Source: Achromobacter seleniivolatilans (GTDB lineage Bacteria > Pseudomonadota > Gammaproteobacteria > Burkholderiales > Burkholderiaceae_B). From it: a stretch of DNA of 64,000 nucleotides. The stretch is taken from positions 372,001 through 436,000 of the forward strand of contig NZ_CP132976.1 of the NCBI RefSeq assembly GCF_030864005.1. Direction: 5' to 3'. Shown here one piece after another: positions 1-64,000 of the stretch. A program made the translations under genes and the position numbers. The stretch's first letter is position 1; each line of letters opens with the position of its first letter. Under the pieces are notes generated by a model that made no database searches, was not told the DNA's origin, and saw nothing but the letters and a program-made list of their open reading frames with translations.

Positions 1-380
1 CCCGCGCGCAAGGCGTCAACACCGGCCGCATGATTCTGGGCGGCATGGCGCTGTCCAACGCGCTGGTTGCATTGGCGGGCGCGCTGTTTGCCCAGACGCA
101 AGGCGGCTCGGATATCTCGATGGGCATTGGCACCATCGTGATCGGCCTGGCTGCGGTGATCGTCGGTGAAAGCATCCTGCCGTCGCGCAAGCTGGTGCTG
201 GCAACGCTGGCCGTGATCATCGGCGCCATCGTCTACCGCTTCTTCATCGCGTTGGCGCTGAATAGCGATTTCATCGGCCTGAAGGCGCAAGACCTGAACC
301 TCGTCACGGCGGTACTGGTCACCGTTGCCCTGGTCATCCCGATGCTCAAGCGCCGCCTGGTCGGCAAGAAGGGGCGCTGA
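1..380 (+). CDS. ABC transporter permease, C-terminal part (gene starts upstream of window)
   Basis: Reading in frame from base 3 gives 125 residues to the TGA at 378-380. The fragment is strongly hydrophobic, with about three membrane segments separated by short loops (MALSNALVALAGALFAQ, GTIVIGLAAVIVGESIL, LVTAVLVTVALVIP) and a basic cytoplasmic tail ending KRRLVGKKGR. It resembles the uncharacterised TrpB-like ABC permease family (COG4120 type). This pairs with the kind of ATPase encoded 1 base downstream (COG1101 type). The substrate-binding protein is presumably upstream, outside the window. Substrate unknown; such systems are often thought to import amino acids or nucleoside-like compounds, but nothing here decides it. 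Confidence 0.8.
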   Translation, partial: RAQGVNTGRMILGGMALSNALVALAGALFAQTQGGSDISMGIGTIVIGLAAVIVGESILPSRKLVLATLAVIIGAIVYRFFIALALNSDFIGLKAQDLNLVTAVLVTVALVIPMLKRRLVGKKGR

Positions 381-381
381 T

Positions 382-1176
382 ATGTTGTCCGCAAAAGATC
401 TGAAAATTACGTTCAACGCCGGCACGCCGATTGAAACCCGTGCCTTGTGCGGCTTGTCGTTGGAAATCCCGTCGGGCCAATTCGTGACCGTGATCGGTTC
501 CAATGGCGCTGGCAAGTCCACGTTTCTGAATGCCGTGTCGGGCGACCTGCCCATCGATTCGGGCCGTATCGACATCAATGGCGTGGATGTCACCAAGCAG
601 CCCGTGTGGACGCGCGCAGGCCGTGTGGCTCGCGTGTTCCAGGACCCGATGGCTGGCACCTGCGAAGACCTGACCATCGAAGAGAACATGGCGCTGGCGC
701 AGATGCGCGGCGCGCGCCGCGGCTACAGCCGGGCGGTCAAAGCTTCCATGAAGCAAGGTTTCCGCGAACGCCTGTCCACGTTGGGGCTGGGCTTGGAAAA
801 CCGGCTGACTGACCGCATTGGTCTGTTGTCTGGCGGTCAACGCCAGGCGGTCAGCTTGCTGATGGCCGCTCTGCAACCCTCGCGCATCCTGCTGCTGGAC
901 GAACACACTGCCGCGCTGGACCCGCGCACGGCGGATTTCGTCTTGAAGCTGACGGCGCGCATCGTGGCGGAAAACCAGCTGACGACCATGATGGTTACCC
1001 ACAGCATGCGTCAGGCGCTGGACGTGGGCGACCGCACGGTCATGCTGCACCAAGGCCAAGTGGTGCTGGACGTGTCAGGCGATGAGCGCCGGGGCATGGA
1101 CGTGCCGGATCTGCTGGCGATGTTCGAGCGCGTGCGTGGCGAGAAGATCTCCGACGACGCGCTGTTGCTGGGCTGA
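382..1176 (+). CDS. ABC transporter ATP-binding protein (COG1101/PhnK-like)
   Basis: 264 residues. Walker A GSNGAGKST lies near residue 40, the signature LSGGQRQA near 150 and Walker B ILLLDE near 172, followed by the H-loop MVTHS near 207. The signature-region wording and the DEHTAALDPRTA segment fit the ATPase subunit of the uncharacterised ABC systems that pair with TrpB-like permeases. The ATG at 382 follows the permease stop by one base, so the two are co-translated. An upstream in-frame ATG at 325 lies inside the permease and is rejected. The stop at 1174-1176 is one base from the stop of the convergent racemase-like gene, so there is no room for a conventional terminator. Confidence 0.88.
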   Translation: MLSAKDLKITFNAGTPIETRALCGLSLEIPSGQFVTVIGSNGAGKSTFLNAVSGDLPIDSGRIDINGVDVTKQPVWTRAGRVARVFQDPMAGTCEDLTIEENMALAQMRGARRGYSRAVKASMKQGFRERLSTLGLGLENRLTDRIGLLSGGQRQAVSLLMAALQPSRILLLDEHTAALDPRTADFVLKLTARIVAENQLTTMMVTHSMRQALDVGDRTVMLHQGQVVLDVSGDERRGMDVPDLLAMFERVRGEKISDDALLLG

Positions 1177-1177
1177 T

Positions 1178-1843
1178 TTACGGCAGCGCGCGCCAGGTTT
1201 GCAGGATCAGGGTTTCAATATCGTGAACCGGCAAACCGGTTGCCCTTGTCACCGCTTCGCGGTAGGGCGGCATGTTGGTGCATTCCAGCACGATGTGACG
1301 CAAGCCTGGCGCGCGCGCCGTCAGGCGTTTGGCTGCGTCGACCACATTGTCTTCAACCTGCGCCAGATCCATCACGGTGCTGTTTTCCAGAATGCGCGCG
1401 TGCATTTCGCAGCCCGGGGTCAGGCCTTCGACGACCGCATCGGCGGGCACGCCCACCGAATCCAATATGCCTCGCGACAAGGACTGCGCGTCAAACGTGA
1501 CGATGCCGACTCGCTCCAGAGTCCGGCATTGCAACAGGCTGGATGTGACCACCGGCACGGGCACCGCGGCTTGCAACACTGACTGGTATTTCGCCAGAAA
1601 GCCGCAGCTGGTCGAGATCATGCTGGCGCCTTCGGCAGCCAGTGCGACGGCCGCATCTACAAAGGGTTGCAAGAAAGACGGGTCGGCCTCTTGCACGATC
1701 TTGCGTGGCGATGCGCCTTGCACGGTGACAAAGCGCACGGGGATACCGGCGCGCGCGTAAGTGTCAGGATTGCCGACATCTCCGGGCGGACGCGGAAATC
1801 GCGTGTCCAGCATCAACACGCCAAGAAAACCCGCGGCGCTCAC
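1178..1843 (-). CDS. Asp/Glu/hydantoin racemase-family protein
   Basis: 221 residues. Two cysteines in the usual places mark the Asp/Glu racemase superfamily: STSCGF around residue 81 and ECTNMP around residue 190. An SSLLQC segment lies near residue 103. Members racemise amino acids or hydantoins, or act as maleate isomerase-like enzymes, by two-cysteine proton transfer. It is the last gene of a minus-strand operon: its ATG overlaps the stop of the amino-acid ABC ATPase by 4 bp (1840-1843). The operon begins with a D-amino-acid dehydrogenase-like gene, so a role in interconverting an imported amino acid is an inference from context. Substrate and direction cannot be read from sequence. Confidence 0.82.
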
Positions 1844-2631
1844 GCCGGCAGCTCCGATCCGGGCACGCGGTTAAAGCGCGCCAGAAAGGCGCGCGTGGCC
1901 TCGTTTTGCGGATTGCCGATGACGACTTCCGGTGGTCCGGATTCGGCCACCACGCCATCGCGCATGAACACGACCTGATCCGCGACTTCCTTGGCAAAGC
2001 CGATTTCGTGCGTGACCAGAATCATGGTCATGCCGTCGCGGGCCAGACCCTTGATGACGTTCAGCACTTCACCGACCAGCTCGGGATCGAGCGCTGACGT
2101 CGCCTCGTCAAACAGCATCACGGCGGGTTGCATCGCCAGTGCGCGCGCAATGGCCACGCGCTGCTTCTGGCCGCCCGACAGCTTGTCCGGGAAATAGTCC
2201 GCCCGATCCAGCAGGCCGACTTTTTTCAGCAGGTCGCGTGCCAGAGCCTCGGCTTCTTTTTTCGGTCGGCGCAACACTGTGACGGGGCCTTCCATCACGT
2301 TTTGCAGCGCCGTCATGTGAGGGAACAGATTGAAGTGCTGGAACACCATGCCAGCCGACGCGCGAAAGTTGGCCAGCTTGCGTTCGCTGGGCAACCGAGT
2401 GTGCGCGCCTTGAAAGGTCAGCGACTGGTCGCCCACCGTAATCTGTCCGCCGTCGGGAATCGTCAGCAGGTTGATGCAGCGCAGAAGCGTGGACTTGCCG
2501 GAACCAGACGGCCCGATCAGCGCCACGACCTGGCCGCGATCCACTTGCAGATTGATGTCTTTAAGCACTTCCTGATTGGCAAACGACTTGCGCAATCCCT
2601 TGATGCTGATGATGGGGGTGCTCATCGTCAT
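1840..2631 (-). CDS. Polar amino-acid ABC transporter ATP-binding protein (GlnQ/HisP type)
   Basis: 263 residues. Walker [10 protein letters not shown] near residue 42, signature [10 protein letters not shown] near 155, Walker [16 protein letters not shown] near 175 and H-loop VTHE near 208. The SALDPE and HFNLFPH segments are typical of the polar amino-acid uptake (PAAT) ATPases. Start ATG at 2631 overlaps the permease stop by 4 bp; a second ATG two codons in (2625) is equally possible. It powers import through the permease encoded just upstream, with the periplasmic binding protein at 3430-4275. Confidence 0.9.
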
Positions 2632-3419
2632 GCCTCTTTGCTGATGCTGCCGAACTCAAGCTTCTTGGCCCACATCGTGAACGGAAGCAGAATCACGAAA
2701 TACGCCACGGCGATGAAGGTGTAGATCTCCAGCGGGCGGTAGGTATCGTGAGCGATGACCTGACCTTGATACAGCAGGTCAGGCACAGCCAGCACCGAAA
2801 GCAGAGAAGTGTTCTTCAACTGCATGATCGATTGGTTCATCAGCGGCGGCACCATCTTCTTGAACGCCTGTGGCAGGACCACGCGGCGCAAGGCTTGCGC
2901 AGGGGTCATGCCCAGCGCCTTGGCGGCTTCGGTCTGTCCGGCATCCGTCGAAATAATGCCGCCACGGATGATTTCAGAATAGAAGGCCCCGCCGTACAGA
3001 GCGAGACACAAGGTAGCCGCCATGACCGGCGACATCTCGATGCCGGTCACGACGGGCAGGGCGTAGTAGAACCAGACCAGTTGCACCAGCACCGGCGTGC
3101 AGCGGAACACCTCGATGTAGGCCCGGATGGGCGCCGTGATGAACACGTTGCGCGACAACCGGCCCAAGCCCGTCACCAATCCGATCGCCAATCCCAGAAA
3201 CACACAAAGGATGGTGAACAGGATCGTGTTCAACACGCCAGTAGCGATCAGCTTGCGGTATTCCCACAGCACGCTGAAGTCCCAGTCGTAATTGACGGCG
3301 TTGCCGGCGATGAGATCCCATTTTTTAACGATCGCGATCAACGCGATCGCGGCAATCCCGACAAACAGCCAGGTTGTCAGCCGGGATCGGGCGGGCAGGG
3401 TTCCGTTCTGGTCATTCAT
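2628..3419 (-). CDS. Amino-acid ABC transporter permease (His/Glu/Gln/Arg/opine family)
   Basis: 263 residues. There is a cytoplasmic N-terminus, one membrane helix at about residues 14-32, then the conserved permease block with the EAA loop reading [22 protein letters not shown], typical of HEQRO-type amino-acid permeases. Motifs [20 protein letters not shown] and YSEIIRGGI fit the family. Only one permease gene is present, so the channel is probably a homodimer. It sits between the binding protein (10-bp gap) and the ATPase (4-bp overlap). Confidence 0.9.
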
Positions 3420-3429
3420 TGCTACGGCC

Positions 3430-4275
3430 TTAGAACTTGATTTCGGGCGGGAACGCCTCGGGCGGCACGTTGGCCAGCTTTTGCATATTGCCCAGGATCA
3501 CGCCGCGCACTTCATCCTTGGCGCGAATCTCGGTCAGCCAGGCGTTGACGGACTTTTGCAGAGAGTCGTCAGCTTCTTTGCGCAGGCCGATGCTGACCGG
3601 GGCGGTCTCAACCGGGGTGGGGATGCTCATCGTGCCAATGCCCGGGCGCTTTTCCAGCAAGGGCTTGGCCAGCAGCACCACCAGGATCTGGCAGTCGGCG
3701 CGGCCCGAGGACAAGGCCAGCGTGGCGGCGCCCGAGTTTTCCAGGCGGGTCACATTGGCGTTTTGCAGCACGCGGGTGGCCAACTGGTCGTGGCTTGAGC
3801 CCACATCCACCACTACCCGGGTTTCGGGCGTGTTCAGCTCGGCCCACGATTTGCCGGCAAAACCCTTGCGGCAGACGGTGGTGTAGGTGTTGTTGAACAA
3901 GGTGTCCGAGAAGTTCACGACTTCTTTGCGCGCCGGGGTGGGCGCCATGCCGAACATCAAGTCGATCTTGTTGGTCTGCACATCCAGCACCGAATTGCCC
4001 CAGGTGGTTTCCAGGTATTCGGTCTTCACGCCCAGACGGGCGGCAAACATCTCGGCAAAGTCCGGACCAAAGCCTTCCCACTTGCCAGTATTCAGATTCT
4101 TGTTGAAGTAGGGGATGGCGCCAGCGATTGCGCCAATGCGGATCGTCTTGGTGCGCATGATGCGCTCCATGGCGGTTTCGTTGGCGGACTGGGCTTGCGA
4201 TACGGCCGGCAGCCCCAAGCTGGCCAGACTTGCCACGGCCAGGACGGAGGCCAGGAAATTACGTTTTGTGCTCAT
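3430..4275 (-). CDS. Amino-acid ABC transporter periplasmic substrate-binding protein
   Basis: 281 residues from the ATG at 4275, chosen because GAGGAGAAG lies at the right distance upstream and the next residues form a clean signal peptide (MSTKRNFLASVLAVASLASLG, cleavage after SQAQ). A longer frame to 4365 runs into the preceding gene and is rejected. The mature part is a family 3 solute-binding fold: KTIRIGAI at the first strand and TPARKEVVNFSD, which holds the arginine that usually grips the amino-acid carboxylate. The ligand cannot be specified. Neighbours suggest an amino acid that is oxidised or racemised by the flanking gene products. Confidence 0.88.
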   Translation of the reverse strand: MSTKRNFLASVLAVASLASLGLPAVSQAQSANETAMERIMRTKTIRIGAIAGAIPYFNKNLNTGKWEGFGPDFAEMFAARLGVKTEYLETTWGNSVLDVQTNKIDLMFGMAPTPARKEVVNFSDTLFNNTYTTVCRKGFAGKSWAELNTPETRVVVDVGSSHDQLATRVLQNANVTRLENSGAATLALSSGRADCQILVVLLAKPLLEKRPGIGTMSIPTPVETAPVSIGLRKEADDSLQKSVNAWLTEIRAKDEVRGVILGNMQKLANVPPEAFPPEIKF

Positions 4276-4309
4276 CGACTTCTCCTCAAAAGTGTCAGGT
4301 GGGGCGGCG

Positions 4310-5557
4310 CTAGATGAAACGGCTGGGACGGAACGCGCGGTGCTGTTCCGGGTCTGCGTTTTCACTCATAAGCTCGCCTAGTATCTTCGCCGTTCCTGGC
4401 GCGGTGCTGAATCCAATATGCTGGTGGCCCAGCGCCAGCCACAGGCCGGGCGCGCGCGGCGCCTGACCGATCATCGGCCGGCTGTCGGGCAGCGTGGGAC
4501 GCCGTCCCAGCCAGGCGGCCGGGTCCAGGCGGTCGCCCAGCGGAAATGCTTCGCGGGCGCGGGCTTCGGACAGATCAAGCTGAACCGGCCGGGCAGGGGC
4601 GTCGCAATCATCCAGCTCTACGCCGGTTGTGAGCCGCAGGCCGCGCGCCATGGGCGACAGCACGTAGCCGCCGCCGGTGTCATAAATAGGGCGCGAGATG
4701 GTGGCGCCGTTCAACCCGGAATAGTGCATGTGATAACCGCGCTCAAATGCCATGGGCAGATCGATGCCAGTGGTCTTCAGCAGGCTTTTCGACCAGGGGC
4801 CAAGCGCAACGACCAGTTGATCTGCCGTCAGTGATTCGGAAGCTTCCGAACCTTGCACGGTCCAGCCTTGGCCGTCACGGCGGATGCTGGTGGCGGTCAA
4901 ATGCTTGAACGCGCCGCCCGAACGGCGGAACAAGTCGGCATAGGCGGCGACCACCGCGTGCGGATCATCGACCGAATATGAGCCCTTGATCCACAGTGCG
5001 CGATGGAAGATAGGCGCTAGCGCAGGTTCCATCTCTGCCAGTTCGGCGGGGCTCAGGGTTTGGGTTTGGACCTGATGCTGCGCATAGGTCTGGCGCGCCA
5101 AAGCGCTGCCATTCCAGGCTTGTTCCGACCGGTACAGGAACACCCAGCCGGTATCGCGCAGCCGATGGCGGACGCCTGCGGCGTCCATCAGTTTCAGGTG
5201 TTCTGGCGCTGACAGCCGGATCAGGCTATCCAGCGCCTGCACGGTTTCCTTAAAGACAGACGGCCGCGCGTTAAGCAGGAAACGCGTCGCCCAGCCCAGG
5301 TTCGCAGCCAGGAATTTCGGCCGGTAGCGGAATTGGACAGTGTTGTTTTTCAGCAGGCGGGGCAGTTGGCCCCACAGGCCCGGATGGTTGAACGGCATCA
5401 ACGAGCTGCGCGCCAGCACGCCGGCGTTGCCCATTGACGTTTCCATCCCCGGATACTGGCGGTCTACCAACGTGACCGAGGCGCCCCGGCGCAACAGCTC
5501 CAGCGCGCAGCAAACACCCACAATGCCCGCGCCCAGGACGATGACGTGCTTTCCCAT
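4310..5557 (-). CDS. D-amino-acid dehydrogenase-like FAD oxidoreductase (DadA family)
   Basis: 415 residues. The N-terminal dinucleotide-binding motif VIVLGAGIVGVCCALELLRRGA with acidic LVDR at the end of strand 2 marks the DAO/DadA fold. Other family features are METSMGNAGVLARSS, and WLGRRPTLPDSRPMIGQAP followed by LWLALGHQHIGFSTAPGTA near the C-terminus. DadA enzymes deaminate D-amino acids to 2-oxo acids and pass electrons to the respiratory chain at the inner membrane. It is the first gene of the five-gene minus-strand operon ending at 1178; the gap to the binding protein is 34 bp. Glycine/sarcosine-type oxidase specificity cannot be excluded. Confidence 0.85.
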   Translation of the reverse strand: MGKHVIVLGAGIVGVCCALELLRRGASVTLVDRQYPGMETSMGNAGVLARSSLMPFNHPGLWGQLPRLLKNNTVQFRYRPKFLAANLGWATRFLLNARPSVFKETVQALDSLIRLSAPEHLKLMDAAGVRHRLRDTGWVFLYRSEQAWNGSALARQTYAQHQVQTQTLSPAELAEMEPALAPIFHRALWIKGSYSVDDPHAVVAAYADLFRRSGGAFKHLTATSIRRDGQGWTVQGSEASESLTADQLVVALGPWSKSLLKTTGIDLPMAFERGYHMHYSGLNGATISRPIYDTGGGYVLSPMARGLRLTTGVELDDCDAPARPVQLDLSEARAREAFPLGDRLDPAAWLGRRPTLPDSRPMIGQAPRAPGLWLALGHQHIGFSTAPGTAKILGELMSENADPEQHRAFRPSRFI

Positions 5558-5662
5558 GTGTTTTTATTCGAATTCAGTCAAAGATGACCGCCGTATGGCA
5601 GCAACGCAGAATTGTATTGCAGCGCTGCGGCCGCGGGCAGGAAAAAGCGGCTGCGGACTGTA

Positions 5663-7315
5663 TCAGCCCAAGGGGGCTTTCTGCCCCAGTATCCGGCCTG
5701 CCGCCACCACGCCCCACCAAGAGGCTTCCTCGAACACCGAGTAGCCCGACAGGTCGGCATGTGCGAACAGCACAGGCCCATCGATCTCGCGCAAGGCGGC
5801 GAGTCCGGGGTTGGACAAATAGCCGCACAATGGCGTCGCCATGGCGTGGCCGCGCACGGTGATGTCCAACTGGCGCGCATTGCGCCAGAACTCACGGCCA
5901 TAGGCGGCGATCAGGTCGGCGCTGGCTGCGTCGCGCAAGGCCTCGGGGCTGGCGCTGGACAACCATTGCCGTGCCGCCTGCGGAGTTTGCCCGCTTGACG
6001 CGTGGTATGCCGTGAAGACCGTGCGCGGGGAACGGGCGACGCGCAGCAATTGGTGGGTGGATACGACATAACCCAGCGCCTGGCCCTGGTAGACGACGTT
6101 ATCCCACGACAGCGGTTCGCCGGGCGCCTCGATGGGATACCCCTGAAGCACGAAGTTGGACACCAGCCATGGCGCGTGCGCCGAGGCATGCACGGCCGGG
6201 TCGTAACCATAGGCCCGGATATCCGGCAGGATGCGCTGCGCCACGAACAAAGGCATGGCGCAAACCGTGCGGCGGGTTTGCACGGTGTAGGACGTTGGCG
6301 CGGCGCCCGCAATCGCGTCAGACTTCAGGCAGGTCACCTGGGGTCCGGCTGGAGTGTCTGCGACGCGCACGGCGGTTCCGTCGATGAGCCAGTCGGCGTG
6401 GCCCAGCTTGTGCGTGATCGCGCTGCGCATGCGCTCGGCCAGCACGGACAGGCCGCCGGGCCAGGTCAGCACAGCGCCTTCGCCCGCGTTTGCGGCATGG
6501 CCGTCCCGGCTGGCAAAGTAATGCAATCCCGCCCACGCCGACACCACGTCGTATTGCGCGCCGTAATCATCGCGGCAGCAATAATTCAAATACCAGTGCA
6601 AGGCGGGCGAGGTATAGCCTTCACGGTCCAGCCATTGCTTGAACGTAATGGTGTCCAGCACGCGCCACTGCGGGTCGCGCGAAGACAGCGCGATCGGGAT
6701 GCTGAAGACTTTGCGCCCGTCGCTGCCGGTCTGCGTATGCAGACGATCGATCAAGGTCAGAAATTTCTGATGTTGCTGGATGTCCGCGTCCGGCAGCCCC
6801 GTCATGGGCAGCAGGCCTTCTTCCCAGTGGCCGTTGCGCAGCAGCCGTTCCTGCGGCGAATGCACCAGGATGGATTCGTCGTAATAGGGGCGGGCGTCGC
6901 CCGCGCCGCGTTCGATGATGCCGAAGTCCGACAGCATCTCCCGCACATGGGTGGATGCCAGCGACGGCAGGGGCAGGTAATGGGCGCCCAACGGGTAGTC
7001 CAGTTCGTCACGCTGCCCGGATGCGGCGTTGCCTGCGAACTCCGGACCCTGCACCACGACAAAATCCTTGTAGCCTTCACGCGCCAGTTTCCAGGCGCAC
7101 GACAAGCCGGCCACGCCCGCGCCAAGAATGGCGACTTCGTGCTGGTAATGGGCCGATGGCGCGGGCAGCGCCGCGCCATCGCGCAAGGCGTGACCCGCTT
7201 GCATGCCTGGATAGTGAACGTCCGGCGTGGTTTCAATAACGCGCGAGCGGTAATAACCCGCTGTGCCTGCCACGGCGGCCGTGGCCGCGCCCAGAAGAAA
7301 GCTGCGGCGGCGCAT
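5663..7315 (-). CDS. Tat-exported FAD-dependent amine oxidase-like protein
   Basis: 550 residues. The N-terminus MRRRSFLLGAATAAVAGTAG is a twin-arginine signal, so the folded flavoprotein is probably exported. The FAD-binding motif VAILGAGVAGLSCAWKLARE is near residue 66. The family resembles NAD(P)-binding amine oxidase/phytoene-desaturase-like flavoproteins; a C-terminal FAD contact is plausible at DGPVLFAHADLSGYSVFEEA. Its ATG overlaps the stop of the upstream membrane spermidine-synthase-like gene (TGATG on the minus strand, 7313-7317), so the two are translationally coupled. A role in oxidising a polyamine-like product is inferred from that coupling. Substrate not shown by sequence. Confidence 0.75.
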   Translation of the reverse strand: MRRRSFLLGAATAAVAGTAGYYRSRVIETTPDVHYPGMQAGHALRDGAALPAPSAHYQHEVAILGAGVAGLSCAWKLAREGYKDFVVVQGPEFAGNAASGQRDELDYPLGAHYLPLPSLASTHVREMLSDFGIIERGAGDARPYYDESILVHSPQERLLRNGHWEEGLLPMTGLPDADIQQHQKFLTLIDRLHTQTGSDGRKVFSIPIALSSRDPQWRVLDTITFKQWLDREGYTSPALHWYLNYCCRDDYGAQYDVVSAWAGLHYFASRDGHAANAGEGAVLTWPGGLSVLAERMRSAITHKLGHADWLIDGTAVRVADTPAGPQVTCLKSDAIAGAAPTSYTVQTRRTVCAMPLFVAQRILPDIRAYGYDPAVHASAHAPWLVSNFVLQGYPIEAPGEPLSWDNVVYQGQALGYVVSTHQLLRVARSPRTVFTAYHASSGQTPQAARQWLSSASPEALRDAASADLIAAYGREFWRNARQLDITVRGHAMATPLCGYLSNPGLAALREIDGPVLFAHADLSGYSVFEEASWWGVVAAGRILGQKAPLG

Positions 7316-8826
7316 CAGCGGATGACCTTGCGCCAGTCCTCGTCGAAGTAGCGCACCAGCGACTGCTCATTCAAGCGGTTGGGCGGCATCGCCAGCGCCG
7401 GCATGTCGGCGGGGAAATGGAACAATTCTCGCGTGGTCGCCGGGTCCAGGTAGCGCGTGGGCACGGTGATCTTGTCGGGCGGTGTGTAATCGCGCCGTTT
7501 GCTGGCCAGGATGAAGCCCCAATCCCCGAACGACGGCACATAGGTGTGGTACGGCCAGGTGTTCAGGCCGGCTTCCTTCAGGGTGGCGTCCACGCTCCAG
7601 AACGAACGCGGCGCGAAATAGGGCGAGGTGGACTGAATCACCATATAGCCGTTTTCGGCCAGGTGCCGCGCCATCAGGTGATAGACCGGCACGGAATACA
7701 GCCGGCCCAGTCCAAAATTGGACGGATCGGGAAAGTCCACCACGATGAAGTCGTAGACCTCGGCATGGGTTTCCAGCCAGCGCCCGGCGTCGTCATTGAT
7801 GACGGTAACGCGCGGGTCTTTCAACGAGCCCTGGTTCAGCTGGACGAGCGGTTCAGAGCGCGAGAACAGACCGGTCATGGCCGGGTCCAGGTCCACCAGC
7901 GTGACGTGTTCGATGTTCTTGTATTTCAGGATTTCGCGCACGGCCAGACCGTCGCCGCCGCCCAGCACCAGCACGTTGCGCGCCCAGGGCAGGGTTTGCA
8001 GACCAGGATGCACCAGCGACTCGTGATACCGGTGTTCGTCGCGCGACGAGAATTGCAGGTTGTTATTGATGTACAGCCGCAGATCGTCGTGCCACTTTGT
8101 CACGACCAGCCGCTGGTAGGGCGTGGTTTCGGCATGCACGACATCGTCGCCATACAAGCCTTTTTCGGCCCACGATGTCATCGCGGTGGAATAGATGAAG
8201 CCCAAGGCCAGGAAGCCGATCACCACGCAGGCGCGGATGGCTTTTTCACCGGGACGGCGCACCTCGGCGCGAAACAGCCAGGTGGTCCATAGCGCGACGC
8301 TGGCATTCAGGATGCCAAACAGAAAGCTGGTGCGCAGCAGGCCTAGTTTGGGCGCCAGCAGCAAAGGAAACACCAGCGACACCGCCAATGCGCCCAGATA
8401 GTCGAAGGTCAGCACGCGGCTGACGATCTCGCGGAATTCGGCCTTGCGCTGGTTGAATACGCGCATGACCAGCGGAATTTCCATGCCGACCATCAGGCCA
8501 ATCACGAATACGCCCACGTACAAAGCGGCGCGGAATGGGGCGGACAACCAGGCAAAAACCAGGAACAGGACCGCGGCGGAAACACCGCCCAATAATGCGA
8601 CCAAAAGTTCGACGTCGATAAACCGATTCAAAACGTCTTCGTCTTTTACATATTTTGACAACCATGAGCCGATGCCCATGGCGAACAAGTAGCAGCCGAT
8701 GACGGAAGAGAACTGAAGTATCGAATCTCCCAGCAAATAGCTGGCCAGCGCGCTGCTGATGAGCTCATAGCCCAAACCGCAGGAAGCAACGATCAATACC
8801 GATAGGATGAGAACGCGGTCGCGCAT
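7315..8826 (-). CDS. Membrane-anchored spermidine synthase-like aminopropyltransferase
   Basis: 503 residues from the ATG at 8826. An in-frame start at 8904 would overlap the divergent DUF350 gene. About residues 1-220 contain seven hydrophobic helices. The C-terminal half is a spermidine-synthase fold with the S-adenosyl-binding motif VLVLGGGDGLAVREIL, acidic LVDLDPAM, DPRVTVINDDAGRWLE and the VDFPDPS motif that corresponds to the catalytic-Asp region of SpeE. Canonical SpeE is soluble and about 280 residues, so this is the membrane-fused class. Decarboxylated S-adenosylmethionine could come from the SpeD at 12032. The flavoprotein downstream is translationally coupled. The true amine acceptor is unknown. 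Confidence 0.85.
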   Translation of the reverse strand: MRDRVLILSVLIVASCGLGYELISSALASYLLGDSILQFSSVIGCYLFAMGIGSWLSKYVKDEDVLNRFIDVELLVALLGGVSAAVLFLVFAWLSAPFRAALYVGVFVIGLMVGMEIPLVMRVFNQRKAEFREIVSRVLTFDYLGALAVSLVFPLLLAPKLGLLRTSFLFGILNASVALWTTWLFRAEVRRPGEKAIRACVVIGFLALGFIYSTAMTSWAEKGLYGDDVVHAETTPYQRLVVTKWHDDLRLYINNNLQFSSRDEHRYHESLVHPGLQTLPWARNVLVLGGGDGLAVREILKYKNIEHVTLVDLDPAMTGLFSRSEPLVQLNQGSLKDPRVTVINDDAGRWLETHAEVYDFIVVDFPDPSNFGLGRLYSVPVYHLMARHLAENGYMVIQSTSPYFAPRSFWSVDATLKEAGLNTWPYHTYVPSFGDWGFILASKRRDYTPPDKITVPTRYLDPATTRELFHFPADMPALAMPPNRLNEQSLVRYFDEDWRKVIR

Positions 8827-8903
8827 AGGGTGTCCGACACGAAAAATGCGTTCGCAGTATATCGAACGCCGCGTATATACTGCGCGCAATTGGGAGGGTG
8901 GCA

Positions 8904-9302
8904 ATGGGAGAAGCGATGCATCCGGCGGTGACCTATCTGATCTATATCGTCTCGGCGCTTGTCATGCTGGGTATTTTCACGGCGGTTTACACCACCGTGA
9001 CACGCTACAAAGAATTCGAGCTGATCCGCGAAGGCAATATTGCCGCCGTGCTGTCTTACGGCGGCGCGCTCGTTGGTTTCAGCTTCACCCTGTGCTCCAG
9101 CATTGCCGTGCATGCCAGCTTTGTGATGTTCCTGGTGTGGGGGGCTGCTGCCATGGTGGTGCAGATCGTTGTGTACGCCGTGGTCGCAAAGGCCATTCGC
9201 GGCATGCACGAGGCCATCGAAGAAAACAATATCGCCATGGGCGGCCTGATCGGTGCGGTCTCGCTGTCTGCCGGCGTGGTCAATGCCGCCTGCCTGACGT
9301 AA
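8904..9302 (+). CDS. DUF350 (YjfL-like) integral membrane protein
   Basis: 132 residues, about four membrane helices with short charged loops; contains TRYKEFELIREGNIAAVLSYGGALVGFSF and EENNIAMGGLIGA, the two repeated halves typical of DUF350/YjfL. ATG at 8904 is chosen because GGGAGG ends 6 bases before it; a GTG two codons earlier (8898) leaves no spacing. It is divergent from the membrane SpeE-like gene with overlapping promoter space (8827-8903). It heads the plus-strand arm DUF350-SPFH-DUF4178-small peptide-SpeD. Function of DUF350 is unknown; YjfL-type genes are often found beside PspA, ATP-grasp and polyamine-type genes. Confidence 0.85.
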   Translation: MGEAMHPAVTYLIYIVSALVMLGIFTAVYTTVTRYKEFELIREGNIAAVLSYGGALVGFSFTLCSSIAVHASFVMFLVWGAAAMVVQIVVYAVVAKAIRGMHEAIEENNIAMGGLIGAVSLSAGVVNAACLT

Positions 9303-9310
9303 GGCAGGCG
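9287..9310 (+). other. Hairpin across the DUF350 stop codon
   Basis: Perfect 9-bp inverted repeat CGCCTGCCT / AGGCAGGCG with a 6-base loop containing the TAA stop (9300-9302). No T-tract follows, so a simple terminator is unlikely. It could pause ribosomes or set relative expression of the SPFH gene, whose own AGGAGGA ribosome site follows at 9331-9337. Confidence 0.5.
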
Positions 9311-9343
9311 CGTTGAATCCGATCTGACACAGGAGGACTTTCC

Positions 9344-10381
9344 ATGAGTCTCGGTTCATTTATTCGCAAGCAGTTTATTGACATCCTGCAATGGAATGAG
9401 GATCGCGACGGCGTGCTTGCCTGGCGCCATCCGATGCAGGATTTTGAAATCCAGTACGGCGCCAGTCTGACCGTGCGCGAATCCCAGATGGCGGTGTTCG
9501 TCAACGAAGGCAAAGTGGCCGACGTGTTCGGCCCGGGCATGTACAAGCTGACAACGCAAACGTTGCCGGTGCTGACTTACCTGAAGAACTGGGACAAGCT
9601 GTTCGAGTCCCCCTTCAAGTCGGATGTGATCTTCTTCAGCACGCGCCTGCAGTTGGGCCGCCGCTGGGGCACGGCGCAGCCGGTGACACTGCGCGACAGC
9701 GAATTCGGCATGGTGCGCCTGCGCGCCTTTGGCGTGTATTCGTACCAGATCGCTGACCCCGCCAAGTTCTACCGCGAGATCAGCGGCACGCGCGACGAAT
9801 ACACCGTAGACGACCTGGAAGCGCAGTTGCGCAACATGGTGGTCGCGGCCATGACGACGGCGCTGGGCAGCTCCAAGGTGCCGTTCCTGGACATCGCTGG
9901 CAATCAGGGGCTGATGTCGCAAAGCATCAGCGAACAGCTTGCGCCGGTGTTTGACCGCTATGGCGTCAAACTGGACAACTTCACGGTTGAAAACGTGTCG
10001 TTGCCGGAAGAATTGCAAAAGGCGCTGGATACGCGGATATCGATGGGCATGGCGGGTGATCTGGGCAAGTTCACCCAGTACCAGACGGCCACCTCGATTC
10101 CGCTGGCGGCACAGAACGAAGGCGGCATCGCGGGCATAGGCGCAGGCTTGGCGGCTGGCGCAGCGCTGGGCCAGACCATGGCGGCGGGCTTGGGTGTGGG
10201 GCTGGGCCAGCCCGCTCAACAACCGGCGGCGCCTCAGCAAACGCAGCAGGCAGCGCCCGCAGCCGCGCCCGACCCGGTCGCGCGTCTGCAACAGCTTAAA
10301 GACCTGCTGGATAAGGGGCTGATCACCGCCGCGGACTACGATTCGGCCAAGGCCGAAGTGCTGAAGAAACTTACCAGCTAA
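9344..10381 (+). CDS. SPFH-domain protein with C-terminal SHOCT domain (YdjI-like)
   Basis: 345 residues. Residues about 1-240 form an SPFH/band-7 type domain of the virion-core-protein-like YdjI family (GASLTVRESQMAVFVNEGK, VFGPGMYKLTTQTLPVLT). A Gly/Ala-rich stretch follows (about 250-285), then a Pro/Gln/Ala linker, then a short SHOCT motif (LQQLKDLLDKGLITAADYDSAKAEVLKKL). No signal peptide or clear N-terminal helix is seen; the Gly/Ala-rich stretch may associate with membrane. Strong ribosome site AGGAGGA upstream. SPFH proteins scaffold membrane microdomains; here it sits between DUF350 and DUF4178 proteins. SHOCT often mediates oligomerisation. Confidence 0.85.
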   Translation: MSLGSFIRKQFIDILQWNEDRDGVLAWRHPMQDFEIQYGASLTVRESQMAVFVNEGKVADVFGPGMYKLTTQTLPVLTYLKNWDKLFESPFKSDVIFFSTRLQLGRRWGTAQPVTLRDSEFGMVRLRAFGVYSYQIADPAKFYREISGTRDEYTVDDLEAQLRNMVVAAMTTALGSSKVPFLDIAGNQGLMSQSISEQLAPVFDRYGVKLDNFTVENVSLPEELQKALDTRISMGMAGDLGKFTQYQTATSIPLAAQNEGGIAGIGAGLAAGAALGQTMAAGLGVGLGQPAQQPAAPQQTQQAAPAAAPDPVARLQQLKDLLDKGLITAADYDSAKAEVLKKLTS

Positions 10382-10387
10382 GGCCCC

Positions 10388-11857
10388 ATGCAGCAGGTTC
10401 TGTGTCCGCAGTGCGGCGCTCCCGTCAAGTTCACGTCCACCGCCTCGGTCATGGCGGTTTGCGGCGCTTGCCGCAGCACCTTGTTGAAGGATGCCGAATC
10501 GGTCAAGCGCATAGGCGAGATGGCCGATGTGCTGGAAGACTATTCGCCCCTGTGCCTGGGGGCGATCGGCAAATTCGACAACAAGCGCTTTGATGTGATT
10601 GGCCGTATTCAGCTGCGCTTTGAAGAAGGCTTCTGGAACGAGTGGTATGTGTGGTTTGAGGATGGCGCCGACGGTTGGTTGTCGGACGCATCGGGCCAGT
10701 ATGCCGTCACCCGGCGCCGCAAGGTCAAGTCCACGCAAGGCATGCCCGCGTTTACGGACATTGCGCCAGGCGACGAACTCAAACTGGACGGCCAGCGCTA
10801 TATCGCGGCCGATGTGCGGACCAGCCGGGCGGGCGGCGCGCAGGGCGAATTGCCGTTTGTGCCAGGCGACGGGTGGGAGGCCAAGACCGCCGACTACCGC
10901 AGCCTGGATGCTTTCCTGACGCTGGATTTTTCCGACGCTCCCGAACCCGAGCTGTATATCGGCAAGGCGTTCGACCTGTCTCAGATGCAGGCCGGGTCGC
11001 TGCGCACCAACGAGCAGGTCGAAGAAACCGCAGGACGTTTCCGCGGCCAGATCAAGGCGTTGGATTGCCCAAATTGCGGCGGCCCCATCAGTTTTGTGGC
11101 GGCGCTGGCCACCAATGTGGTGTGTCCGTCCTGCTCGGCGGCCGTGGATTGCTCGGGGCCGACTGCGGAGGTCATCGAAAAGGCGCGCAAGGTCAAAGCG
11201 ATCAAGACCACGTTGGCGCTGGGCGCCGTGGCCAAGATCGACGGCGCAAGCTTCACGCTGATCGGCCTGATGAAATGCGCCGACCCGGACCCCGAAGAAC
11301 CGTCCGACTGGATTGAATACCTGCTCTTCAATCCGGCCAAGGGCTTTATCTGGCTGGTGGAAACGGACGAGGGCTGGGAACGCGTGCAGGTCTGCGACAC
11401 CTGGCCCAGCTATAACAATGCGACCAGCGTGCGCTGGCGTTCCAAGCTGTACCAAAAACTGTACGACTACACGTCGCGCGTCGAAATGCCTCTGGGCGCC
11501 TTCAATTGGCGCGTCAAGGCAGGCGACACCACGAAAATCACGGATTACAAGGCGGGAACGCTTAAGTTGACCCGCGAACTGGGCCAGGCCGAATTGGGCT
11601 GGTCGGCATCGGCGCCTGTAGCGCCTGCGCAATTGGCCGAATGGTTTGGCGACGCCCAATTGGCCAAGCAGAAATCGCTGCCGCTTGCGGGTAAATCGGG
11701 CGGCTACGGCAAGTGGGCCTGGACCGCGATGATTGCGATGGGTTTTCTGAACCTGAGCAACATCTTCAACGGCCGCTTCATCCCGGTTCTGATCGGGATG
11801 GCGTTCCTGTGGATACCCGCCAAGCTGGCGGACAAGCTTTCCGGAAAGGACGAATAG
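10388..11857 (+). CDS. Tandem zinc-ribbon/DUF4178 membrane protein
   Basis: 489 residues, 6 bases after the SPFH stop. Two similar halves are seen. Residues about 6-30 carry CPQC..CGAC and residues about 222-250 carry CPNC..CPSC zinc ribbons. Each is followed by a DUF4178-like beta domain with matching phrases (LGAIGKFDNKRFDVIGRIQLRF and LGAVAKIDGASFTLIGLMKC; EWYVWFEDGADGWLSD and EYLLFNPAKGFIWLVE). The C-terminus has two hydrophobic helices (about 440-480) for membrane anchoring. The architecture suggests internal duplication. Function unknown; DUF4178 recurs with SPFH/YdjI and SpeD genes. Confidence 0.85.
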   Translation: MQQVLCPQCGAPVKFTSTASVMAVCGACRSTLLKDAESVKRIGEMADVLEDYSPLCLGAIGKFDNKRFDVIGRIQLRFEEGFWNEWYVWFEDGADGWLSDASGQYAVTRRRKVKSTQGMPAFTDIAPGDELKLDGQRYIAADVRTSRAGGAQGELPFVPGDGWEAKTADYRSLDAFLTLDFSDAPEPELYIGKAFDLSQMQAGSLRTNEQVEETAGRFRGQIKALDCPNCGGPISFVAALATNVVCPSCSAAVDCSGPTAEVIEKARKVKAIKTTLALGAVAKIDGASFTLIGLMKCADPDPEEPSDWIEYLLFNPAKGFIWLVETDEGWERVQVCDTWPSYNNATSVRWRSKLYQKLYDYTSRVEMPLGAFNWRVKAGDTTKITDYKAGTLKLTRELGQAELGWSASAPVAPAQLAEWFGDAQLAKQKSLPLAGKSGGYGKWAWTAMIAMGFLNLSNIFNGRFIPVLIGMAFLWIPAKLADKLSGKDE

Positions 11858-11861
11858 AGCG

Positions 11862-12035
11862 ATGGGCAAGATTCTGTATGCCATCTATGCCATCGTGGTC
11901 GTCATGGCCGCGACGGGAGCCAGCTCCCCCGGCGCCCGTATAGCGAGCGGAAGCGGTGGAAGCAGCAGTAGCAGCAGTTGGGGCAGCAGTTCGTCCGGCA
12001 GCTCGGGCTGGTCTTCTGGCGGATCGCACAAGTGA
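11862..12035 (+). CDS. Small Ser/Gly-rich single-helix membrane peptide
   Basis: 57 residues, below usual gene-calling limits. The ATG at 11862 is 4 bases after the DUF4178 stop. Residues about 4-19 are one hydrophobic helix (ILYAIYAIVVVMAATG). The rest is a Ser/Gly/Trp-rich tail with runs such as GGSSSSSSWGSSSSGSSG. Its last codon and stop overlap the SpeD start (GTGA, 12032-12035), which supports real translation. No family recognised. It could be a secreted or membrane-tethered low-complexity component of the same system. Confidence 0.65.
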   Translation: MGKILYAIYAIVVVMAATGASSPGARIASGSGGSSSSSSWGSSSSGSSGWSSGGSHK

Positions 12036-12382
12036 CGGTTCACGCCACTCCCGGCCGCCACGTGCTGGCGGATTTTCGCGGGATGCCTGCGGCAAGCCTG
12101 ACCAACGCGCCCAAGCTGGAGGCCCTGCTGATCGCTGCCGCGCAAGCGGCAGGGGCCCAGGTGCTGAGTGCGCATTTCCATCATTTTGGTGAAGGCGCGG
12201 GTGTGACGGGCGTCGTGATGCTCAGTGAATCCCACATCAGCATCCACTCCTGGCCGGAACATCAGTTTGCGGCCTTGGACATCTTTATGTGCGGCGCCGC
12301 ACAGCCCGAATTGGCGCTTGCCTATCTGCAAGCCGCATTGGCGCCGGAATCCGTGCACGTCACCACCGTGGCACGCGGCTGA
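12032..12382 (+). CDS. speD: S-adenosylmethionine decarboxylase proenzyme, short form
   Basis: 116 residues from a GTG that overlaps the upstream stop. The self-cleavage site is clear in VVMLSESHISIHSWPEHQFAALDIFMCG: cleavage before the Ser of ESH generates the pyruvoyl group, and the HSWPE and FMCG (acid Cys) motifs are conserved. Size matches the short class 1B proenzymes, not the 264-residue E. coli form. It makes decarboxylated S-adenosylmethionine, the aminopropyl donor, in the cytoplasm. The natural partner here is the membrane SpeE-like protein at 7315-8826. Longer in-frame starts would run through the 57-residue gene and lack support. Confidence 0.9.
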   Translation: MTVHATPGRHVLADFRGMPAASLTNAPKLEALLIAAAQAAGAQVLSAHFHHFGEGAGVTGVVMLSESHISIHSWPEHQFAALDIFMCGAAQPELALAYLQAALAPESVHVTTVARG

Positions 12383-12434
12383 AACCCGGTTTTTCCTTTT
12401 CTTGATATGGCTCAACTTGCGCTGGCACGTCAAA

Positions 12435-12466
12435 TTGACTAGCGTTATATACCTCTATATATTTCG
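12435..12466 (+). promoter_or_regulatory. modA promoter overlapped by ModE box
   Basis: Sigma-70-like TTGACT (12435-12440), 17-base spacer, TATATT (12458-12463). Across the spacer and -10 lies CGTTATATA-N6-TATATTTCG (12443-12466), matching the known ModE operator pattern CGnTATATA-N6-TATAnnnCG. Molybdate-bound ModE would therefore block RNA polymerase directly. A GAGGAG ribosome site precedes the modA ATG at 12499. Confidence 0.8.
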
Positions 12467-12498
12467 TTGCCAATATTGCAATTCCCGAGGAGAAGACC

Positions 12499-13257
12499 AT
12501 GTCCTGCAAACGCTCGTTGCTAGCGCTGTCCCTGGCGCTGTCCGCCGTCTGGGGCGCCGCCGCCCATGCTGGAGATCTGGTGGTGTCCGCCGCTGCCAGC
12601 CTGACCAACGCGTTCAAGGAAGTGGCCCAGGGCTACGAGAAAGAACATGCCGGTACCAAGGTCATCCTGAACTTCGGCGCGTCTGACGTGTTGTTGCAGC
12701 AGATCGTGAAGGGCGCGCCCGCCGACGTGTTCGCGTCGGCCGACCAGAAGGCCATGGATAAGGCGGTTGAGGAAAAGGCCGTGAAGGCCGCGTCCCGCGT
12801 GGATTTTGCCGCCAACCAGATCGTGCTGATCGTGCCAACGGACAGCAAGGCCAACATCACCACACTAAAAGACCTGACGCGTGACGACGTCAAGCGCATC
12901 GCCTATGGCAATCCGGCATCGGTGCCGGTTGGACGCTACACGCAAGGCGCGTTGCAGGCGGCCGGCTTATGGGACGCGGTGCAAGCCAAGAGCGTGCTGG
13001 CGCAGAACGTGCGTCAAAGCCTGGACTATGTGTCGCGCGGAGAAGTTGACGCGGGTTTTGTGTTTGCCACCGACGCTGCCATCATGCCCGACAAGGTCAA
13101 GGTCGCTGTGCGCGTGCCGTCGCAAACGCCAGTCACGTATCCTATCGCCGTTACCGCGCGTGAGACCGCTGCCAAGGAAGCCGCGAGCTTCGTGGCGTAC
13201 GTGATGTCGCCCGCTGGCCAGGAAATCCTGTCGCGTTATGGCTTTCAAAAGCCCTGA
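12499..13257 (+). CDS. modA: Molybdate ABC transporter periplasmic binding protein
   Basis: 252 residues. A signal peptide (MSCKRSLLALSLALSAVWGA, cleavage after AHA) is followed by the ModA hallmark LVVSAAASLTNAFKEVA and later FGASDVLLQQIVKGAPADVFASAD. Binds molybdate or tungstate in the periplasm. First gene of modABC; 24 bases separate it from modB. The ModE-box promoter at 12435 gives molybdate-responsive repression. Confidence 0.95.
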   Translation: MSCKRSLLALSLALSAVWGAAAHAGDLVVSAAASLTNAFKEVAQGYEKEHAGTKVILNFGASDVLLQQIVKGAPADVFASADQKAMDKAVEEKAVKAASRVDFAANQIVLIVPTDSKANITTLKDLTRDDVKRIAYGNPASVPVGRYTQGALQAAGLWDAVQAKSVLAQNVRQSLDYVSRGEVDAGFVFATDAAIMPDKVKVAVRVPSQTPVTYPIAVTARETAAKEAASFVAYVMSPAGQEILSRYGFQKP

Positions 13258-13281
13258 ACTCTGTTGAAATCGTAGTCACTG

Positions 13282-13968
13282 ATGAGCGATCCGGTATGGG
13301 TGCCCTTGCTGCTTTCTTTGAAAGTGGCTGGCTGGGCAACGCTGATAGCCACCGTGGCCGGCACCGCGGCGGCTTATGGCTTGTCCCGCTGGCGCTGGCC
13401 GGGGCGGGACCTGCTGGACGCCATTCTGACTTTGCCGCTGGTCCTGCCGCCGACCGTGCTGGGTTATTACCTGCTGGTGTTGCTGGGGCGGCGCGGCATC
13501 ATCGGCGAAACGCTGGCCAAGTGGAACATTGAACTGGTCTTTACCTGGCAGGGCGCCGTCATCGCGGCGTCCGTCGTAGCCTTTCCGCTGATATTCAAAT
13601 CCGCTCGCGCGGCCTTCGAAAACGTCGACAGCCAGCTGGAAAACGCAGCGCGGGTGCTGGGCGTCTGTGAGGCAGGCGTGTTCTTTCGCGTGACCTTGCC
13701 CTTGGCCGCGCGCGGTATTGCAGCAGGCGTCTTGCTGGCCTTTGCGCGGGCATTGGGAGAATTCGGCGCCACGCTGATGATCGCCGGCAACCTGCCTGGC
13801 CGCACACAGACCCTGTCCGTCGCCATTTATGAAGCCGTGCAGGCGGGGGATGATTCCACCGCCAACATGCTGGTGCTGGTGACGTCGGTGACCTGCATCG
13901 CGGTCTTGCTGCTGGCGGGCAAGCTGGTGCCGATAGGCGCGCGCGATCGCAATGGGGGCGGGCGATGA
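13282..13968 (+). CDS. modB: Molybdate ABC transporter permease
   Basis: 228 residues, about five membrane helices. The conserved permease loop is seen as ENAARVLGVCEAGVFFRVTLPLAARGIAAG, then ALGEFGATLMIAGNLPGRTQTLSVAIYE, a classic ModB signature. Overlaps modC by 4 bp (13965-13968). Forms the inner-membrane channel for molybdate delivered by ModA. Confidence 0.95.
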   Translation: MSDPVWVPLLLSLKVAGWATLIATVAGTAAAYGLSRWRWPGRDLLDAILTLPLVLPPTVLGYYLLVLLGRRGIIGETLAKWNIELVFTWQGAVIAASVVAFPLIFKSARAAFENVDSQLENAARVLGVCEAGVFFRVTLPLAARGIAAGVLLAFARALGEFGATLMIAGNLPGRTQTLSVAIYEAVQAGDDSTANMLVLVTSVTCIAVLLLAGKLVPIGARDRNGGGR

Positions 13969-14651
13969 GCGTCAGTATTGATATCCGCAAGCGCATGGTG
14001 TCGGGCGACCGGCATTTCGAACTGGATGCGGCGTTTACGTCGGCATCCAAGCGCATCGCCTTGTTCGGGCCATCTGGGGCAGGCAAAAGCCTGACCTTGC
14101 GCGCGGTGGCGGGATTGCTGCGTCCCGATGCGGGCCGCATCGAGATCAATGGCCGGGTGTTGTTCGACCAGCAGGCAGGCATCTATCTGCCCGCGCAAGC
14201 GCGGCGCGTGGCCTATCTGTTCCAGGATTACGCGCTGTTTCCTCACCTGACCGTGGCGCAGAACATTGCCTTTGGTTTGCGGCGCGGCTGGCTGAACCCG
14301 CCCAGACGCGAAGTGGGGCCGCAGGCCAGGCGCTGGGTCGACGCGTTTGAATTGAGCTCCATTGTGGGCAGCTACCCCAATGAAATCTCGGGCGGTCAGA
14401 AACAGCGCGTGGCCTTGGCGCGCGCGCTGATGTTGCAGCCCGATATTCTGTTGCTGGACGAACCGTTTTCAGCGCTGGATTCGCAACTGCGCGGCAAAAT
14501 GCGCCAGGAATTGAACGCGTTGCAGCGGCAGCTGGATGTGCCGATGCTGCTGATCACCCATGATCCGGCGGATGTCGATGCCTTGGCCGACGAGGTTTTT
14601 GAAGTGCGCGGCGGCAAAGTGCGCCGTCGAGATGAAGACGTAGGCGTCTGA
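13965..14651 (+). CDS. modC: Molybdate ABC transporter ATPase lacking the TOBE/Mop domain
   Basis: 228 residues. Walker A GPSGAGKSLT near residue 37, signature [15 protein letters not shown] near 142, Walker B ILLLDEPFSALDSQ near 163, H-loop ITHDPADVDALADE. E. coli ModC is about 350 residues because of a C-terminal Mop/TOBE domain; this protein stops right after the ABC domain (KVRRRDEDVGV). Trans-inhibition by molybdate through that domain is therefore probably absent. Two Mop domains are present instead in the neighbouring ModE. Confidence 0.92.
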   Translation: MSVSIDIRKRMVSGDRHFELDAAFTSASKRIALFGPSGAGKSLTLRAVAGLLRPDAGRIEINGRVLFDQQAGIYLPAQARRVAYLFQDYALFPHLTVAQNIAFGLRRGWLNPPRREVGPQARRWVDAFELSSIVGSYPNEISGGQKQRVALARALMLQPDILLLDEPFSALDSQLRGKMRQELNALQRQLDVPMLLITHDPADVDALADEVFEVRGGKVRRRDEDVGV

Positions 14652-14656
14652 GCGCA

Positions 14657-14673
14657 AACCCTGTGGCAGGGTT
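14657..14673. terminator. Candidate hairpin between convergent modC and modE
   Basis: AACCCTG-tgg-CAGGGTT, 7-bp perfect stem, placed between the two convergent stop codons. No T-run follows on either strand, so termination is plausible but unproven. Confidence 0.4.
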
Positions 14674-14684
14674 CGCCCGGCAGA

Positions 14685-15479
14685 TCAGTCCAGCACGCCC
14701 AAAATCACGCTGGATGCTTTGAAGATGCCAACGGCTGGCGCGCCAACGCCCAGCGCCAGATCATTCGCGCTTTCATTGGTAACGATGGCCACGAGCGTGG
14801 CGCCGCCTTCCACCGCAATCAGAATCTCGCTGTTCACCGCGCCCGGGCGCACATCGCTGATCTTGCCTTCCAACTGATTGCGAGCCGATATCCGCAGACC
14901 CGGACCCGGGGCGCCGACAATGACGGACGATGCCTTCACCAGCGCAATCGCTTCTTTGCCGGTTTCCAGGCCCAATTCTTTGGTGCTTTCCCGCGTAATG
15001 GTCGCCACGATAGTCTGGCCGCCCGCGATGCGCAGCAGAATTTCGTCATTGACCGCGCCCGTCCGGATCTCAACGACGGTGCCCAGGAATTTATTGCGTG
15101 CGCTGGTTTTCAACATAAAACGCCTCATCAGATCGATGTCGCCGCTGGCATCCAGTCCAGCGCGCGTCAGGTTTTCCATGAATTTCCGGTGCTCGGTCTC
15201 TAGCGCCCGGAACGTCGCGATCAGGCGGCGAGCGCGGTCTGTCAACTGCGTGCCGCCGCCGCCTTTGCCGCCCGCAGCCCGCACCACCAGGGGTTCGCCC
15301 GCCAGATTGTTCATGGCGTCGATGGCGTCCCAAGCCCCCTTGTAGCTCATGCCCACTGCACGCGCGGCAGCAGTGATGGAGCCGGTGGCGTCGATTTGCG
15401 CCAATAGGTCTATGCGGTTCTTTCCGCCCCAGGTTTGGGCGCCGGAACGAAACCAGATTGAGCCGTCGAGTTCCAACAT
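14685..15479 (-). CDS. modE: Molybdate-responsive transcriptional regulator ModE
   Basis: 264 residues. The N-terminal LysR-like winged helix reads LLAQIDATGSITAAARAVGMSYKGAWDAIDAMNN, then RAAGGKGGGGTQLTDRARR, both ModE signatures. Two Mop/TOBE domains follow at about 125-190 (SARNKFLGTVVEIRTGAVND) and 195-262 (SARNQLEGKISDVRPGAVNS), each ending KASSVI. Binds molybdate and then the operator; the operator at 12443-12466 before modA is the evident target. Convergent with modC, its own promoter lying in 15480-15637. Confidence 0.95.
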   Translation of the reverse strand: MLELDGSIWFRSGAQTWGGKNRIDLLAQIDATGSITAAARAVGMSYKGAWDAIDAMNNLAGEPLVVRAAGGKGGGGTQLTDRARRLIATFRALETEHRKFMENLTRAGLDASGDIDLMRRFMLKTSARNKFLGTVVEIRTGAVNDEILLRIAGGQTIVATITRESTKELGLETGKEAIALVKASSVIVGAPGPGLRISARNQLEGKISDVRPGAVNSEILIAVEGGATLVAIVTNESANDLALGVGAPAVGIFKASSVILGVLD

Positions 15480-15577
15480 GGTCTAGGTATGTGTCAGGGT
15501 CGTGATTAACAGCAGAGTGTAATAGACAGGGCAGGGGCGGGCCGCGCGTGGTTTTATGCGATGAGAATGAGATTCTG

Positions 15578-15606
15578 TTGAAACTTTATAAGCTTCGCGG
15601 CACTAT
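15578..15606 (+). promoter_or_regulatory. Possible promoter for the DUF4136 lipoprotein gene
   Basis: TTGAAA (15578-15583), 17 bases, CACTAT (15601-15606), about 30 bases before the gene start at 15638. The -10 is poor. An alternative -10, TATAAG, lies at 15588-15593 with no good -35. Confidence 0.3.
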
Positions 15607-15637
15607 GGACGGGCCCTGAGTTCTCGGAGAAATCGAC

Positions 15638-16243
15638 ATGAAAGCGTTAAAAGCGTTGAAATGCTTGACGGCTGGTTCCATGACGGCATTGCTGGCGGCC
15701 TGCGCCTCTGGCCCCACCGTGAAAGCCGATTACGATCATCAAGCCAATTTCGCTCAGTACCGCACTTTTGGGTATATGACGCCGTTGGGCACCGACAAGG
15801 CAGGGTATAGCACTTTGTTGACTGAGCGCCTGAAAGACGCCACGCGCGGCCAGATGGAAATGCGCGGTTATGTCTTCAGTGCGTCCAATCCCGATCTGCT
15901 CGTCAATTTCAGCGCCAAACTCCAGCAAAAAACTCAGGTCACGCCGGCGGCTCCGCCGATGGGGCCCTACTACGGCTACCGTTCCGGGTTCTACGGCGGC
16001 TGGCCGGGTTATGGTTGGGGCGACGATGTTTATCAATATACCGAGGGAACGCTTAACATCGACTTAGTCGATCCGCGCCGCAAGCAGCTGGTCTGGGAGG
16101 GCGTGGCGGTCGGAGAGGTCCAGAACCCCGAAGCCGCTGGCTCTTCGCAGAATGTGGACAAGGCCGTGGCGCAGATCTTTGCCAAATACCCATTCCGGGC
16201 CGGCGTTGCCGCACCGCAATTGCCGGACAAAACCAAACCTTAG
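15638..16243 (+). CDS. DUF4136 lipoprotein
   Basis: 201 residues. Signal peptide with lipobox LLAACASG (lipidated Cys near residue 22), then DYDHQANFAQYRTFGYM, the opening of DUF4136, and later TLNIDLVDPRRKQLVWEGVAVGEV. A Gly/Tyr-rich loop (YYGYRSGFYGGWPGYGWGDD) sits mid-protein. Lacks an obvious inner-membrane retention Asp at +2 (Ala follows Cys), so outer-membrane destination is likely. Function unknown. 14 bases separate it from the patatin-like gene, suggesting co-transcription. Confidence 0.85.
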   Translation: MKALKALKCLTAGSMTALLAACASGPTVKADYDHQANFAQYRTFGYMTPLGTDKAGYSTLLTERLKDATRGQMEMRGYVFSASNPDLLVNFSAKLQQKTQVTPAAPPMGPYYGYRSGFYGGWPGYGWGDDVYQYTEGTLNIDLVDPRRKQLVWEGVAVGEVQNPEAAGSSQNVDKAVAQIFAKYPFRAGVAAPQLPDKTKP

Positions 16244-16257
16244 CCAGAGGTAGCCGC

Positions 16258-17451
16258 ATGACGACTCGCCGCAAAGCCCCGTCCACCGACACCGGCGATA
16301 CGCCTTCCTACGACACCGTCGCCCTCGTGCTGCAAGGCGGGGGGGCGTTGGGGTCCTACCAGGCGGGCGTCTATCAGGGCTTGCACGAAGCCGGCATACG
16401 GCCCAACTGGATTTCGGGTATTTCCATCGGGTCCATCAACGCGGCCATCATCGCGGGTTCGCCTGAAGATGAGCGCGTGGAAAGGTTGCGCGGCTTCTGG
16501 GAAAGCATTTGCCGGCCGGCGGGTTTCGGGTCCATCCCTTGGGGTGATTCATTGGCGGGCATGTTCCAGGGCATTCCGTACGGCTTTGGATCGCCCGCCA
16601 TGAATGGCCAGTTGTCTGCCTTTCAGGCATTGTTCTCGGGCCAGCCCGGCTTTTTCAAGCTGCGGTTCCCGCCGCCCTATATGCTGCATGGTCAGGGCGC
16701 GGCCTCTACCAGCTTCTATGACACCGCTCCGCTGGCAGCCACGCTGCGCCAGTACGTAGACTTTGACTTGCTCAATAGCGGCGTGGTCCGCGCGAGTTTT
16801 GGCGTGGTCAATGTGCGGACCGGAAACTTCGCCTATTTTGATAGCCTGAAAGACACGCTGCGCCCTGAACACATCATGGCCTCGGGCGCTTTGCCGCCTG
16901 GGTTCCCTTCGGTAGAGATCGACGGCGAACACTACTGGGACGGCGGCGTGGTCTCCAACACGCCCTTGGCGCAGGTGCTGACCACCGACAATATGCGCGA
17001 TACGCTGGCGTTTCAGGTCGATTTATGGCCGGCGCGCGGACCCTTGCCGACCTCGCTCGAAGAAGTGGCCGAACGGCAGAAAGACATTCAATATTCCAGC
17101 CGGACGCGTCTGGTCACCGATCAAATGCGGCGCATATTGAAACTACGCCATGGTTTGCAGCGCCTGCTGGAAAAGCTGCCCGAAGCCGATCGCCGGGCGC
17201 CTGAGCTGGCCGATATCCGCAGGTTATCCCATACGCCCGCGACCAACATCATCAACCTGATCTACGAATCCAAGCATCTGGAGAGTTTTTCCAAGGACTA
17301 TGAATTCGGTACTGAGGCCATGCGCGAGCATTGGGATTCTGGTCTGTTGGACATCCGTCAAACGCTGGCTAAACCGGGAATTCTGGCCCGGCCCACTGAA
17401 AACAGTTGCTTCGTCACGCATGACATTCATCGCAACAGCAAGCACGCCTGA
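16258..17451 (+). CDS. Patatin-like phospholipase family protein
   Basis: 397 residues. The oxyanion motif LQGGGALGSYQAGVYQGL is near residue 24. The nucleophile elbow GISIGS (GxSxG) is near 60 and the Asp dyad partner is in YWDGGVVSNTPL near 226; this is a complete Ser-Asp lipase dyad. The C-terminal part (about 270-397) resembles the DUF3734 extension of the bacterial patatin family. No signal peptide seen. Hydrolyses acyl lipids by family analogy; substrate unknown. Confidence 0.88.
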   Translation: MTTRRKAPSTDTGDTPSYDTVALVLQGGGALGSYQAGVYQGLHEAGIRPNWISGISIGSINAAIIAGSPEDERVERLRGFWESICRPAGFGSIPWGDSLAGMFQGIPYGFGSPAMNGQLSAFQALFSGQPGFFKLRFPPPYMLHGQGAASTSFYDTAPLAATLRQYVDFDLLNSGVVRASFGVVNVRTGNFAYFDSLKDTLRPEHIMASGALPPGFPSVEIDGEHYWDGGVVSNTPLAQVLTTDNMRDTLAFQVDLWPARGPLPTSLEEVAERQKDIQYSSRTRLVTDQMRRILKLRHGLQRLLEKLPEADRRAPELADIRRLSHTPATNIINLIYESKHLESFSKDYEFGTEAMREHWDSGLLDIRQTLAKPGILARPTENSCFVTHDIHRNSKHA

Positions 17452-17595
17452 GCATTGCAGCTAAGACTGGTCTGATAGTTGCCCCAGGACGCCGCCAGGC
17501 GCGGGCCGCGACGGTAGTCTTTAGGGACAAACTGCAACCTTGTTCCGGGACGCTGCCGCACGCCCAGTCGCGGCGGTCCTGGTGGAGACCTCGCG

Positions 17596-18006
17596 ATGAA
17601 TGTTCCCCATCTACCCGCTCGCCTGGCGTTAAACCCGCAGCCGGCAACCCGCCCGCCACGTTCCGCCCCGGCCCGCCTGCCCCTCGATGAGGGCCCCGAC
17701 CGGATCGACGGCTGGTGGAGCCTGTTGTACCGGGGCTGGACGCTGCTTACCCCCAGCGGCCATCGTGTCGACCTGACCGAAACCGAGCGGGCGTGTTTCG
17801 TCTGCCTGTTGAAGAATCCGGGTCAGGAACTGTTGCGCCATGAGCTTTTTGCCATCCGTGCTGGCACTAATATGCGGACACTAAACGTTGCCATCTGCCG
17901 CTTGCGCAGCAAAGTTCTGTCAACCGGTTCCCGGCTGCCTTTGCATACCGTACACGGCGCTGGCTATGTGTTCCTGGGTAACCTCAGAGAGCTTTCCAAT
18001 TGCTAA
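17596..18006 (+). CDS. Stand-alone OmpR/PhoB-type winged-helix regulator
   Basis: 136 residues with no receiver domain. Residues about 42-132 form a winged helix: YRGWTLLTPSGHRVDLTETERACFVCLLKNPGQELLRHEL, then MRTLNVAICRLRSKV as the recognition region and LPLHTVHGAGYVFLG as the wing. The N-terminal 40 residues are Pro/Arg-rich and unstructured. Full OmpR proteins are about 230 residues, so this is a DNA-binding domain alone. It lies 187 bp upstream of the RND efflux operon on the same strand; a regulatory link is only positional. Confidence 0.78.
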   Translation: MNVPHLPARLALNPQPATRPPRSAPARLPLDEGPDRIDGWWSLLYRGWTLLTPSGHRVDLTETERACFVCLLKNPGQELLRHELFAIRAGTNMRTLNVAICRLRSKVLSTGSRLPLHTVHGAGYVFLGNLRELSNC

Positions 18007-18064
18007 ACCTGTTACTTATTTGTGCCCCCGCGCACGGTTTTCACCGCTGAAAATCCGTGATTTC

Positions 18065-18090
18065 CCCAATAACTGAGTTACATTATTGGG
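18065..18090. promoter_or_regulatory. Nested palindrome upstream of RND efflux operon
   Basis: CCCAATAA (18065-18072) and TTATTGGG (18083-18090) form a perfect 8-bp inverted repeat with a 10-base centre. Inside is an overlapping perfect TAACT-g-AGTTA palindrome (18070-18080). Two TCGCGA palindromes follow at 18129 and 18142. The size and symmetry suit a dimeric repressor operator for the pump, whose first gene starts at 18194. It could also act as a terminator for the winged-helix gene, although no T-run follows. Confidence 0.45.
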
Positions 18091-18193
18091 CTATTCACGT
18101 GTCCAGGCTGACGCATGGTTTGTTTTGGTCGCGAATGACCGTCGCGATTGAAGATTGCGCTTACTTGACGCGGTTAACTACGCGGGGGTTTCA

Positions 18194-19453
18194 ATGCGGT
18201 TTTCGCCTAAACGTGTTTCAGGTCTGGCTTTTTCCGGTGGCGTCCTCGCGCTGATACTGGCGGGGTGTGGCGAAAAGCCCCAAATGAACCCCGGCATGCC
18301 CCAGGTCAGCGTCATTACCGTGCAGCCTGAGCGCGCACCTATCGTCTCTGAGTTGCCTGGCCGCGTTGACGCCGTGCGCGACGCGCAGATCCGCTCGCGG
18401 GTCACGGGCATTGTGCAGAAAATCACCTTCGAGCAAGGTGGCGACGTCAAGGAAAACCAGCTGCTGTTCAAGATTGATCCGGCGCCCTACAAGGCGGCTT
18501 ACGATCAAGCGACCGCGCAATTGAAGCAGGCGCAGGCCAGTCTGTTCAGCGCCAAGCTGTTGGCGGACCGCTACGCGCCGCTGGTCAAGGCCAACGCCGT
18601 CAGCAAGCAGGAATATGACAACGCCGTGGCATCGTTCCGTCAGGCCGATGCCAATGTGGCAGCCGCCAAGGCTGCGCAGGACAACGCGGCGATCAACCTG
18701 GGTTACACCGACGTCACCTCGCCCATCACGGGCCGCATCGGCAAGCCGCTGGTGACCGAAGGCGCGCTGGTGGAATCCACCTCCGCTACTCAAATGGCAA
18801 CCGTGCAGCAGCTGGACCCGGTGTACGTGGACTTCACTCAGTCCACCGCCGATCTGGCCTCGCTGCGCCGGGCGTTCGCCAGCGGCCAGTTGCAGCAGGT
18901 AGGCAAGGACGCCGCCCGCGCCACGGTCGTGCTGGAAGACGGTTCCGAATATGCTCACCCGGGCAAGCTGTTGTTCACCGGCATTACCGTCGACCCGAGC
19001 ACGGGCCAGGTGAACCTGCGCGCTGAAGTCCCCAACCCCGACGGCATCCTGCTGCCCGGCATGTATGTGCGCGTGCGGCTGGAGCAGGGCGTGGACGACA
19101 AGGCGCTGGTCGTGCCGCAGCAAGCGCTGCAACGCACGGCCGATGGCTCGCAAAGCCTGATGCTGGTCAAGGACAACAAGATCGAACAATTGCCCGTGAC
19201 CACCGGCGGTTCCCTGAAGAACAACTGGTTGATTACCAGCGGTTTGAAGGCGGGCGACGTCGTCGTGGTGGAAGGCTTCCAGAAGATCCGTCCGGGTGCG
19301 CCGGTGCAAGTCAGCCAATGGAATAAAAACGGAGCCCCCGCGAAGGGCGGCCAACCCGCGGCACAACCCGGCGCCAAGCCGGCAGCCCCCGCGGAACCGC
19401 CCAAGCCGGCCGAACCTGCCCAGCAGGACAAGGCCGCAGGCCAGAAATCGTAA
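18194..19453 (+). CDS. RND efflux periplasmic adaptor lipoprotein (AcrA/MexA family)
   Basis: 419 residues from the ATG at 18194. The signal ends in lipobox LILAGCGEK. Adaptor features: SELPGRVDAVRDAQIRSRVTGIV with lipoyl domain, a long alpha-hairpin (about 100-175, AAYDQATAQLKQAQASLFSAK), then LGYTDVTSPITGRIGKPLVTEGALV and VVPQQALQRTADGSQSLMLV. The C-terminal tail is Pro/Ala/Lys-rich. Bridges the inner-membrane pump and outer-membrane channel. First gene of a three-gene efflux operon; in Achromobacter the best-known relative is AxyABM, but orthology was not tested. Confidence 0.93.
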   Translation: MRFSPKRVSGLAFSGGVLALILAGCGEKPQMNPGMPQVSVITVQPERAPIVSELPGRVDAVRDAQIRSRVTGIVQKITFEQGGDVKENQLLFKIDPAPYKAAYDQATAQLKQAQASLFSAKLLADRYAPLVKANAVSKQEYDNAVASFRQADANVAAAKAAQDNAAINLGYTDVTSPITGRIGKPLVTEGALVESTSATQMATVQQLDPVYVDFTQSTADLASLRRAFASGQLQQVGKDAARATVVLEDGSEYAHPGKLLFTGITVDPSTGQVNLRAEVPNPDGILLPGMYVRVRLEQGVDDKALVVPQQALQRTADGSQSLMLVKDNKIEQLPVTTGGSLKNNWLITSGLKAGDVVVVEGFQKIRPGAPVQVSQWNKNGAPAKGGQPAAQPGAKPAAPAEPPKPAEPAQQDKAAGQKS

Positions 19454-19518
19454 GCGGCACGCGGCGCGACTTGCGCCGCGTTCCCCTTTGGTGAGCATCG
19501 CTTTCAGAGTCAGCCCAC

Positions 19519-22500
19519 ATGCCGCAATTTTTTATTGATCGACCAATTTTCGCCTGGGTAGTTGCCCTGTTCATTCTGCTGGCGGGGGTGTTGGCCATCC
19601 CGAACATGCCGGTATCGCAGTATCCCGATGTGGCGCCTCCGGCGATCACGATCACTGCCACCTATCCGGGCGCATCCGCCAAGGAAGTGGCGGAGTCGGT
19701 CACCAGTATCATCGAAGACAAGCTGAACGGCGCCAAGGGCCTGATCTACTACGAGTCGGTCAGCGATTCCTTCGGCACCGCGACGATCACCGTGACGTTT
19801 GCGCCAGGCACCAACCCCGACTTGGCGCAGGTGGACGTGCAAAACCGCGTGTCGAACGTCATTGCGCAGTTGCCCACTGCCGTGCAGCAGCAGGGCTTGC
19901 AATACGAGCAGACCAGTACAGGCTTCTTGATGATCGTGACGCTGTCGTCCGTTGACGGCACGCAAGATCAGACCGCGCTGGCCGACTACATCACGCGTAA
20001 CGTGCAGAACCCGGTTTCCCGGGTTGCTGGCGTGGGCCAATTCCAGCTGTTCGCCGCGCCTCGGGCCATGCGCGTGTGGGTGGATGCCGCCAAGCTGGTG
20101 GGCTTCAACCTGAGCATGGCAGAGGTCAATCAGGCCATCTCCGGCCAGAACGTGCTGATCTCCGGCGGCAGCATCGGCGCGCCGCCCAACCCGGACTCGC
20201 AGCGTATTACGGCCACCGTCACGGCCAACGGCCAACTGAGCACGGTTGAAGGGTTTGGCAAGATCGTGCTGCGTGCGAACACCGACGGTTCAAAGGTGTT
20301 GCTGCGTGACGTGGCCCGCATCGAAGTGGGCGCCGACAACTATCAGTTGGGCGCCCGTTTGAACGGCAAGCCGACGGCCGCTTTCGCCATCGTGCTGCAG
20401 CCGGACGCCAACGCCCTGGCTACGGCGCAGGGCGTGCGCCAGCAAATGGAAGAACTGTCCAAGTACTTCCCGGCCAACATCAAGTACGCCATTCCCTACG
20501 ACACCGCGCCGTACGTCAAGGTGTCGATCGAACAGGTGCTGCACACACTGGCTGAAGCCATGGTGCTGGTGTTCCTGGTGATGTACCTGTTCTTGCAGAA
20601 CGTGCGCTACACCCTGATTCCGGCGCTTGTTGTGCCGGTGGCCATGCTGGGGTCTTTCGCGGTGATGCTGGCGTTGGGGTTCTCCATCAACGTGCTCACC
20701 ATGTTCGCGATGGTGTTAGCGATCGGGATTCTGGTCGATGACGCCATCGTGGTGGTGGAAAACGTCGAGCGGATCATGGCAACCGAGGGGCTTCCGCCTA
20801 AAGAAGCCACCAAAAAAGCCATGCCGCAGATCAGCGGCGCCATCATTGGTATCACGTTGGTGCTGGTGACGGTGTTCCTGCCGTTGGCGTTCATGAGCGG
20901 GTCGGTGGGCGTTATCTACCGTCAGTTTTCGATCGCCATGGCGGTGTCGATTTTCTTCTCGGCCCTGTTGGCGCTGACCTTTACCCCCGCGCTGTGCGCA
21001 ACCATCCTCAAACCGGTGCCCAAGGGGCATAACACCGAAAAGAAGGGCTTTTTCGGCTGGTTCAACCGCAAGTTCGACGCCACGACTCACGGGTATCAGA
21101 ACTGGGTTTCGCGCATGCTGCACAAGGGCGGCCGCATGATGCTGGCCTTCCTGGTGCTGGTCTTGCTGCTGGCTTGGCTGTATCTGCGCCTGCCGTCTTC
21201 ATTCCTGCCTGAAGAAGACCAAGGCTACGTGATCAGCAACATCGAACTGCCCGCGGGCGCCAGCGCCAACCGCACGATCGAGGTGATCGAGCAGGTTGAA
21301 GCGTACTTCCACAGTATTCCGTCAGTTGAAAACGTTATTGCGGTGCAGGGCTTCAGCTTCAACGGCAATGGCCTGAACGCGGCTATCGCGTTCACGACCC
21401 TGAAGGACTTCAAGGACCGCAAGGCCCGTGAAGACTCCGCTGGAGCGATTGCATTCAACGCGTTCCAGAAGCAGTTGATGGGCATTCACGACGCAACCGT
21501 GTTCACGCTGGTACCGCCTGCGATCTCTTCGCTGGGTAACGCCACCGGTTTCGATCTGCGCTTGCAAGATCGCGGCGGGGCGGGCACGGAAGCGCTGGCT
21601 GCAGCCACGGGCCAACTGATGGGCGCGGCGATGAAAAGCCCGGTGCTGTCTCAAGTCCGTATCACGGGTTTGGCACCAGGCACGCAGTTGAGCCTTAACA
21701 TCGATCGCGACAAGGCTGCCGCCCTGGGCGTGAACTTCGACGAGGCGGCGACGCTGATTTCCACGGCTGTGGGTTCCGCCTACCTGAGCAAATTCCCCAA
21801 CTTGGGCCGGATGCAGAACATCTGGGTCCAAGCGGATGCGCCTTACCGCATGCAGCTGTCTGATGTGTTGAAGCTGAATGCACGTAATGCGCAGGGCGGA
21901 ATGGTGCCTTTGTCCACCTTCGTGTCGGCAGAGTGGGTCCAGGGTCCGATCCAGGTGGTGCGTTACAACAGCTACGAGTCCATGCGTATTGGCGGCAGTG
22001 CTGCTGCGGGCTACACGACTGGTCAGGCCATGGAAGAAATGCAAAGCCTGGTCGCGCAGTTGCCGCAAGGGTTCGGCTACGAGTGGACCGGTCTGTCGTA
22101 CCAAGAACGGCAGGCGGGCAACCAGGCGCCGATTCTGATGGGGCTGTCGCTGCTCGTCGTGTTCCTGGTGCTGGCGGCGCTTTATGAAAGCTGGGCCATC
22201 CCGATCTCGGTCATGCTGGTTGTGCCGCTGGGCATGCTGGGTGCGGTGGGGCTGGTCAGTGCGCTGGGTATGTCGAACGACGTGTACTTCCAGGTGGGGA
22301 TGGTGACTGTGATTGGTCTTGCGGCCAAGAACGCCATTCTTATCGTGGAGTTCGCCAAAGATCAGTACGCGCGGGGCATGGGGCTCTACGAGTCCGCGGT
22401 GGAAGCTGCGCGCTTGCGGTTCCGGCCGATTCTGATGACGTCGCTGGCGTTCATCTTGGGCGTGATTCCGCTGGCCATGGCCACGGGCGCCGGTGCTGCC

Positions 22501-22752
22501 AGCCAGCGCGCGGTGGGCCTGGGCGTGCTGGGCGGCATGTTGGCCGCCACGCCGTTCGCGGTGATCTTCGTGCCGACCTTCTTTGTAGTGGTGTTGGGCC
22601 TGTTCAAGACCCGGCCCCGTCTGTTGGGCGCCGAACTGCGCGCCTGGGAAGAAGAGCAGGCGGCCAAGAAGGCTGCCGCCGGTCAAGCCGCGCCGGACAC
22701 GACGACCCCCATTCCCGCACAACCCCACGGTGGCCAGGAGGGCAAAGAATGA
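19519..22752 (+). CDS. RND efflux pump inner-membrane transporter (HAE1, AcrB/MexB family)
   Basis: 1077 residues, the usual HAE1 length. Begins MPQFFIDRPIFAWVVALFILLAG with FPxVAPP-like motif SQYPDVAPPAITITATYPGASA. TM4 contains the proton-relay acid pair in AIGILVDDAIVVVENVERIM (near 400). TM10 has the essential Lys in AAKNAILIVEFAKD. The twelve-helix, two-large-loop layout is complete. Exports hydrophobic drugs by proton antiport. Tail is Lys/Ala/Pro-rich. It overlaps the outer-membrane channel gene by 4 bp (22749-22752). Confidence 0.95.
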   Translation: MPQFFIDRPIFAWVVALFILLAGVLAIPNMPVSQYPDVAPPAITITATYPGASAKEVAESVTSIIEDKLNGAKGLIYYESVSDSFGTATITVTFAPGTNPDLAQVDVQNRVSNVIAQLPTAVQQQGLQYEQTSTGFLMIVTLSSVDGTQDQTALADYITRNVQNPVSRVAGVGQFQLFAAPRAMRVWVDAAKLVGFNLSMAEVNQAISGQNVLISGGSIGAPPNPDSQRITATVTANGQLSTVEGFGKIVLRANTDGSKVLLRDVARIEVGADNYQLGARLNGKPTAAFAIVLQPDANALATAQGVRQQMEELSKYFPANIKYAIPYDTAPYVKVSIEQVLHTLAEAMVLVFLVMYLFLQNVRYTLIPALVVPVAMLGSFAVMLALGFSINVLTMFAMVLAIGILVDDAIVVVENVERIMATEGLPPKEATKKAMPQISGAIIGITLVLVTVFLPLAFMSGSVGVIYRQFSIAMAVSIFFSALLALTFTPALCATILKPVPKGHNTEKKGFFGWFNRKFDATTHGYQNWVSRMLHKGGRMMLAFLVLVLLLAWLYLRLPSSFLPEEDQGYVISNIELPAGASANRTIEVIEQVEAYFHSIPSVENVIAVQGFSFNGNGLNAAIAFTTLKDFKDRKAREDSAGAIAFNAFQKQLMGIHDATVFTLVPPAISSLGNATGFDLRLQDRGGAGTEALAAATGQLMGAAMKSPVLSQVRITGLAPGTQLSLNIDRDKAAALGVNFDEAATLISTAVGSAYLSKFPNLGRMQNIWVQADAPYRMQLSDVLKLNARNAQGGMVPLSTFVSAEWVQGPIQVVRYNSYESMRIGGSAAAGYTTGQAMEEMQSLVAQLPQGFGYEWTGLSYQERQAGNQAPILMGLSLLVVFLVLAALYESWAIPISVMLVVPLGMLGAVGLVSALGMSNDVYFQVGMVTVIGLAAKNAILIVEFAKDQYARGMGLYESAVEAARLRFRPILMTSLAFILGVIPLAMATGAGAASQRAVGLGVLGGMLAATPFAVIFVPTFFVVVLGLFKTRPRLLGAELRAWEEEQAAKKAAAGQAAPDTTTPIPAQPHGGQEGKE

Positions 22753-24266
22753 AAGCCCTGATGTTCAAACAGACCGCCTTGTCCGCCTTTGTGGCGGTGG
22801 CGTTGGCCGGCTGCTCGCTGGCCCCCGACTACAAGCGTCCTGACGCTCCCGTTACCGGCAACTGGCCAGACCAGCCCAAGGTGCAGTACGGCGGTTACGC
22901 GAATCCCACGACGCTGGGATCGCAACCGTCCACTTCGGTCATGCCGCAAGACGGCACGCCTGCCGCCTATCTGGGCTGGCGCGAGTTTTTCCGTGATCCG
23001 CGTCTGCAAAGCCTGATCTCACTGTCGCTGGTGAACAACCGCGACTTGCGAGTCGCAGTGCAGCGCGTGGAAGAAGCGCGTGCGCAGTACGGCGTGCAGC
23101 GCGGCGCCCAATGGCCGTCCATTGGCGCCGGCATCCAGGGCCAGCGGCAACACCTGCCGCCCAATATGCGGGCTGGCGGGCCTGATTCCAGTTCGATCAG
23201 CAGTTCGTACCAGGCCGGTATTGGCCTGACGACTTTCGAGATCGATCTGTTTGGCCGCTTGCGCAATTTGTCCGAGGCGGCGTACCAGCAGTATCTGTCA
23301 ACGGAACAAGCCCAGAAAAGCGTGCAGATCACGCTGGTGGGTTCGGTGGCGCAGTCGTACTTCAATTTGCGCGCGGCCGAGGTTCAACTGGAACTCACGC
23401 AACGCACGTTGGCGTCACGTCAGGAGTCCTACAACCTGGTCAAGCGCCGCTTTGACGGCGGCGTGTCGTCCGAGCTGGACTTGAATCAATCCAAGACATT
23501 GCTGGATACGGCGTCGTCCGATCTTGCACAACTGGCTCGCGCGCGGGCGCAGGCGCTGAATGCGCTGGTGCTGCTGGTGGGCACGCCGTTGCCGGAAGAT
23601 CTGCCAGCGCCTGCCACGTTTGGCCGTGACCAGTTGCTGGCCTCGGTACCTGCCGGGCTGCCATCTGACTTGCTGGAACGCCGCCCCGACATCGTCGCAG
23701 CGGAAAACCAGCTCTTGTCGGCCAACGCCAATATCGGCGCGGCGCGTGCGGCGTTCTTCCCGACGATTTCGCTGACCGGCCTGTTGGGTGTGGCCAGTCC
23801 GTCGCTGGGCGACCTGTTCAAGGGCGGCCAGGGCTACTGGAGCTTCTCGCCGTCTATCACGACGCCTCTGTTTGCCGGCGGCAGTATTCGCGAAGGGCTG
23901 AACTTGGCCAAGGCGCGCGACAACATTGCTGTGGCGCAATACGAGCAAACCATCCAGCAGGCGTTCCGTGAAGTGTCGGACGCGCTGGCCGGCGAAGCCA
24001 CCTATGGCGCACAGCTGGATGCCCAGCGCGCGTTGCAGGAATCGTCGTCGCGTACGCTGGAATTGTCGAATTTGCGCTATACCAATGGTATCGACAGCTA
24101 CTTGCAGGTGCAGACCGCGCAAGTGGACTTTTTCAATGCCCAGCTTTCGCTGGTGCAAACCGGCCTGGCCGCGCTGATCAACCGCGTTGAGCTTTACAAG
24201 GCGTTGGGCGGCGGCTGGGAAGAAACGACGAAAGAACCGACCAAAGTTACGACGGCTGCAGAATGA
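22749..24266 (+). CDS. RND efflux outer-membrane channel lipoprotein (OprM/NodT family)
   Basis: 505 residues. Signal peptide with lipobox [14 protein letters not shown] (Cys near residue 21-22), and two outer-membrane-efflux repeats with long helices ([82 protein letters not shown]), all typical of NodT-type channels. An internal Met at 22758 is an alternative start. Completes the tripartite pump. The stop overlaps the pdxJ ATG by 4 bp (24263-24266), an unusual coupling of an efflux operon to vitamin B6 synthesis. Confidence 0.95.
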
Positions 24267-25003
24267 TAGAACTGGGTGTAAATATTGATCACGTTGCCAC
24301 GCTTCGGCAACAACGCCATACGGTCTACCCGGACCCGGTTGCCGCCGCGCTGCGTGCCGAAGACGCCGGCGCCGATCTGATCACGCTGCATCTGCGTGAA
24401 GACCGCCGTCACATTCAGGATGCGGACGTTTACGCCATCCGGCCGCAGCTGCGCACCCGCATGAATCTGGAATGCGCGGTAACGGACGAAATGCTGGAGA
24501 TCGCCTGCGCGGTCAAGCCTAGCGACGTCTGCCTGGTGCCTGAAAAGCGCACCGAATTGACGACGGAAGGCGGGCTGGAAGTGGCTGGGGCAATGGGTCC
24601 GGTGTCGGACGCAGTTGGCTTGCTAATCGAGGCCGGCATTCGCGTGTCGCTCTTCATTGATCCGGACCCGGTGCAGATTGCGGCGGCTGCCAAGGCTGGC
24701 GCCACGGTAATCGAACTGCACACCGGCGCCTATGCTGAAGCCGAGGGCGAGGCAGCCCAGGCCGAATTGCAGCGTATCCGTCTGGCCGTGATCGAAGGCT
24801 TGCGCCATGGCTTGCGGGTGAACGCGGGCCACGGTCTGCACTACGGCAACGTCACGCCCGTGGCAGCGATCGACGGCATTGCTGAATTGAACATCGGCCA
24901 CGCGATCGTGGCGCAAGCGGTGTTTGATGGCTGGGAGAAGGCTGTGCGTGACATGAAAGCCTTGATGATCCAGGCGCGCCTGCAAGCACTGCGGGGCCTG
25001 TGA
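24263..25003 (+). CDS. pdxJ: Pyridoxine 5'-phosphate synthase
   Basis: 246 residues, normal length. Opens [25 protein letters not shown]; family motifs [68 protein letters not shown] and [14 protein letters not shown] are all present. Condenses 3-amino-2-oxopropyl phosphate with 1-deoxyxylulose 5-phosphate to pyridoxine phosphate in the cytoplasm. It overlaps the OprM-like gene upstream and acpS downstream (GTGA), so it sits inside a continuous transcription unit. Confidence 0.97.
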
Positions 25004-25518
25004 TCGCAGCGCAGAATCCCATGTCTGAAGCCCAGAAAACCGCAGCTACCCCTGCCGCCGCAGTAGCTCCTGCTGCTGCCGCGCTTGTCGGCGCTGCTCC
25101 CGCAGGCGCGCTTCCTGCCGGCGCCATCGCCGGCATTGGCATGGACTTGCTGCGCATCGACCGCATCGAGCGCGCGCTGGCGCGCCACGGCGACCGATTC
25201 GCTGAAAAGATCCTGGGCGTTGAAGAACTGCAAAAATTCCATGCGCGCCGCAGCCGTGATCCGGTGCGCGGGGTGCGTTTTTTGGCCACGCGGTTTGCGG
25301 CCAAGGAAGCTTTTTCCAAAGCGATCGGCCTGGGCATGCGCATGCCCATGACATGGCGCCGCGTGCAGACGCTGAACGCGCCTGGCGGGCGCCCCGTGCT
25401 GGTGATCGCGCCCGAGTTGCGGCAATGGTATGACGAGCGCTTTGGCGCCGCGCATGTTTCCATTACCGACGAATCCGACATGGCTGCCGCTTACGTGGTG
25501 GTTGAACGCAAGCCTTGA
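25000..25518 (+). CDS. acpS: Holo-[acyl-carrier-protein] synthase with N-terminal Ala-rich extension
   Basis: 172 residues from the GTG overlapping pdxJ, or 165 from ATG 25021. The catalytic domain starts only near residue 43 with [15 protein letters not shown] (metal-binding Asp) and continues with [17 protein letters not shown] (metal-binding Glu). Usual AcpS is about 126 residues. The first 42 residues are almost all Ala/Pro/Gly. No ATG, GTG or TTG occurs in frame between 25021 and the core, so the extension is forced unless a rare codon is used. Transfers phosphopantetheine from CoA to ACP. Confidence 0.93.
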
Positions 25519-25576
25519 ACCCGGCCTGCCGGCCCGTGGCAATGGCTTGCCAGACTTAGACAGAAGGACAGCCCCT

Positions 25577-26635
25577 ATGGCCAAGAAGAAATCCAAGGCG
25601 GCCCTGCCTCCCGGCCCCGTGATGGTCGATGTGGCGGGTTACTCGCTAACCAAAGAAGAAAAGACGCGGCTGCGCCATCCGCTGGTGGGCGGCGTGATTC
25701 TCTTTGCCCGCAATTTTGAAAACCGCCGTCAGCTGACCAAGCTGACGCGCCAGATACACAAGGCGCGCAAGGAACCGCTGCTGATCCTGGTGGATCACGA
25801 AGGCGGCCGCGTGCAGCGTTTCCGCGAAGACGGCTTTACCGCCTTGCCCGCCATGCGCGACCTGGGCGTGCTGTGGGACCGCGATCCTTTGCACGCCATG
25901 CGCCTGGCGACCGAGGCGGGTTATGTGCTGGCGGCCGAGCTGCGCGCGTGCGGCGTGGACATGAGCTTTACGCCGGTGCTGGATCTGGATTACGGCGTCA
26001 GCAAGGTGATCGGCAATCGCGCTTTCCACCATGATCCGCGTGTGGTCACGATGCTGTCGCGTGCGTTGATTCAAGGTCTTGCCCTGGCCGGCATGTCGGC
26101 CTGCGGCAAGCACTTCCCCGGACATGGTTTTGTGGGCGCCGATTCCCACCACGAGATCCCTGTGGACCCGCGTCCGCTGGACGCCATCTTGAAGGACGAC
26201 GGCGCGCCTTATGCGTGGCTGGGCGACGCCGTGCTGCCGTCGGTCATGCCGGCGCATGTGATTTATCCCAAGGTAGACAAGCATCCGGCTGGCTTTTCGA
26301 AGCGCTGGGTGCAGGGCATTCTGCGTAAGCGCCTGGCCTATGACGGCGTGGTGTTCTCGGATGACCTGACGATGGAAGGCGCATCGGTGGCAGGAGACAT
26401 CCTGGATCGCGCCAACGCCGCTCTGGGCGCGGGCTGCGATATGGTGCTGGTGTGCAACCGGCCGGACCTGGCCGACGAGTTGCTGTCGCGCCTGAAGTTC
26501 GATCACGCGCCCGAGTCCGTGGAACGCATCCGCCGCCTGATGCCGCGTTTCGATGCTCCCGATTGGGATACCTTGCAGGCCGAAAGCCGTTATCAGAATG
26601 CCCGACGACTTCAATCTCAAATCATTCCTGGCTGA
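25577..26635 (+). CDS. nagZ: Beta-N-acetylhexosaminidase (peptidoglycan recycling)
   Basis: 352 residues from the ATG at 25577. Glycoside hydrolase family 3 motifs: [32 protein letters not shown], the catalytic [18 protein letters not shown] (the GDSHH-like loop with the His-Asp pair), and [12 protein letters not shown] with the nucleophile Asp. Removes N-acetylglucosamine from anhydromuropeptides in the cytoplasm, so it also influences AmpC-type induction. The Lys-rich start [14 protein letters not shown] is somewhat longer than in E. coli. Its last 38 bases overlap the uvrC start. Confidence 0.95.
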
Positions 26636-28427
26636 TCTGCCGCATCTGCCGGGTGTTTACCGGCACCTGGATGCTGCGGGTGAAGTGATGTATGTCGGCA
26701 AGGCGCGCGACCTGAAGAAGCGCGTCTCGTCGTATTTCCAGAAGAACCTCGCCAGCCCCCGCATCGCCCAGATGGTGTCGAAAGTGGTGCGGCTGGAGGT
26801 GACGGTGACGCGCTCCGAGGCCGAAGCGCTGATCCTGGAAAACAACCTGATCAAGAGCTTAAAGCCGCGCTACAACATTCTGTTTCGCGACGACAAGTCT
26901 TACCCGTACCTGTTGATCACCGGCCATGACTGGCCACGCATTGCCTACTATCGCGGCGCAACCAACAAGCGCGGGCAGTATTTCGGGCCGTTTCCCAATG
27001 CCTGGGCTGTGCGCGAAACCATCCAGATCCTGCAAAAAGTATTCAGGCTGCGCACCTGTGAGGACACCGTCTTCGCCAACCGTTCGCGGCCCTGTCTGCT
27101 GCATCAGATCGGCCGTTGCTCGGCGCCTTGCGTGGGCGCTATTGAAGCCGCCGATTACGCGGGCGATGTTCAACGCGCCGTGCGCTTTCTGAACGGCGAA
27201 GCCAAGGATGTGATGGGCGAGATCGAAGCCCGCATGCAGCAGGCGGCAGGCGAATTGCGCTTCGAAGAAGCAGCGGCGCTGCGCGACCAGATGGGATCGC
27301 TTGCACGCGTGCTGCATCAGCAGACCATGGAAAACACCAGCGGCGAAGACACCGACATCATTGCGGTGGCTGTGGCTGGCGGCAAGGTCTGCGTGAATCT
27401 GGCGATGGTGCGGGGTGGCCGCCACTTGGGCGACAAACCGTTCTTTCCGACGCACGCGGAAGGAGAAGCCGCGCCCCAGGTGCTGGAAGCCTTCGTGGCG
27501 CAGCACTACACGGACAATGCCATGCCATCCGTGCTGGTCTGTTCGCACGCTTTGCCTGATCCCGGCTTGATCGATCTGCTGGTGGAACAGGCCGGCGGCC
27601 GGCCGTCACGGGTGCTTACCCGTCCGCAGGGCGCGCGGCGTTCGTGGCTGGAGCAGGCGCTGAAAAACGCCGAAATGGCCCTGGCGCGCGCGCTGACAGA
27701 GTCAGGCGCCCGCGCGGGCCGCACGCTGGCGCTGGCCGAGGCGTTGGATCTGGATACCGATGAAGCCGCCCTGGACGCGCTGCGGATCGAGTGCTTCGAC
27801 ATCAGCCACACGGCTGGCGAAGCCACGCAGGCGTCCTGTGTGGTGTTTGAACACCACGACATGCAGCCGTCGCTATATCGCCGTTACAACATCGCCGGCA
27901 TTACCCCGGGCGACGACTACGCCGCCATGCGCCAGGTGCTCACGCGCCGTTTTGCCAAGGTGGCAGACGGCGAGGCGCAAATGCCGGGGCTGGTGCTGAT
28001 CGACGGCGGCAAAGGCCAGGTGGAAGTGGCGCGCCAGGTTTTCGTGGAATTGGGCCTGGATATCCAAACTCTGGTGGGCGTGGCCAAGGGAGAAGGGCGC
28101 AAAGTCGGCCTGGAAACCCTGGTGTTCGCCGACGAACGGCCCCCCGTGGCCTTGGGCGGCGAGTCTGCCGCGCTGATGCTGATCGCCCAGGTGCGAGACG
28201 AAGCGCACCGTTTTGCCATTACGGGCATGCGGGCGCGCCGCGCCAAGACGCGCAACGTGTCGCGCCTGGAAGAGATCGAAGGCGTGGGCGCCCGGCGCCG
28301 CCAGCGGTTGTTGGCCCGATTTGGCGGGTTTTCGGGGGTGGCGTCAGCCAGCATCGAAGATCTGGCGTCGGTGGATGGAATTTCGCAGGACCTGGCGGAG
28401 CGGATTTATGAAGCGCTGCGGGGTTGA
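26598..28427 (+). CDS. uvrC: Excinuclease ABC subunit C
   Basis: 609 residues. The GIY-YIG nuclease begins [31 protein letters not shown]. Then come the Cys cluster [15 protein letters not shown], the UVR motif ([17 protein letters not shown]), the RNase H-like nuclease ([25 protein letters not shown]) and the C-terminal helix-hairpin-helix pair ([21 protein letters not shown]). The ATG at 26598 lies inside the nagZ end; the frame continues upstream but without family similarity. Makes dual incisions in nucleotide excision repair. Confidence 0.96.
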
Positions 28428-28512
28428 GCAGATGGCGCGTATGGCCAGGGAGCGGCCGACTTGCGGCGCCGAAGCTGCCAGCGTCATGCGGCTGAGGTAG
28501 CATACGGACACT

Positions 28513-29085
28513 ATGCCAATTAACGTACCCATTATCCTGACGTGGCTGCGAATCGCCATGATTCCGCTGGTGGTCGGGCTGTTCTACCTGCCCGAGAGCT
28601 GGATATCCGTACCTACGCGCGACACATTTGCTGCCTGGGCCTTCATCATTGCTGCGTTGACCGACTGGTTTGACGGCTGGCTGGCCCGCCGCTGGAACCA
28701 GACCTCGGCATTTGGCGCGTTTCTGGACCCTGTTGCCGACAAGCTGATGGTTTGCGCCGCGCTGATCGTCCTGCTGGACTTGAGCCGCGTCGACGCGTTC
28801 ATCTCGCTGATCATCATCGGCCGTGAAATTACCATTTCGGCATTGCGCGAATGGATGGCCAAGATCGGCGCCAGCGCGAGCGTGGCCGTGCACCGGCTGG
28901 GCAAATTCAAGACGGCGGCGCAGATGGTGGCAATTCCCTGCCTGCTGTACAACCAGCCCGTCTACGGCGTCAGCACCAAGATGCTGGGCGATGTGCTGAT
29001 CATTGTGGCGGCGGTGCTGACGGTCTGGTCGATGCTGTACTACTTGCAACGCGCCTGGCCCGCCATTCGCGAAAAAGCCATGTGA
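28513..29085 (+). CDS. pgsA: CDP-diacylglycerol-glycerol-3-phosphate 3-phosphatidyltransferase
   Basis: 190 residues. The CDP-alcohol phosphotransferase motif is complete: ALTDWFDGWLARRWNQTSAFGAFLDPVADKLMV (D-G-x2-A-R-x8-G-x3-D-x3-D). Starts PINVPIILTWLRIAMIPLVV. About five membrane helices. Makes phosphatidylglycerol-phosphate at the inner membrane. 85 bases after uvrC, the same order as in E. coli, but without the tRNA genes found after pgsA there. Confidence 0.95.
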   Translation: MPINVPIILTWLRIAMIPLVVGLFYLPESWISVPTRDTFAAWAFIIAALTDWFDGWLARRWNQTSAFGAFLDPVADKLMVCAALIVLLDLSRVDAFISLIIIGREITISALREWMAKIGASASVAVHRLGKFKTAAQMVAIPCLLYNQPVYGVSTKMLGDVLIIVAAVLTVWSMLYYLQRAWPAIREKAM

Positions 29086-29097
29086 TGTTGATTTGAA

Positions 29098-29121
29098 AAG
29101 CGGGTGTGAATGCACCCGCTT
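29098..29121 (+). terminator. Candidate terminator after pgsA
   Basis: AAGCGGGTG-tgaatg-CACCCGCTT, perfect 9-bp stem 13 bases after the pgsA stop. It is followed by gcaagg, not a T-run, so it may be Rho-assisted or an mRNA-stabilising end. Confidence 0.5.
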
Positions 29122-29329
29122 GCAAGGCCAAAGACACCTCACGGCGGTCCCGCTCGCGCAAGACGGCCGCTGTGATATTCAAAGAGCGATCCGCCGGCTT
29201 GATCCGGCACGGCGTCACTGCCGCATTCGCCGAGAACACAACGCCTGGAGCTCTCCGGGCGTTGCCGGAGACAAAACCCGCGCACCGCCCCTGGCGGGCG
29301 TCACCTGCCGCTGCCCGCGGCCCTTTGCA

Positions 29330-30619
29330 ATGAACACCGCTGCGAATACCTTGCCCTCGGAAACTGACGTCCGCTGGCGCGACTGGAAAACCATCCTGCT
29401 GATTGGCGTGGCCCACGCCTCGTCGCACTTTTTCCAACTGGTTCTTCCCTTGCTTTACATCCCGCTGGGAGCGGAGTTCGGCCTGGATTTCGCGCGGCTG
29501 GGGCTGCTGGTATCGACGTTTTATGTGGTGTCGGGCATCGGCCAGGCATCCTCTGGCTTCGTCGTGGATCGTATCGGCGCGCGGCCGGTGCTGTGGTTCG
29601 GGCTGACCTGCTTTGTGGTGTCAGGGCTGCTGATCGGGTCGTCCACTGGTTACCCCATGCTGGTTGCGGCGGCAGTCGTGGGCGGCATCGGTAATTCGGT
29701 GTTTCACCCGGCCGACTATTCCATCATCAACCATCGCATCACGGCGTCCCGGCTGGGACACGCTTTCTCGGCGCACGGGCTGACCGGCAATCTGGGCTGG
29801 GCGTTGACGCCTATCTTCATGACGTCCATTACTTTGCTTGCCGGCTGGCGCGTGGCGGCCTATAGCGCGGCGGGACTTGTGGCGGTGGTGTTGGTGCTGA
29901 CGGTTCTTGGGCGCGGCCTGCTGGGTGGCCCTTCGCCGCTGGACACGCAGACGGACGCCAAGGGCGCTGCCAAGCCAGTCAAACCGCAGGAAGGCGTGTT
30001 GACCACCTTGGCCACGCTGCTCGCCAAGCCGGCGCTGTGGGGCGCATTCCTGTTTTTTGCCTTCACGTCCATCGCGTTGTCATCGGTGCAAAACTACACC
30101 ATTCCCCTGCTGGGCCAGCTGTATGACCTGAGCAAGGTCGTGGCCAGCTCGGCCTTGTCCGGCTATATGGTGGCGTCGGCGGTAGGCATGGCGGCAGGCG
30201 GTTTTCTGGTGTCGGCCAACCCGCGCACCGAACGCACCGTCATGGTGGCGCTGATGCTGGCCGGCTTGACGCTGGTGGTGCTGGCGCTGGGTTTGGTGCC
30301 TGCTGTGCTGGCGGCGCCTGTAGTGGGGCTGGCGGGCTTTTGCTCAGGCGTCGCCGCGCCGTCGCGCGACATGCTGATCCGCCGCGTGACGCCCAAGGGC
30401 TCAACCGGCTCGGTCTATGGCCTGGTGTATTCGGGTATGGACGTGGGTTCTGCGCTGGGCCCGCTGGCGTTCGGTTTGCTGCTGGATGCCGGTTTGCGCC
30501 AAGGCCCGTGGATTGGCGCCGGTGTGGCGTTTACGGTGGCCGCGCTGTTGGCTCAGTGGATCGCCGTGCAGGCCCGGCGTGCCGATCCCGCTGCGGGCGT
30601 AGCAGTAGCTCGCTCGTGA
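29330..30619 (+). CDS. MFS transporter, fosmidomycin-resistance (Fsr)-like
   Basis: 429 residues from the ATG at 29330; an open frame continues to 29093 but its residues are Arg/Pro-rich and unlike the family. Twelve hydrophobic helices. Motifs VAHASSHFFQLVLPLLYIPLGAEFGLDFARLG, FVVDRIGARPVLWFG and GGIGNSVFHPADYSIINHRI match Fsr-type exporters. No good ribosome site is visible before the ATG. Substrate unknown; export of a small hydrophobic or phosphonate compound is possible by analogy. Confidence 0.85.
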   Translation: MNTAANTLPSETDVRWRDWKTILLIGVAHASSHFFQLVLPLLYIPLGAEFGLDFARLGLLVSTFYVVSGIGQASSGFVVDRIGARPVLWFGLTCFVVSGLLIGSSTGYPMLVAAAVVGGIGNSVFHPADYSIINHRITASRLGHAFSAHGLTGNLGWALTPIFMTSITLLAGWRVAAYSAAGLVAVVLVLTVLGRGLLGGPSPLDTQTDAKGAAKPVKPQEGVLTTLATLLAKPALWGAFLFFAFTSIALSSVQNYTIPLLGQLYDLSKVVASSALSGYMVASAVGMAAGGFLVSANPRTERTVMVALMLAGLTLVVLALGLVPAVLAAPVVGLAGFCSGVAAPSRDMLIRRVTPKGSTGSVYGLVYSGMDVGSALGPLAFGLLLDAGLRQGPWIGAGVAFTVAALLAQWIAVQARRADPAAGVAVARS

Positions 30620-30640
30620 TCGGACGGTAGTTTCTACACC

Positions 30641-30662
30641 CCGCCGCTGCTTAGAGCGGCGG
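30641..30662. terminator. Candidate terminator after MFS gene
   Basis: CCGCCGCT-gcttag-AGCGGCGG, perfect 8-bp GC stem about 22 bases after the MFS stop; no T-run. Confidence 0.4.
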
Positions 30663-30680
30663 CATAGTCTGATCCGCTAG

Positions 30681-30694
30681 TTGCGCCAGATCAA
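30681..30694 (+). promoter_or_regulatory. Degenerate FNR/ANR box before cytochrome c peroxidase gene
   Basis: TTGCG-CCAG-ATCAA matches the FNR consensus TTGAT-N4-ATCAA at 8 of 10 positions, with a perfect right half. It lies about 118 bases before the peroxidase ATG. Anaerobic activation of dihaem peroxidases by ANR/FNR is known in Pseudomonas, so control here is plausible. Confidence 0.45.
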
Positions 30695-30811
30695 CTCGTC
30701 GCGGTGGCGCTTTCCCCAGTGGCAAACGCGTTGATGCAACGCAACGCCCTCTCATCTTCCTCCCGATGTAATGACCCTAAGAAATCAGGGGTTATTCAAC
30801 AGGAGAGGCAC

Positions 30812-31816
30812 ATGAGAAAGAAAAGCGCGATGCTTGCAGTGGGTATTGTCCTGGGTTTGTGGGCGGGGCAGGCTACAGCGGCCCCTCGCCAAGAACCCAT
30901 TTCCCCGATCGAAGCGGCGGTGATCAAAGATCCCGCCAAAGTCGAATTGGGAAAGAAGCTCTTCTTTGATCCCCGCTTGTCACGGTCAGGGGCAATCTCC
31001 TGTAATTCCTGCCACAACCTGGGCATGGGCGGGTCCGACAATCTGAAGGCGTCCATCGGGCACAAGTGGCAGCAGGGCTCGATCAATTCGCCCACCGTGT
31101 TGAACTCCAGCTTGAACATTGCGCAGTTCTGGGACGGGCGTGCGAAAGACCTGCGTGATCAGGCGGGCGGCCCAATCGCCAATCCGATGGAGATGGCGTC
31201 TACGCATGAGCTGGCGGTGCAGGTGCTGAACTCGATTCCGGGTTACCAAGCGGAATTCAAGCAGGTGTTTGGCAAGGACGTCATCACGATCGAAGAGGTG
31301 ACGGGCGCTCTGGCGGCGTTTGAAGAAACGCTGGTGACGCCAAACTCGCGTTTTGACCAGTGGCTAAAGGGCAACGACAAGGCGTTGACGGTGAAAGAGC
31401 TGGCTGGCTATACGCTGTTCAAGAACAGTGGTTGCGTGGCCTGCCACAACGGCGCGGCCGTGGGCGGCAATTCATGCCAGAAGATGGGTCTGATCGCGCC
31501 GTACCAAACGGATAACAAGGCGGAAGGCCGCTCGGCGGTAACGGGCAAGGATGCTGACCGCTTCAACTTCAAGGTGCCAACCTTGCGCAACGTGGCGCTG
31601 ACCTATCCGTACTTTCATGACGGCGAGGCGGCCACGCTGACCCAGGCGGTGGATGTGATGGGCCGTCTGCAACTGGGCCGCACTTTCACGGCCGAGGAAA
31701 ACGCGCAGATTGTGGCGTTCTTGAAGACGCTGACGGGCGATCAGCCGGCCATCCAATACCCCGTGCTGCCGCCGTCGGAAGATGGCACGCCCCGGCCCGA
31801 GCCCTTTATGAAGTAG
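30812..31816 (+). CDS. Dihaem cytochrome c peroxidase (CcpA/MauG family)
   Basis: 334 residues from ATG 30812 with AGGAGAG in front. Signal peptide MRKKSAMLAVGIVLGLWAG, cleavage after ATA. Two haem motifs: CNSCH near residue 68 and CVACH near 211. Bacterial peroxidase phrases LGKKLFFDPRLSRSGAISC, VPTLRNVALTYPYFHDGE and the axial-Met region FTAEENAQIVAFLKTLTGD are present. Reduces hydrogen peroxide in the periplasm with electrons from cytochrome c. Likely regulated by oxygen through the box at 30681. Confidence 0.93.
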   Translation: MRKKSAMLAVGIVLGLWAGQATAAPRQEPISPIEAAVIKDPAKVELGKKLFFDPRLSRSGAISCNSCHNLGMGGSDNLKASIGHKWQQGSINSPTVLNSSLNIAQFWDGRAKDLRDQAGGPIANPMEMASTHELAVQVLNSIPGYQAEFKQVFGKDVITIEEVTGALAAFEETLVTPNSRFDQWLKGNDKALTVKELAGYTLFKNSGCVACHNGAAVGGNSCQKMGLIAPYQTDNKAEGRSAVTGKDADRFNFKVPTLRNVALTYPYFHDGEAATLTQAVDVMGRLQLGRTFTAEENAQIVAFLKTLTGDQPAIQYPVLPPSEDGTPRPEPFMK

Positions 31817-31838
31817 GCGGGGCAGGGCGTGGCAAGCG

Positions 31839-32663
31839 CTACTGGCGGACGGTGCGTACGTCCGCCGGCGGCGCGGTTTCAAAGTTGCTGCGCCAGGGGT
31901 TGATGTCCAAACCGCCCCGGCGCGTGTAACGCGCGTAAACCGTGAGTTGCTCGGGCGCGCAGGCTTGCATGATGTCGCTGAAAATGCGCTCAACGCAGTG
32001 CTCATGGAATTCGGCATGCTGGCGGAACGACACCACATAACGCAGCAACGATTCGCGATCGATAGGCGTGCCGCGATAGCGGATTTGCACACTGGCCCAG
32101 TCCGGCTGGCCGGTCACCGGGCAGTTTGATTTCAATAGACGCGAGGCCAGCGTTTCTTCGACGACATCGCCTGGACGCGTGCGCAACACCTCGGGAGCAG
32201 GCTCGTAGGTATCGATCTCGATATCCAGCTTGTCGATATAGATGCCATCCATTTCGCCCATCTGCAATTCAGAAAAGCGCTGGGGCAGGAAAAAGTCCAG
32301 ACCGACCGGCGCGCCAGCAGCGGCGCTCAGGTCGCGTTCAAGGCGGCCGCGCAGGGCAGCCGAATTCACCAGACGCGTCTGGTTGAACGAATTCAGGTAC
32401 AGCTTGAACGACTTGGATTCGATGATGTTGGGGCTGTCAGCCGGCACCGAGAACGTCGCCATGGCGACGCGCGGCTTGCCTTTGGCATCCAGCCAGGACA
32501 ACTCATAGGCATTCCACAAATCCACACCCTGGAAGGGCAGATTGCCCGCGGTGAGATTGAGCGCCGCGCGGTTGTGCGAGCGCGCAATGGGAAAAAGCAG
32601 CGAGGGGTCGTACTGCGAGGCATAGGCCACGCTCTGGCCCAGCGGGCCGTGAGACAGCGTCAT
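31839..32663 (-). CDS. queF: NADPH-dependent 7-cyano-7-deazaguanine reductase (long form)
   Basis: 274 residues from the ATG at 32663. The catalytic Cys is in [37 protein letters not shown] (substrate Glu) and [17 protein letters not shown] fix the family; the duplicated T-fold layout fits the 280-residue long QueF of proteobacteria. Reduces preQ0 to preQ1 for queuosine in tRNA. A frame open to 32777 carries no family similarity upstream of this Met. Convergent with the peroxidase gene, divergent from isocitrate lyase. Confidence 0.95.
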
Positions 32664-32985
32664 AGCGGATTCGTCGAAATCAGGGGAATTGGGGCATTGT
32701 AGGCCGTCCGAAAAACGGCCATTTTCCGCATTGTGAAATGTAAGTCCCGTCATGTGAAAGTGCCTGCTGCTGCGCAACGAGAGCGCGTTTCACAGATGAC
32801 AATGTCGTTTCATAATACGAAACGCTGTTCGTAAGTCATTGATTGCTAGCAATAATATTTTTCGTCTTCTATAAGACATAAGCCCACATTGCTCTGCAGC
32901 AGAGGCATAGACTTTGTCCAACGATTCACGCAACGCAAGCCGCGAATCTTTTGAAGTCTTCTTATCACTGACCAGGAGCATCACC
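32664..32985. promoter_or_regulatory. Divergent queF/aceA regulatory region with repeats
   Basis: 322 bases without a gene, AT-richer than its flanks. CGTTTCA occurs at 32786 and again at 32806, exactly 20 bases apart. The second copy is the left arm of CGTTTC-N7-GAAACG (32806-32824). A perfect 12-bp palindrome ATTGCTAGCAAT lies at 32842-32853. GGCCGT-N7-ACGGCC (32702-32720) could form a hairpin in the queF leader. The 20-base phasing suggests operator sites for a regulator of isocitrate lyase, not identified. A ribosome site (AGGAG) precedes the aceA ATG. Confidence 0.5.
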
Positions 32986-34305
<1,320 letters not shown>

Positions 34306-34360
34306 GCATTTGATTGAGAGTTGCAGTTTGCAGTTGTAGGTGCTGTTGTAGGGTGGATTC

Positions 34361-34387
34361 AGGGTGCCTTCGGGCACCCTTTTTTTT
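34361..34387 (+). terminator. Rho-independent terminator of aceA
   Basis: AGGGTGCC-TTCG-GGCACCCT stem with a stable UUCG-type tetraloop, then eight T residues (34380-34387). Confidence 0.92.
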
Positions 34388-34518
34388 GACTGCTCGCCCT
34401 GTCGTCGCCGACGGCGGGCGGGCCTGCGTTGATCTATGCTTGTCCGGTCAGGGCGCACGCCCTGGCGTTTGTCTACCGCGAGCCTGTCTGCGCCCGCGCC
34501 ACTGCTACAAGGACAGTC

Positions 34519-35136
34519 ATGGATGCCAAGATCACCGAAGTGCTTGAAATCTTTGAGGAACGGATTCGGCTTGAACGCGCGAGTCCGCGTGAGACGCCGC
34601 CGGGCGGGCGCGATGGCGGGCAGGACCAGCGGATGCGGGCCATCGGACCAGAAACCGGGCAGTTATTGAACACGCTGGTAAAAAGCCTGGAGGCGCCGAC
34701 GGTGCTGGAACTGGGCACGTCATTCGGTTATTCCGCCATCTGGCTGGCCGAAGCCGCGCGCGCCACGGGCGGCCGCCTGATCACGATGGAACTGCATGAA
34801 TACAAATCGGCGCACGCGCAGAAGATGGCAGCGCAAGCCGGCTTGTCGGATCTGATCGACTTCCGTGTTGGCGATGCCGTACAGATGATTGCAGCGCTGC
34901 CAGACAAGCTGGACTTTGTTTTCGTGGACTTGTGGAAGGACTTGTACGAGCCGTGCCTGGAAGCGTTCTACCCGCGATTGAAACCCGGCGCCATCATCGT
35001 TGCCGACAACATGCTGCGCCCCTCGCCTGAAGAGGTGAAAGGTTACCAGCGCGCCATTCGCGCCAAGCCCGGTATGACCAGTGTGCTGCTGCCCGTGGGC
35101 AGCGGCATTGAAGTCAGCCGATACGAACCTGACTGA
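34519..35136 (+). CDS. Class I SAM-dependent O-methyltransferase (COG4122 type)
   Basis: 205 residues from the ATG at 34519. Motif I is VLELGTSFGYSAIWLAEAAR near 60. The acidic loop ITMELHE, VGDAVQMIAAL, and DFVFVDLWKDLYEPCLEAFYPRLKPGAIIVADNML follow, as in the catechol/caffeoyl-CoA O-methyltransferase-like family. The family usually has a D-x-x-K pair; here DLWKD keeps it. Substrate unknown. An isolated gene between the aceA terminator and a convergent dehydrogenase. Confidence 0.85.
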   Translation: MDAKITEVLEIFEERIRLERASPRETPPGGRDGGQDQRMRAIGPETGQLLNTLVKSLEAPTVLELGTSFGYSAIWLAEAARATGGRLITMELHEYKSAHAQKMAAQAGLSDLIDFRVGDAVQMIAALPDKLDFVFVDLWKDLYEPCLEAFYPRLKPGAIIVADNMLRPSPEEVKGYQRAIRAKPGMTSVLLPVGSGIEVSRYEPD

Positions 35137-35157
35137 CGCGGCCGGCCAGCCGCGTCA
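35134..35157. terminator. Bidirectional terminator between methyltransferase and dehydrogenase genes
   Basis: TGACGCGGC-cggcca-GCCGCGTCA, perfect 9-bp stem that begins at the methyltransferase stop codon and precedes the convergent dehydrogenase stop. No T-run. Confidence 0.5.
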
Positions 35158-35168
35158 GCCGGGTCAGA

Positions 35169-36233
35169 TCAGGCAGTTGCCGGTTCGGCATTCAGCGATG
35201 CCATATCGATGACGAAACGGTACTTCACGTCGTTCTTGATCAAGCGTTCGTAGGCCTCGTTGACGGACTGGATCGGCACGATCTCAACATCGCTGACGAT
35301 GCCGTGCTCGGCGCAGAAGTCCATCATCTCTTGCGTTTCTTCCATGCCGCCGATGGCGGACCCGGCCAGGGACTTGCGGCCCATGATCAGGTTGGCGCCG
35401 GGGATCGGGTCCAGCGGCGTCAGCGCGCCAACCAGCGCCATGGTGCCGTTCAGTGTCAGCAGCGCCATGTAGGGATTTACATCGTGGCTGACGGGTACGG
35501 TGTTCAGCAGGAAGTCGAACGAGCCTGCGTGCGCGGCCATCGCGTCGGGATCACGCGAGACCAGCACTTCGTCAGCACCCAGGCGCTTGGCGTCGCGGCC
35601 CTTGTCGGCAGACGTCGTGATCATCACCACGTGCGCGCCCAGTGCGCGGGCAAATTTGACGCCCATGTGGCCCAGGCCGCCCAGTCCGATGACACCCACC
35701 TTCTGGCCGGGGCCGACCTTCCAGTAACGCAGCGGCGAATAGGTCGTGATGCCGGCGCACAAGAGCGGAGCGACGGCTTTCAGATCGAGCTTGTCCGAGA
35801 CCTTCACCACAAAGTGTTCCTTCACAACGATGCGATCGGAATAGCCGCCGAAGGTCAGTTGATCGCTTCCGCGCTCGTGATCGTTGTACGTCAGGGTGGC
35901 GCCTTCTTCGCAGTACTGCTCCAGGTTCAGGCGGCACGCCTTGCAGTGGCTGCAGGAATCCACCATGCAGCCCACGCCAGCGTAATCGCCGACCTGGAAC
36001 TTGCTGACGTTCTTGCCAACCTGGGTCACGCGGCCGACGATTTCATGGCCGGGCACCATGGGGTAGACGGAATTGCCCCAGTCGCCGCGCGCTTGATGCA
36101 GGTCGGAGTGACAGATACCGCTGTATAGAATTTCGATCAGGACGTCGTCATCGCCCGGCTCGCGGCGGGTGAAGCTGAACGGAACGAGTGGGGTGTCGGT
36201 GCTGTGGGCGGCGTAGCCACGGGATTGGATCAT
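35169..36233 (-). CDS. Zinc-dependent NAD(P) alcohol dehydrogenase (cinnamyl-alcohol/YahK type)
   Basis: 354 residues. Catalytic zinc ligands: CHSD near residue 40, GHEIVGRV near 62. Structural zinc: four Cys in CMVDSCSHCKACRLNLEQYC near 95-110. Cofactor motif VGVIGLGGLGHMGVKFARALGAHV near 180. Family is the broad aldehyde reductase group with YahK and CAD. The 105-bp gap to the divergent LysR gene suggests that regulator controls it. Confidence 0.92.
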   Translation of the reverse strand: MIQSRGYAAHSTDTPLVPFSFTRREPGDDDVLIEILYSGICHSDLHQARGDWGNSVYPMVPGHEIVGRVTQVGKNVSKFQVGDYAGVGCMVDSCSHCKACRLNLEQYCEEGATLTYNDHERGSDQLTFGGYSDRIVVKEHFVVKVSDKLDLKAVAPLLCAGITTYSPLRYWKVGPGQKVGVIGLGGLGHMGVKFARALGAHVVMITTSADKGRDAKRLGADEVLVSRDPDAMAAHAGSFDFLLNTVPVSHDVNPYMALLTLNGTMALVGALTPLDPIPGANLIMGRKSLAGSAIGGMEETQEMMDFCAEHGIVSDVEIVPIQSVNEAYERLIKNDVKYRFVIDMASLNAEPATA

Positions 36234-36338
36234 GATGATTTGGAATCAATTTATTGAGCAGACGTTCACAATATTCCTCGCGATATCCGCTATCAAGCTA
36301 GAATTTCCGCATGCTTTATTGAGTTTATTTGCACAATC

Positions 36339-37244
36339 ATGCTGCCCGACAACCTATCTCACTTGGCCGCTTTCGCCGCGGTCGCCCGTCACAGCAGCTT
36401 TCGCAAAGCGGGTGCTGAACTGGGCCTGTCCACGTCCGCGGTCAGCTACGCCATTCGCAATCTGGAAGAGCGGCTGGGCGTCAATCTGTTCAACCGCACC
36501 ACCCGCAGCGTGGCGCTGACTGACGCGGGTCAGCGCCTGGCCGAACGTTTGCAGCCGGTGCTGCACGATCTGGGCGACGCGCTGGAAGAGATGAATCACT
36601 TCCGCAGCTCGGCCTCTGGCACGCTGCGCATCAATACGTCGCGTGCAGCCTCGTATATGTTGCTGATGCCGCTGGCAGCGCGATTTTTGGCGGCCTATCC
36701 GGGCATCCATCTAGAGATCGGCGAAGACGACAGCTTCGTGGATATTGTCGGGTCCGGTTTCGACGCGGGTGTGCGGCTGCTGGAAGCGGTGCCCGAAGAC
36801 ATGGTCGCGGTGCCCATCGGCCCCAAATTGCGGGCGGCGGTGGTGGCATCGCCCGCCTATTTGCAGGGGCGCAGCGTGCCTCTGCATCCGAACGACCTGA
36901 TGCAGCACGAATGCGTCCGCTACCGTTTTCCCAGCGGCCGCTACTACAAATGGGAATTTGAAAAAGACGGCGTGGCGGTCGAGGTGGATGTGTCGGGCCG
37001 CATCGCCCTGAGCGACGTGCATGCGGAAGTGCGTGCCGCCGTAGACGGAATCGGCATCGGCTCTGTGCCGGAGAGTTATGTGAACGGCTTGCTGGAAACA
37101 GGGCGGCTGGTACGGATGCTGGACGACTGGTGCCCAGTTATTCCCGGCTTCATGTTGTATTACCCGAAGCAGCGGCGCGTGTCCTCCGCGCTTCGGGCAT
37201 TTATTGATCTGGCCCGGCTGGAGGCCGCCGCAGCCGGGGTTTAG
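36339..37244 (+). CDS. LysR-family transcriptional regulator
   Basis: 301 residues. The N-terminal winged helix is LPDNLSHLAAFAAVARHSSFRKAGAELGLSTSAVSYAIRNLEERLGVNLFNRTTRSVALTDAG in essence (residues 2-63). The effector domain follows (about 90-295). Placed divergently from the zinc dehydrogenase at 35169-36233, the classic arrangement for LysR control of the neighbour. A 9-bp direct repeat TTTATTGAG (36250 and 36315) flanks the intergenic gap. Inducer unknown. Confidence 0.92.
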   Translation: MLPDNLSHLAAFAAVARHSSFRKAGAELGLSTSAVSYAIRNLEERLGVNLFNRTTRSVALTDAGQRLAERLQPVLHDLGDALEEMNHFRSSASGTLRINTSRAASYMLLMPLAARFLAAYPGIHLEIGEDDSFVDIVGSGFDAGVRLLEAVPEDMVAVPIGPKLRAAVVASPAYLQGRSVPLHPNDLMQHECVRYRFPSGRYYKWEFEKDGVAVEVDVSGRIALSDVHAEVRAAVDGIGIGSVPESYVNGLLETGRLVRMLDDWCPVIPGFMLYYPKQRRVSSALRAFIDLARLEAAAAGV

Positions 37245-37263
37245 GGCACACCGCGTTTCATGG

Positions 37264-38727
37264 TTACGGGCGCGCGCTTTCCAGTGCCTGCAAGTCGTCC
37301 TCTGCCGCTGCACGTCCCAGCGCGGCCAGGCACTCGTCCAGGGGCGGAATGGTTTGCGCTAAAGCATCTACTGCGGCAGCATCCACTTTCGCCAAAGAAG
37401 GAATTTCGGCCAGCACGCGCACATCGCCAAAGCGTTCAATGGCTTCCTTGTTGCCTGCCGACAGCGGCCCGCTCATGATGACGCCCAGCACGGGAATGCC
37501 ACGGCGTTTCAGCGCTTCAAGACTGAGCAATGTGTGATTGATGGTACCCAGGCCGCTGCGGGCGGCGAGCACGACGGGCATGTCCAGCCGGGCGATCAGA
37601 TCGATCATCATGTGCGTGTCGTCGATGGGCACGTACAGGCCGCCCGCGCCTTCCACGATCAACGGCGCCTGTGTCACGGGCGGGACGATGCTGGTGGCGT
37701 CGACGACGGTGTCTTCCAGCGTGGCGGCAGCCCAGGGCGACAGCGGCGCCTGCAACACGTAGGCGGGCAGGTGCAGGCGTTCAGAAGGCAGCCGAGCCAG
37801 TTGCGCGACGGTTTCCGTGTCGCCCGGCTCTTCTGACACGCCGGTTTGCACCGGTTTCCAATAGTCGGCGTTCCAGGCGCGCGCCAGGATGGCGGACACC
37901 AGGGTCTTGCCTATGCCGGTGTCAGTGCCGGTCACGAAAACTCCGGCGGGGCGTTGCATCGATTTTTTCCACATACCGTAGGCCAGGTGATACGTCACCG
38001 TGGCTCCTTGTTCGTCAAATGCCGTCAACACGCGGCGCAGTTGCGCGGCGGAGAGCGGCGGGCGCCCAGGTGCAGGCGTGGTTGCCCCTATGCCTTTCAG
38101 ACCCTTCAAAAAATTCAGGCCGTCAGGATGATTTTGTATCAGCCGTTCGCTGCGCACGCTACCGTTCAGATTGACCATAGCCGGACGGATGGCGGTGCGC
38201 GGCGGGTAGTGTGGCGTGGCGGCCACCAGGCAGGCGGCTTCGTGGGCGGCCTGCCATTCCTTGAAGGTGCCCTCGGCTAGCGTGGCAATGGCCAGATAAC
38301 CGCCGGGGGCCAGCAGCTCGGCAAGGCGGCCCAGGCCGGTGTTCAGATCAGAAAACCACTGCACGGCCAGACTGGAGCAGATCAGGTCGTACTGGCCGGT
38401 CAGCGCCTGGGGCTGTTCGCCATCCAGCAAGGCGTAGCGCGCGGTGCCGGGCAGGGCGGGTCCGCGCTGCGCCGCGGCGAGCATGCCGGGCGCAATATCG
38501 GTCACGGTCCAGTCGGCTGCGCCCAATTGGCGTGCCAAAGCTTGCGTCAGCAGCCCGGTACCGCAACCGATTTCCAGAATGCGGGGACGCGGGGGCAGAG
38601 GCAGTTGCGCGATATCACTGGCCAGCCGTTCGGCCGTAATGCGCTGAATGGGCGCATGGTCTTCATAGCGGCCAGCGGCTGCGCCGAAGCGGGCGCCGAC
38701 CTGATCATTGCGGAATGCTTGCGTCAT
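37264..38727 (-). CDS. bioCD: Fused malonyl-ACP O-methyltransferase / dethiobiotin synthetase (BioC-BioD)
   Basis: 487 residues from the ATG at 38727. Residues 1-256 are BioC: FGAAAGRYEDHAPIQRITAERL, then SAM motif RILEIGCGTGLLTQALARQLG and CSSLAVQWFSD. Residues 257-487 are a full BioD with P-loop GVFVTGTDTGIGKTLVSA, KPVQTGV and LIVEGAGGLYVPI. The ATG for the BioD part (37959) survives internally, preceded by a run of six A (minus strand, 37963-37968). Two steps of the biotin pathway are thus joined in one frame. A sequencing slip in the A6 run is an alternative explanation. Last gene of the bioF-bioH-bioCD operon. Confidence 0.88.
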   Translation of the reverse strand: MTQAFRNDQVGARFGAAAGRYEDHAPIQRITAERLASDIAQLPLPPRPRILEIGCGTGLLTQALARQLGAADWTVTDIAPGMLAAAQRGPALPGTARYALLDGEQPQALTGQYDLICSSLAVQWFSDLNTGLGRLAELLAPGGYLAIATLAEGTFKEWQAAHEAACLVAATPHYPPRTAIRPAMVNLNGSVRSERLIQNHPDGLNFLKGLKGIGATTPAPGRPPLSAAQLRRVLTAFDEQGATVTYHLAYGMWKKSMQRPAGVFVTGTDTGIGKTLVSAILARAWNADYWKPVQTGVSEEPGDTETVAQLARLPSERLHLPAYVLQAPLSPWAAATLEDTVVDATSIVPPVTQAPLIVEGAGGLYVPIDDTHMMIDLIARLDMPVVLAARSGLGTINHTLLSLEALKRRGIPVLGVIMSGPLSAGNKEAIERFGDVRVLAEIPSLAKVDAAAVDALAQTIPPLDECLAALGRAAAEDDLQALESARP

Positions 38728-38750
38728 GGGGCAGGAAAACAACTCGCGCC

Positions 38751-39455
38751 TTACGTCGCGGTAAGACGGGAGAGAAAGGCTGCAATATGGGCGGCGCACC
38801 AGGGCGCATCCGTAGCGGGCAACAGGTGGCCGCCGTGGTCATGCCATCGCCACTCATCGGCGGGCCGTTCGCCAAAGGCGGCCTGAGTCATCGTGGCGGG
38901 CACGATCGGGTCATCACGGCCAGCCAGGATCAGCAGGGGAACGGATAGCGCTGCAAGGGCGGCGCGCTGGTCTTCGTCTCGAAGGGCTTGCAGGTCTTGT
39001 GCCAGCTGCGGCACTCGGGGGGCGTCAAACGCCGCATCGTGTCCGCAGCGCTGGCGAAAGTCTTGCAGCACTGCGTTGGCGTCTGCCGCCAGCCGTTTGG
39101 CCATGCGGTCGAGCATGCGGACGGGGACGCCCGCTTCGAAGTCCGGCCCGGCGCCAAAACGCGGGAACCCGTTGATGGACACCATGCCGATGCAACCCGC
39201 TGGCAGGCCGCGCAACAGCTTCAGCACGCCTAGCGAGTGGCCGATGGCAATGACCGGGCCGTCGGGCGGGATCTCAGACCCGGACTCTGCGGCAGTGTTG
39301 TGGGCCGGATTTTGCGATTGCCCAAAGTAACCGGCGTCGGTTGCGGCTTGCGGCCAGTCGCGCAGTTGGGCACGCAGCGGCGCCCAAAACGAGGCATCAA
39401 AGGCCCAGCCGTGGACGAACAGCAGCGTGGGGCGCGGGGCGTTCGCTGAGGTCAT
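38751..39455 (-). CDS. bioH: BioH-like alpha/beta hydrolase (pimeloyl-ACP methyl ester esterase role)
   Basis: 234 residues. HGWAFDASFWAPL oxyanion region, nucleophile elbow GHSLGV (Ser near 81), Asp in LAGRDDPIVPA near 184, His in DHGGHLLPATDAP near 210, giving a full triad. The position between bioF and bioCD supports pimeloyl-ACP methyl ester hydrolysis rather than a general esterase. Its start overlaps the bioF stop by 4 bp (39452-39455). Sequence is divergent from E. coli BioH, so the name rests mainly on context. Confidence 0.75.
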   Translation of the reverse strand: MTSANAPRPTLLFVHGWAFDASFWAPLRAQLRDWPQAATDAGYFGQSQNPAHNTAAESGSEIPPDGPVIAIGHSLGVLKLLRGLPAGCIGMVSINGFPRFGAGPDFEAGVPVRMLDRMAKRLAADANAVLQDFRQRCGHDAAFDAPRVPQLAQDLQALRDEDQRAALAALSVPLLILAGRDDPIVPATMTQAAFGERPADEWRWHDHGGHLLPATDAPWCAAHIAAFLSRLTAT

Positions 39456-40666
39456 GCAAGCACCGCCGCAAAGCCTTCGATCAATTGCGATACGTCGGCG
39501 TCGCGATGGGCGGCGCTTAGCGTCACCCGCAAGCGGCTGGTGCCTGCGGGCACGGTGGGCGGCCGGATTGCCACGGCCAAAAGGCCCCGGCATTCCAACT
39601 CTGCCGCCAAGGCCAGGGCGCGGGCTTCGTCGCCCACGATGGCCGGCACGATTTGCGTGGACGAGGCGCCGGTATCCAGCCCCATGTTTTGCAGCGCGGT
39701 GCGCAACCGGTCACCGGCTGCGGCCAGGCGCGCGCGCTCGTGGTCCAGCGTGGGAACCAGGTCCAGCGCGGCGTCCATGGCGCCGAGCACCGCGGGGGGC
39801 AGCGCCGTGGTGTAGATGAAGCCGGAACACGTGTTGACCAGGTAGTCGCACAAGGCGCGTGACCCGGCGACGTAGGCGCCAAATCCGCCCAGCGCCTTGC
39901 TGAAGGTGCCCATGGCCAGGTCGATGCGGCCGGGCGCGAGCCCCGCCAGCCCCATACCGTTCGGGCCCAGCACGCCGGTGGCGTGCGCTTCGTCCAGATA
40001 GACAAACGCCTGGTAGCGGTCGGCCAGATCGGCGAGCCGTGCGACGTCCGTGCGATCACCGTCCATGCTGAACACACTTTCCGTGATGATGAAGCGAGCG
40101 ACGGGCTTACCGGCGACGGGCTTACCGGCCACGGCATCACTCTCCGTTTCCGTCCGGCCAGCCAGCAGGCTTTCCAGATGATCCAAATCGTTATGCCGGA
40201 AACGTATCTGTTTGATGCCCGCCGCCTGGCAGCCATGGTGCAAGCTGGCGTGGTTGAGCTTGTCGGCGTATAGCTCGACCGCGCCCTGGCTGGCTGCTGC
40301 GCGCAGCAGGGCGGGCAGCACGGCTGCGTTGGCTTGCCAGCCCGAGGCCAGCAGCAAGGCGGCTTCGGTGCCCTTCAAGCGGGCCAGCTTGGCCTCCACT
40401 TGTTCGTGCAAGTCCAGATTGCCGCAAACCAGGCGCGACGCCTGGGCGCCCGCGCCATGCCGGGCTGCCCATTCGCGGGCGCGCTCGATCAGCAGCGGGT
40501 GTTTGGACAGGCCAAGATAGTCGTTGCTGGAGAAGTTCAGCATCGGCACGCCGTTGACCACAATGCGCCCGGGCGGGGCGGCAGTGGCCGTGCGCAGGCG
40601 GCGGCGAACACGGCGGTCGTCGGCAAGCGCCAACTCGGAAGAAAACAGCGAATCCAGCTTTGACAT
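39452..40666 (-). CDS. bioF: 8-amino-7-oxononanoate synthase
   Basis: 404 residues from the ATG at 40666. Alpha-oxoamine synthase motifs: LNFSSNDYLGLSKHP, the PLP Lys in LAMGTFSKALGGFGAYVAGS, VYLDEAHATGVLGPNGMG. Condenses pimeloyl-ACP with L-alanine. A short loop (about residues 180-192) contains AGKPVAGKPVA, from a 15-bp tandem duplication (40099-40128) in frame. Heads the minus-strand bio operon; bioA diverges from it across 140 bp. Confidence 0.95.
   Translation of the reverse strand: MSKLDSLFSSELALADDRRVRRRLRTATAAPPGRIVVNGVPMLNFSSNDYLGLSKHPLLIERAREWAARHGAGAQASRLVCGNLDLHEQVEAKLARLKGTEAALLLASGWQANAAVLPALLRAAASQGAVELYADKLNHASLHHGCQAAGIKQIRFRHNDLDHLESLLAGRTETESDAVAGKPVAGKPVARFIITESVFSMDGDRTDVARLADLADRYQAFVYLDEAHATGVLGPNGMGLAGLAPGRIDLAMGTFSKALGGFGAYVAGSRALCDYLVNTCSGFIYTTALPPAVLGAMDAALDLVPTLDHERARLAAAGDRLRTALQNMGLDTGASSTQIVPAIVGDEARALALAAELECRGLLAVAIRPPTVPAGTSRLRVTLSAAHRDADVSQLIEGFAAVLA
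40099..40128. repeat. 15-bp perfect tandem duplication inside bioF
   Basis: Two adjacent copies of CGACGGGCTTACCGG, adding five residues (AGKPV) in a surface loop without breaking the frame. A candidate polymorphic site between strains. Confidence 0.9.
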
Positions 40667-40748
40667 CAAAAGTTCCGGCAGCGGCCGGGCAAGGGGGCGC
40701 CCGCGCCAGGCCGTAGAATGCGGGCCATTGTAGTGGAGGCAGATGCAG

Positions 40749-40781
40749 CCGCTTTCCGGGTGGAATCTGCCGGAAAAGCGG
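40749..40781 (+). promoter_or_regulatory. Inverted repeat in the bioA leader
   Basis: CCGCTTTCCGG (40749-40759) and CCGGAAAAGCGG (40770-40781) pair along all bases except one bulged A, just 25 bases before the bioA start. Could be an operator or a 5' leader hairpin. No BioR-like TTATMKATAA box is seen in the bioF/bioA gap. Confidence 0.4.
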
Positions 40782-40806
40782 TATCCGCCAGTTTTTGCAG
40801 AGGTAA

Positions 40807-42078
40807 ATGATGCACACACCCGACTGGGTAGCCCAAGGCCAACCCCATATCTGGCTCCCTTATGCCCAAATGAAGACGGTGACGCCGCCGCTGCCCGTGG
40901 TGCGTAGCCATGGCAGCCGGCTGGAATTGGCCGATGGGCGCAGCCTGATCGACGGAGTGGCGTCGTGGTGGACGGCCTGCCATGGCTACAACCATCCGCA
41001 TATCGCCCAGGCGGTGCGCGCGCAGCTGGACGCCATGCCGCACGTGATGTTTGGCGGGCTGACCCACGAGCCAGCATTGACGCTGGCCCGCCGTCTGGCC
41101 CGCGTGCTGGGGCCGGGGCTGGACCGCGTGTTCTATACCGATTCCGGTTCGGTGGCGGTGGAAGTCGCCATGAAGATGGCCGTGCAATTCTGGCTGAACC
41201 AGGGCGAACGCGGCCGCAGCCGGTTCCTGGCGTTCAAGGGCGGCTATCACGGCGACACGTTTGGCACCATGGCGGTGTGCGATCCCGACGAGGGCATGCA
41301 CAGCCTGTACCGGGGCATGCTGGCCGAACACGACATCGTGGATCTGCCCCGCGATGATGCGGCGCTGGCTCAACTGGATCAGTTCCTGGAAACGCGCGGG
41401 CCGCAATTGGCGGGCATTCTGGTGGAACCCCTGGTGCAGGGCGCGGGCGGCATGCTGCTGCACGAGCCGGAGGTGTTGCGCCGTCTGCGCCAGTTGGCGG
41501 ACCGGCATGGCCTGCTGCTGATTTTTGACGAGATATTCACGGGTTTCGGGCGTACCGGCACGATGTTCGCCTTTGAGCAGGCCGGCATCCGTCCTGACAT
41601 CATCACCTTGTCCAAGGCGCTGACCGGCGGCACGCTGCCCTTGGCGGCCACCGTGGCCAGCAACCGGGTGTTCGATGCGTTCTGGTCAGACAACCCGTCC
41701 CACGCGCTCATGCACGGCCCGACGTTCATGGGCAACGCCCTGGCCTGCGCGGCGGCCAACGCGTCGCTGGATCTGTTCGAAACCGAGCCCCGGCTGGAAC
41801 AGGCGCAAGCCTTGTCCTGCGCCTTGGCCGCTGGCCTGGAACCGTGCCGTGACCTGCCTTGGGTGCGTGATGTACGGGTGCTGGGCGCGATCGGCGTGGT
41901 GGAACTGGACGGCATTGCGGACCGCGAGGCCTTAAAGCGCCGTCTGGTGGACGCAGGCGTCTGGGTGCGCCCGTTTGGCAATGTGGTGTATCTGACGCCG
42001 GCTCTGACCATTGCCGAAGATGAACTGGACACGCTGATGCGCGCCGTCGTGGCCGTGCTGCGCCAGCAACGCCCGTGA
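40807..42078 (+). CDS. bioA: Adenosylmethionine-8-amino-7-oxononanoate aminotransferase
   Basis: 423 residues. Class III aminotransferase motifs: WLPYAQMK, SWWTACHGYNHPHI, FYTDSGSVAVEVAMKMAVQFW, GGYHGDTFGTMAV, LLIFDEIFTGFGRTG, and the PLP Lys in ITLSKALTGGTLPLAA. Converts 8-amino-7-oxononanoate to 7,8-diaminopelargonate. Start ATGATG; the second ATG (40810) is equally possible. It is followed within 25 bases by the FNR palindrome of the cco locus. Confidence 0.96.
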   Translation: MMHTPDWVAQGQPHIWLPYAQMKTVTPPLPVVRSHGSRLELADGRSLIDGVASWWTACHGYNHPHIAQAVRAQLDAMPHVMFGGLTHEPALTLARRLARVLGPGLDRVFYTDSGSVAVEVAMKMAVQFWLNQGERGRSRFLAFKGGYHGDTFGTMAVCDPDEGMHSLYRGMLAEHDIVDLPRDDAALAQLDQFLETRGPQLAGILVEPLVQGAGGMLLHEPEVLRRLRQLADRHGLLLIFDEIFTGFGRTGTMFAFEQAGIRPDIITLSKALTGGTLPLAATVASNRVFDAFWSDNPSHALMHGPTFMGNALACAAANASLDLFETEPRLEQAQALSCALAAGLEPCRDLPWVRDVRVLGAIGVVELDGIADREALKRRLVDAGVWVRPFGNVVYLTPALTIAEDELDTLMRAVVAVLRQQRP

Positions 42079-42101
42079 CAGCGGGGCGCCGGCAAGCCGC
42101 G

Positions 42102-42133
42102 CCAGACGCCTTGATCCAGATCAAGGCGTCTGG
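42102..42133 (+). promoter_or_regulatory. Perfect FNR/ANR box inside a 14-bp-arm palindrome
   Basis: TTGAT-CCAG-ATCAA (42111-42124) is an exact FNR consensus. The symmetry extends outward to perfect 14-bp arms (CCAGACGCCTTGAT and ATCAAGGCGTCTGG, 42102-42115 and 42120-42133). The box centre is 41.5 bases before the ATG at 42159, the class II activating distance if transcription began at that ATG. The same hairpin sits 24 bases after bioA and could end that transcript. Confidence 0.85.
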
Positions 42134-42158
42134 ACAGTCCGCTGGTTACCATCGGCCC

Positions 42159-43151
42159 ATGCGAGCAAAATCGATCTTCGCCGTCCCGGCCAGTCTGCCC
42201 GATGCCGACCGCCAGCAGCGCCGCCATGCCTTGGTGCGCCTGTCGCTGGCGTGGCTCGCAATGATGCAGGTCATGATGTTCGCGTGGCCGGGCTATCTGC
42301 GGCATGACAGCATGCCGGTCGATGCGCTCGAAACGCTGGACTGGGCCATTGTGCTGATGAACTGGGCGAGTTTTGCGCTGACCGTCCCGGTTGTGCTGTA
42401 TTCGGCGTGGCCCATCTGGCGTCATGCTGGCGACAATCTGCGCCACGGCCGTGCTGGCATGGACGTGCCGGTGGCGCTAGGCATCGTCGCCGCTTTCATT
42501 CCCAGTGTTCACGCCACCTATACCGGCCGCGGCGAGGTCTATTTCGATTCCGTCACGATGTTCGTGGCGTTCCTGCTGACTGCCCGCTACCTGGAACTGT
42601 GTGCCCGCCAATCGTTTGGCGGTGCTGCAGGCGGCGCGCGCCATGAGCGCGTTGAGGCCCAGCGCCTGGATCTGGGCGCGCGGGCGGACCGGCTGGCATC
42701 GCGGTTTGTGATGGTTCAAGTGGCGTTGGCCCTGGCTGCCGCTGCCGCCTGGGCGTATATCGACCCCGCGCACAGCATCCCCGTGATGGTCGCGCTGCTG
42801 GTAATGAGCTGTCCTTGCGCGATGTCGATGGCCGTGCCCACCGCGATGGCATCGGCGCACTCGGCGCTGGCCGCGCATCCGTCCATGCCGGATTCGGCGC
42901 TGGACGAACTTCTGGCCCAAGCCCGTCACAAGGCCCGCCAGAATCTCTATGGTTCGCTGATCTGGCATTTGCTGATGACGCCCTTGGCGCTGGTTGGCTG
43001 GGTCACGCCTTGGCTGGCCGCAATCACGATGCTGGTGTCGTCCTTGGCCGTGGCCTATAACTCGTGGCGCCTGTGCCGCCGCGATTGGTCTGGTGACGTG
43101 ACGGCAAACGCCTCGCGCATGTCCCCGGGCACGCTGGACGCCGCGCAATGA
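42159..43151 (+). CDS. CcoI/FixI-like copper P-type ATPase without catalytic domains (membrane part only)
   Basis: 330 residues. The membrane core of a P1B ATPase is kept: TM1-TM4 (about 27-148, with GMDVPVALGIVAAF), TM5, TM6 with the metal-binding CPC (218-220, MSCPCAMSMAVPTAM), and TM7-TM8 (GWVTPWLAAITMLVSSLAVAYN). The N-terminal metal-binding domain, the TGE actuator domain and the DKTGT/nucleotide-binding domains are all missing; short linkers replace them (150-175 and 240-258). Normal CcoI is about 750-800 residues. It cannot hydrolyse ATP, yet the frame is intact, overlaps ccoS by 4 bp and sits behind an FNR box. It may be a membrane copper site for cbb3 assembly. Confidence 0.85.
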   Translation: MRAKSIFAVPASLPDADRQQRRHALVRLSLAWLAMMQVMMFAWPGYLRHDSMPVDALETLDWAIVLMNWASFALTVPVVLYSAWPIWRHAGDNLRHGRAGMDVPVALGIVAAFIPSVHATYTGRGEVYFDSVTMFVAFLLTARYLELCARQSFGGAAGGARHERVEAQRLDLGARADRLASRFVMVQVALALAAAAAWAYIDPAHSIPVMVALLVMSCPCAMSMAVPTAMASAHSALAAHPSMPDSALDELLAQARHKARQNLYGSLIWHLLMTPLALVGWVTPWLAAITMLVSSLAVAYNSWRLCRRDWSGDVTANASRMSPGTLDAAQ

Positions 43152-43309
43152 CCATTCTGTATCTGCTGCTGCCGCTATCCCTGTTGTTTGTGCTGGTTAT
43201 TGGCATATCGCTGTGGTGGGCTGTGTTCAACGGCCAGTACGACGATACCGATAACGCTGGCACGGCCATCCTGCGCGACGACGACAGCGGACCCGCCAAC
43301 CGCGGCTGA
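43148..43309 (+). CDS. ccoS: cbb3 oxidase maturation protein CcoS
   Basis: 53 residues, too short for most gene callers. One N-terminal helix (ILYLLLPLSLLFVLVIGISLWWAV), then the CcoS signature FNGQYDDTDNAGTAILRDD. ATG overlaps the CcoI-like stop by 4 bp. CcoS is needed for haem/copper insertion into cbb3 oxidase in other bacteria. The usual ccoIS pairing is kept, although the ATPase is reduced. Confidence 0.88.
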   Translation: MTILYLLLPLSLLFVLVIGISLWWAVFNGQYDDTDNAGTAILRDDDSGPANRG

Positions 43310-43438
43310 TTCCATGCCGCGGCCGTTCGCACAACGCCGGTTCTTTCTGACCGGCGGGGCGAATCATGCCTTCCACCATTGCAAATCCGTCTTTGATCGT
43401 TGCACTTATGCCGCGTTCACACGCCGGACGCCGGGCGC

Positions 43439-43452
43439 TTGATCCATATCAA
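43439..43452 (+). promoter_or_regulatory. Perfect FNR/ANR box before ccoN
   Basis: TTGAT-CCAT-ATCAA, exact consensus. Centre at 43445.5 predicts a start near 43487 for a class II site; the ccoN ATG is at 43519 with GGGGGAAGGG as ribosome site. Gives low-oxygen activation of the oxidase. Confidence 0.88.
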
Positions 43453-43518
43453 CGCTGACTTGTGTGTCTAGTCCCATCATCGAAGCCTGGAGCTATTTGT
43501 TACTTTGGGGGAAGGGTG

Positions 43519-45006
43519 ATGAACGATTGCGCCGCAATCGCAAGCAAGGCCGATACCTTCAACTACAAGATCGTGAGGCAGTTCGCGCTCATGACGGTGG
43601 TTTGGGGCATTGTCGGCATGGCTGTGGGCGTTTTTATCGCCGCGCAGCTGATTTGGCCTCAGTTGAACTTTGACACCGCATGGCTGAGCTACGGCCGCCT
43701 GCGTCCGCTGCACACCAACGCGGTGATTTTTGCCTTTGGCGGCAGCGCGCTGTTCACGACGTCATATTACGTAGTCCAACGCACCTGTCAGGCGCGTTTG
43801 TTCTGTGGCCCCTTGGCCGCATTCACGTTCTGGGGCTGGCAAGTTGTCATCGTTGCCGCCGCGATCACCTTGCCCATGGGTTTCACCAGCAGCAAGGAAT
43901 ACGCCGAACTTGAATGGCCTATCGACATCCTGATCACGCTGGTCTGGGTGGCGTACGCCATCGTGTTCTTCGGCACGATCATCAAGCGCCGGTCCAAGCA
44001 CATCTACGTGGCCAACTGGTTCTTTGGCTCGTACATCCTGACCATCGCCATTCTGCACATCTTCAATAACATCGAAATGCCTGTTTCGATGTGGAAGTCG
44101 TACTCGGCATATGCCGGCGTGCAAGATGCCATGGTGCAGTGGTGGTATGGCCACAACGCAGTGGGCTTCTTCCTGACCACCAGCTTCCTGGGCATGATGT
44201 ATTACTTCGTGCCCAAGCAAGCCGGCCGTCCCATCTATTCGTATCGTCTGTCCATCGTCCACTTCTGGGCGCTGGCCTTCACGTACATGTGGGCAGGTCC
44301 GCACCATCTGCTGTATACCTCGCTGCCCGACTGGACCCAGTCGCTGGGCATGACGTTCTCGCTGATTCTGCTTGCGCCTTCGTGGGGCGGCATGATCAAC
44401 GGCATCATGACTTTGCAAGGCGCCTGGTACAAGCTGCGCACTGACCCGATCCTGAAGTTCATGGTTACGGCGCTGTCGTTCTACGGTATGTCGACCTTCG
44501 AAGGTTCGATGATGTCGATCCGCACGGTCAACGCGCTGTCGCACTACACGGACTGGACCATCGGCCACGTGCACTCCGGTGCGCTGGGCTGGGTTGCCAT
44601 GATCTCCTTCGGTTCGCTGTATTACCTGATCCCGCGCCTGTATGGCCGTGAAAAGATGCACAGCGTGAAGGCTATCGAACTGCACTTCTGGATCGCGACC
44701 ATCGGCGTGGTGTTGTACATCGCCGCCATGTGGATTGCCGGCGTGCAGCAAGGTCTGATGTGGCGTGATACCGCCTCTGACGGCACCTTGGTCTACAGCT
44801 TTGTCGAGGAACTGAAGACGCGTGTTCCGTACTACCTGATTCGTTTGCTGGGTGGCACGTTGTTCCTGTCGGGCGTGTTCGTCATGGCCTGGAACGTGTG
44901 GATGACGGTGCGCGGTGCGCAGCCGGTCAACCCCGCGATTCCGCAAGACGATCCCCACGCCGCTCGCTCGCTGCCCGCTGCGGCCGCAGAGCCGGTCACT
45001 GTTTGA
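43519..45006 (+). CDS. ccoN: cbb3-type cytochrome c oxidase subunit I
   Basis: 495 residues from ATG 43519 (GTG 43516 possible). Twelve helices. Haem-copper ligands are seen in [32 protein letters not shown] (Cu-B His), [18 protein letters not shown] (His pair) and [17 protein letters not shown]. This is the catalytic oxygen-reducing subunit with high oxygen affinity. First gene of ccoNOQP behind the FNR box at 43439. Confidence 0.97.
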
Positions 45007-45016
45007 CGAGGACATC

Positions 45017-45769
45017 ATGGCCAACAAGAATCCTGGTTTCTTTTCGCACCAGACGCTTGAGAAGAACATCGGCTGGATGATCATCGCCAGCATCCTGGTG
45101 GTGTCCTTCGCAGGCCTGGTGCAGATCGTTCCGCTGTTCTTCCAGCACAGCACGACCCAGCCGGTGGCTGGGGTGGAACCCTACAGCCCGTTGCGTTTGA
45201 TGGGCCGCGACGTCTACATCCGTGAAGGCTGCGTGGGTTGCCACTCGCAACAAATCCGCGTGCTGGCTGCGGAAGTGCAACGTTACGGTCCCTACTCGAC
45301 GGCGGCGGAATCGGTGTTTGATCATCCATTCCTGTGGGGTTCCAAGCGCACGGGTCCTGACCTGGCGCGCGTTGGCGAGCGTTATTCCGATGACTGGCAC
45401 CGCATCCACTTGCGTGATCCGCGCAAGGTGGTGCCCGAATCGAATATGCCCGCCTACCCCTGGCTGCAAAAGACGGTCATTACCGGTGAAAACGTAGCGG
45501 ACCGCATGCGCGCCCTGCGCATGCTGGGTGTGCCGTATACCGACAAAGACATCGCTGACGCGCCGAAGGCCATCGAAGGCAAGACGGAAGAGGACGCGCT
45601 GGTTGCCTACCTGCAACATCTGGGTGTCGGCGTGCGCAAGGCGCAATTGGCCAAGCAGGCTGAAGAAGCCAAAAAGGCCGAAGAAGCCAAGAAGGCAAAC
45701 CAAGCTGTCACTTCGCCTGCCGCGCAATCCGCTGTGCAGCCCGCCGCGCAAGCGGCAACGGGAGGCTGA
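45017..45769 (+). CDS. ccoO: cbb3-type cytochrome c oxidase subunit II (monohaem)
   Basis: 250 residues. One anchor helix ([20 protein letters not shown]), then haem c site [12 protein letters not shown] and axial-Met region [12 protein letters not shown]. Typical CcoO is about 200-205 residues; here the C-terminus is extended by a Lys/Glu/Ala repeat ([13 protein letters not shown]) and an Ala/Gln tail, probably flexible in the periplasm. 10 bases after ccoN. Confidence 0.96.
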
Positions 45770-45770
45770 T

Positions 45771-45944
45771 ATGGGCTACCTGAGCGCAATCGTTACCGCC
45801 ATTTCGATGGCAACCTTTTTCGGCATTGTCTGGTGGGCTTGCTCGCGCGGCCGCCAGAGCGCCAATCGCGAATCGGCCATGTTGCCGTTCGCACTGCCCG
45901 ATGAGTTCGGTCAGGGACAACAAGATGGAGCGAATCGGTCATGA
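45771..45944 (+). CDS. ccoQ: cbb3 oxidase subunit CcoQ
   Basis: 57 residues. One helix (LSAIVTAISMATFFGIVWWA) then RGRQSANRESAMLPFALPDE, the FixQ/CcoQ pattern. ATG one base after the ccoO stop; its stop overlaps the ccoP ATG (45941-45944). Small stabilising subunit of the oxidase. Confidence 0.92.
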   Translation: MGYLSAIVTAISMATFFGIVWWACSRGRQSANRESAMLPFALPDEFGQGQQDGANRS

Positions 45945-46918
45945 GCGATTTCGTTAATGGCTTCTGGGGGTATTTCATCTCGGTCGTGGCCGTGGGTGGC
46001 GTGGTGTGGTGCGTGTGGCTGCTGTATACACAGCGCCGCTGGCTCACCAACAAGCCCGCCAACGGCAAGGTCGAGGACACGGGCCACGTCTGGGACGGCG
46101 ACCTGACCGAGCTGAACAACCCGGTCCCCACCTGGTGGACCTGGATGTACCTGCTGGCCTGCGTGTTTGCGTTGGGCTACCTGTTCTTCATGCCGGGTCT
46201 GGGTTCGTACAAGGGCCAGCTGGGTTACAGCAGCACCGAGGAAGTGGCCAAGCATCAAGCCCAAATGGCCGAAGCCGTGCGTCCGATCTACGCGCGGTTC
46301 GAGACCATGACTGTGCCGCAGATCGCTGAAGATCCGGGCGCCCGTGAAATCGGCCAACGCCTGTTCTTGAACACGTGTGCGCAGTGCCATGGCTCGGATG
46401 CCAAGGGCGGCTTCAGCTTTCCCAACTTGACGGACGGTGACTGGTTGCACGGCGGTACGCCGGAAATCATCATGAAGACCATCAAGGAAGGGCGTCACGG
46501 CGTGATGCCGCCCTGGAAAGCCGCCATTGACGCCAAGACGGCTGGCGACATTGCACAGTACGTGCGTTCGCTGTCGGGCCTGACGACCGACCCGGTTCGA
46601 GTGTTCCGCGGCAAGCGCGAGTTCGGCAACTTCTGCGTCGCCTGTCACGGTGTGGACGGCAAGGGCAACCAGATGCTGGGCGCGCCCAACCTGACGGACG
46701 ATGTGTGGCTGTATGGCAGTTCGGAAGCATCGATCGTGAAGACGATTCTTGATGGCCGTGACAACCGCATGCCGGCGCACGATCACATCCTGAGCCCGGA
46801 GCAGATCAAGATTCTGACGGCCTGGGTCTGGGGTTTGTCGAACAAGCCGGGTACGGCAGCCGGGGGCGACAGCACCGCTACCCCCGCAGCCACTCCTGCA
46901 GCCACCGCTGCGAAGTAA
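45941..46918 (+). CDS. ccoP: cbb3-type cytochrome c oxidase subunit III (dihaem)
   Basis: 325 residues. Two N-terminal helices (about 5-27 and 62-84) with the CcoP signature GHVWDGDLTELNNPVPTWWTWMY between them. Two haem c motifs: CAQCHGSDAKGG near 148 and CVACHGVDGKGN near 234. Tail Thr/Pro/Ala-rich. Passes electrons from cytochrome c or bc1 to CcoO/CcoN. Completes ccoNOQP. Confidence 0.96.
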   Translation: MSDFVNGFWGYFISVVAVGGVVWCVWLLYTQRRWLTNKPANGKVEDTGHVWDGDLTELNNPVPTWWTWMYLLACVFALGYLFFMPGLGSYKGQLGYSSTEEVAKHQAQMAEAVRPIYARFETMTVPQIAEDPGAREIGQRLFLNTCAQCHGSDAKGGFSFPNLTDGDWLHGGTPEIIMKTIKEGRHGVMPPWKAAIDAKTAGDIAQYVRSLSGLTTDPVRVFRGKREFGNFCVACHGVDGKGNQMLGAPNLTDDVWLYGSSEASIVKTILDGRDNRMPAHDHILSPEQIKILTAWVWGLSNKPGTAAGGDSTATPAATPAATAAK

Positions 46919-46940
46919 ATCGATTCGCGGTGCTTAAGTG

Positions 46941-46963
46941 GGGGGCGCGGAACCGCGGCCCCC
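46941..46963 (+). terminator. GC-rich hairpin between ccoP and ccoG
   Basis: GGGGGC and GCCCCC arms with an inner GCG/CGC pairing and one bulged G. No T-run. More likely an mRNA-stabilising or partial-termination element that separates the abundant ccoNOQP message from ccoG. Confidence 0.35.
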
Positions 46964-46994
46964 ATATCATTAGACTTACAGTACGGAGCAGCAA

Positions 46995-48485
46995 ATGGAA
47001 GAAGGGTCAACCGCAAGCGTCAGCAGTTCGCCTGGCGGTGACCCGCCGCCTTGGCGGCCCCATACGCGTCCGCCGCGTCCCGGGCAAGAGACTCTGGAAC
47101 AAACGCTGGAGGACGTGCGCAGCAAGATTTATCCGCGATCCGTCAGCGGCATTTTTGCCCGCTGGCGCATCGCTTTTGTTTTTATCACCCAGCTGATTTT
47201 CTACGGTCTGCCCTGGCTGCAATGGAACGGGCGTCAGGCGGTGCTGTTTGACCTGGGCGCGCGCAAGTTTTACCTGTTCGGCATGGTGTTGTGGCCGCAG
47301 GACGTGGTGTATCTGGCTGTGCTGCTGGTCATCTCGGCGCTGGCGCTGTTTCTGTTTACTGCCGTGGCAGGGCGGCTGTTCTGTGGTTACGCCTGTCCGC
47401 AAACGGTCTACACGGAAATCTTCATGTGGATCGAGCGCAAGGTTGAAGGCGACCGCATCGCGCGTATCCGTCTGGATGAATCGCCATGGACATGGCGCAA
47501 AGCGCGCCTGAAACTCACCAAGCATTTTCTGTGGATCGCGCTGGCCTGGTGGACAGGCTCCACCTTCATCGGGTATTTCGCCCCGATCCGCGAACTGGGC
47601 CATGAGTTGTTCACGCTGCAACTGGGTCCGTGGCAATGGTTCTGGATGCTGTTCTACGGTTTCGCCACCTGGGGCAACGCTGGCTTCATGCGGGAATCCG
47701 TGTGCAAGTACATGTGCCCGTATGCTCGCTTCCAAAGCGTCATGGTAGATCCCGATACCTTTGTCGTCACCTATGACAAGCGCCGTGGCGATCCGCGCGG
47801 CGGGCGTTCGCGCAAAGTGGACCACAAGGCGGCGGGCTTGGGTGACTGCGTGGATTGCAGCTTGTGTGTGCAGGTCTGCCCGACCGGTATCGATATTCGC
47901 GACGGCCTGCAATACATGTGCATAGGCTGCGGCGCCTGTATCGACGCCTGCGACCAGGTCATGGGCAAGATGCAATATGACCCGGGTCTGATCCGCTATA
48001 CCTCTGACCGGGCGATACAGGAAGGTCTGAACGGGAAAAGCGCGCTATCGCACCTGCTGCGCCCGCGCGTGCTGATCTACGGCACCATGATCCTGCTGCT
48101 GGCTGTGGCGTTCGTGTGGTCGCTTGCGGTACGCAATCCCTTGCGCGTGGACGTCATCCGCGATCGGGGCGCGCTGGGCCGTGAAGTGGCGGGTGGCCAG
48201 ATTGAAAACGTCTACCGCTTGCAGATCATCAACACGTCGGATACGCCAATGCGGCTGCGCTTGTCGGCCGACGGCATACCGGGGCTCGCCGTGCTGGCCG
48301 GTCAACAGGGGTCTGATGTGGTCGAAGTGCAAGCTGCTGCCAACAAGCTCCTGCCCATGGTGATCCGCGCCCCCGCTGGCGTTGAACCCGGCGCCCATCC
48401 CATCACGCTGCGCGCGCGCGGCCAAGACGGTGAAAACCGGTCCATCGAGACCGACGAACCCGCCAGTTTCTACGTGCCTGATTGA
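46995..48485 (+). CDS. ccoG: Cytochrome c oxidase accessory protein CcoG (polyferredoxin)
   Basis: 496 residues. Five or so helices, the CGYACPQTVYTEIFMWIERK motif, and two ferredoxin clusters near 294-330: CVDCSLCVQVCPTGIDIRDG and CIGCGACIDACDQVMGKM. C-terminal immunoglobulin-like domain (FixG C-term), ending SFYVPD. Thought to reduce copper for cbb3 maturation. Starts about 77 bases after ccoP, with the N-terminal 30 residues Pro/Gly-rich. Confidence 0.95.
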   Translation: MEEGSTASVSSSPGGDPPPWRPHTRPPRPGQETLEQTLEDVRSKIYPRSVSGIFARWRIAFVFITQLIFYGLPWLQWNGRQAVLFDLGARKFYLFGMVLWPQDVVYLAVLLVISALALFLFTAVAGRLFCGYACPQTVYTEIFMWIERKVEGDRIARIRLDESPWTWRKARLKLTKHFLWIALAWWTGSTFIGYFAPIRELGHELFTLQLGPWQWFWMLFYGFATWGNAGFMRESVCKYMCPYARFQSVMVDPDTFVVTYDKRRGDPRGGRSRKVDHKAAGLGDCVDCSLCVQVCPTGIDIRDGLQYMCIGCGACIDACDQVMGKMQYDPGLIRYTSDRAIQEGLNGKSALSHLLRPRVLIYGTMILLLAVAFVWSLAVRNPLRVDVIRDRGALGREVAGGQIENVYRLQIINTSDTPMRLRLSADGIPGLAVLAGQQGSDVVEVQAAANKLLPMVIRAPAGVEPGAHPITLRARGQDGENRSIETDEPASFYVPD

Positions 48486-48504
48486 GCACATAAAGGATAT
48501 CGAC

Positions 48505-48750
48505 ATGAACATTGCTCAGCCCGCCCCGATCGTGAAACCCTGGTATCGCGAGCCCTGGCCATGGATTCTCATGGCCGGCCCGTTCGTGGCCATGATTGGC
48601 TGCTTCATCACCATCTATTTCGCGTACACCCAGTTCAGCACCCAGCCGATACTGGACGGTGTGGTCAAACGCGGTTTGGTGATTGAACAGACCGCGCCCA
48701 AGGCTGCCGACGGGGCCGCTGCCGCGAGCGCCGTGCGCGTCAATCCTTAA
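48505..48750 (+). CDS. Short FixH-family protein
   Basis: 81 residues. PWYREPWPWILMAGPFVAMIGCFITIYFAY matches the FixH/CcoH opening with one helix. The rest is only about 35 residues, so the periplasmic FixH domain (normally about 100 residues) is absent. 19 bases after ccoG. It may keep only the helix that contacts the oxidase assembly complex. Confidence 0.8.
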   Translation: MNIAQPAPIVKPWYREPWPWILMAGPFVAMIGCFITIYFAYTQFSTQPILDGVVKRGLVIEQTAPKAADGAAAASAVRVNP

Positions 48751-48765
48751 ACAGGGAGAACAGAG

Positions 48766-49002
48766 ATGGGCTTGCGTTCATTGATGTGGATCTTGTGGCC
48801 GTCTTTCATGGCGGCTGCGGTGGGAAGCGCACTGATTTTTGCCCTAATCGATCCCTTGGATGTGGCGATTTTCGGGCATGTGCCTACCGGGCGCACGGGC
48901 TTTTATACCGTGTCTTTTTTCGTGCTGTGGGTAATGGCCGGGCTGTCGAGCACGCTCACGGCCTATCTGATGCCCAAGCCCGAAGAGGACGAGGACGTCT
49001 GA
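48766..49002 (+). CDS. Small two-helix membrane protein in the cco cluster
   Basis: 78 residues. Two helices (LMWILWPSFMAAAVGSALIFALI; GFYTVSFFVLWVMAGLSSTLTAYLM) joined by a short loop, ending in an acidic tail (PKPEEDEDV). 15 bases after the FixH-like gene with ribosome site AGGGAG. Not recognised as a named family; its place suggests a helper of the oxidase. Confidence 0.78.
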   Translation: MGLRSLMWILWPSFMAAAVGSALIFALIDPLDVAIFGHVPTGRTGFYTVSFFVLWVMAGLSSTLTAYLMPKPEEDEDV

Positions 49003-49010
49003 GTGTTCGC

Positions 49011-49040
49011 CCGCCCCGCCTGTCGATGCAGGCGGGGCGG
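49011..49040. terminator. Terminator between cco cluster and yjdM
   Basis: CCGCCCCGCCTG-tcgatg-CAGGCGGGGCGG, perfect 12-bp stem between convergent genes; no T-run but very stable. Confidence 0.6.
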
Positions 49041-49050
49041 CTGCGCAAGC

Positions 49051-49392
49051 TCAGACTTTCTTGACGAATTCCGACTTCAGGCTCATCTGGCCAAAGCCGT
49101 CGATTTTGCAATCGATGTCGTGGTCGCTGTCGACCAGCCGGATGCCCTTGACCTTCGTGCCCATCTTGACCACGCCGCCTGAACCCTTGAGCTTCAGGTC
49201 TTTGATGACGGTGATGGTGTCGCCGTCTTGCAAGACGTTGCCGGCCGAGTCGCGGTAGACACGAACATCGTCTTCCGCGGCAGTGGCGGCGTCTGCCGAC
49301 CATTCATGCGCGCACTCCGGGCAGACATAGGCGCTGCCATCTTCGTAGGTGAATTCGGATTGGCATTTTGGACAGGCGGGCAATGCACTCAC
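49051..49392 (-). CDS. yjdM: Zinc-ribbon protein YjdM (PhnA domain)
   Basis: 113 residues. N-terminal zinc ribbon [21 protein letters not shown], then the PhnA domain ([45 protein letters not shown]) with KSEFVKKV end. Once thought to be phosphonoacetate hydrolase, the family function is uncertain. Single gene, convergent with the cco cluster. Confidence 0.92.
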
Positions 49393-49702
49393 AGGTGTAC
49401 CTCGGGGTGATGGGGCGCAGAATGCGCGATGCGTGATTGTACTTCGCAGTGGAATGCCTGTCTGTATTCAACAGGCCCTCTTCATCGCTTATCTGCTTGC
49501 AGTGGGTCAATAAAATGCCTTTTTATTGCGGCAGGAGGGCGGACGTCTGGAATGCGCCCTTTTTCAAGTTTGTCTGTCAACGCGAGCTGCCTCGCGCTAC
49601 CCGCTATTTTCTAAAAGTGAAACACACCGTTCGGTTACCCCGTACAGATCGACTTCGAGTGACGGGTAAAATCTCGGGCTATTGGTCACGTTGGGGGCTC
49701 GT
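49393..49702. promoter_or_regulatory. Intergenic region before the ABC exporter genes
   Basis: 310 bases with no supportable gene. An AT-rich inverted repeat CAATAAAA-N5-TTTTATTG lies at 49508-49528. A -10-like TAAAAT at 49667-49672 lacks a clear -35 and would start transcription about 24 bases before the ATPase GTG. Confidence 0.35.
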
Positions 49703-50626
49703 GTGCAGCCGGTCATATCAGTTCAGGATTTATCCAAAAAGTACGCTTCGGGGTTCCAGGCGCTGAAAAGCGTCAATCTGGAAATCCAGCGCGGCGAGAT
49801 TTTTGCGTTGCTCGGGCCGAACGGCGCGGGAAAGACGACGCTGATCAGCATTATTTGCGGGATCGTCAATCCTACCGACGGCCGCGTGCTGGCCGACGGC
49901 CATGACATCGTGTCGGATTTCCGCGCGGCGCGTTCCAAGATCGGCCTGGTGCCCCAAGAGATTTCCACCGACGCGTTTGAAAGCGTGTGGAATACGGTGA
50001 CGTTCAGCCGCGGCCTGTTTGGCAAACCCGCCAATCCCGCCTACATCGAAAAGGTGCTGCGCGAACTGTCGTTGTGGGACAAGAAGGACAGCCGCATCAT
50101 GGCACTGTCTGGCGGCATGAAGCGCCGGGTCATGATCGCCAAGGCCTTGTCGCACGAACCCGCGATTCTGTTCCTGGACGAACCGACGGCGGGCGTGGAC
50201 GTAGAGCTGCGGCGCGGTATGTGGGAAATGGTGCGGCGCCTGCGCGAAAGCGGCGTCACCATCATTTTGACGACCCACTATATTGAAGAAGCCCAGGAAA
50301 TGGCCGACCGCATCGGTGTGATCCGCAAGGGCGAGATCATCCTGGTCGAAGAGAAGGACGCGTTGATGGCCAAGCTGGGCAAGCGCCAGCTGGCCTTGAC
50401 TTTGAAGGCGCCGCTGCCGGGTATTCCGACGGCGCTGGATGCCTATCAACTGGACTTGTCGGCCGACGGCTACAAACTGGTCTACACCTATGACAACCAG
50501 GGCGGCGGCGCTATTTCGCAGCTGCTGCACGACCTGAGCCGCCTTGAGATCGAATTCACGGATTTGAATTCATCGGAAAGTTCGCTTGAGGATATCTTTG
50601 TCAGCCTGGTACACGGTCAATCATGA
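49703..50626 (+). CDS. ABC-2 type exporter ATP-binding protein (YadG-like)
   Basis: 307 residues from GTG 49703, chosen because GGGGG sits 7 bases before it; a TTG at 49682 is a longer alternative. Walker [10 protein letters not shown] near 39, signature [19 protein letters not shown] near 134, Walker [18 protein letters not shown] near 156, H-loop TTHY. The VDVELRR phrase and length match E. coli YadG. Overlaps the permease gene by 4 bp. Exported substrate unknown. Confidence 0.88.
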
Positions 50627-51384
50627 ACTTCTACGCCATTCGCGCTATCTACCTGTTTGAAATGGCTCGGGCCTGGCGCACGCTGATGCAAAGCGTGTTG
50701 TCGCCGGTGATTTCCACGTCGCTTTATTTCGTGGTGTTCGGGTCGGCCATCGGTTCGCACATGGTGGAGATCGATGGGGTCAGCTACGGCGCCTTCATCG
50801 TGCCCGGCATGATCATGCTGTCTTTGCTGACGCAAAGTATCGCCAACGCGTCCTTCGGTATCTATATGCCGCGGTTCTCGGGCACCATCTACGAAATCCA
50901 CTCAGCTCCGATTTCCTATGTGGAGATTGTGATGGGCTACGTTGGCGCCGCCGCCAGCAAGTCCATCATCCTGGGGCTGATCATGCTGGCGACCGCCAGG
51001 CTGTTCGTGGCGTTCGACATCGCGCATCCGTTCTGGATGCTGGGCTTCTTGGTGCTGACCGCGGTGACGTTCAGTCTGTTCGGCTTCATCATCGGCGTGT
51101 GGGCTGACGGCTTTGAGAAGCTGCAAATCATTCCGCTGATGATCATCACGCCACTGACATTTCTGGGCGGCACCTTTTATTCCATCAAGATGCTGCCCCC
51201 GTTCTGGCAGACCGCCACCTTGTTCAATCCGGTGGTCTATCTGGTCAGCGGGTTCCGGTGGGCGTTTTACGGCGTGTCGGATGTCAGTTTGGGCGTGAGC
51301 GTTGGCATGACGCTGGTGTTCCTGCTGGCCTGCCTGCTGGGCGTGCGCTGGATCTTCAAGACGGGTTACCGCCTCAAGACCTGA
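50623..51384 (+). CDS. ABC-2 type exporter permease (YadH-like)
   Basis: 253 residues, six helices, with the ABC-2 features [37 protein letters not shown] and [38 protein letters not shown]. Partner of the ATPase upstream. Its TGA is immediately followed by the stop of the convergent GST gene (51385), with no spacer at all. Confidence 0.9.
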
Positions 51385-52086
51385 TCAGTCGCCCGGGCTC
51401 ATGGGCGCGCGGCGTGCCAGGCCGTCAAAGGCATCGAGCAGCCGTTCGCGCCAGGCATGGACCGGGTCGTCTTCGGCCAGCAGTTCCTGCGGGCTGGTGC
51501 AGCGGGCCCACATGAACATGCCGAACACGGCATAGTCGGCGTACGCGGGCTGGCTGCCCGCCAGATAGGGTTGTTTGCCCAAGGTCTGGCGCAGTGGCAG
51601 CAGAGCGTCGCGCAGCGCCGCGATTTGCACGGCATAACCCGCCGGCAGATCTTCCAGCTTTCCAAACCGCTTTTCCCGCGATGCGCGGAAGTACGCCTGG
51701 TCCTTTTCATGGATCAGGCCGTGGATGGACGGCAGCAGCAGCCGAGCCAGGGTGGGTACCAGCGTGGTATCTGCCCAGGCGTTTGCAAACAGGCTTACCG
51801 CGCGTCCGCCGGCGCCGCCGAACAGCGACGGGCGTTCGGGAAAGGTGTCTTCCAGATAGCAGGCAATTTGCCAGGAGTCGCTGACGACATGCGTGTCGTG
51901 CACCAGCACCGGCACCAGTTTCTGGCCTGAAAAATCAATGGACTCTTTTTCAGTGAAGCGCCAGGGAACCGTCTTGGCCGATAAGCCTTTGTGGGCCAGC
52001 GCCATATGCGTCTTCCAGCAATGCGGGCTGAAACGCAGCGACGCGTCTGCGCCGGCCAGGTCATAGAGGGTGAGATCCGGGGTCAA
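51385..52086 (-). CDS. Glutathione S-transferase family protein
   Basis: 233 residues from a TTG at 52086, chosen for the AAGGAG ribosome site about 10 bases upstream. No ATG is in frame until deep in the domain, and the frame upstream to 52179 shows no family similarity. The thioredoxin-like N-domain reads LTLYDLAGADASLRFSPHCWKTHMALAHKGL, then KLVPVLVHDTHVVSDSWQIACYLEDTFP (the VPxL and SxxI motifs). An all-helical C-domain follows with AGSQPAYADYAVFGMFMW. Substrate unknown. Confidence 0.85.
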   Translation of the reverse strand: MTPDLTLYDLAGADASLRFSPHCWKTHMALAHKGLSAKTVPWRFTEKESIDFSGQKLVPVLVHDTHVVSDSWQIACYLEDTFPERPSLFGGAGGRAVSLFANAWADTTLVPTLARLLLPSIHGLIHEKDQAYFRASREKRFGKLEDLPAGYAVQIAALRDALLPLRQTLGKQPYLAGSQPAYADYAVFGMFMWARCTSPQELLAEDDPVHAWRERLLDAFDGLARRAPMSPGD

Positions 52087-52160
52087 GATACCGCGCTCCT
52101 TGGACGTGCCTGTGGATAGGACCGGAGCTAGGATACTGCGCCAGGGGCGCTCACATCGAA

Positions 52161-52200
52161 CAAAATAAAAGCGCCACACGTCCGTAGAGCGTGTGGCGCT
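52161..52200 (-). terminator. Rho-independent terminator of the DUF4168 gene
   Basis: On the minus strand AGCGCCACACG-N9-CGTGTGGCGCT, perfect 11-bp stem, followed by TTTTATTTTG. Confidence 0.88.
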
Positions 52201-52251
52201 GGCCGGACAATCCCCGGTCCGGCCTGGCTTGCCTTGTTGAGGGAGCCTGCC

Positions 52252-52644
52252 TTACTTCGGCGCGCCCTGGCTCATGCTCATGACCCGCTGCTTTAACTGC
52301 GGGTCTTGCTGCACGGCTTGGCCGATGCCATTGAATTCTTCGACGCTAAGACCGTCGGCACGCACCAGCTTCACCATTTTGGCGTCCGCTTCCTGGACCA
52401 CCTTCTGCTTGGCGTCGTCAGTCTTGGCCGCGTCAACCTTGGGGCGGTATTCGTCGACTACGCCGGAGATCTTTTGCGAGGCAGATGCGAAGCGCTGTAA
52501 CTGCTGATCAGTAGGCTGTTGAATGGCGGGCGCCATCTGCGGCTGGGCCGGTTGCTGGCTGGCGTTTTGAGCCAGGGCGGGAGCACCGGACAACGCCGTC
52601 GTCAGAATGGCGGCGGATAGGAATGCGTAAGTGGAACGCTGCAT
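52252..52644 (-). CDS. Exported DUF4168 protein
   Basis: 130 residues from ATG 52644 with AAGGAGG in front. Signal peptide (MQRSTYAFLSAAILTTALSG, cleavage after ALA). Gln/Pro-rich linker, then the DUF4168 domain (DQQLQRFASASQKISGVVDEY, GLSVEEFNGIGQAVQQDPQLKQRV). Periplasmic, function unknown. A well-formed single-gene unit: promoter at 52677-52706 and terminator at 52161-52200. Confidence 0.88.
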   Translation of the reverse strand: MQRSTYAFLSAAILTTALSGAPALAQNASQQPAQPQMAPAIQQPTDQQLQRFASASQKISGVVDEYRPKVDAAKTDDAKQKVVQEADAKMVKLVRADGLSVEEFNGIGQAVQQDPQLKQRVMSMSQGAPK

Positions 52645-52676
52645 GAAACCTCCTTGTTCCGGTTGAATGTCTGACC

Positions 52677-52706
52677 ATAATGACGACCAGACCCCGCAAG
52701 GGACAA
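52677..52706 (-). promoter_or_regulatory. Candidate promoter of the DUF4168 gene
   Basis: Minus strand TTGTCC (52701-52706), 18-base spacer, CATTAT (52677-52682), about 33 bases before the ATG at 52644. Confidence 0.45.
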
Positions 52707-52854
52707 GTTTCGCGATGTGTTTTCCTGTGTCGGCAGACCACGATATGGGCGTGCGCTTTAGGAGGGAGCCCCCTGGGGCGGGGGCAGAAACGTTTTGCGT
52801 GGTTTCGTAGTCGGTGCTGGCCGCGATGTTTCTTAACGTTCGCGGCATTCGGGA

Positions 52855-53679
52855 TCAAATGAGCAACATGCTCAACATCACCAGAGCTAGCAGGCTCACA
52901 TAGACCTTGGCATGCAGGCGGTCAGGAATGCGCGGGATCAAGGGTGCGCCGAGCCGGATGCCCGCCAGCGACCCCAGCGCCAGCGCCGCGAAGGCAAGCA
53001 AGTCCACATAGCCCACAATCCACGGCGCAAGTGCAGCGGGCAGCTCGCGCGCAGCCGCCATGTAGGCTACGGTGCCCACAATTGCCACGGGCAAGGTCAG
53101 CGGGTTGGCCATCGCCGCAGCCTTGGCCATTGGCAGGCCGCGGCGGCGCAGCAGCGGTACCGTCATCACGCTGCCCCCGACGCCCAGAAAGGTGGCGATG
53201 GCGCCGATGACGATGCCGCCTCCGACCACGACGGCCTGGCCCAGGGGCCGTGGCGTTTCGGCGCCGTGTTGGGCAAGGAAACCCTGGCGCAGCAGACAAT
53301 CCAGGATCGTCACCGCCAGATAAGCGATGAAGGCGTAACGCACCAGCTCACCGCTGGCATGCGTGGCGGCCAGTGCACCGAGCAGGGCGCCGATGGCGAT
53401 AAAGGCTGCCAGGGGCCAGACGTAGGCGCGCAGGATGTTCCCGGCGCGCCGATGCTTCCGTGTCGCAGCTATGGAATTGACGATCATGACGCAGGTAGAC
53501 GTCGCAACGGCGATGTGCATTGCTGACAAGCCGATGGCGTCTTGCGCGCCATGCGTGGCCGTCAAGACGCCGAACAGCACGGGCACGACGACAAAGCCGC
53601 CACCGAAGCCGAAGAGGACGGTCGTGACGCCGCTTAAGCAACCGAATAAGGCCAACACCAGATACAGCATGCCGTGCAT
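52855..53679 (-). CDS. TauE/SafE-family sulfite or anion exporter
   Basis: 274 residues, about eight helices in two repeats. Motifs FGCLSGVTTVLFGFGGGFVVVPVL and, in the second half, IGAIATFLGVGGSVMTVPLLRRRG are the paired TauE signatures. A second Met at 53670 is an alternative start. Divergent from the AraC regulator across 117 bp, so that regulator may control it. Substrate could be sulfite, sulfoacetate or another organic anion. Confidence 0.9.
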   Translation of the reverse strand: MHGMLYLVLALFGCLSGVTTVLFGFGGGFVVVPVLFGVLTATHGAQDAIGLSAMHIAVATSTCVMIVNSIAATRKHRRAGNILRAYVWPLAAFIAIGALLGALAATHASGELVRYAFIAYLAVTILDCLLRQGFLAQHGAETPRPLGQAVVVGGGIVIGAIATFLGVGGSVMTVPLLRRRGLPMAKAAAMANPLTLPVAIVGTVAYMAAARELPAALAPWIVGYVDLLAFAALALGSLAGIRLGAPLIPRIPDRLHAKVYVSLLALVMLSMLLI

Positions 53680-53796
53680 CCTTGCAGGAAAAAAGTCACG
53701 ATACGGCGGCTCGTCATGGCTAGCTTTCGAGTATTGGACAATAATGTTTTAGTTTCGGCCAATAGACCCGCGGGCGCTTTTTTCGTTCAACATCCC

Positions 53797-54564
53797 ATGC
53801 GCAATACCCATATTGACCTTTACGACGCCTTAAATCGTGCCGTGGTCGCCATTGGCAACGACTATCCGCCGGGCCATCTATTGCCCGCCCACGCGCATCG
53901 CCGCGCCCAGTTGCTGTACGGCGCCACCGGGGTCATGCACGTGGTGACGCGGGACGGCAACTGGGTCGTGCCGCCTCAACGCGCGGTATGGATTCCCGCA
54001 GGGGTCACGCATCAGGTCAGGATGCTGGACGTCAGTACGCGCAGCGCCTATCTGGAACCCGGCGCGGCGCGCGCAGGCCGTTCTGTGTGCGAAGTGATCG
54101 AGGTATCTACGCTGCTGCGCCAGCTACTGTCGGAAGCCGTCGACATGCCCGCCGCCTATGACCTTGACGGCCGCGACGGCGCACTTGCTGCGCTGCTGCT
54201 GCATGAAGTGGACCGGGCTTGCGTTTTGCCGCTGCATATTCCGCTACCGCGCGACAAGCGCCTGGCGCCGCTGTGCAAAGCATTTATTGCCGCGCCCGAT
54301 GCGCATGTGCCGCCCCAGATGTGGGCAGATCAACTGCACATGAGCCTGCGTACGTTCAGCCGGTATTTTCGTCAGCAGACAGGGATGGCGTTTTCTGAAT
54401 GGCGCCAGCGCGCTTGCGTGGTGCTTGCGCTGGCGCGGCTGGCATCCGGCGTGCCGGTGACGACGATTGCGCTGGACTTCGGGTATCAAAGTCCTGCTGC
54501 GTTTTCCACCATGTTCCGCCGAGTGCTGGGCCGGCCGCCCACGGAGTATTTGCGGCAGGACTAG
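53797..54564 (+). CDS. AraC-family transcriptional regulator with cupin sensor
   Basis: 255 residues from ATG 53797, the family's normal length; an ATG at 53716 would add 27 residues over what looks like promoter DNA. Cupin part: GNDYPPGHLLPAHAHRRAQLLYGATGVMHV, VVPPQRAVWIPAGVTHQV. Two helix-turn-helix units: MSLRTFSRYFRQQTGMAFSEWRQRA and TIALDFGYQSPAAFSTMFRRVLGRPPTEYL. Neither start has a good ribosome site. Probably regulates the divergent TauE-type exporter. Confidence 0.88.
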   Translation: MRNTHIDLYDALNRAVVAIGNDYPPGHLLPAHAHRRAQLLYGATGVMHVVTRDGNWVVPPQRAVWIPAGVTHQVRMLDVSTRSAYLEPGAARAGRSVCEVIEVSTLLRQLLSEAVDMPAAYDLDGRDGALAALLLHEVDRACVLPLHIPLPRDKRLAPLCKAFIAAPDAHVPPQMWADQLHMSLRTFSRYFRQQTGMAFSEWRQRACVVLALARLASGVPVTTIALDFGYQSPAAFSTMFRRVLGRPPTEYLRQD

Positions 54565-54573
54565 GACGCGGCG

Positions 54574-55218
54574 TTATGCCGCGTACCAAAGTACCGCGAA
54601 GAAGTGGCAGATCGTGCCGGCCAGTACGAACAGATGCCAGATGAAATGGCTGTAGCGCCAGCGGTTGTCGAAAACAAAGAACACAACGCCGCCCGTGTAG
54701 GCCAGCCCGCCCGCAACCAGCCACCACAGTCCGCCCGTGGGCACGCGCTCGATCAACGGGTTCACCGCGATGATCACCAGCCAGCCCATCGCGAGGTACA
54801 GGCCGGTCGACACGGCTGGGCGGTTCAGCCGCTTGCTGGCCTTAAGCCCCACGCCTATCAGCGCCAGACCCCAGACCAAGCCAAACAGCGTCCAGCCCCA
54901 CGGGCCGCGCAAGGCGCCCAAGGCAAACGGCGTATAGGTTCCGGCGATAAGCAGATAGATGGCCGAATGATCCAGCACGTTGAAAATCTGCTTGGCGCGG
55001 CACTTGGGCAGCGCGTGATAGATGGTGGATGCCAGATACAGCAAGCACATCGACAAAGCGAATACGGCTGCCCCGGCAATAAAGGCTGTGTCGCCCTGGC
55101 GCACTGCGGCCACGATCAAAATGGGGGCGGCCGCAACGGCTCCCGCCGCGCCTACGCCATGGCTGATGGTGTTGGCGATTTCTTCGCCCAGGGTCTGGGG
55201 TCTGTCGTTTGGGAACAT
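54574..55218 (-). CDS. trhA: Hemolysin III / PAQR-family membrane protein TrhA
   Basis: 214 residues from ATG 55218 (ATG 55251 adds 11). Seven helices. Motifs EEIANTISHGVGAAGAVAAA, LLYLASTIYHALP, FNVLDHSAIYLLIAGTYTPF and FVFDNRWRYSHFIWHLFVLAGTICHFFAV carry the conserved His/Asp residues of the PAQR metal site. Linked to membrane fluidity control in E. coli. Convergent with the AraC gene, 9 bases between stops. Confidence 0.9.
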   Translation of the reverse strand: MFPNDRPQTLGEEIANTISHGVGAAGAVAAAPILIVAAVRQGDTAFIAGAAVFALSMCLLYLASTIYHALPKCRAKQIFNVLDHSAIYLLIAGTYTPFALGALRGPWGWTLFGLVWGLALIGVGLKASKRLNRPAVSTGLYLAMGWLVIIAVNPLIERVPTGGLWWLVAGGLAYTGGVVFFVFDNRWRYSHFIWHLFVLAGTICHFFAVLWYAA

Positions 55219-55497
55219 GAATGCGTCTTGTTGATGCGAGGCTTCCACCATAGGCGGTTTGCGGCCGCTGCTCAAGCGGCTGGAGGCTCCTTCGTCGATA
55301 GATGCGGGCCGCGCTTGATTTTGTGCAAACCGAAGCACACCTCGTGCGACGAAAAGCAGGGCATGGCAGTTACTGTGTGATACATTTCACGCAGCATCAA
55401 ATCCGCCCTTAGAGGCGGTAAATGTTCGTTGTTCCACGCTTACAACTGCAGCAAATCGTTTGTGCGTTCGCAACAAGACTTACAAGGGGGGACAGGG

Positions 55498-55671
55498 ATG
55501 ATTGCGGCAATTGGCCTTATGGTGGGGGCTTACATCATTACCCGCATGACAGCGATGTTGACGCGGCCGGACTCAAGCAAAGTGGTCAGGGTGTTGTGCG
55601 TGCTGACAATTGCCGTCTCGCTGATGTCCTGTCTGTTCATGTTGACGGGCGGTGGCGCGGCGAAGTTCTAA
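55498..55671 (+). CDS. Small two-helix membrane protein
   Basis: 57 residues with AAGGGGGG just before the ATG. Helices AAIGLMVGAYIITRMTAML and VVRVLCVLTIAVSLMSCLFML flank a short charged turn (RPDSSK). No family recognised. The strong ribosome site and clean hydrophobic pattern argue that it is real; alone in its strand context between trhA and the esterase. Confidence 0.65.
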   Translation: MIAAIGLMVGAYIITRMTAMLTRPDSSKVVRVLCVLTIAVSLMSCLFMLTGGGAAKF

Positions 55672-55790
55672 GGTCCATTCGTCTGCAATCAGGTGGACGA
55701 GCTGGTCGGCGTGTCGTCAATGACGATCCGGCGGCATGCAAATGCCGCCGTGCAGCCAAGCGTAGAGGGTTTACTGGCCGAGGCCTAGCA

Positions 55791-56897
55791 ATGGCGCGCA
55801 GTTTTACCAATCTGTTTTTCAAAGCCGCAAAAAAACTCAGCAAGCTTCAGCGTGCGGCGTTGCGCATTGCGGCGCCCAAAACCGCAAGAAAGCGCACCGT
55901 GTCGGCGCGCAAGGCGGCGGTTGCCGCCCGTCAGGCGGCCCGTGCGGCGCCACCTGCGGCTGCGCGAACGCCTGTGGCGCCTTCCTTGGGCAATGGCCGC
56001 TGGGAAGCCTCGCGGCAGTTTTCAGACGGGTCCGGGCGCCAACTGACGTTTGCGCGCTATACGCCTGTATCCGCGCCGCGTAGCGGCATGCCGCTGGTGG
56101 TGATGTTGCACGGTTGCCGGCAAACCTCGCTGGCATTTGCGCGTGGTACGCGCATGAATCAATGGGCCGATGCGGGGGGGTTTATGGTGCTGTATCCGCA
56201 GCAGTCCATGACTCGCCAGATGCAGCGCTGCTGGCGCTGGTTCCAGCCCGACGCCGATCATGGCGGCGCCGAGGCTGATCTGATCGCAGCGTTGATCCGG
56301 GCGGAAATTCCGCGGCATGGTGTGGACCCGGAGCGCGTTTATATCGCCGGTCTGTCAGCGGGGGCGGGCATGGCGGCGCTGGTGGCCTTGCGTCACCCCG
56401 CACTGATCGCCGCGCTTGCGATGCATTCCGGGCCGGTGGTGGGTGATGCCCACAGCGCCACCGGCGGCATCGGTACGATGCGGCGCGGCAGCGTCAAGCC
56501 CTTGCTGCCCTTGCTTGAAGGCGTGGCGGACCCCGCCGTGTTCAAGCTGGGTATGCCCGCCATGATTCTGCAGGGGCAGTTGGACCCGGCAGTGGTGCCG
56601 CGCAATGCCAGGCAGTTGTTCGAACAATTCCGGGCATTGAACGACCTGCGCCCGGAAGATCTTCCCGTTGAACGCGTGCTGGGCCTGGGCACCGAAAAGG
56701 CGTACCGGCGTGTAGACATGTTGCAAGGCCGCAAGACAATACTGCGGTTGTGCGAGATCACCCGCGTGGAACACGCCTGGAGTGGCGGCGACGCAGCGGT
56801 GAAATACCACGCGCGTGGCGGGCCGGACGCATCTGCGCTGATCTGGCGCTTCTTTCAGGGCTTGCGGCGCACGGGGGCCGTTTTGCCGGATTCGTAG
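55791..56897 (+). CDS. PHB depolymerase-family esterase (LpqC type)
   Basis: 368 residues. The catalytic core has the HGCRQTSLAFA oxyanion motif, nucleophile elbow GLSAGAGMA (Ser near 185), Asp in LQGQLDPAVVP near 255, and His in RVEHAWSGGD near 325. No signal peptide; instead the first 65 residues are Lys/Arg/Ala-rich (KAAKKLSKLQRAALRIAAPK) like histone- or phasin-type tails, a possible granule or DNA contact. Acts on polyhydroxyalkanoate or other esters by family analogy. Confidence 0.87.
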   Translation: MARSFTNLFFKAAKKLSKLQRAALRIAAPKTARKRTVSARKAAVAARQAARAAPPAAARTPVAPSLGNGRWEASRQFSDGSGRQLTFARYTPVSAPRSGMPLVVMLHGCRQTSLAFARGTRMNQWADAGGFMVLYPQQSMTRQMQRCWRWFQPDADHGGAEADLIAALIRAEIPRHGVDPERVYIAGLSAGAGMAALVALRHPALIAALAMHSGPVVGDAHSATGGIGTMRRGSVKPLLPLLEGVADPAVFKLGMPAMILQGQLDPAVVPRNARQLFEQFRALNDLRPEDLPVERVLGLGTEKAYRRVDMLQGRKTILRLCEITRVEHAWSGGDAAVKYHARGGPDASALIWRFFQGLRRTGAVLPDS

Positions 56898-57042
56898 GCT
56901 ATTGTTCGTCAATCGGGAATGGACATGTCGGGCCCGCAAGACCAAAAATCGGCAGAGGGCGGCGGTAAGATCGCGGCATTCCCGAGACCCCTCCGAGCCC
57001 AACGCTGCTCAGTCTTGGCTAGCCTTTTTGGAATATTTCAAC

Positions 57043-57567
57043 ATGTCCCTATCCATCTACCAGGTTTCCGTGCCCGCCTTCGTCCGCGGCTTGACCGTGC
57101 TGGCCACGCTGTTGGAAAAAGCCGCTGCCCATGCCGATGCCGCAGACATCGATCCGTCCGAACTCATCAATGCCCGTCTGGCCCCTGACATGTATCCGCT
57201 GTCGGGGCAGATTCAGCGTGCAAGCGACACGTCCAAGTTCGCCATCCAACGCCTGTCGCAAGGCGAGGCGCCAAAATTTCCTGACGAGGAAACGACGTTC
57301 GAACAGTTGCAAAAACGGATCGCGGACACCATTGCATACGTGCAAAGCGTGACGCCAGATCAACTGGACGGATCAGAATCCCGCAAGATCGTTTTGAATG
57401 CCGGGGAATTCAAGCCCGAATTCAATGGCGCCAGCTACCTGCTGACTTTTGCGCTGCCCAACTTCTACTTTCACGTCACGACCGCCTATGACATCTTGCG
57501 CAATGCAGGCGTGAAAATTGGCAAGTTCGACTTCCTGGGACCGTTCGAACAAGCCAGCCAGGCATAA
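57043..57567 (+). CDS. DUF1993 family protein (DinB-like fold)
   Basis: 174 residues from ATG 57043. MSLSIYQVSVPAFVRGLTVLATLLEKA, then RLAPDMYPLSGQIQRASDTSK and LPNFYFHVTTAYDILRNAGVKIGKFDFLG, all typical of DUF1993. The His-containing helix suits a four-helix DinB-like metal site. Function unknown. Confidence 0.88.
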   Translation: MSLSIYQVSVPAFVRGLTVLATLLEKAAAHADAADIDPSELINARLAPDMYPLSGQIQRASDTSKFAIQRLSQGEAPKFPDEETTFEQLQKRIADTIAYVQSVTPDQLDGSESRKIVLNAGEFKPEFNGASYLLTFALPNFYFHVTTAYDILRNAGVKIGKFDFLGPFEQASQA

Positions 57568-57585
57568 GTTTGGCGGCACGCCAAG

Positions 57586-57615
57586 GCGGACAGGAACCCT
57601 TGAGTTCCGGTCCGC
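57586..57615. terminator. Bidirectional terminator between DUF1993 and VOC genes
   Basis: GCGGAC-a-GGAAC / GTTCC-g-GTCCGC, 11 pairs with one mismatch and a six-base loop, between convergent stops. A T7 run follows 12 bases on. Confidence 0.5.
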
Positions 57616-57624
57616 AGGCACTGC

Positions 57625-58122
57625 TTATTTTTTTGCAGCGTCGCCGCAGCCGGACATGTCGCCCATTTTGGCCATGTTCTGCTGGATTTCCTCGGGCGAT
57701 AAATCGGTCTTGTGCGTAGCAATGGACCAGCGGTGGCCAAACGGGTCCACCACCTGGCCATAGCGGTCACCCCAGAACATGTCTGCGGCCGGCATCGTTA
57801 CCTGGGCGCCTGCGTCTACCGCCTGCTGCATGGCGGCGTCTACGTCGTTCATGTACAGGTGCAGCGTGACCGGCGAGCCTTTTAGCGCTTTGGGTCCCAG
57901 GCTGCCCCATTCCGGAAAATCATCCATCAGCATCAGTACGGAATCGCCAATGCGGATAGCGGCGTGCATGACTTTGCCGTTGGGGCCTGGCAATCGTGCC
58001 AGCTCTTGGGCGTTGAAGGCCTTTTTATAAAAAGCGATAGCATCCGACGCGCCTTCGCACACGATATGCGGTGTGAGCGTGTGCATGCCTTCGGGAATGG
58101 GCTTGTTTGAAGGGGTGGCCAT
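57625..58122 (-). CDS. VOC (glyoxalase/PhnB-like) family protein
   Basis: 165 residues from ATG 58122. HTLTPHIVCEGASDAIAFYKKAFNAQEL, VMHAAIRIGDSVLMLMDDFPEWG, VTMPAADMFWGDRYGQVVDPFGHRWSIATHK match the PhnB-type VOC fold. C-terminal extension SPEEIQQNMAKMGDMSGCG is typical of this subgroup. Not assigned to a reaction. Followed 145 bases upstream by a DUF1428 gene on the same strand. Confidence 0.88.
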   Translation of the reverse strand: MATPSNKPIPEGMHTLTPHIVCEGASDAIAFYKKAFNAQELARLPGPNGKVMHAAIRIGDSVLMLMDDFPEWGSLGPKALKGSPVTLHLYMNDVDAAMQQAVDAGAQVTMPAADMFWGDRYGQVVDPFGHRWSIATHKTDLSPEEIQQNMAKMGDMSGCGDAAKK

Positions 58123-58267
58123 GGTGTGTCTCCTAAGGTGGGCAATGACTGCACGGATAAGAGGGGCGGCCACCCGCGCTGCGGTTCAGGCCGTCCTGAC
58201 ACTACGACGAACGGGAGGTGCCGGTTTCGACACGCCGTCCAAAAATATTTATCGAACAGGGACGGGC

Positions 58268-58624
58268 TTATTTCGCGACCAGTGTGCTGAAGCCGCCCCA
58301 GCACATGCGCTTGAAATCAAACACGCCTTCGCAGGACATGCCTGTCAGCCGGGGGTCTTCCATGACTTTGGCGTTGATCCGGTCGCGTTCGGCCTTGTTC
58401 GCGTACAAGATCCACGCAAACACGACGGTCTCGCCTTCGCGCGCGCCGGCGGCCGCCGTGAACGACCCGAAGCCTTCCCGGTCAATGTCATCCGCCACGC
58501 ATTCGCGGTAATCCAGCGCCCCGTACTCCAGCCAGATTGCCTTCGCCTGCTCTGCCATTTTTGTGTACGTCGGCAGGTTTGCCTTGGGTACGCTTAGCAG
58601 GTAACCATCTATATATTTTTCCAT
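58268..58624 (-). CDS. DUF1428 (YbaA-like) family protein
   Basis: 118 residues from ATG 58624. YIDGYLLSVPKANLPTYTKMAEQAKAIWLEYGALDYRECVADD, then VVFAWILYANKAERDRINAKVMEDPRL and FDFKRMCWGGFSTLV, characteristic of DUF1428. Dimeric alpha-beta barrel fold expected; function unknown. An AGGAGAC ribosome site precedes the start. Confidence 0.9.
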   Translation of the reverse strand: MEKYIDGYLLSVPKANLPTYTKMAEQAKAIWLEYGALDYRECVADDIDREGFGSFTAAAGAREGETVVFAWILYANKAERDRINAKVMEDPRLTGMSCEGVFDFKRMCWGGFSTLVAK

Positions 58625-58719
58625 CGATGTCTCCTTGGACCCATGTTGTTTTATCCGGTGACGCAACGCCCGCGAGCCGGGTCTGTACCGTGTTTGCCAC
58701 CGTCCGGCGTGAGGCCGGT

Positions 58720-58876
58720 AGATGTCACTTTATCGGGGTTGGCCGGCAATTCAGATAGGGGATTGCGACATTCCTGCGGGTGCGAAGTTGGCGGCAACGG
58801 CACGACGGCGTTCCGGAATATCTTCAATAAATACTGCGGCATGTCGCCCGTTGGCTATCGCGAGCGTTATCAATAG
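58720..58876 (+). pseudogene. Remnant of an AraC-family regulator C-terminus
   Basis: The stretch CEVGGNGTTAFRNIFNKYCG then MSPVGYRERYQ, ending at the stop 58874-58876, fits the second helix-turn-helix of AraC proteins. The preceding conserved segment (about QIGDCDIPAG) lies in another frame, so a frameshift separates them, and nothing of the rest of the gene remains. It occupies part of the 483-base gap between DUF1428 and the chemoreceptor; the rest of that gap shows no gene and is AT-richer near 58900-59040. Confidence 0.5.
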
Positions 58877-59107
58877 CGCGGGTCGTACGGCACGATCTCC
58901 GGTCTTCGTGCGGCATAAATCGCCGAATTGCTTTGAATTCGCGATATCTTTTTCAGCAGCGATTGCTAATTCTCAAACATAAATTATAAAAATCTTGCCA
59001 AATGTTTCGTAGGTTTTAGACTAGGGTTTTCCCTTATCGATGTTCCGTGTGTGCCGCGCTGACCGCGCGGTATTGGCTGGGGATCGACACTCTTGAATCT
59101 AGAAACT

Positions 59108-60733
59108 ATGACGATTTCCCGCTTCAATATTGGCAACTTATCTATTGCAACCCGGCTGGCGCTGGGGTTTGGCGCCGTGCTTGCGCTGTTGCTGGCTCTG
59201 ACGGGCCTGTCCCAATACGAACTTACGCACATTGGCCGTATCAACCAGACGATCACTCAAGACACATGGACGAAGGCAAACGCCATTGCGACCATCGATG
59301 TCACCACGCGCGCCAATGCGCGGACCAATCTGGAATTGATCGTCAATACCGACCCCCAGGCAGCCGCCAAACTTTTCCAGCGTGTAGACGCTAACCGCCA
59401 GGTGATCGATCAGGCGCTGGCGACAATGCGGCCGTTTTTTGATACCCCGCAGGAACGCGAAACGCTACAGACGCTGGAAGCTGTGCGCGGCCGCTATGTG
59501 AAATCGTTCCAGGCGGTGGGCGCGTTGCTGAAAAGCGGCGAGCGCGAGGCGGCGCGTCAGCGTCTGCTGGATGAAACGCTGCCTATTCTGGATAGTTTGC
59601 AGGACCGCATCATCGAGATTTCCAAAATTCAATCTGCGGAAATGACCGAAGCCGGCACCGCCAGCCAGAAAGTGATCGATGACGCAGGCCGGATGAACCT
59701 GGTCTTGTCGGGCTTGGCTTTAGTCCTTGGCGCTTTCTTCGCATGGCGCGCCGCCAAATCCGTGACAGGTCCTCTCGCTCAAGCGGTCACCGTGGCGGAG
59801 GCCGTGGCGCGGGGCGATCTGGGTCACCCCATTGAAGCGCGGACCAAGGACGAGACGGGCCGCCTGATGCGCGCGCTGCACGACATGCAGGAAAAACTGG
59901 CTGATGCGGTCCGCAGCATACGCGCGGGGTCGGAAACGATCTCCAGCGCCTCGGGCCAAATCGCGGCCGGCAACACCGATTTGTCCAGCCGTACTGAACA
60001 GCAGGCGGCGTCCCTGGAAGAAACTGCTGCATCGATGGAGGAGCTGGCATCAACGGTGAAGCAGAACGCCGACAATGCGCTGCAAGCCAATCAGTTGGCC
60101 GCCAGCGCGTCGGCCATCGCGCAGCGTGGCGGCGTTGTCGTATCTGCTGTGGTGAACACCATGGGCGACATCTCTGCCAGCTCGCGCAAGATCTCCGAGA
60201 TCGTATCGGTGATTGACGGCATCGCCTTCCAAACCAATATCCTGGCGTTGAATGCCGCAGTGGAAGCGGCGCGTGCGGGCGAACAAGGCAAGGGCTTTGC
60301 CGTCGTAGCGGGCGAAGTGCGTTCGCTTGCGCAGCGCAGCGCGCAGGCGGCGCGTGAAATCAAGCAATTGATTGAGCATTCTGCCGGCCGGGTCAGCGAA
60401 GGTTCCACTCAAGTGGAAAACGCCGGTGCAACGATGCAGGAAGTCGTGGCATCAGTGAAACGCGTGACCGACATCATGGGCGAGATCGCGGCGGCATCGC
60501 AAGAACAAGCCAGTGGCATTGATCAAGTAAACCGCGCCGTGTCGCAGATGGACGAGGTGACTCAGCAGAATGCCGCCCTGGTGGAAGAGGCTGCGGCCGC
60601 CGCGGGTTCCATGCAGGATCAGGCGCGCGAGCTGGTCAGAGCCGTGGGGGTATTCCGTCTGGCAGAAGATGTCCGCCATCGCGATGCCGTTGGGCTTCCC
60701 GCTCCGGGCCGCAGGACGTTGATGCTGACGTGA
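59108..60733 (+). CDS. Methyl-accepting chemotaxis protein
   Basis: 541 residues from ATG 59108 (TTG 59093 possible). TM1 ([23 protein letters not shown]), a periplasmic four-helix-bundle ligand domain (about 40-190), TM2 ([18 protein letters not shown]), HAMP domain, then the signalling domain with hairpin tip [52 protein letters not shown]. No C-terminal NWETF-type pentapeptide, so adaptation relies on other receptors or CheR. Ligand unknown. Single gene, no che genes nearby. Confidence 0.94.
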
Positions 60734-60809
60734 AGGCGGCGCGTCTGCTGCGGCGATAGCGGATCGCATGGGCAGTCGCGCCGGTCAGGCCTTGCGTGAT
60801 GTTCAGGCG

Positions 60810-62792
60810 TCAGGCAACGCCATCACGTAGTTTGCCCAAGGCCACGGCAATGTCTTCCAGAACCGGACCCCAAGTGTCCGGTTCACATTGCCGGAACAGG
60901 CGCACCGACGGATACCAGGGCGTGTCGCCGCGATCCAGCAGCCAGCGCCAGTCGGGCACAAAGGGCAGCATGACCCACGCTGGGCAACCCAGCGCGCCAG
61001 CCAGATGCACCGGCGACGAATCAACCGACACCAGCACGTCGAGCAGTGTGAGGATGGCGGCGGTGTCGTCAAAGTCACGGATTTCATCGCTTAGCGGCAC
61101 GATGTTCATGCCTGCGGGCGGATCGCTTGCCTGCGCGGCGGCGGGCCCTTTTTGCAGGGCCACGAACGTCACGCCTTGCTGCGCCAGCGGCGCCAAGTCT
61201 GATAGCGCGAGAGAGCGTCGCGCATCGTTTGTGTGCGTCGGCCGGCCTGCCCAGACCAGTCCCACCAAAGGCCGTGGCAGCGATGCCAGCCGCTTTTTCC
61301 AGTGCTCAACGCGGTCTGGATCGGCGCGTAGATAGCGGGTACTGACAGGCAAGTCACTCAATTGCAGACCGAGCGCCATGGGCAGGCTCATCAGCTCGCA
61401 ATGGCAATCAAAGGCAGGGGGGATCATGCCCAAACGGATGATCTCGTCGAACCCTCCGCTGCGTGCGGCAAGAGGATAGCTTTCCGGATTGACTTCCAAG
61501 ATGACCCGGGCGCCGCTGCGCGCACGTGCCTGCGCGACCAGACGCAGGAACTGGAAGGTGTCGCCGTACCCTTGTTCGTCGTGGATCAACAGTGTTTGAC
61601 CGGCGATGGATTGCCCGTCCCAGCGGGGCTTCTGTACGTGGCGTCGCAATAACGCCGTGTGTGTCAGCTGGTAGCGGAAGCGGTACTCGCGCCAGCCTGC
61701 GTCGAAGTCACCTTGCAACAGCATGACCTCGGCCAGATCGAAGCGCGCATGCAGATCACCTGGCACCGTGCGGGCGACCATCTCCAGAATGGTGCGCGCC
61801 TCATCCACCTTGCCTTGCGGGCGCAGCGCATGCACCAGCAATTTCCACAGGACGATCGGGCCGGAGCCTGATGCCAGCGGCTGACGCAACATGGCCTCGG
61901 CCTCGGCGTAACGCTGCGCTTGCAGCAGGGCTTGCGCCTGCGTTCGCAAGGCTTCCAGGGCGGCGGCATCTGGAAGGCCGCCGCCCGTCATCGTGCCGGC
62001 AGGGACTGCCGCCGTGTTCAGGCCTTGCGCTTCAAGGTGGCGCAGCAAAGCGTGCTCGATTTTCGCCAGATTCTGATAAGCGTCCTTGAACTGGGGATCG
62101 ATCTCGATCGCCCGCCGTACCGACGCCAAGGCCTCGTCATGGAGGCCATCGTCACTGAGTGTCAGCGCAAGATTGCTGAGCGCCTGCGCGTAATCGGGGT
62201 TTAGTTCCAACGCTCGCCGGTAGTGCGTTTGCGCTGCCCCGCCATTCCCCAGACGCTTGTAAGTGTTGGCCAGATTATTGTGCGCATCGGCGCTATCCGG
62301 CAGCAGCTCTGCCACTCGCTGCAAACACTCCAGACTAGCTTCGAGCTTGCCAGCCTCTTGCAGAATGATGCCCAGGTTGTTCCAGGCGCCGACCAGCTTT
62401 GAGTCGGACGCGATCGCTCGGCGGGCGAAACTCTCGGCCTCTGGCAGTAAGCCTTGCTGGCGGCACATTTCGGCCAGATTGCTGCAATACAGAGCGGGCG
62501 CAATTGGAGACCGGCAAGCCTCGCGCAAGTGGGCAATCGCCACGTCCGCCTGGCCATAAGCGTGCGCCATCAATCCCAATAGATGCCTGGCATCCGTCTG
62601 ATCTGGGGCCACGGCCAATACCCGCAAGCAAAGTTGCTCGGCTTGAGGCGCCTGCCCGGCATTCCAATGGGCATAGGCTTTATTCAATGCGTCGGGAATC
62701 GTCAGCGTATTCGCGACAGGAAAGTTGTTTTTGCTCAAGAAAGAGCTCCACGGCTGGGGCGCAGGGGTAGGGGAGCGCGCATTATCGTTCAA
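60810..62792 (-). CDS. TPR-repeat protein with C-terminal glycosyltransferase-9-like domain
   Basis: 660 residues. Residues about 30-250 hold six or more TPR units (for example AWNNLGIILQEAGKLEASLECLQRV, AHNNLANTYKRLGNGGAAQTHYRRALELNPDYAQALSNLA). The C-terminal 280 residues contain LLIHDEQGYGDTFQFLRLVAQARARSGARVILEV, GLVWAGRPTHTNDARRSLAL and LDVLVSVDSSPVHLAGALGCPAWVML, the pattern of GT9/heptosyltransferase-like C-terminal domains fused to TPRs. Such proteins may glycosylate proteins or surface sugars. Convergent with the chemoreceptor gene. Confidence 0.85.
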   Translation of the reverse strand: MNDNARSPTPAPQPWSSFLSKNNFPVANTLTIPDALNKAYAHWNAGQAPQAEQLCLRVLAVAPDQTDARHLLGLMAHAYGQADVAIAHLREACRSPIAPALYCSNLAEMCRQQGLLPEAESFARRAIASDSKLVGAWNNLGIILQEAGKLEASLECLQRVAELLPDSADAHNNLANTYKRLGNGGAAQTHYRRALELNPDYAQALSNLALTLSDDGLHDEALASVRRAIEIDPQFKDAYQNLAKIEHALLRHLEAQGLNTAAVPAGTMTGGGLPDAAALEALRTQAQALLQAQRYAEAEAMLRQPLASGSGPIVLWKLLVHALRPQGKVDEARTILEMVARTVPGDLHARFDLAEVMLLQGDFDAGWREYRFRYQLTHTALLRRHVQKPRWDGQSIAGQTLLIHDEQGYGDTFQFLRLVAQARARSGARVILEVNPESYPLAARSGGFDEIIRLGMIPPAFDCHCELMSLPMALGLQLSDLPVSTRYLRADPDRVEHWKKRLASLPRPLVGLVWAGRPTHTNDARRSLALSDLAPLAQQGVTFVALQKGPAAAQASDPPAGMNIVPLSDEIRDFDDTAAILTLLDVLVSVDSSPVHLAGALGCPAWVMLPFVPDWRWLLDRGDTPWYPSVRLFRQCEPDTWGPVLEDIAVALGKLRDGVA

Positions 62793-62922
62793 TGCGGCTT
62801 GGTGGCGCAGCGAATTGTGCGCCGAGGGTTCTCTTTAACGTGTGCACCGACGTTTCCCGGCAATGCGGGGCTCAGCCGTTTCATTGCAAAATGCAGTCTG
62901 CCTCTATTTCCCTTCGCCATAC

Positions 62923-63510
62923 ATGACGTCAATTCAACAGGTTCATGACCTCTTTTCCAGGTTCGGTGAACTCCGTTCGCAGCCGCAAGACCTATGGCGC
63001 GGCGATATCCCGCTGCCCAAAGTCTTGGCCGAGTTCTACGAACGCGTCGGCCCCTGGGGTGCGACCTACCATGAGAACGTCGGCCCGGTTGGTATTGCGT
63101 TGGCCGAGACAAACATCAGTTTTCCGCCACTGCATCGGCTGTGGGCGCTTCAGGCGGGTTACCGCTGGGATGCGTCAAACGGGCAGCGCGTGGCAGATTG
63201 GCAGGACAACTGGCTAGTAATCGCTGACCAGAATGCCGATCCGTTCATTCTGGATACTGCAAGCGGCCGAATCCTGCACGCCATTCATGGAACGGGAGCG
63301 TGGGACCCGGGCGAGATAGCGCCAGACCTGTACACACTGGCGGCTGCCCTGGCCGCAATCGGCGTGGTATGCCTGGATGCGGATGAAGACTGGCGCGATG
63401 ACGACTGGGTAGTCAAGCCGCAGCACCGGGCGCGCGCACTGCTTGAGGTGACTCAAATCATGGGCAGCGCAGACGACGCCGGTAATTTGCTGGATGTGCT
63501 GGAGTTGTAG
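62923..63510 (+). CDS. SMI1/KNR4 (SUKH) family protein
   Basis: 195 residues from ATG 62923. IPLPKVLAEFYERVGPWG at the start and DWQDNWLVIADQNADPFILDTASGRILHAIHG in the middle match the SUKH fold, and ASSFEEFL-like region is replaced by LYTLAAALAAIG. Many SUKH proteins neutralise contact-dependent or polymorphic toxins. It lies 319 bases before the start of a probable large exported protein, but no toxin gene is visible in the window. Confidence 0.75.
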   Translation: MTSIQQVHDLFSRFGELRSQPQDLWRGDIPLPKVLAEFYERVGPWGATYHENVGPVGIALAETNISFPPLHRLWALQAGYRWDASNGQRVADWQDNWLVIADQNADPFILDTASGRILHAIHGTGAWDPGEIAPDLYTLAAALAAIGVVCLDADEDWRDDDWVVKPQHRARALLEVTQIMGSADDAGNLLDVLEL

Positions 63511-63829
63511 GCGTGGCGGGTTAAATAGTAGATCGACTGATATACCAGTTCTAAGTGCTATCTCGGTATGGCATTGCGCTAAATTCTCAATGTTTGAAGC
63601 GCGAAGTGTTATTAACCTGATCTCCGATTTCCACATTTCTCTGTGAGGGGATGGTCGGAAATTAGAGTGTTTTTCTAATGGTCGTCGATGCGCTCGTTGC
63701 GGTAATCATGGGTTAAAGATATTCAAAGTTTTTTGTGGGTTATCATCGGCGCGCTAATTAGTGCGTTTCGTATGAAAACCGGATCGGGCGATGCCCGAAG
63801 TTAAAAAAGCTTGAATATAAAAATCCGAT
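63511..63829. promoter_or_regulatory. AT-rich intergenic region before the exported-protein gene
   Basis: 319 bases without a gene, visibly lower in GC than the rest of the window. It includes a perfect hairpin TCGGGC-gat-GCCCGA (63784-63798) in the likely 5' leader, followed by an A-rich stretch (TTAAAAAAGC). No promoter could be fixed with confidence, and no known riboswitch consensus was recognised. Confidence 0.4.
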
Positions 63830-64000
63830 ATGACGACCCAACACGTAGTCTCGAGTTTTACGCTGCAAGATCAGATTAGTTCCAATAACACCCGATACAG
63901 ATTGAAGCTCCAGCCTTTGGCGGCGGCTGTGTTGCGTGCAATGGCTCCGGCATGGGCTATTGGAAGCGTCCTGCTGTTGAGTTCGGCGATGGCGCAGGCA
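63830..64000 (+). CDS. N-terminus of a probable large exported protein (runs off window)
   Basis: 57 residues, no stop before the edge. An extended N-terminal region (MTTQHVVSSFTLQDQISSNN) precedes a basic RYRLKLQPLAAAVLRAMAP and a long hydrophobic core (AWAIGSVLLLSSAMAQA, a likely cleavage site). Extended signals of this kind are common in large autotransporters and two-partner exoproteins of Alcaligenaceae, but the body of the protein is outside the window. No strong ribosome site is visible. Confidence 0.6.
   Translation, partial: MTTQHVVSSFTLQDQISSNNTRYRLKLQPLAAAVLRAMAPAWAIGSVLLLSSAMAQA

What the first reader, a model, noticed from the sequence alone, without database searches (positions are those of the whole stretch)
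42159..43151. CcoI-like copper ATPase stripped of every catalytic domain but kept in frame
All eight membrane helices, including the CPC metal site, are kept, while the N-terminal metal-binding, TGE actuator and DKTGT/nucleotide domains are gone and replaced by short linkers at two separate places. Random decay would not remove two domains precisely and keep the frame, the ATGA overlap with ccoS and an FNR promoter. This argues for a repurposed protein: a membrane copper chaperone or channel for cbb3 assembly.
Basis: partly seen in the sequence, partly recalled or inferred. Interest (0 to 1): 0.78.

Follow-up and report, generated by a model that had tools for sequence, protein, structure and literature searches.

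The report
Copper pump turned into ATP-less chaperone
A family of bacteria has replaced the ATP-driven copper pump that helps build a low-oxygen respiratory enzyme with a conserved copy that keeps only the membrane half and a rebuilt metal site, which suggests that copper can be handed to this enzyme without a pump.

Summary
Window 42159-43151 encodes a 330-aa, eight-helix remnant of CcoI, the Cu(I)-ATPase of cbb3 oxidase assembly. The N-terminal metal-binding, actuator and phosphorylation/nucleotide domains are absent.

The short form occurs in 102 of 151 sampled genomes of the window's family (named relatives are mostly Alcaligenaceae: Achromobacter, Bordetella, Taylorella, Pelistega, Pusillimonas), normally beside ccoS-ccoNOP-ccoG. 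Full CcoI occurs in 12; none has both. On the ccoN tree the short form is one clade (100/98). No short form was recognised outside the family in the rows listed by two wider searches.

It is under purifying selection (window gene dN/dS 0.04-0.16) and is modelled with confidence as a P1B-ATPase membrane domain (pLDDT 89). CPC, Met and Ser of the copper site are kept, but the canonical Tyr-Asn is Trp-His (His in 88 of 88 distinct sequences). The own genome shows no stand-alone ATPase domain.

Best reading: an ATP-independent, membrane-embedded copper-binding factor that replaced CcoI for CuB insertion. Copper binding, direction and requirement are inferred, not shown. Nine literature searches found no description.

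The parts
42111..42124 (+). FNR box TTGATCCAGATCAA, 48 bp before the start codon
   Evidence: Exact consensus match; exact in 48 of 65 named loci with 200 bp upstream, one mismatch in 11 more
42159..43151 (+). Short ccoI: membrane domain of CcoI without N-terminal metal-binding, actuator and P/N domains (330 aa)
42327..42347 (+). Codons 57-63 around the insert absent from full CcoI (residues 56-62, fixed Leu60 and Asp61), between helices 1 and 2
42609..42683 (+). Linker (about residues 151-175) in place of the actuator domain
42810..42818 (+). CPC, residues 218-220 (LpCopA Cys382-Cys384)
42861..42938 (+). Linker (about residues 235-260) in place of the P/N domain
42963..42968 (+). Trp269-His270 in place of the canonical Tyr-Asn (LpCopA 688-689)
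   Evidence: His 88 of 88, Trp 86 of 88 distinct short forms
43029..43043 (+). Met291 and Ser294-Ser295 of the second copper site (LpCopA Met717, Ser720-721)
43148..43309 (+). ccoS (FixS), overlaps the short gene by ATGA
43439..43452 (+). Second FNR box TTGATCCATATCAA, before ccoN
43519..45006 (+). ccoN, catalytic subunit of cbb3 oxidase (start chosen by eye)
45017..45769 (+). ccoO (start chosen by eye)
   Evidence: position and order; name by recall
45941..46918 (+). ccoP
   Evidence: position and order; name by recall
46995..48485 (+). ccoG
   Evidence: position and order; name by recall
48502..48750 (+). Small CcoH/FixH-like protein
   Evidence: PF05751 24.7 bits over a cut-off of 23

Best explanation
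The gene encodes a conserved non-ATPase descendant of CcoI. An ancestor of this clade lost the metal-binding, actuator and phosphorylation/nucleotide domains, and the remaining membrane domain was rebuilt and kept. I propose that it is a membrane-embedded copper(I)-binding assembly factor of the cbb3 oxidase: it takes Cu(I) into an intramembrane site made of Cys218, Cys220, His270 and Met291 and passes it down an affinity gradient to the CuB site of CcoN, directly or with Sco/PCuAC, without ATP hydrolysis. Shown: domain loss, conservation across the family sample, a single clade, purifying selection, the fixed Tyr-Asn to Trp-His change, co-occurrence with ccoN, and absence of full CcoI and of separate ATPase domains in the own genome. 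Inferred: copper binding, lack of pumping, hand-over to CcoN. Not resolved: whether copper enters from the cytoplasm (ccoG is kept nearby) or from the periplasm (the exit-side acid is kept while the two cytosolic entry acids are loosened).
Against: No experiment on this protein. In R. capsulatus copper movement by CcoI needs ATP hydrolysis, so loss of the ATPase could mean loss of copper transport. In B. bronchiseptica ccoN is highly transcribed, yet a strain with cco as its only oxidase could not be made, and the authors suspect missing translation, assembly or cofactors; other minor oxidases could not support such a strain either. The change Tyr-Asn to Trp-His could also mean a lost or different metal site. 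One genome (G102) keeps an intact short gene next to a frameshifted ccoN. The short gene is less constrained than ccoN (median dN/dS 0.14 against 0.066, on different pair sets).
Confidence: 0.52

Rival explanations
1. Copper-independent scaffold: the membrane domain is kept only as a docking platform that brings CcoN, CcoS, CcoG or Sco together; copper reaches CuB from the periplasmic chaperones.
For: Sco and PCuAC genes are present in 30 of 30 tested genomes (22 short, 8 full). Some of the new fixed residues lie outside the known copper site, for example Leu60-Asp61 of the insert, N68 and W87.
Against: Both Cys of CPC, Met291 and the new His270 are invariant in 88 of 88 distinct sequences, which a pure scaffold would not need.
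Confidence: 0.16
2. Passive copper conduit or importer: without ATP coupling the domain lets Cu(I) run down its electrochemical gradient, inward or laterally.
For: The membrane path and the exit-side acid are kept (Asp/Glu 88 of 88), while the two cytosolic entry acids are loosened (Ala 9 of 88, Asn 26 of 88).
Against: An invariant His in place of the canonical Asn suggests tighter binding rather than flow; an open copper leak would be harmful (inference). Six of 23 full forms also depart from the entry acids, so the hint is weak.
Confidence: 0.14
3. Trans-acting pump: CopA or another full P-type ATPase lends its cytosolic domains to the short protein in a hetero-oligomer.
For: Each of the 22 short-form genomes tested also has a copper-ATPase match over the TIGR01511 cut-off.
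Against: No separate actuator or phosphorylation domain was found in the own genome; CopA has its own membrane domain; the two linkers that replace the lost domains vary strongly.
Confidence: 0.08
4. Pseudogene or assembly error.
For: It lacks the catalytic motifs of a P-type ATPase.
Against: 102 of 151 genomes, purifying selection, one clade, frames of 309-363 aa in the 102 copies kept for alignment.
Confidence: 0.02

Closest known systems
CcoI / FixI / CopA2 (P1B-type Cu(I) ATPase of cbb3 assembly)
   Same: Same place beside ccoS-ccoNOP-ccoG, same eight-helix membrane domain, MMQVMM in the first helix, CPC, Met and Ser of the copper site; clear common descent.
   Different: No N-terminal CxxC region, no TGE actuator domain, no DKTGT/GDG domain; Tyr-Asn is Trp-His; 330 instead of about 850 residues; 86 bits against a TIGR01511 cut-off of 397.
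CopA (CopA1), copper-detoxifying P1B ATPase; structures 4bbj and 3rfu
   Different: A CopA-like full-length gene exists separately in the same genome (L001, 768 aa) with the catalytic motifs.
Sco/SenC and PCuAC/PccA periplasmic copper chaperones
   Same: Proposed role only: ATP-free copper hand-over for oxidase assembly.
   Different: Unrelated periplasmic proteins (recalled); they are present in addition to the short CcoI.
CcoA, MFS copper importer of cbb3 assembly (PMC5829832, passages)
   Same: Membrane protein dedicated to copper supply of cbb3, not an ATPase.
   Different: Different family; its presence in these genomes was not tested here.

Membership tests
CcoI-type P1B Cu(I) ATPase | Phosphorylation motif DKTGT and P/N domain | tested here: not met
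   About 250 residues absent from the alignment with full CcoI; the six DKTGT codings of the genome lie at the six full ATPases
CcoI-type P1B Cu(I) ATPase | Actuator domain with TGE | tested here: not met
   About 100 residues absent; PF00122 matches only profile positions 102-180 of 181
CcoI-type P1B Cu(I) ATPase | N-terminal CxxC metal-binding sites | tested here: not met
   About 20 residues precede the first membrane segment, no CxxC
CcoI-type P1B Cu(I) ATPase | CPC in the core membrane helix (TM-MBS1) | tested here: met
   88 of 88 distinct short forms
CcoI-type P1B Cu(I) ATPase | Tyr-Asn and Met/Ser of the copper sites | tested here: not met
   Met and Ser kept, but Tyr-Asn is Trp/Phe-His in 88 of 88
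CcoI-type P1B Cu(I) ATPase | ATP-driven copper transport | not testable with these tools
   Needs biochemistry; no ATP site in the sequence
P1B ATPase membrane-domain fold (descent, not function) | Eight-helix P1B membrane fold | tested here: met
cbb3 oxidase assembly factor | Encoded with the cco genes and found where ccoN is found | tested here: met
   99 of 102 short-form genomes have ccoN above cut-off; of the other three, two are cut by contig ends (G098, G093) and one is frameshifted (G102)
cbb3 oxidase assembly factor | Required for cbb3 activity | not testable with these tools
   Needs a deletion mutant
Pseudogene | Relaxed constraint, scattered inactivating changes | tested here: not met
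   dN/dS 0.04-0.27 over 171 Achromobacter-like pairs; intact frames across genera. One exception, G092, is interrupted

The most novel reading that the evidence does not exclude
A P-type ATPase membrane domain has been converted, once, into a free-standing ATP-independent copper insertase: a rewired Cys2-His-Met site that loads CuB of the cbb3 oxidase inside the membrane. This would mean that the part of CcoI which CopA cannot replace is its membrane domain as a hand-over module, and that pumping is separable from insertion.
Probability: 0.38. Interest if true: 0.9.

Novelty: new variant of a known kind. Interest (0 to 1): 0.78.

Why it matters
CcoI is reported as essential for cbb3 oxidase in the species named in PMC8475189, and ATP hydrolysis as needed for its copper transport. 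A family that keeps cbb3 genes but mostly has only the membrane half of CcoI does not fit a simple pump model. It offers a natural experiment on an open puzzle: why neither CopA nor added copper properly replaces CcoI. It would also be, to my knowledge (recalled, not searched exhaustively), the first conserved P-type ATPase descendant without any cytosolic domain. For Bordetella and Achromobacter it suggests a copper route to a low-oxygen oxidase that none of the papers I found describes.

Tried and rejected
Assembly or frameshift artefact: rejected, the same short frame in many genomes. A full CcoI elsewhere in the own genome: none found. Of the six full P-type ATPases one is CopA-like (CPC, YN, M..SS, one CxxC); five were compared with full CcoI and none exceeds 34% identity; the sixth (L006) was read in a wrong frame, so its class (KdpB-like) is recall only. 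Separate A or P domain: none found in the own genome; not tested in other genomes. Independent short forms outside the family: none recognised among 399 order and 369 class genomes, but those listings were cut, so a divergent one lower in the list could be missed. Six short-looking frames were checked: five end at contig ends (G598 by its coordinates alone) and one looks like a frameshifted full CcoI; other frames of about 525-640 aa listed were not checked. Loss of CcoH as a linked event: rejected, the small CcoH-like protein is similar in full-CcoI relatives. Plasmids: 0 records cover 80% of the query. Foldseek searches of the pdb and viral libraries did not run, so the structural comparison is the VIA-align second look only. 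A comparison model of full CcoI did not run. Distances between putative ligands were not measured: no model coordinates were found in the box.

Rows dropped before counts. From 106 loci first classed as short I dropped L136, L120 and L100 (partial) and L125 (a full CcoI cut by a contig end), leaving 102 loci, 88 distinct; from 24 full ones I dropped L106 (cut); L138 was left out as another ATPase. The same genome can appear in two collections. The ccoN tree kept only rows with one tblastn piece over 400 residues, no stop and no identical twin: 71 of the 102 short loci and 16 full rows. In the 151-genome count G092 (interrupted) and G060 (fragment at a contig start) are in neither the 102 nor the 12. 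The three genomes with ccoN but neither form (G069, G106, G142) have the expected place of the gene cut by a contig end.

Literature: nine searches of the open-access library gave no paper on a short CcoI; subscription journals are mostly missing and no preprints are held. Seen: passages of PMC13038864, PMC10903467, PMC5829832, PMC11257404 and PMC12617631; of PMC8475189 the abstract, sections 15 and 17 and the first part of the discussion; the rest only as search listings.

Full report
What was checked. The ORF at 42159-43151 encodes 330 residues and overlaps ccoS. Downstream lie ccoS, ccoN, ccoO, ccoP, ccoG and a small CcoH-like gene; upstream lies bioA (name by recall). Pfam finds only the last part of the E1-E2 ATPase model. 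NCBIfam's copper ATPase model scores 86 bits against a cut-off of 397. The nearest solved sequences are copper P1B ATPases.

The metal site. By the printed alignment to LpCopA, residues 218/220 correspond to Cys382/384, 269/270 to Tyr688/Asn689, 291 to Met717 and 295 to Ser721. A paper on Caulobacter FixI lists the same kinds of residue as the two copper sites (passage). In the short forms Cys is 88 of 88 at both places, Met 88 of 88 and Ser 86 of 88. The Tyr-Asn pair is Trp (86; Phe 2) and His (88 of 88), where full CcoI has Tyr 22 of 23 and Asn 23 of 23. In all, 16 positions are at least 95% fixed in the short form and under 10% in the full form, among them W32, N68, W87, P115, Q187, W269 and H270. 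The exit-side acid (LpCopA Glu189) is Asp or Glu in 88 of 88. The two cytosolic entry acids are loosened: Ala in 9 of 88 at the first and Asn in 26 of 88 at the second, in several separate genera. Six of 23 full forms also depart from E/D there, so this is a weak hint.

Distribution. Of 151 genomes sampled from the window's family, 102 have the short form, 12 a full CcoI and none both. ccoN passes its cut-off in 99 of 102 and 11 of 12. The exceptions among short forms are two contig ends (G093; G098) and one frameshifted ccoN (G102); the exception among full forms (G051) is at a contig start. Three genomes have ccoN and neither form (G069, G106, G142); in each the contig ends where the gene would lie. 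The remaining genomes are 33 with neither (one of them, G060, with a short fragment at a contig start) and G092, where an IS481-family element splits the short gene and ccoN is disrupted. A paper reports premature stops in ccoN in all 14 B. pertussis strains it examined; that G092 is such a strain is my inference.

Named members. By their titles they are mostly Alcaligenaceae: Achromobacter, Bordetella, Pusillimonas, Paenalcaligenes, Advenella, Taylorella, Pelistega, Sheuella and relatives. The other 13 are Ralstonia, Cupriavidus and one Burkholderiales genome with full-length frames, of which 12 show the cco genes beside them (L106 is a short contig). In the 67 short-form loci the cco genes found downstream are in one order; some contigs end early, and ccoS was not hit in L084 and L103. 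Order-wide (399 genomes) and class-wide (369) searches showed no short form outside the family in the rows listed.

History. On a tree of 87 ccoN proteins the 71 short-form rows are one clade (support 100/98). Ralstonia, Cupriavidus and ten family members with full CcoI fall outside it; eight of those ten (L125, L128-L134) branch with more distant operons, and L126 (G026) may have acquired its operon by transfer (tree evidence only, some of these branches are long). On a tree of the shared CcoI membrane columns (111 rows, quick method, some long branches flagged) the 88 short forms are again one clade, with a stem of 0.99 changes per column, against 0.12 for the same stem on ccoN. The picture is one loss of domains, a burst of change, then constraint. 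Constraint is direct: dN/dS of the window gene against 18 Achromobacter-like sequences is 0.04-0.16, and all 171 pairs of the 19 have a median of 0.14. ccoN has 0.066 in 91 pairs of 14 loci, so the short gene is less constrained than ccoN but far from neutral.

Could the ATPase be supplied in trans? In the own genome the actuator model matches six frames of 684-969 aa and this gene. DKTGT is coded exactly six times, at those six ATPases. One of them is CopA-like; none of the five compared is a CcoI. All 22 short-form genomes tested have a copper-ATPase match over cut-off, Sco and PCuAC.

Mechanism. In R. capsulatus copper movement by CcoI needs CPC and ATP hydrolysis, and ccoI loss is not repaired by CopA. 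Added copper gave no rescue in earlier work and about 30% activity in one assay. In Caulobacter copper does not restore cbb3 without FixI. These data point to a role of CcoI beyond filling the periplasm with copper. The short form fits a model in which the membrane domain is the hand-over module: Cu(I) is held by Cys218, Cys220, His270 and Met291 and passed to CuB in CcoN. The gene stays under an FNR-type box and with cco. Copper binding, direction and partner are inferred. Retention of ccoG (a cupric reductase in R. capsulatus, passage) argues for cytosolic loading, the loosened entry acids for periplasmic loading; I cannot decide.

Against. B. bronchiseptica could not be made to live on cco alone, although ccoN transcripts were the most abundant of its oxidase loci; this may mean poor assembly in air. 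G102 keeps the short gene beside a frameshifted ccoN. I found no biochemical fact about this protein.

Verdict. As a member of the CcoI ATPase family it fails the catalytic features tested; by descent and fold it is a P1B membrane domain; as an assembly factor of cbb3 it is well supported by context but untested. I file it as a new variant of a known kind.

Noticed in passing
window 37264-38799 (-): One 511-aa frame holds a methyltransferase (BioC-like) and an AAA_26 domain (BioD-like), a probable BioC-BioD fusion, overlapping an alpha/beta hydrolase (BioH-like) at 38751-39593 (Bio names by recall).
   Followed up: partly
L120 (G092): Short ccoI split by an IS481-family element and ccoN disrupted in the same genome: linked decay of both genes.
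   Followed up: partly
L122 (G077) 4007-5200: The short ccoI and ccoS are inverted relative to ccoN, so that the two blocks are divergent.
   Followed up: no
L126 (G026): A genome of genus g26, whose members G086, G108, G127 and G144 have the short form, carries a full CcoI and a rather different ccoN, perhaps a transferred cco operon.
   Followed up: no
L135 (G102): Intact short ccoI next to a frameshifted ccoN; pseudogene or sequencing error not decided.
   Followed up: no
L129, L130, L131 (G063, G065, G030): Full CcoI lies downstream of ccoP rather than upstream of ccoN, in a more distant cco operon type.
   Followed up: no
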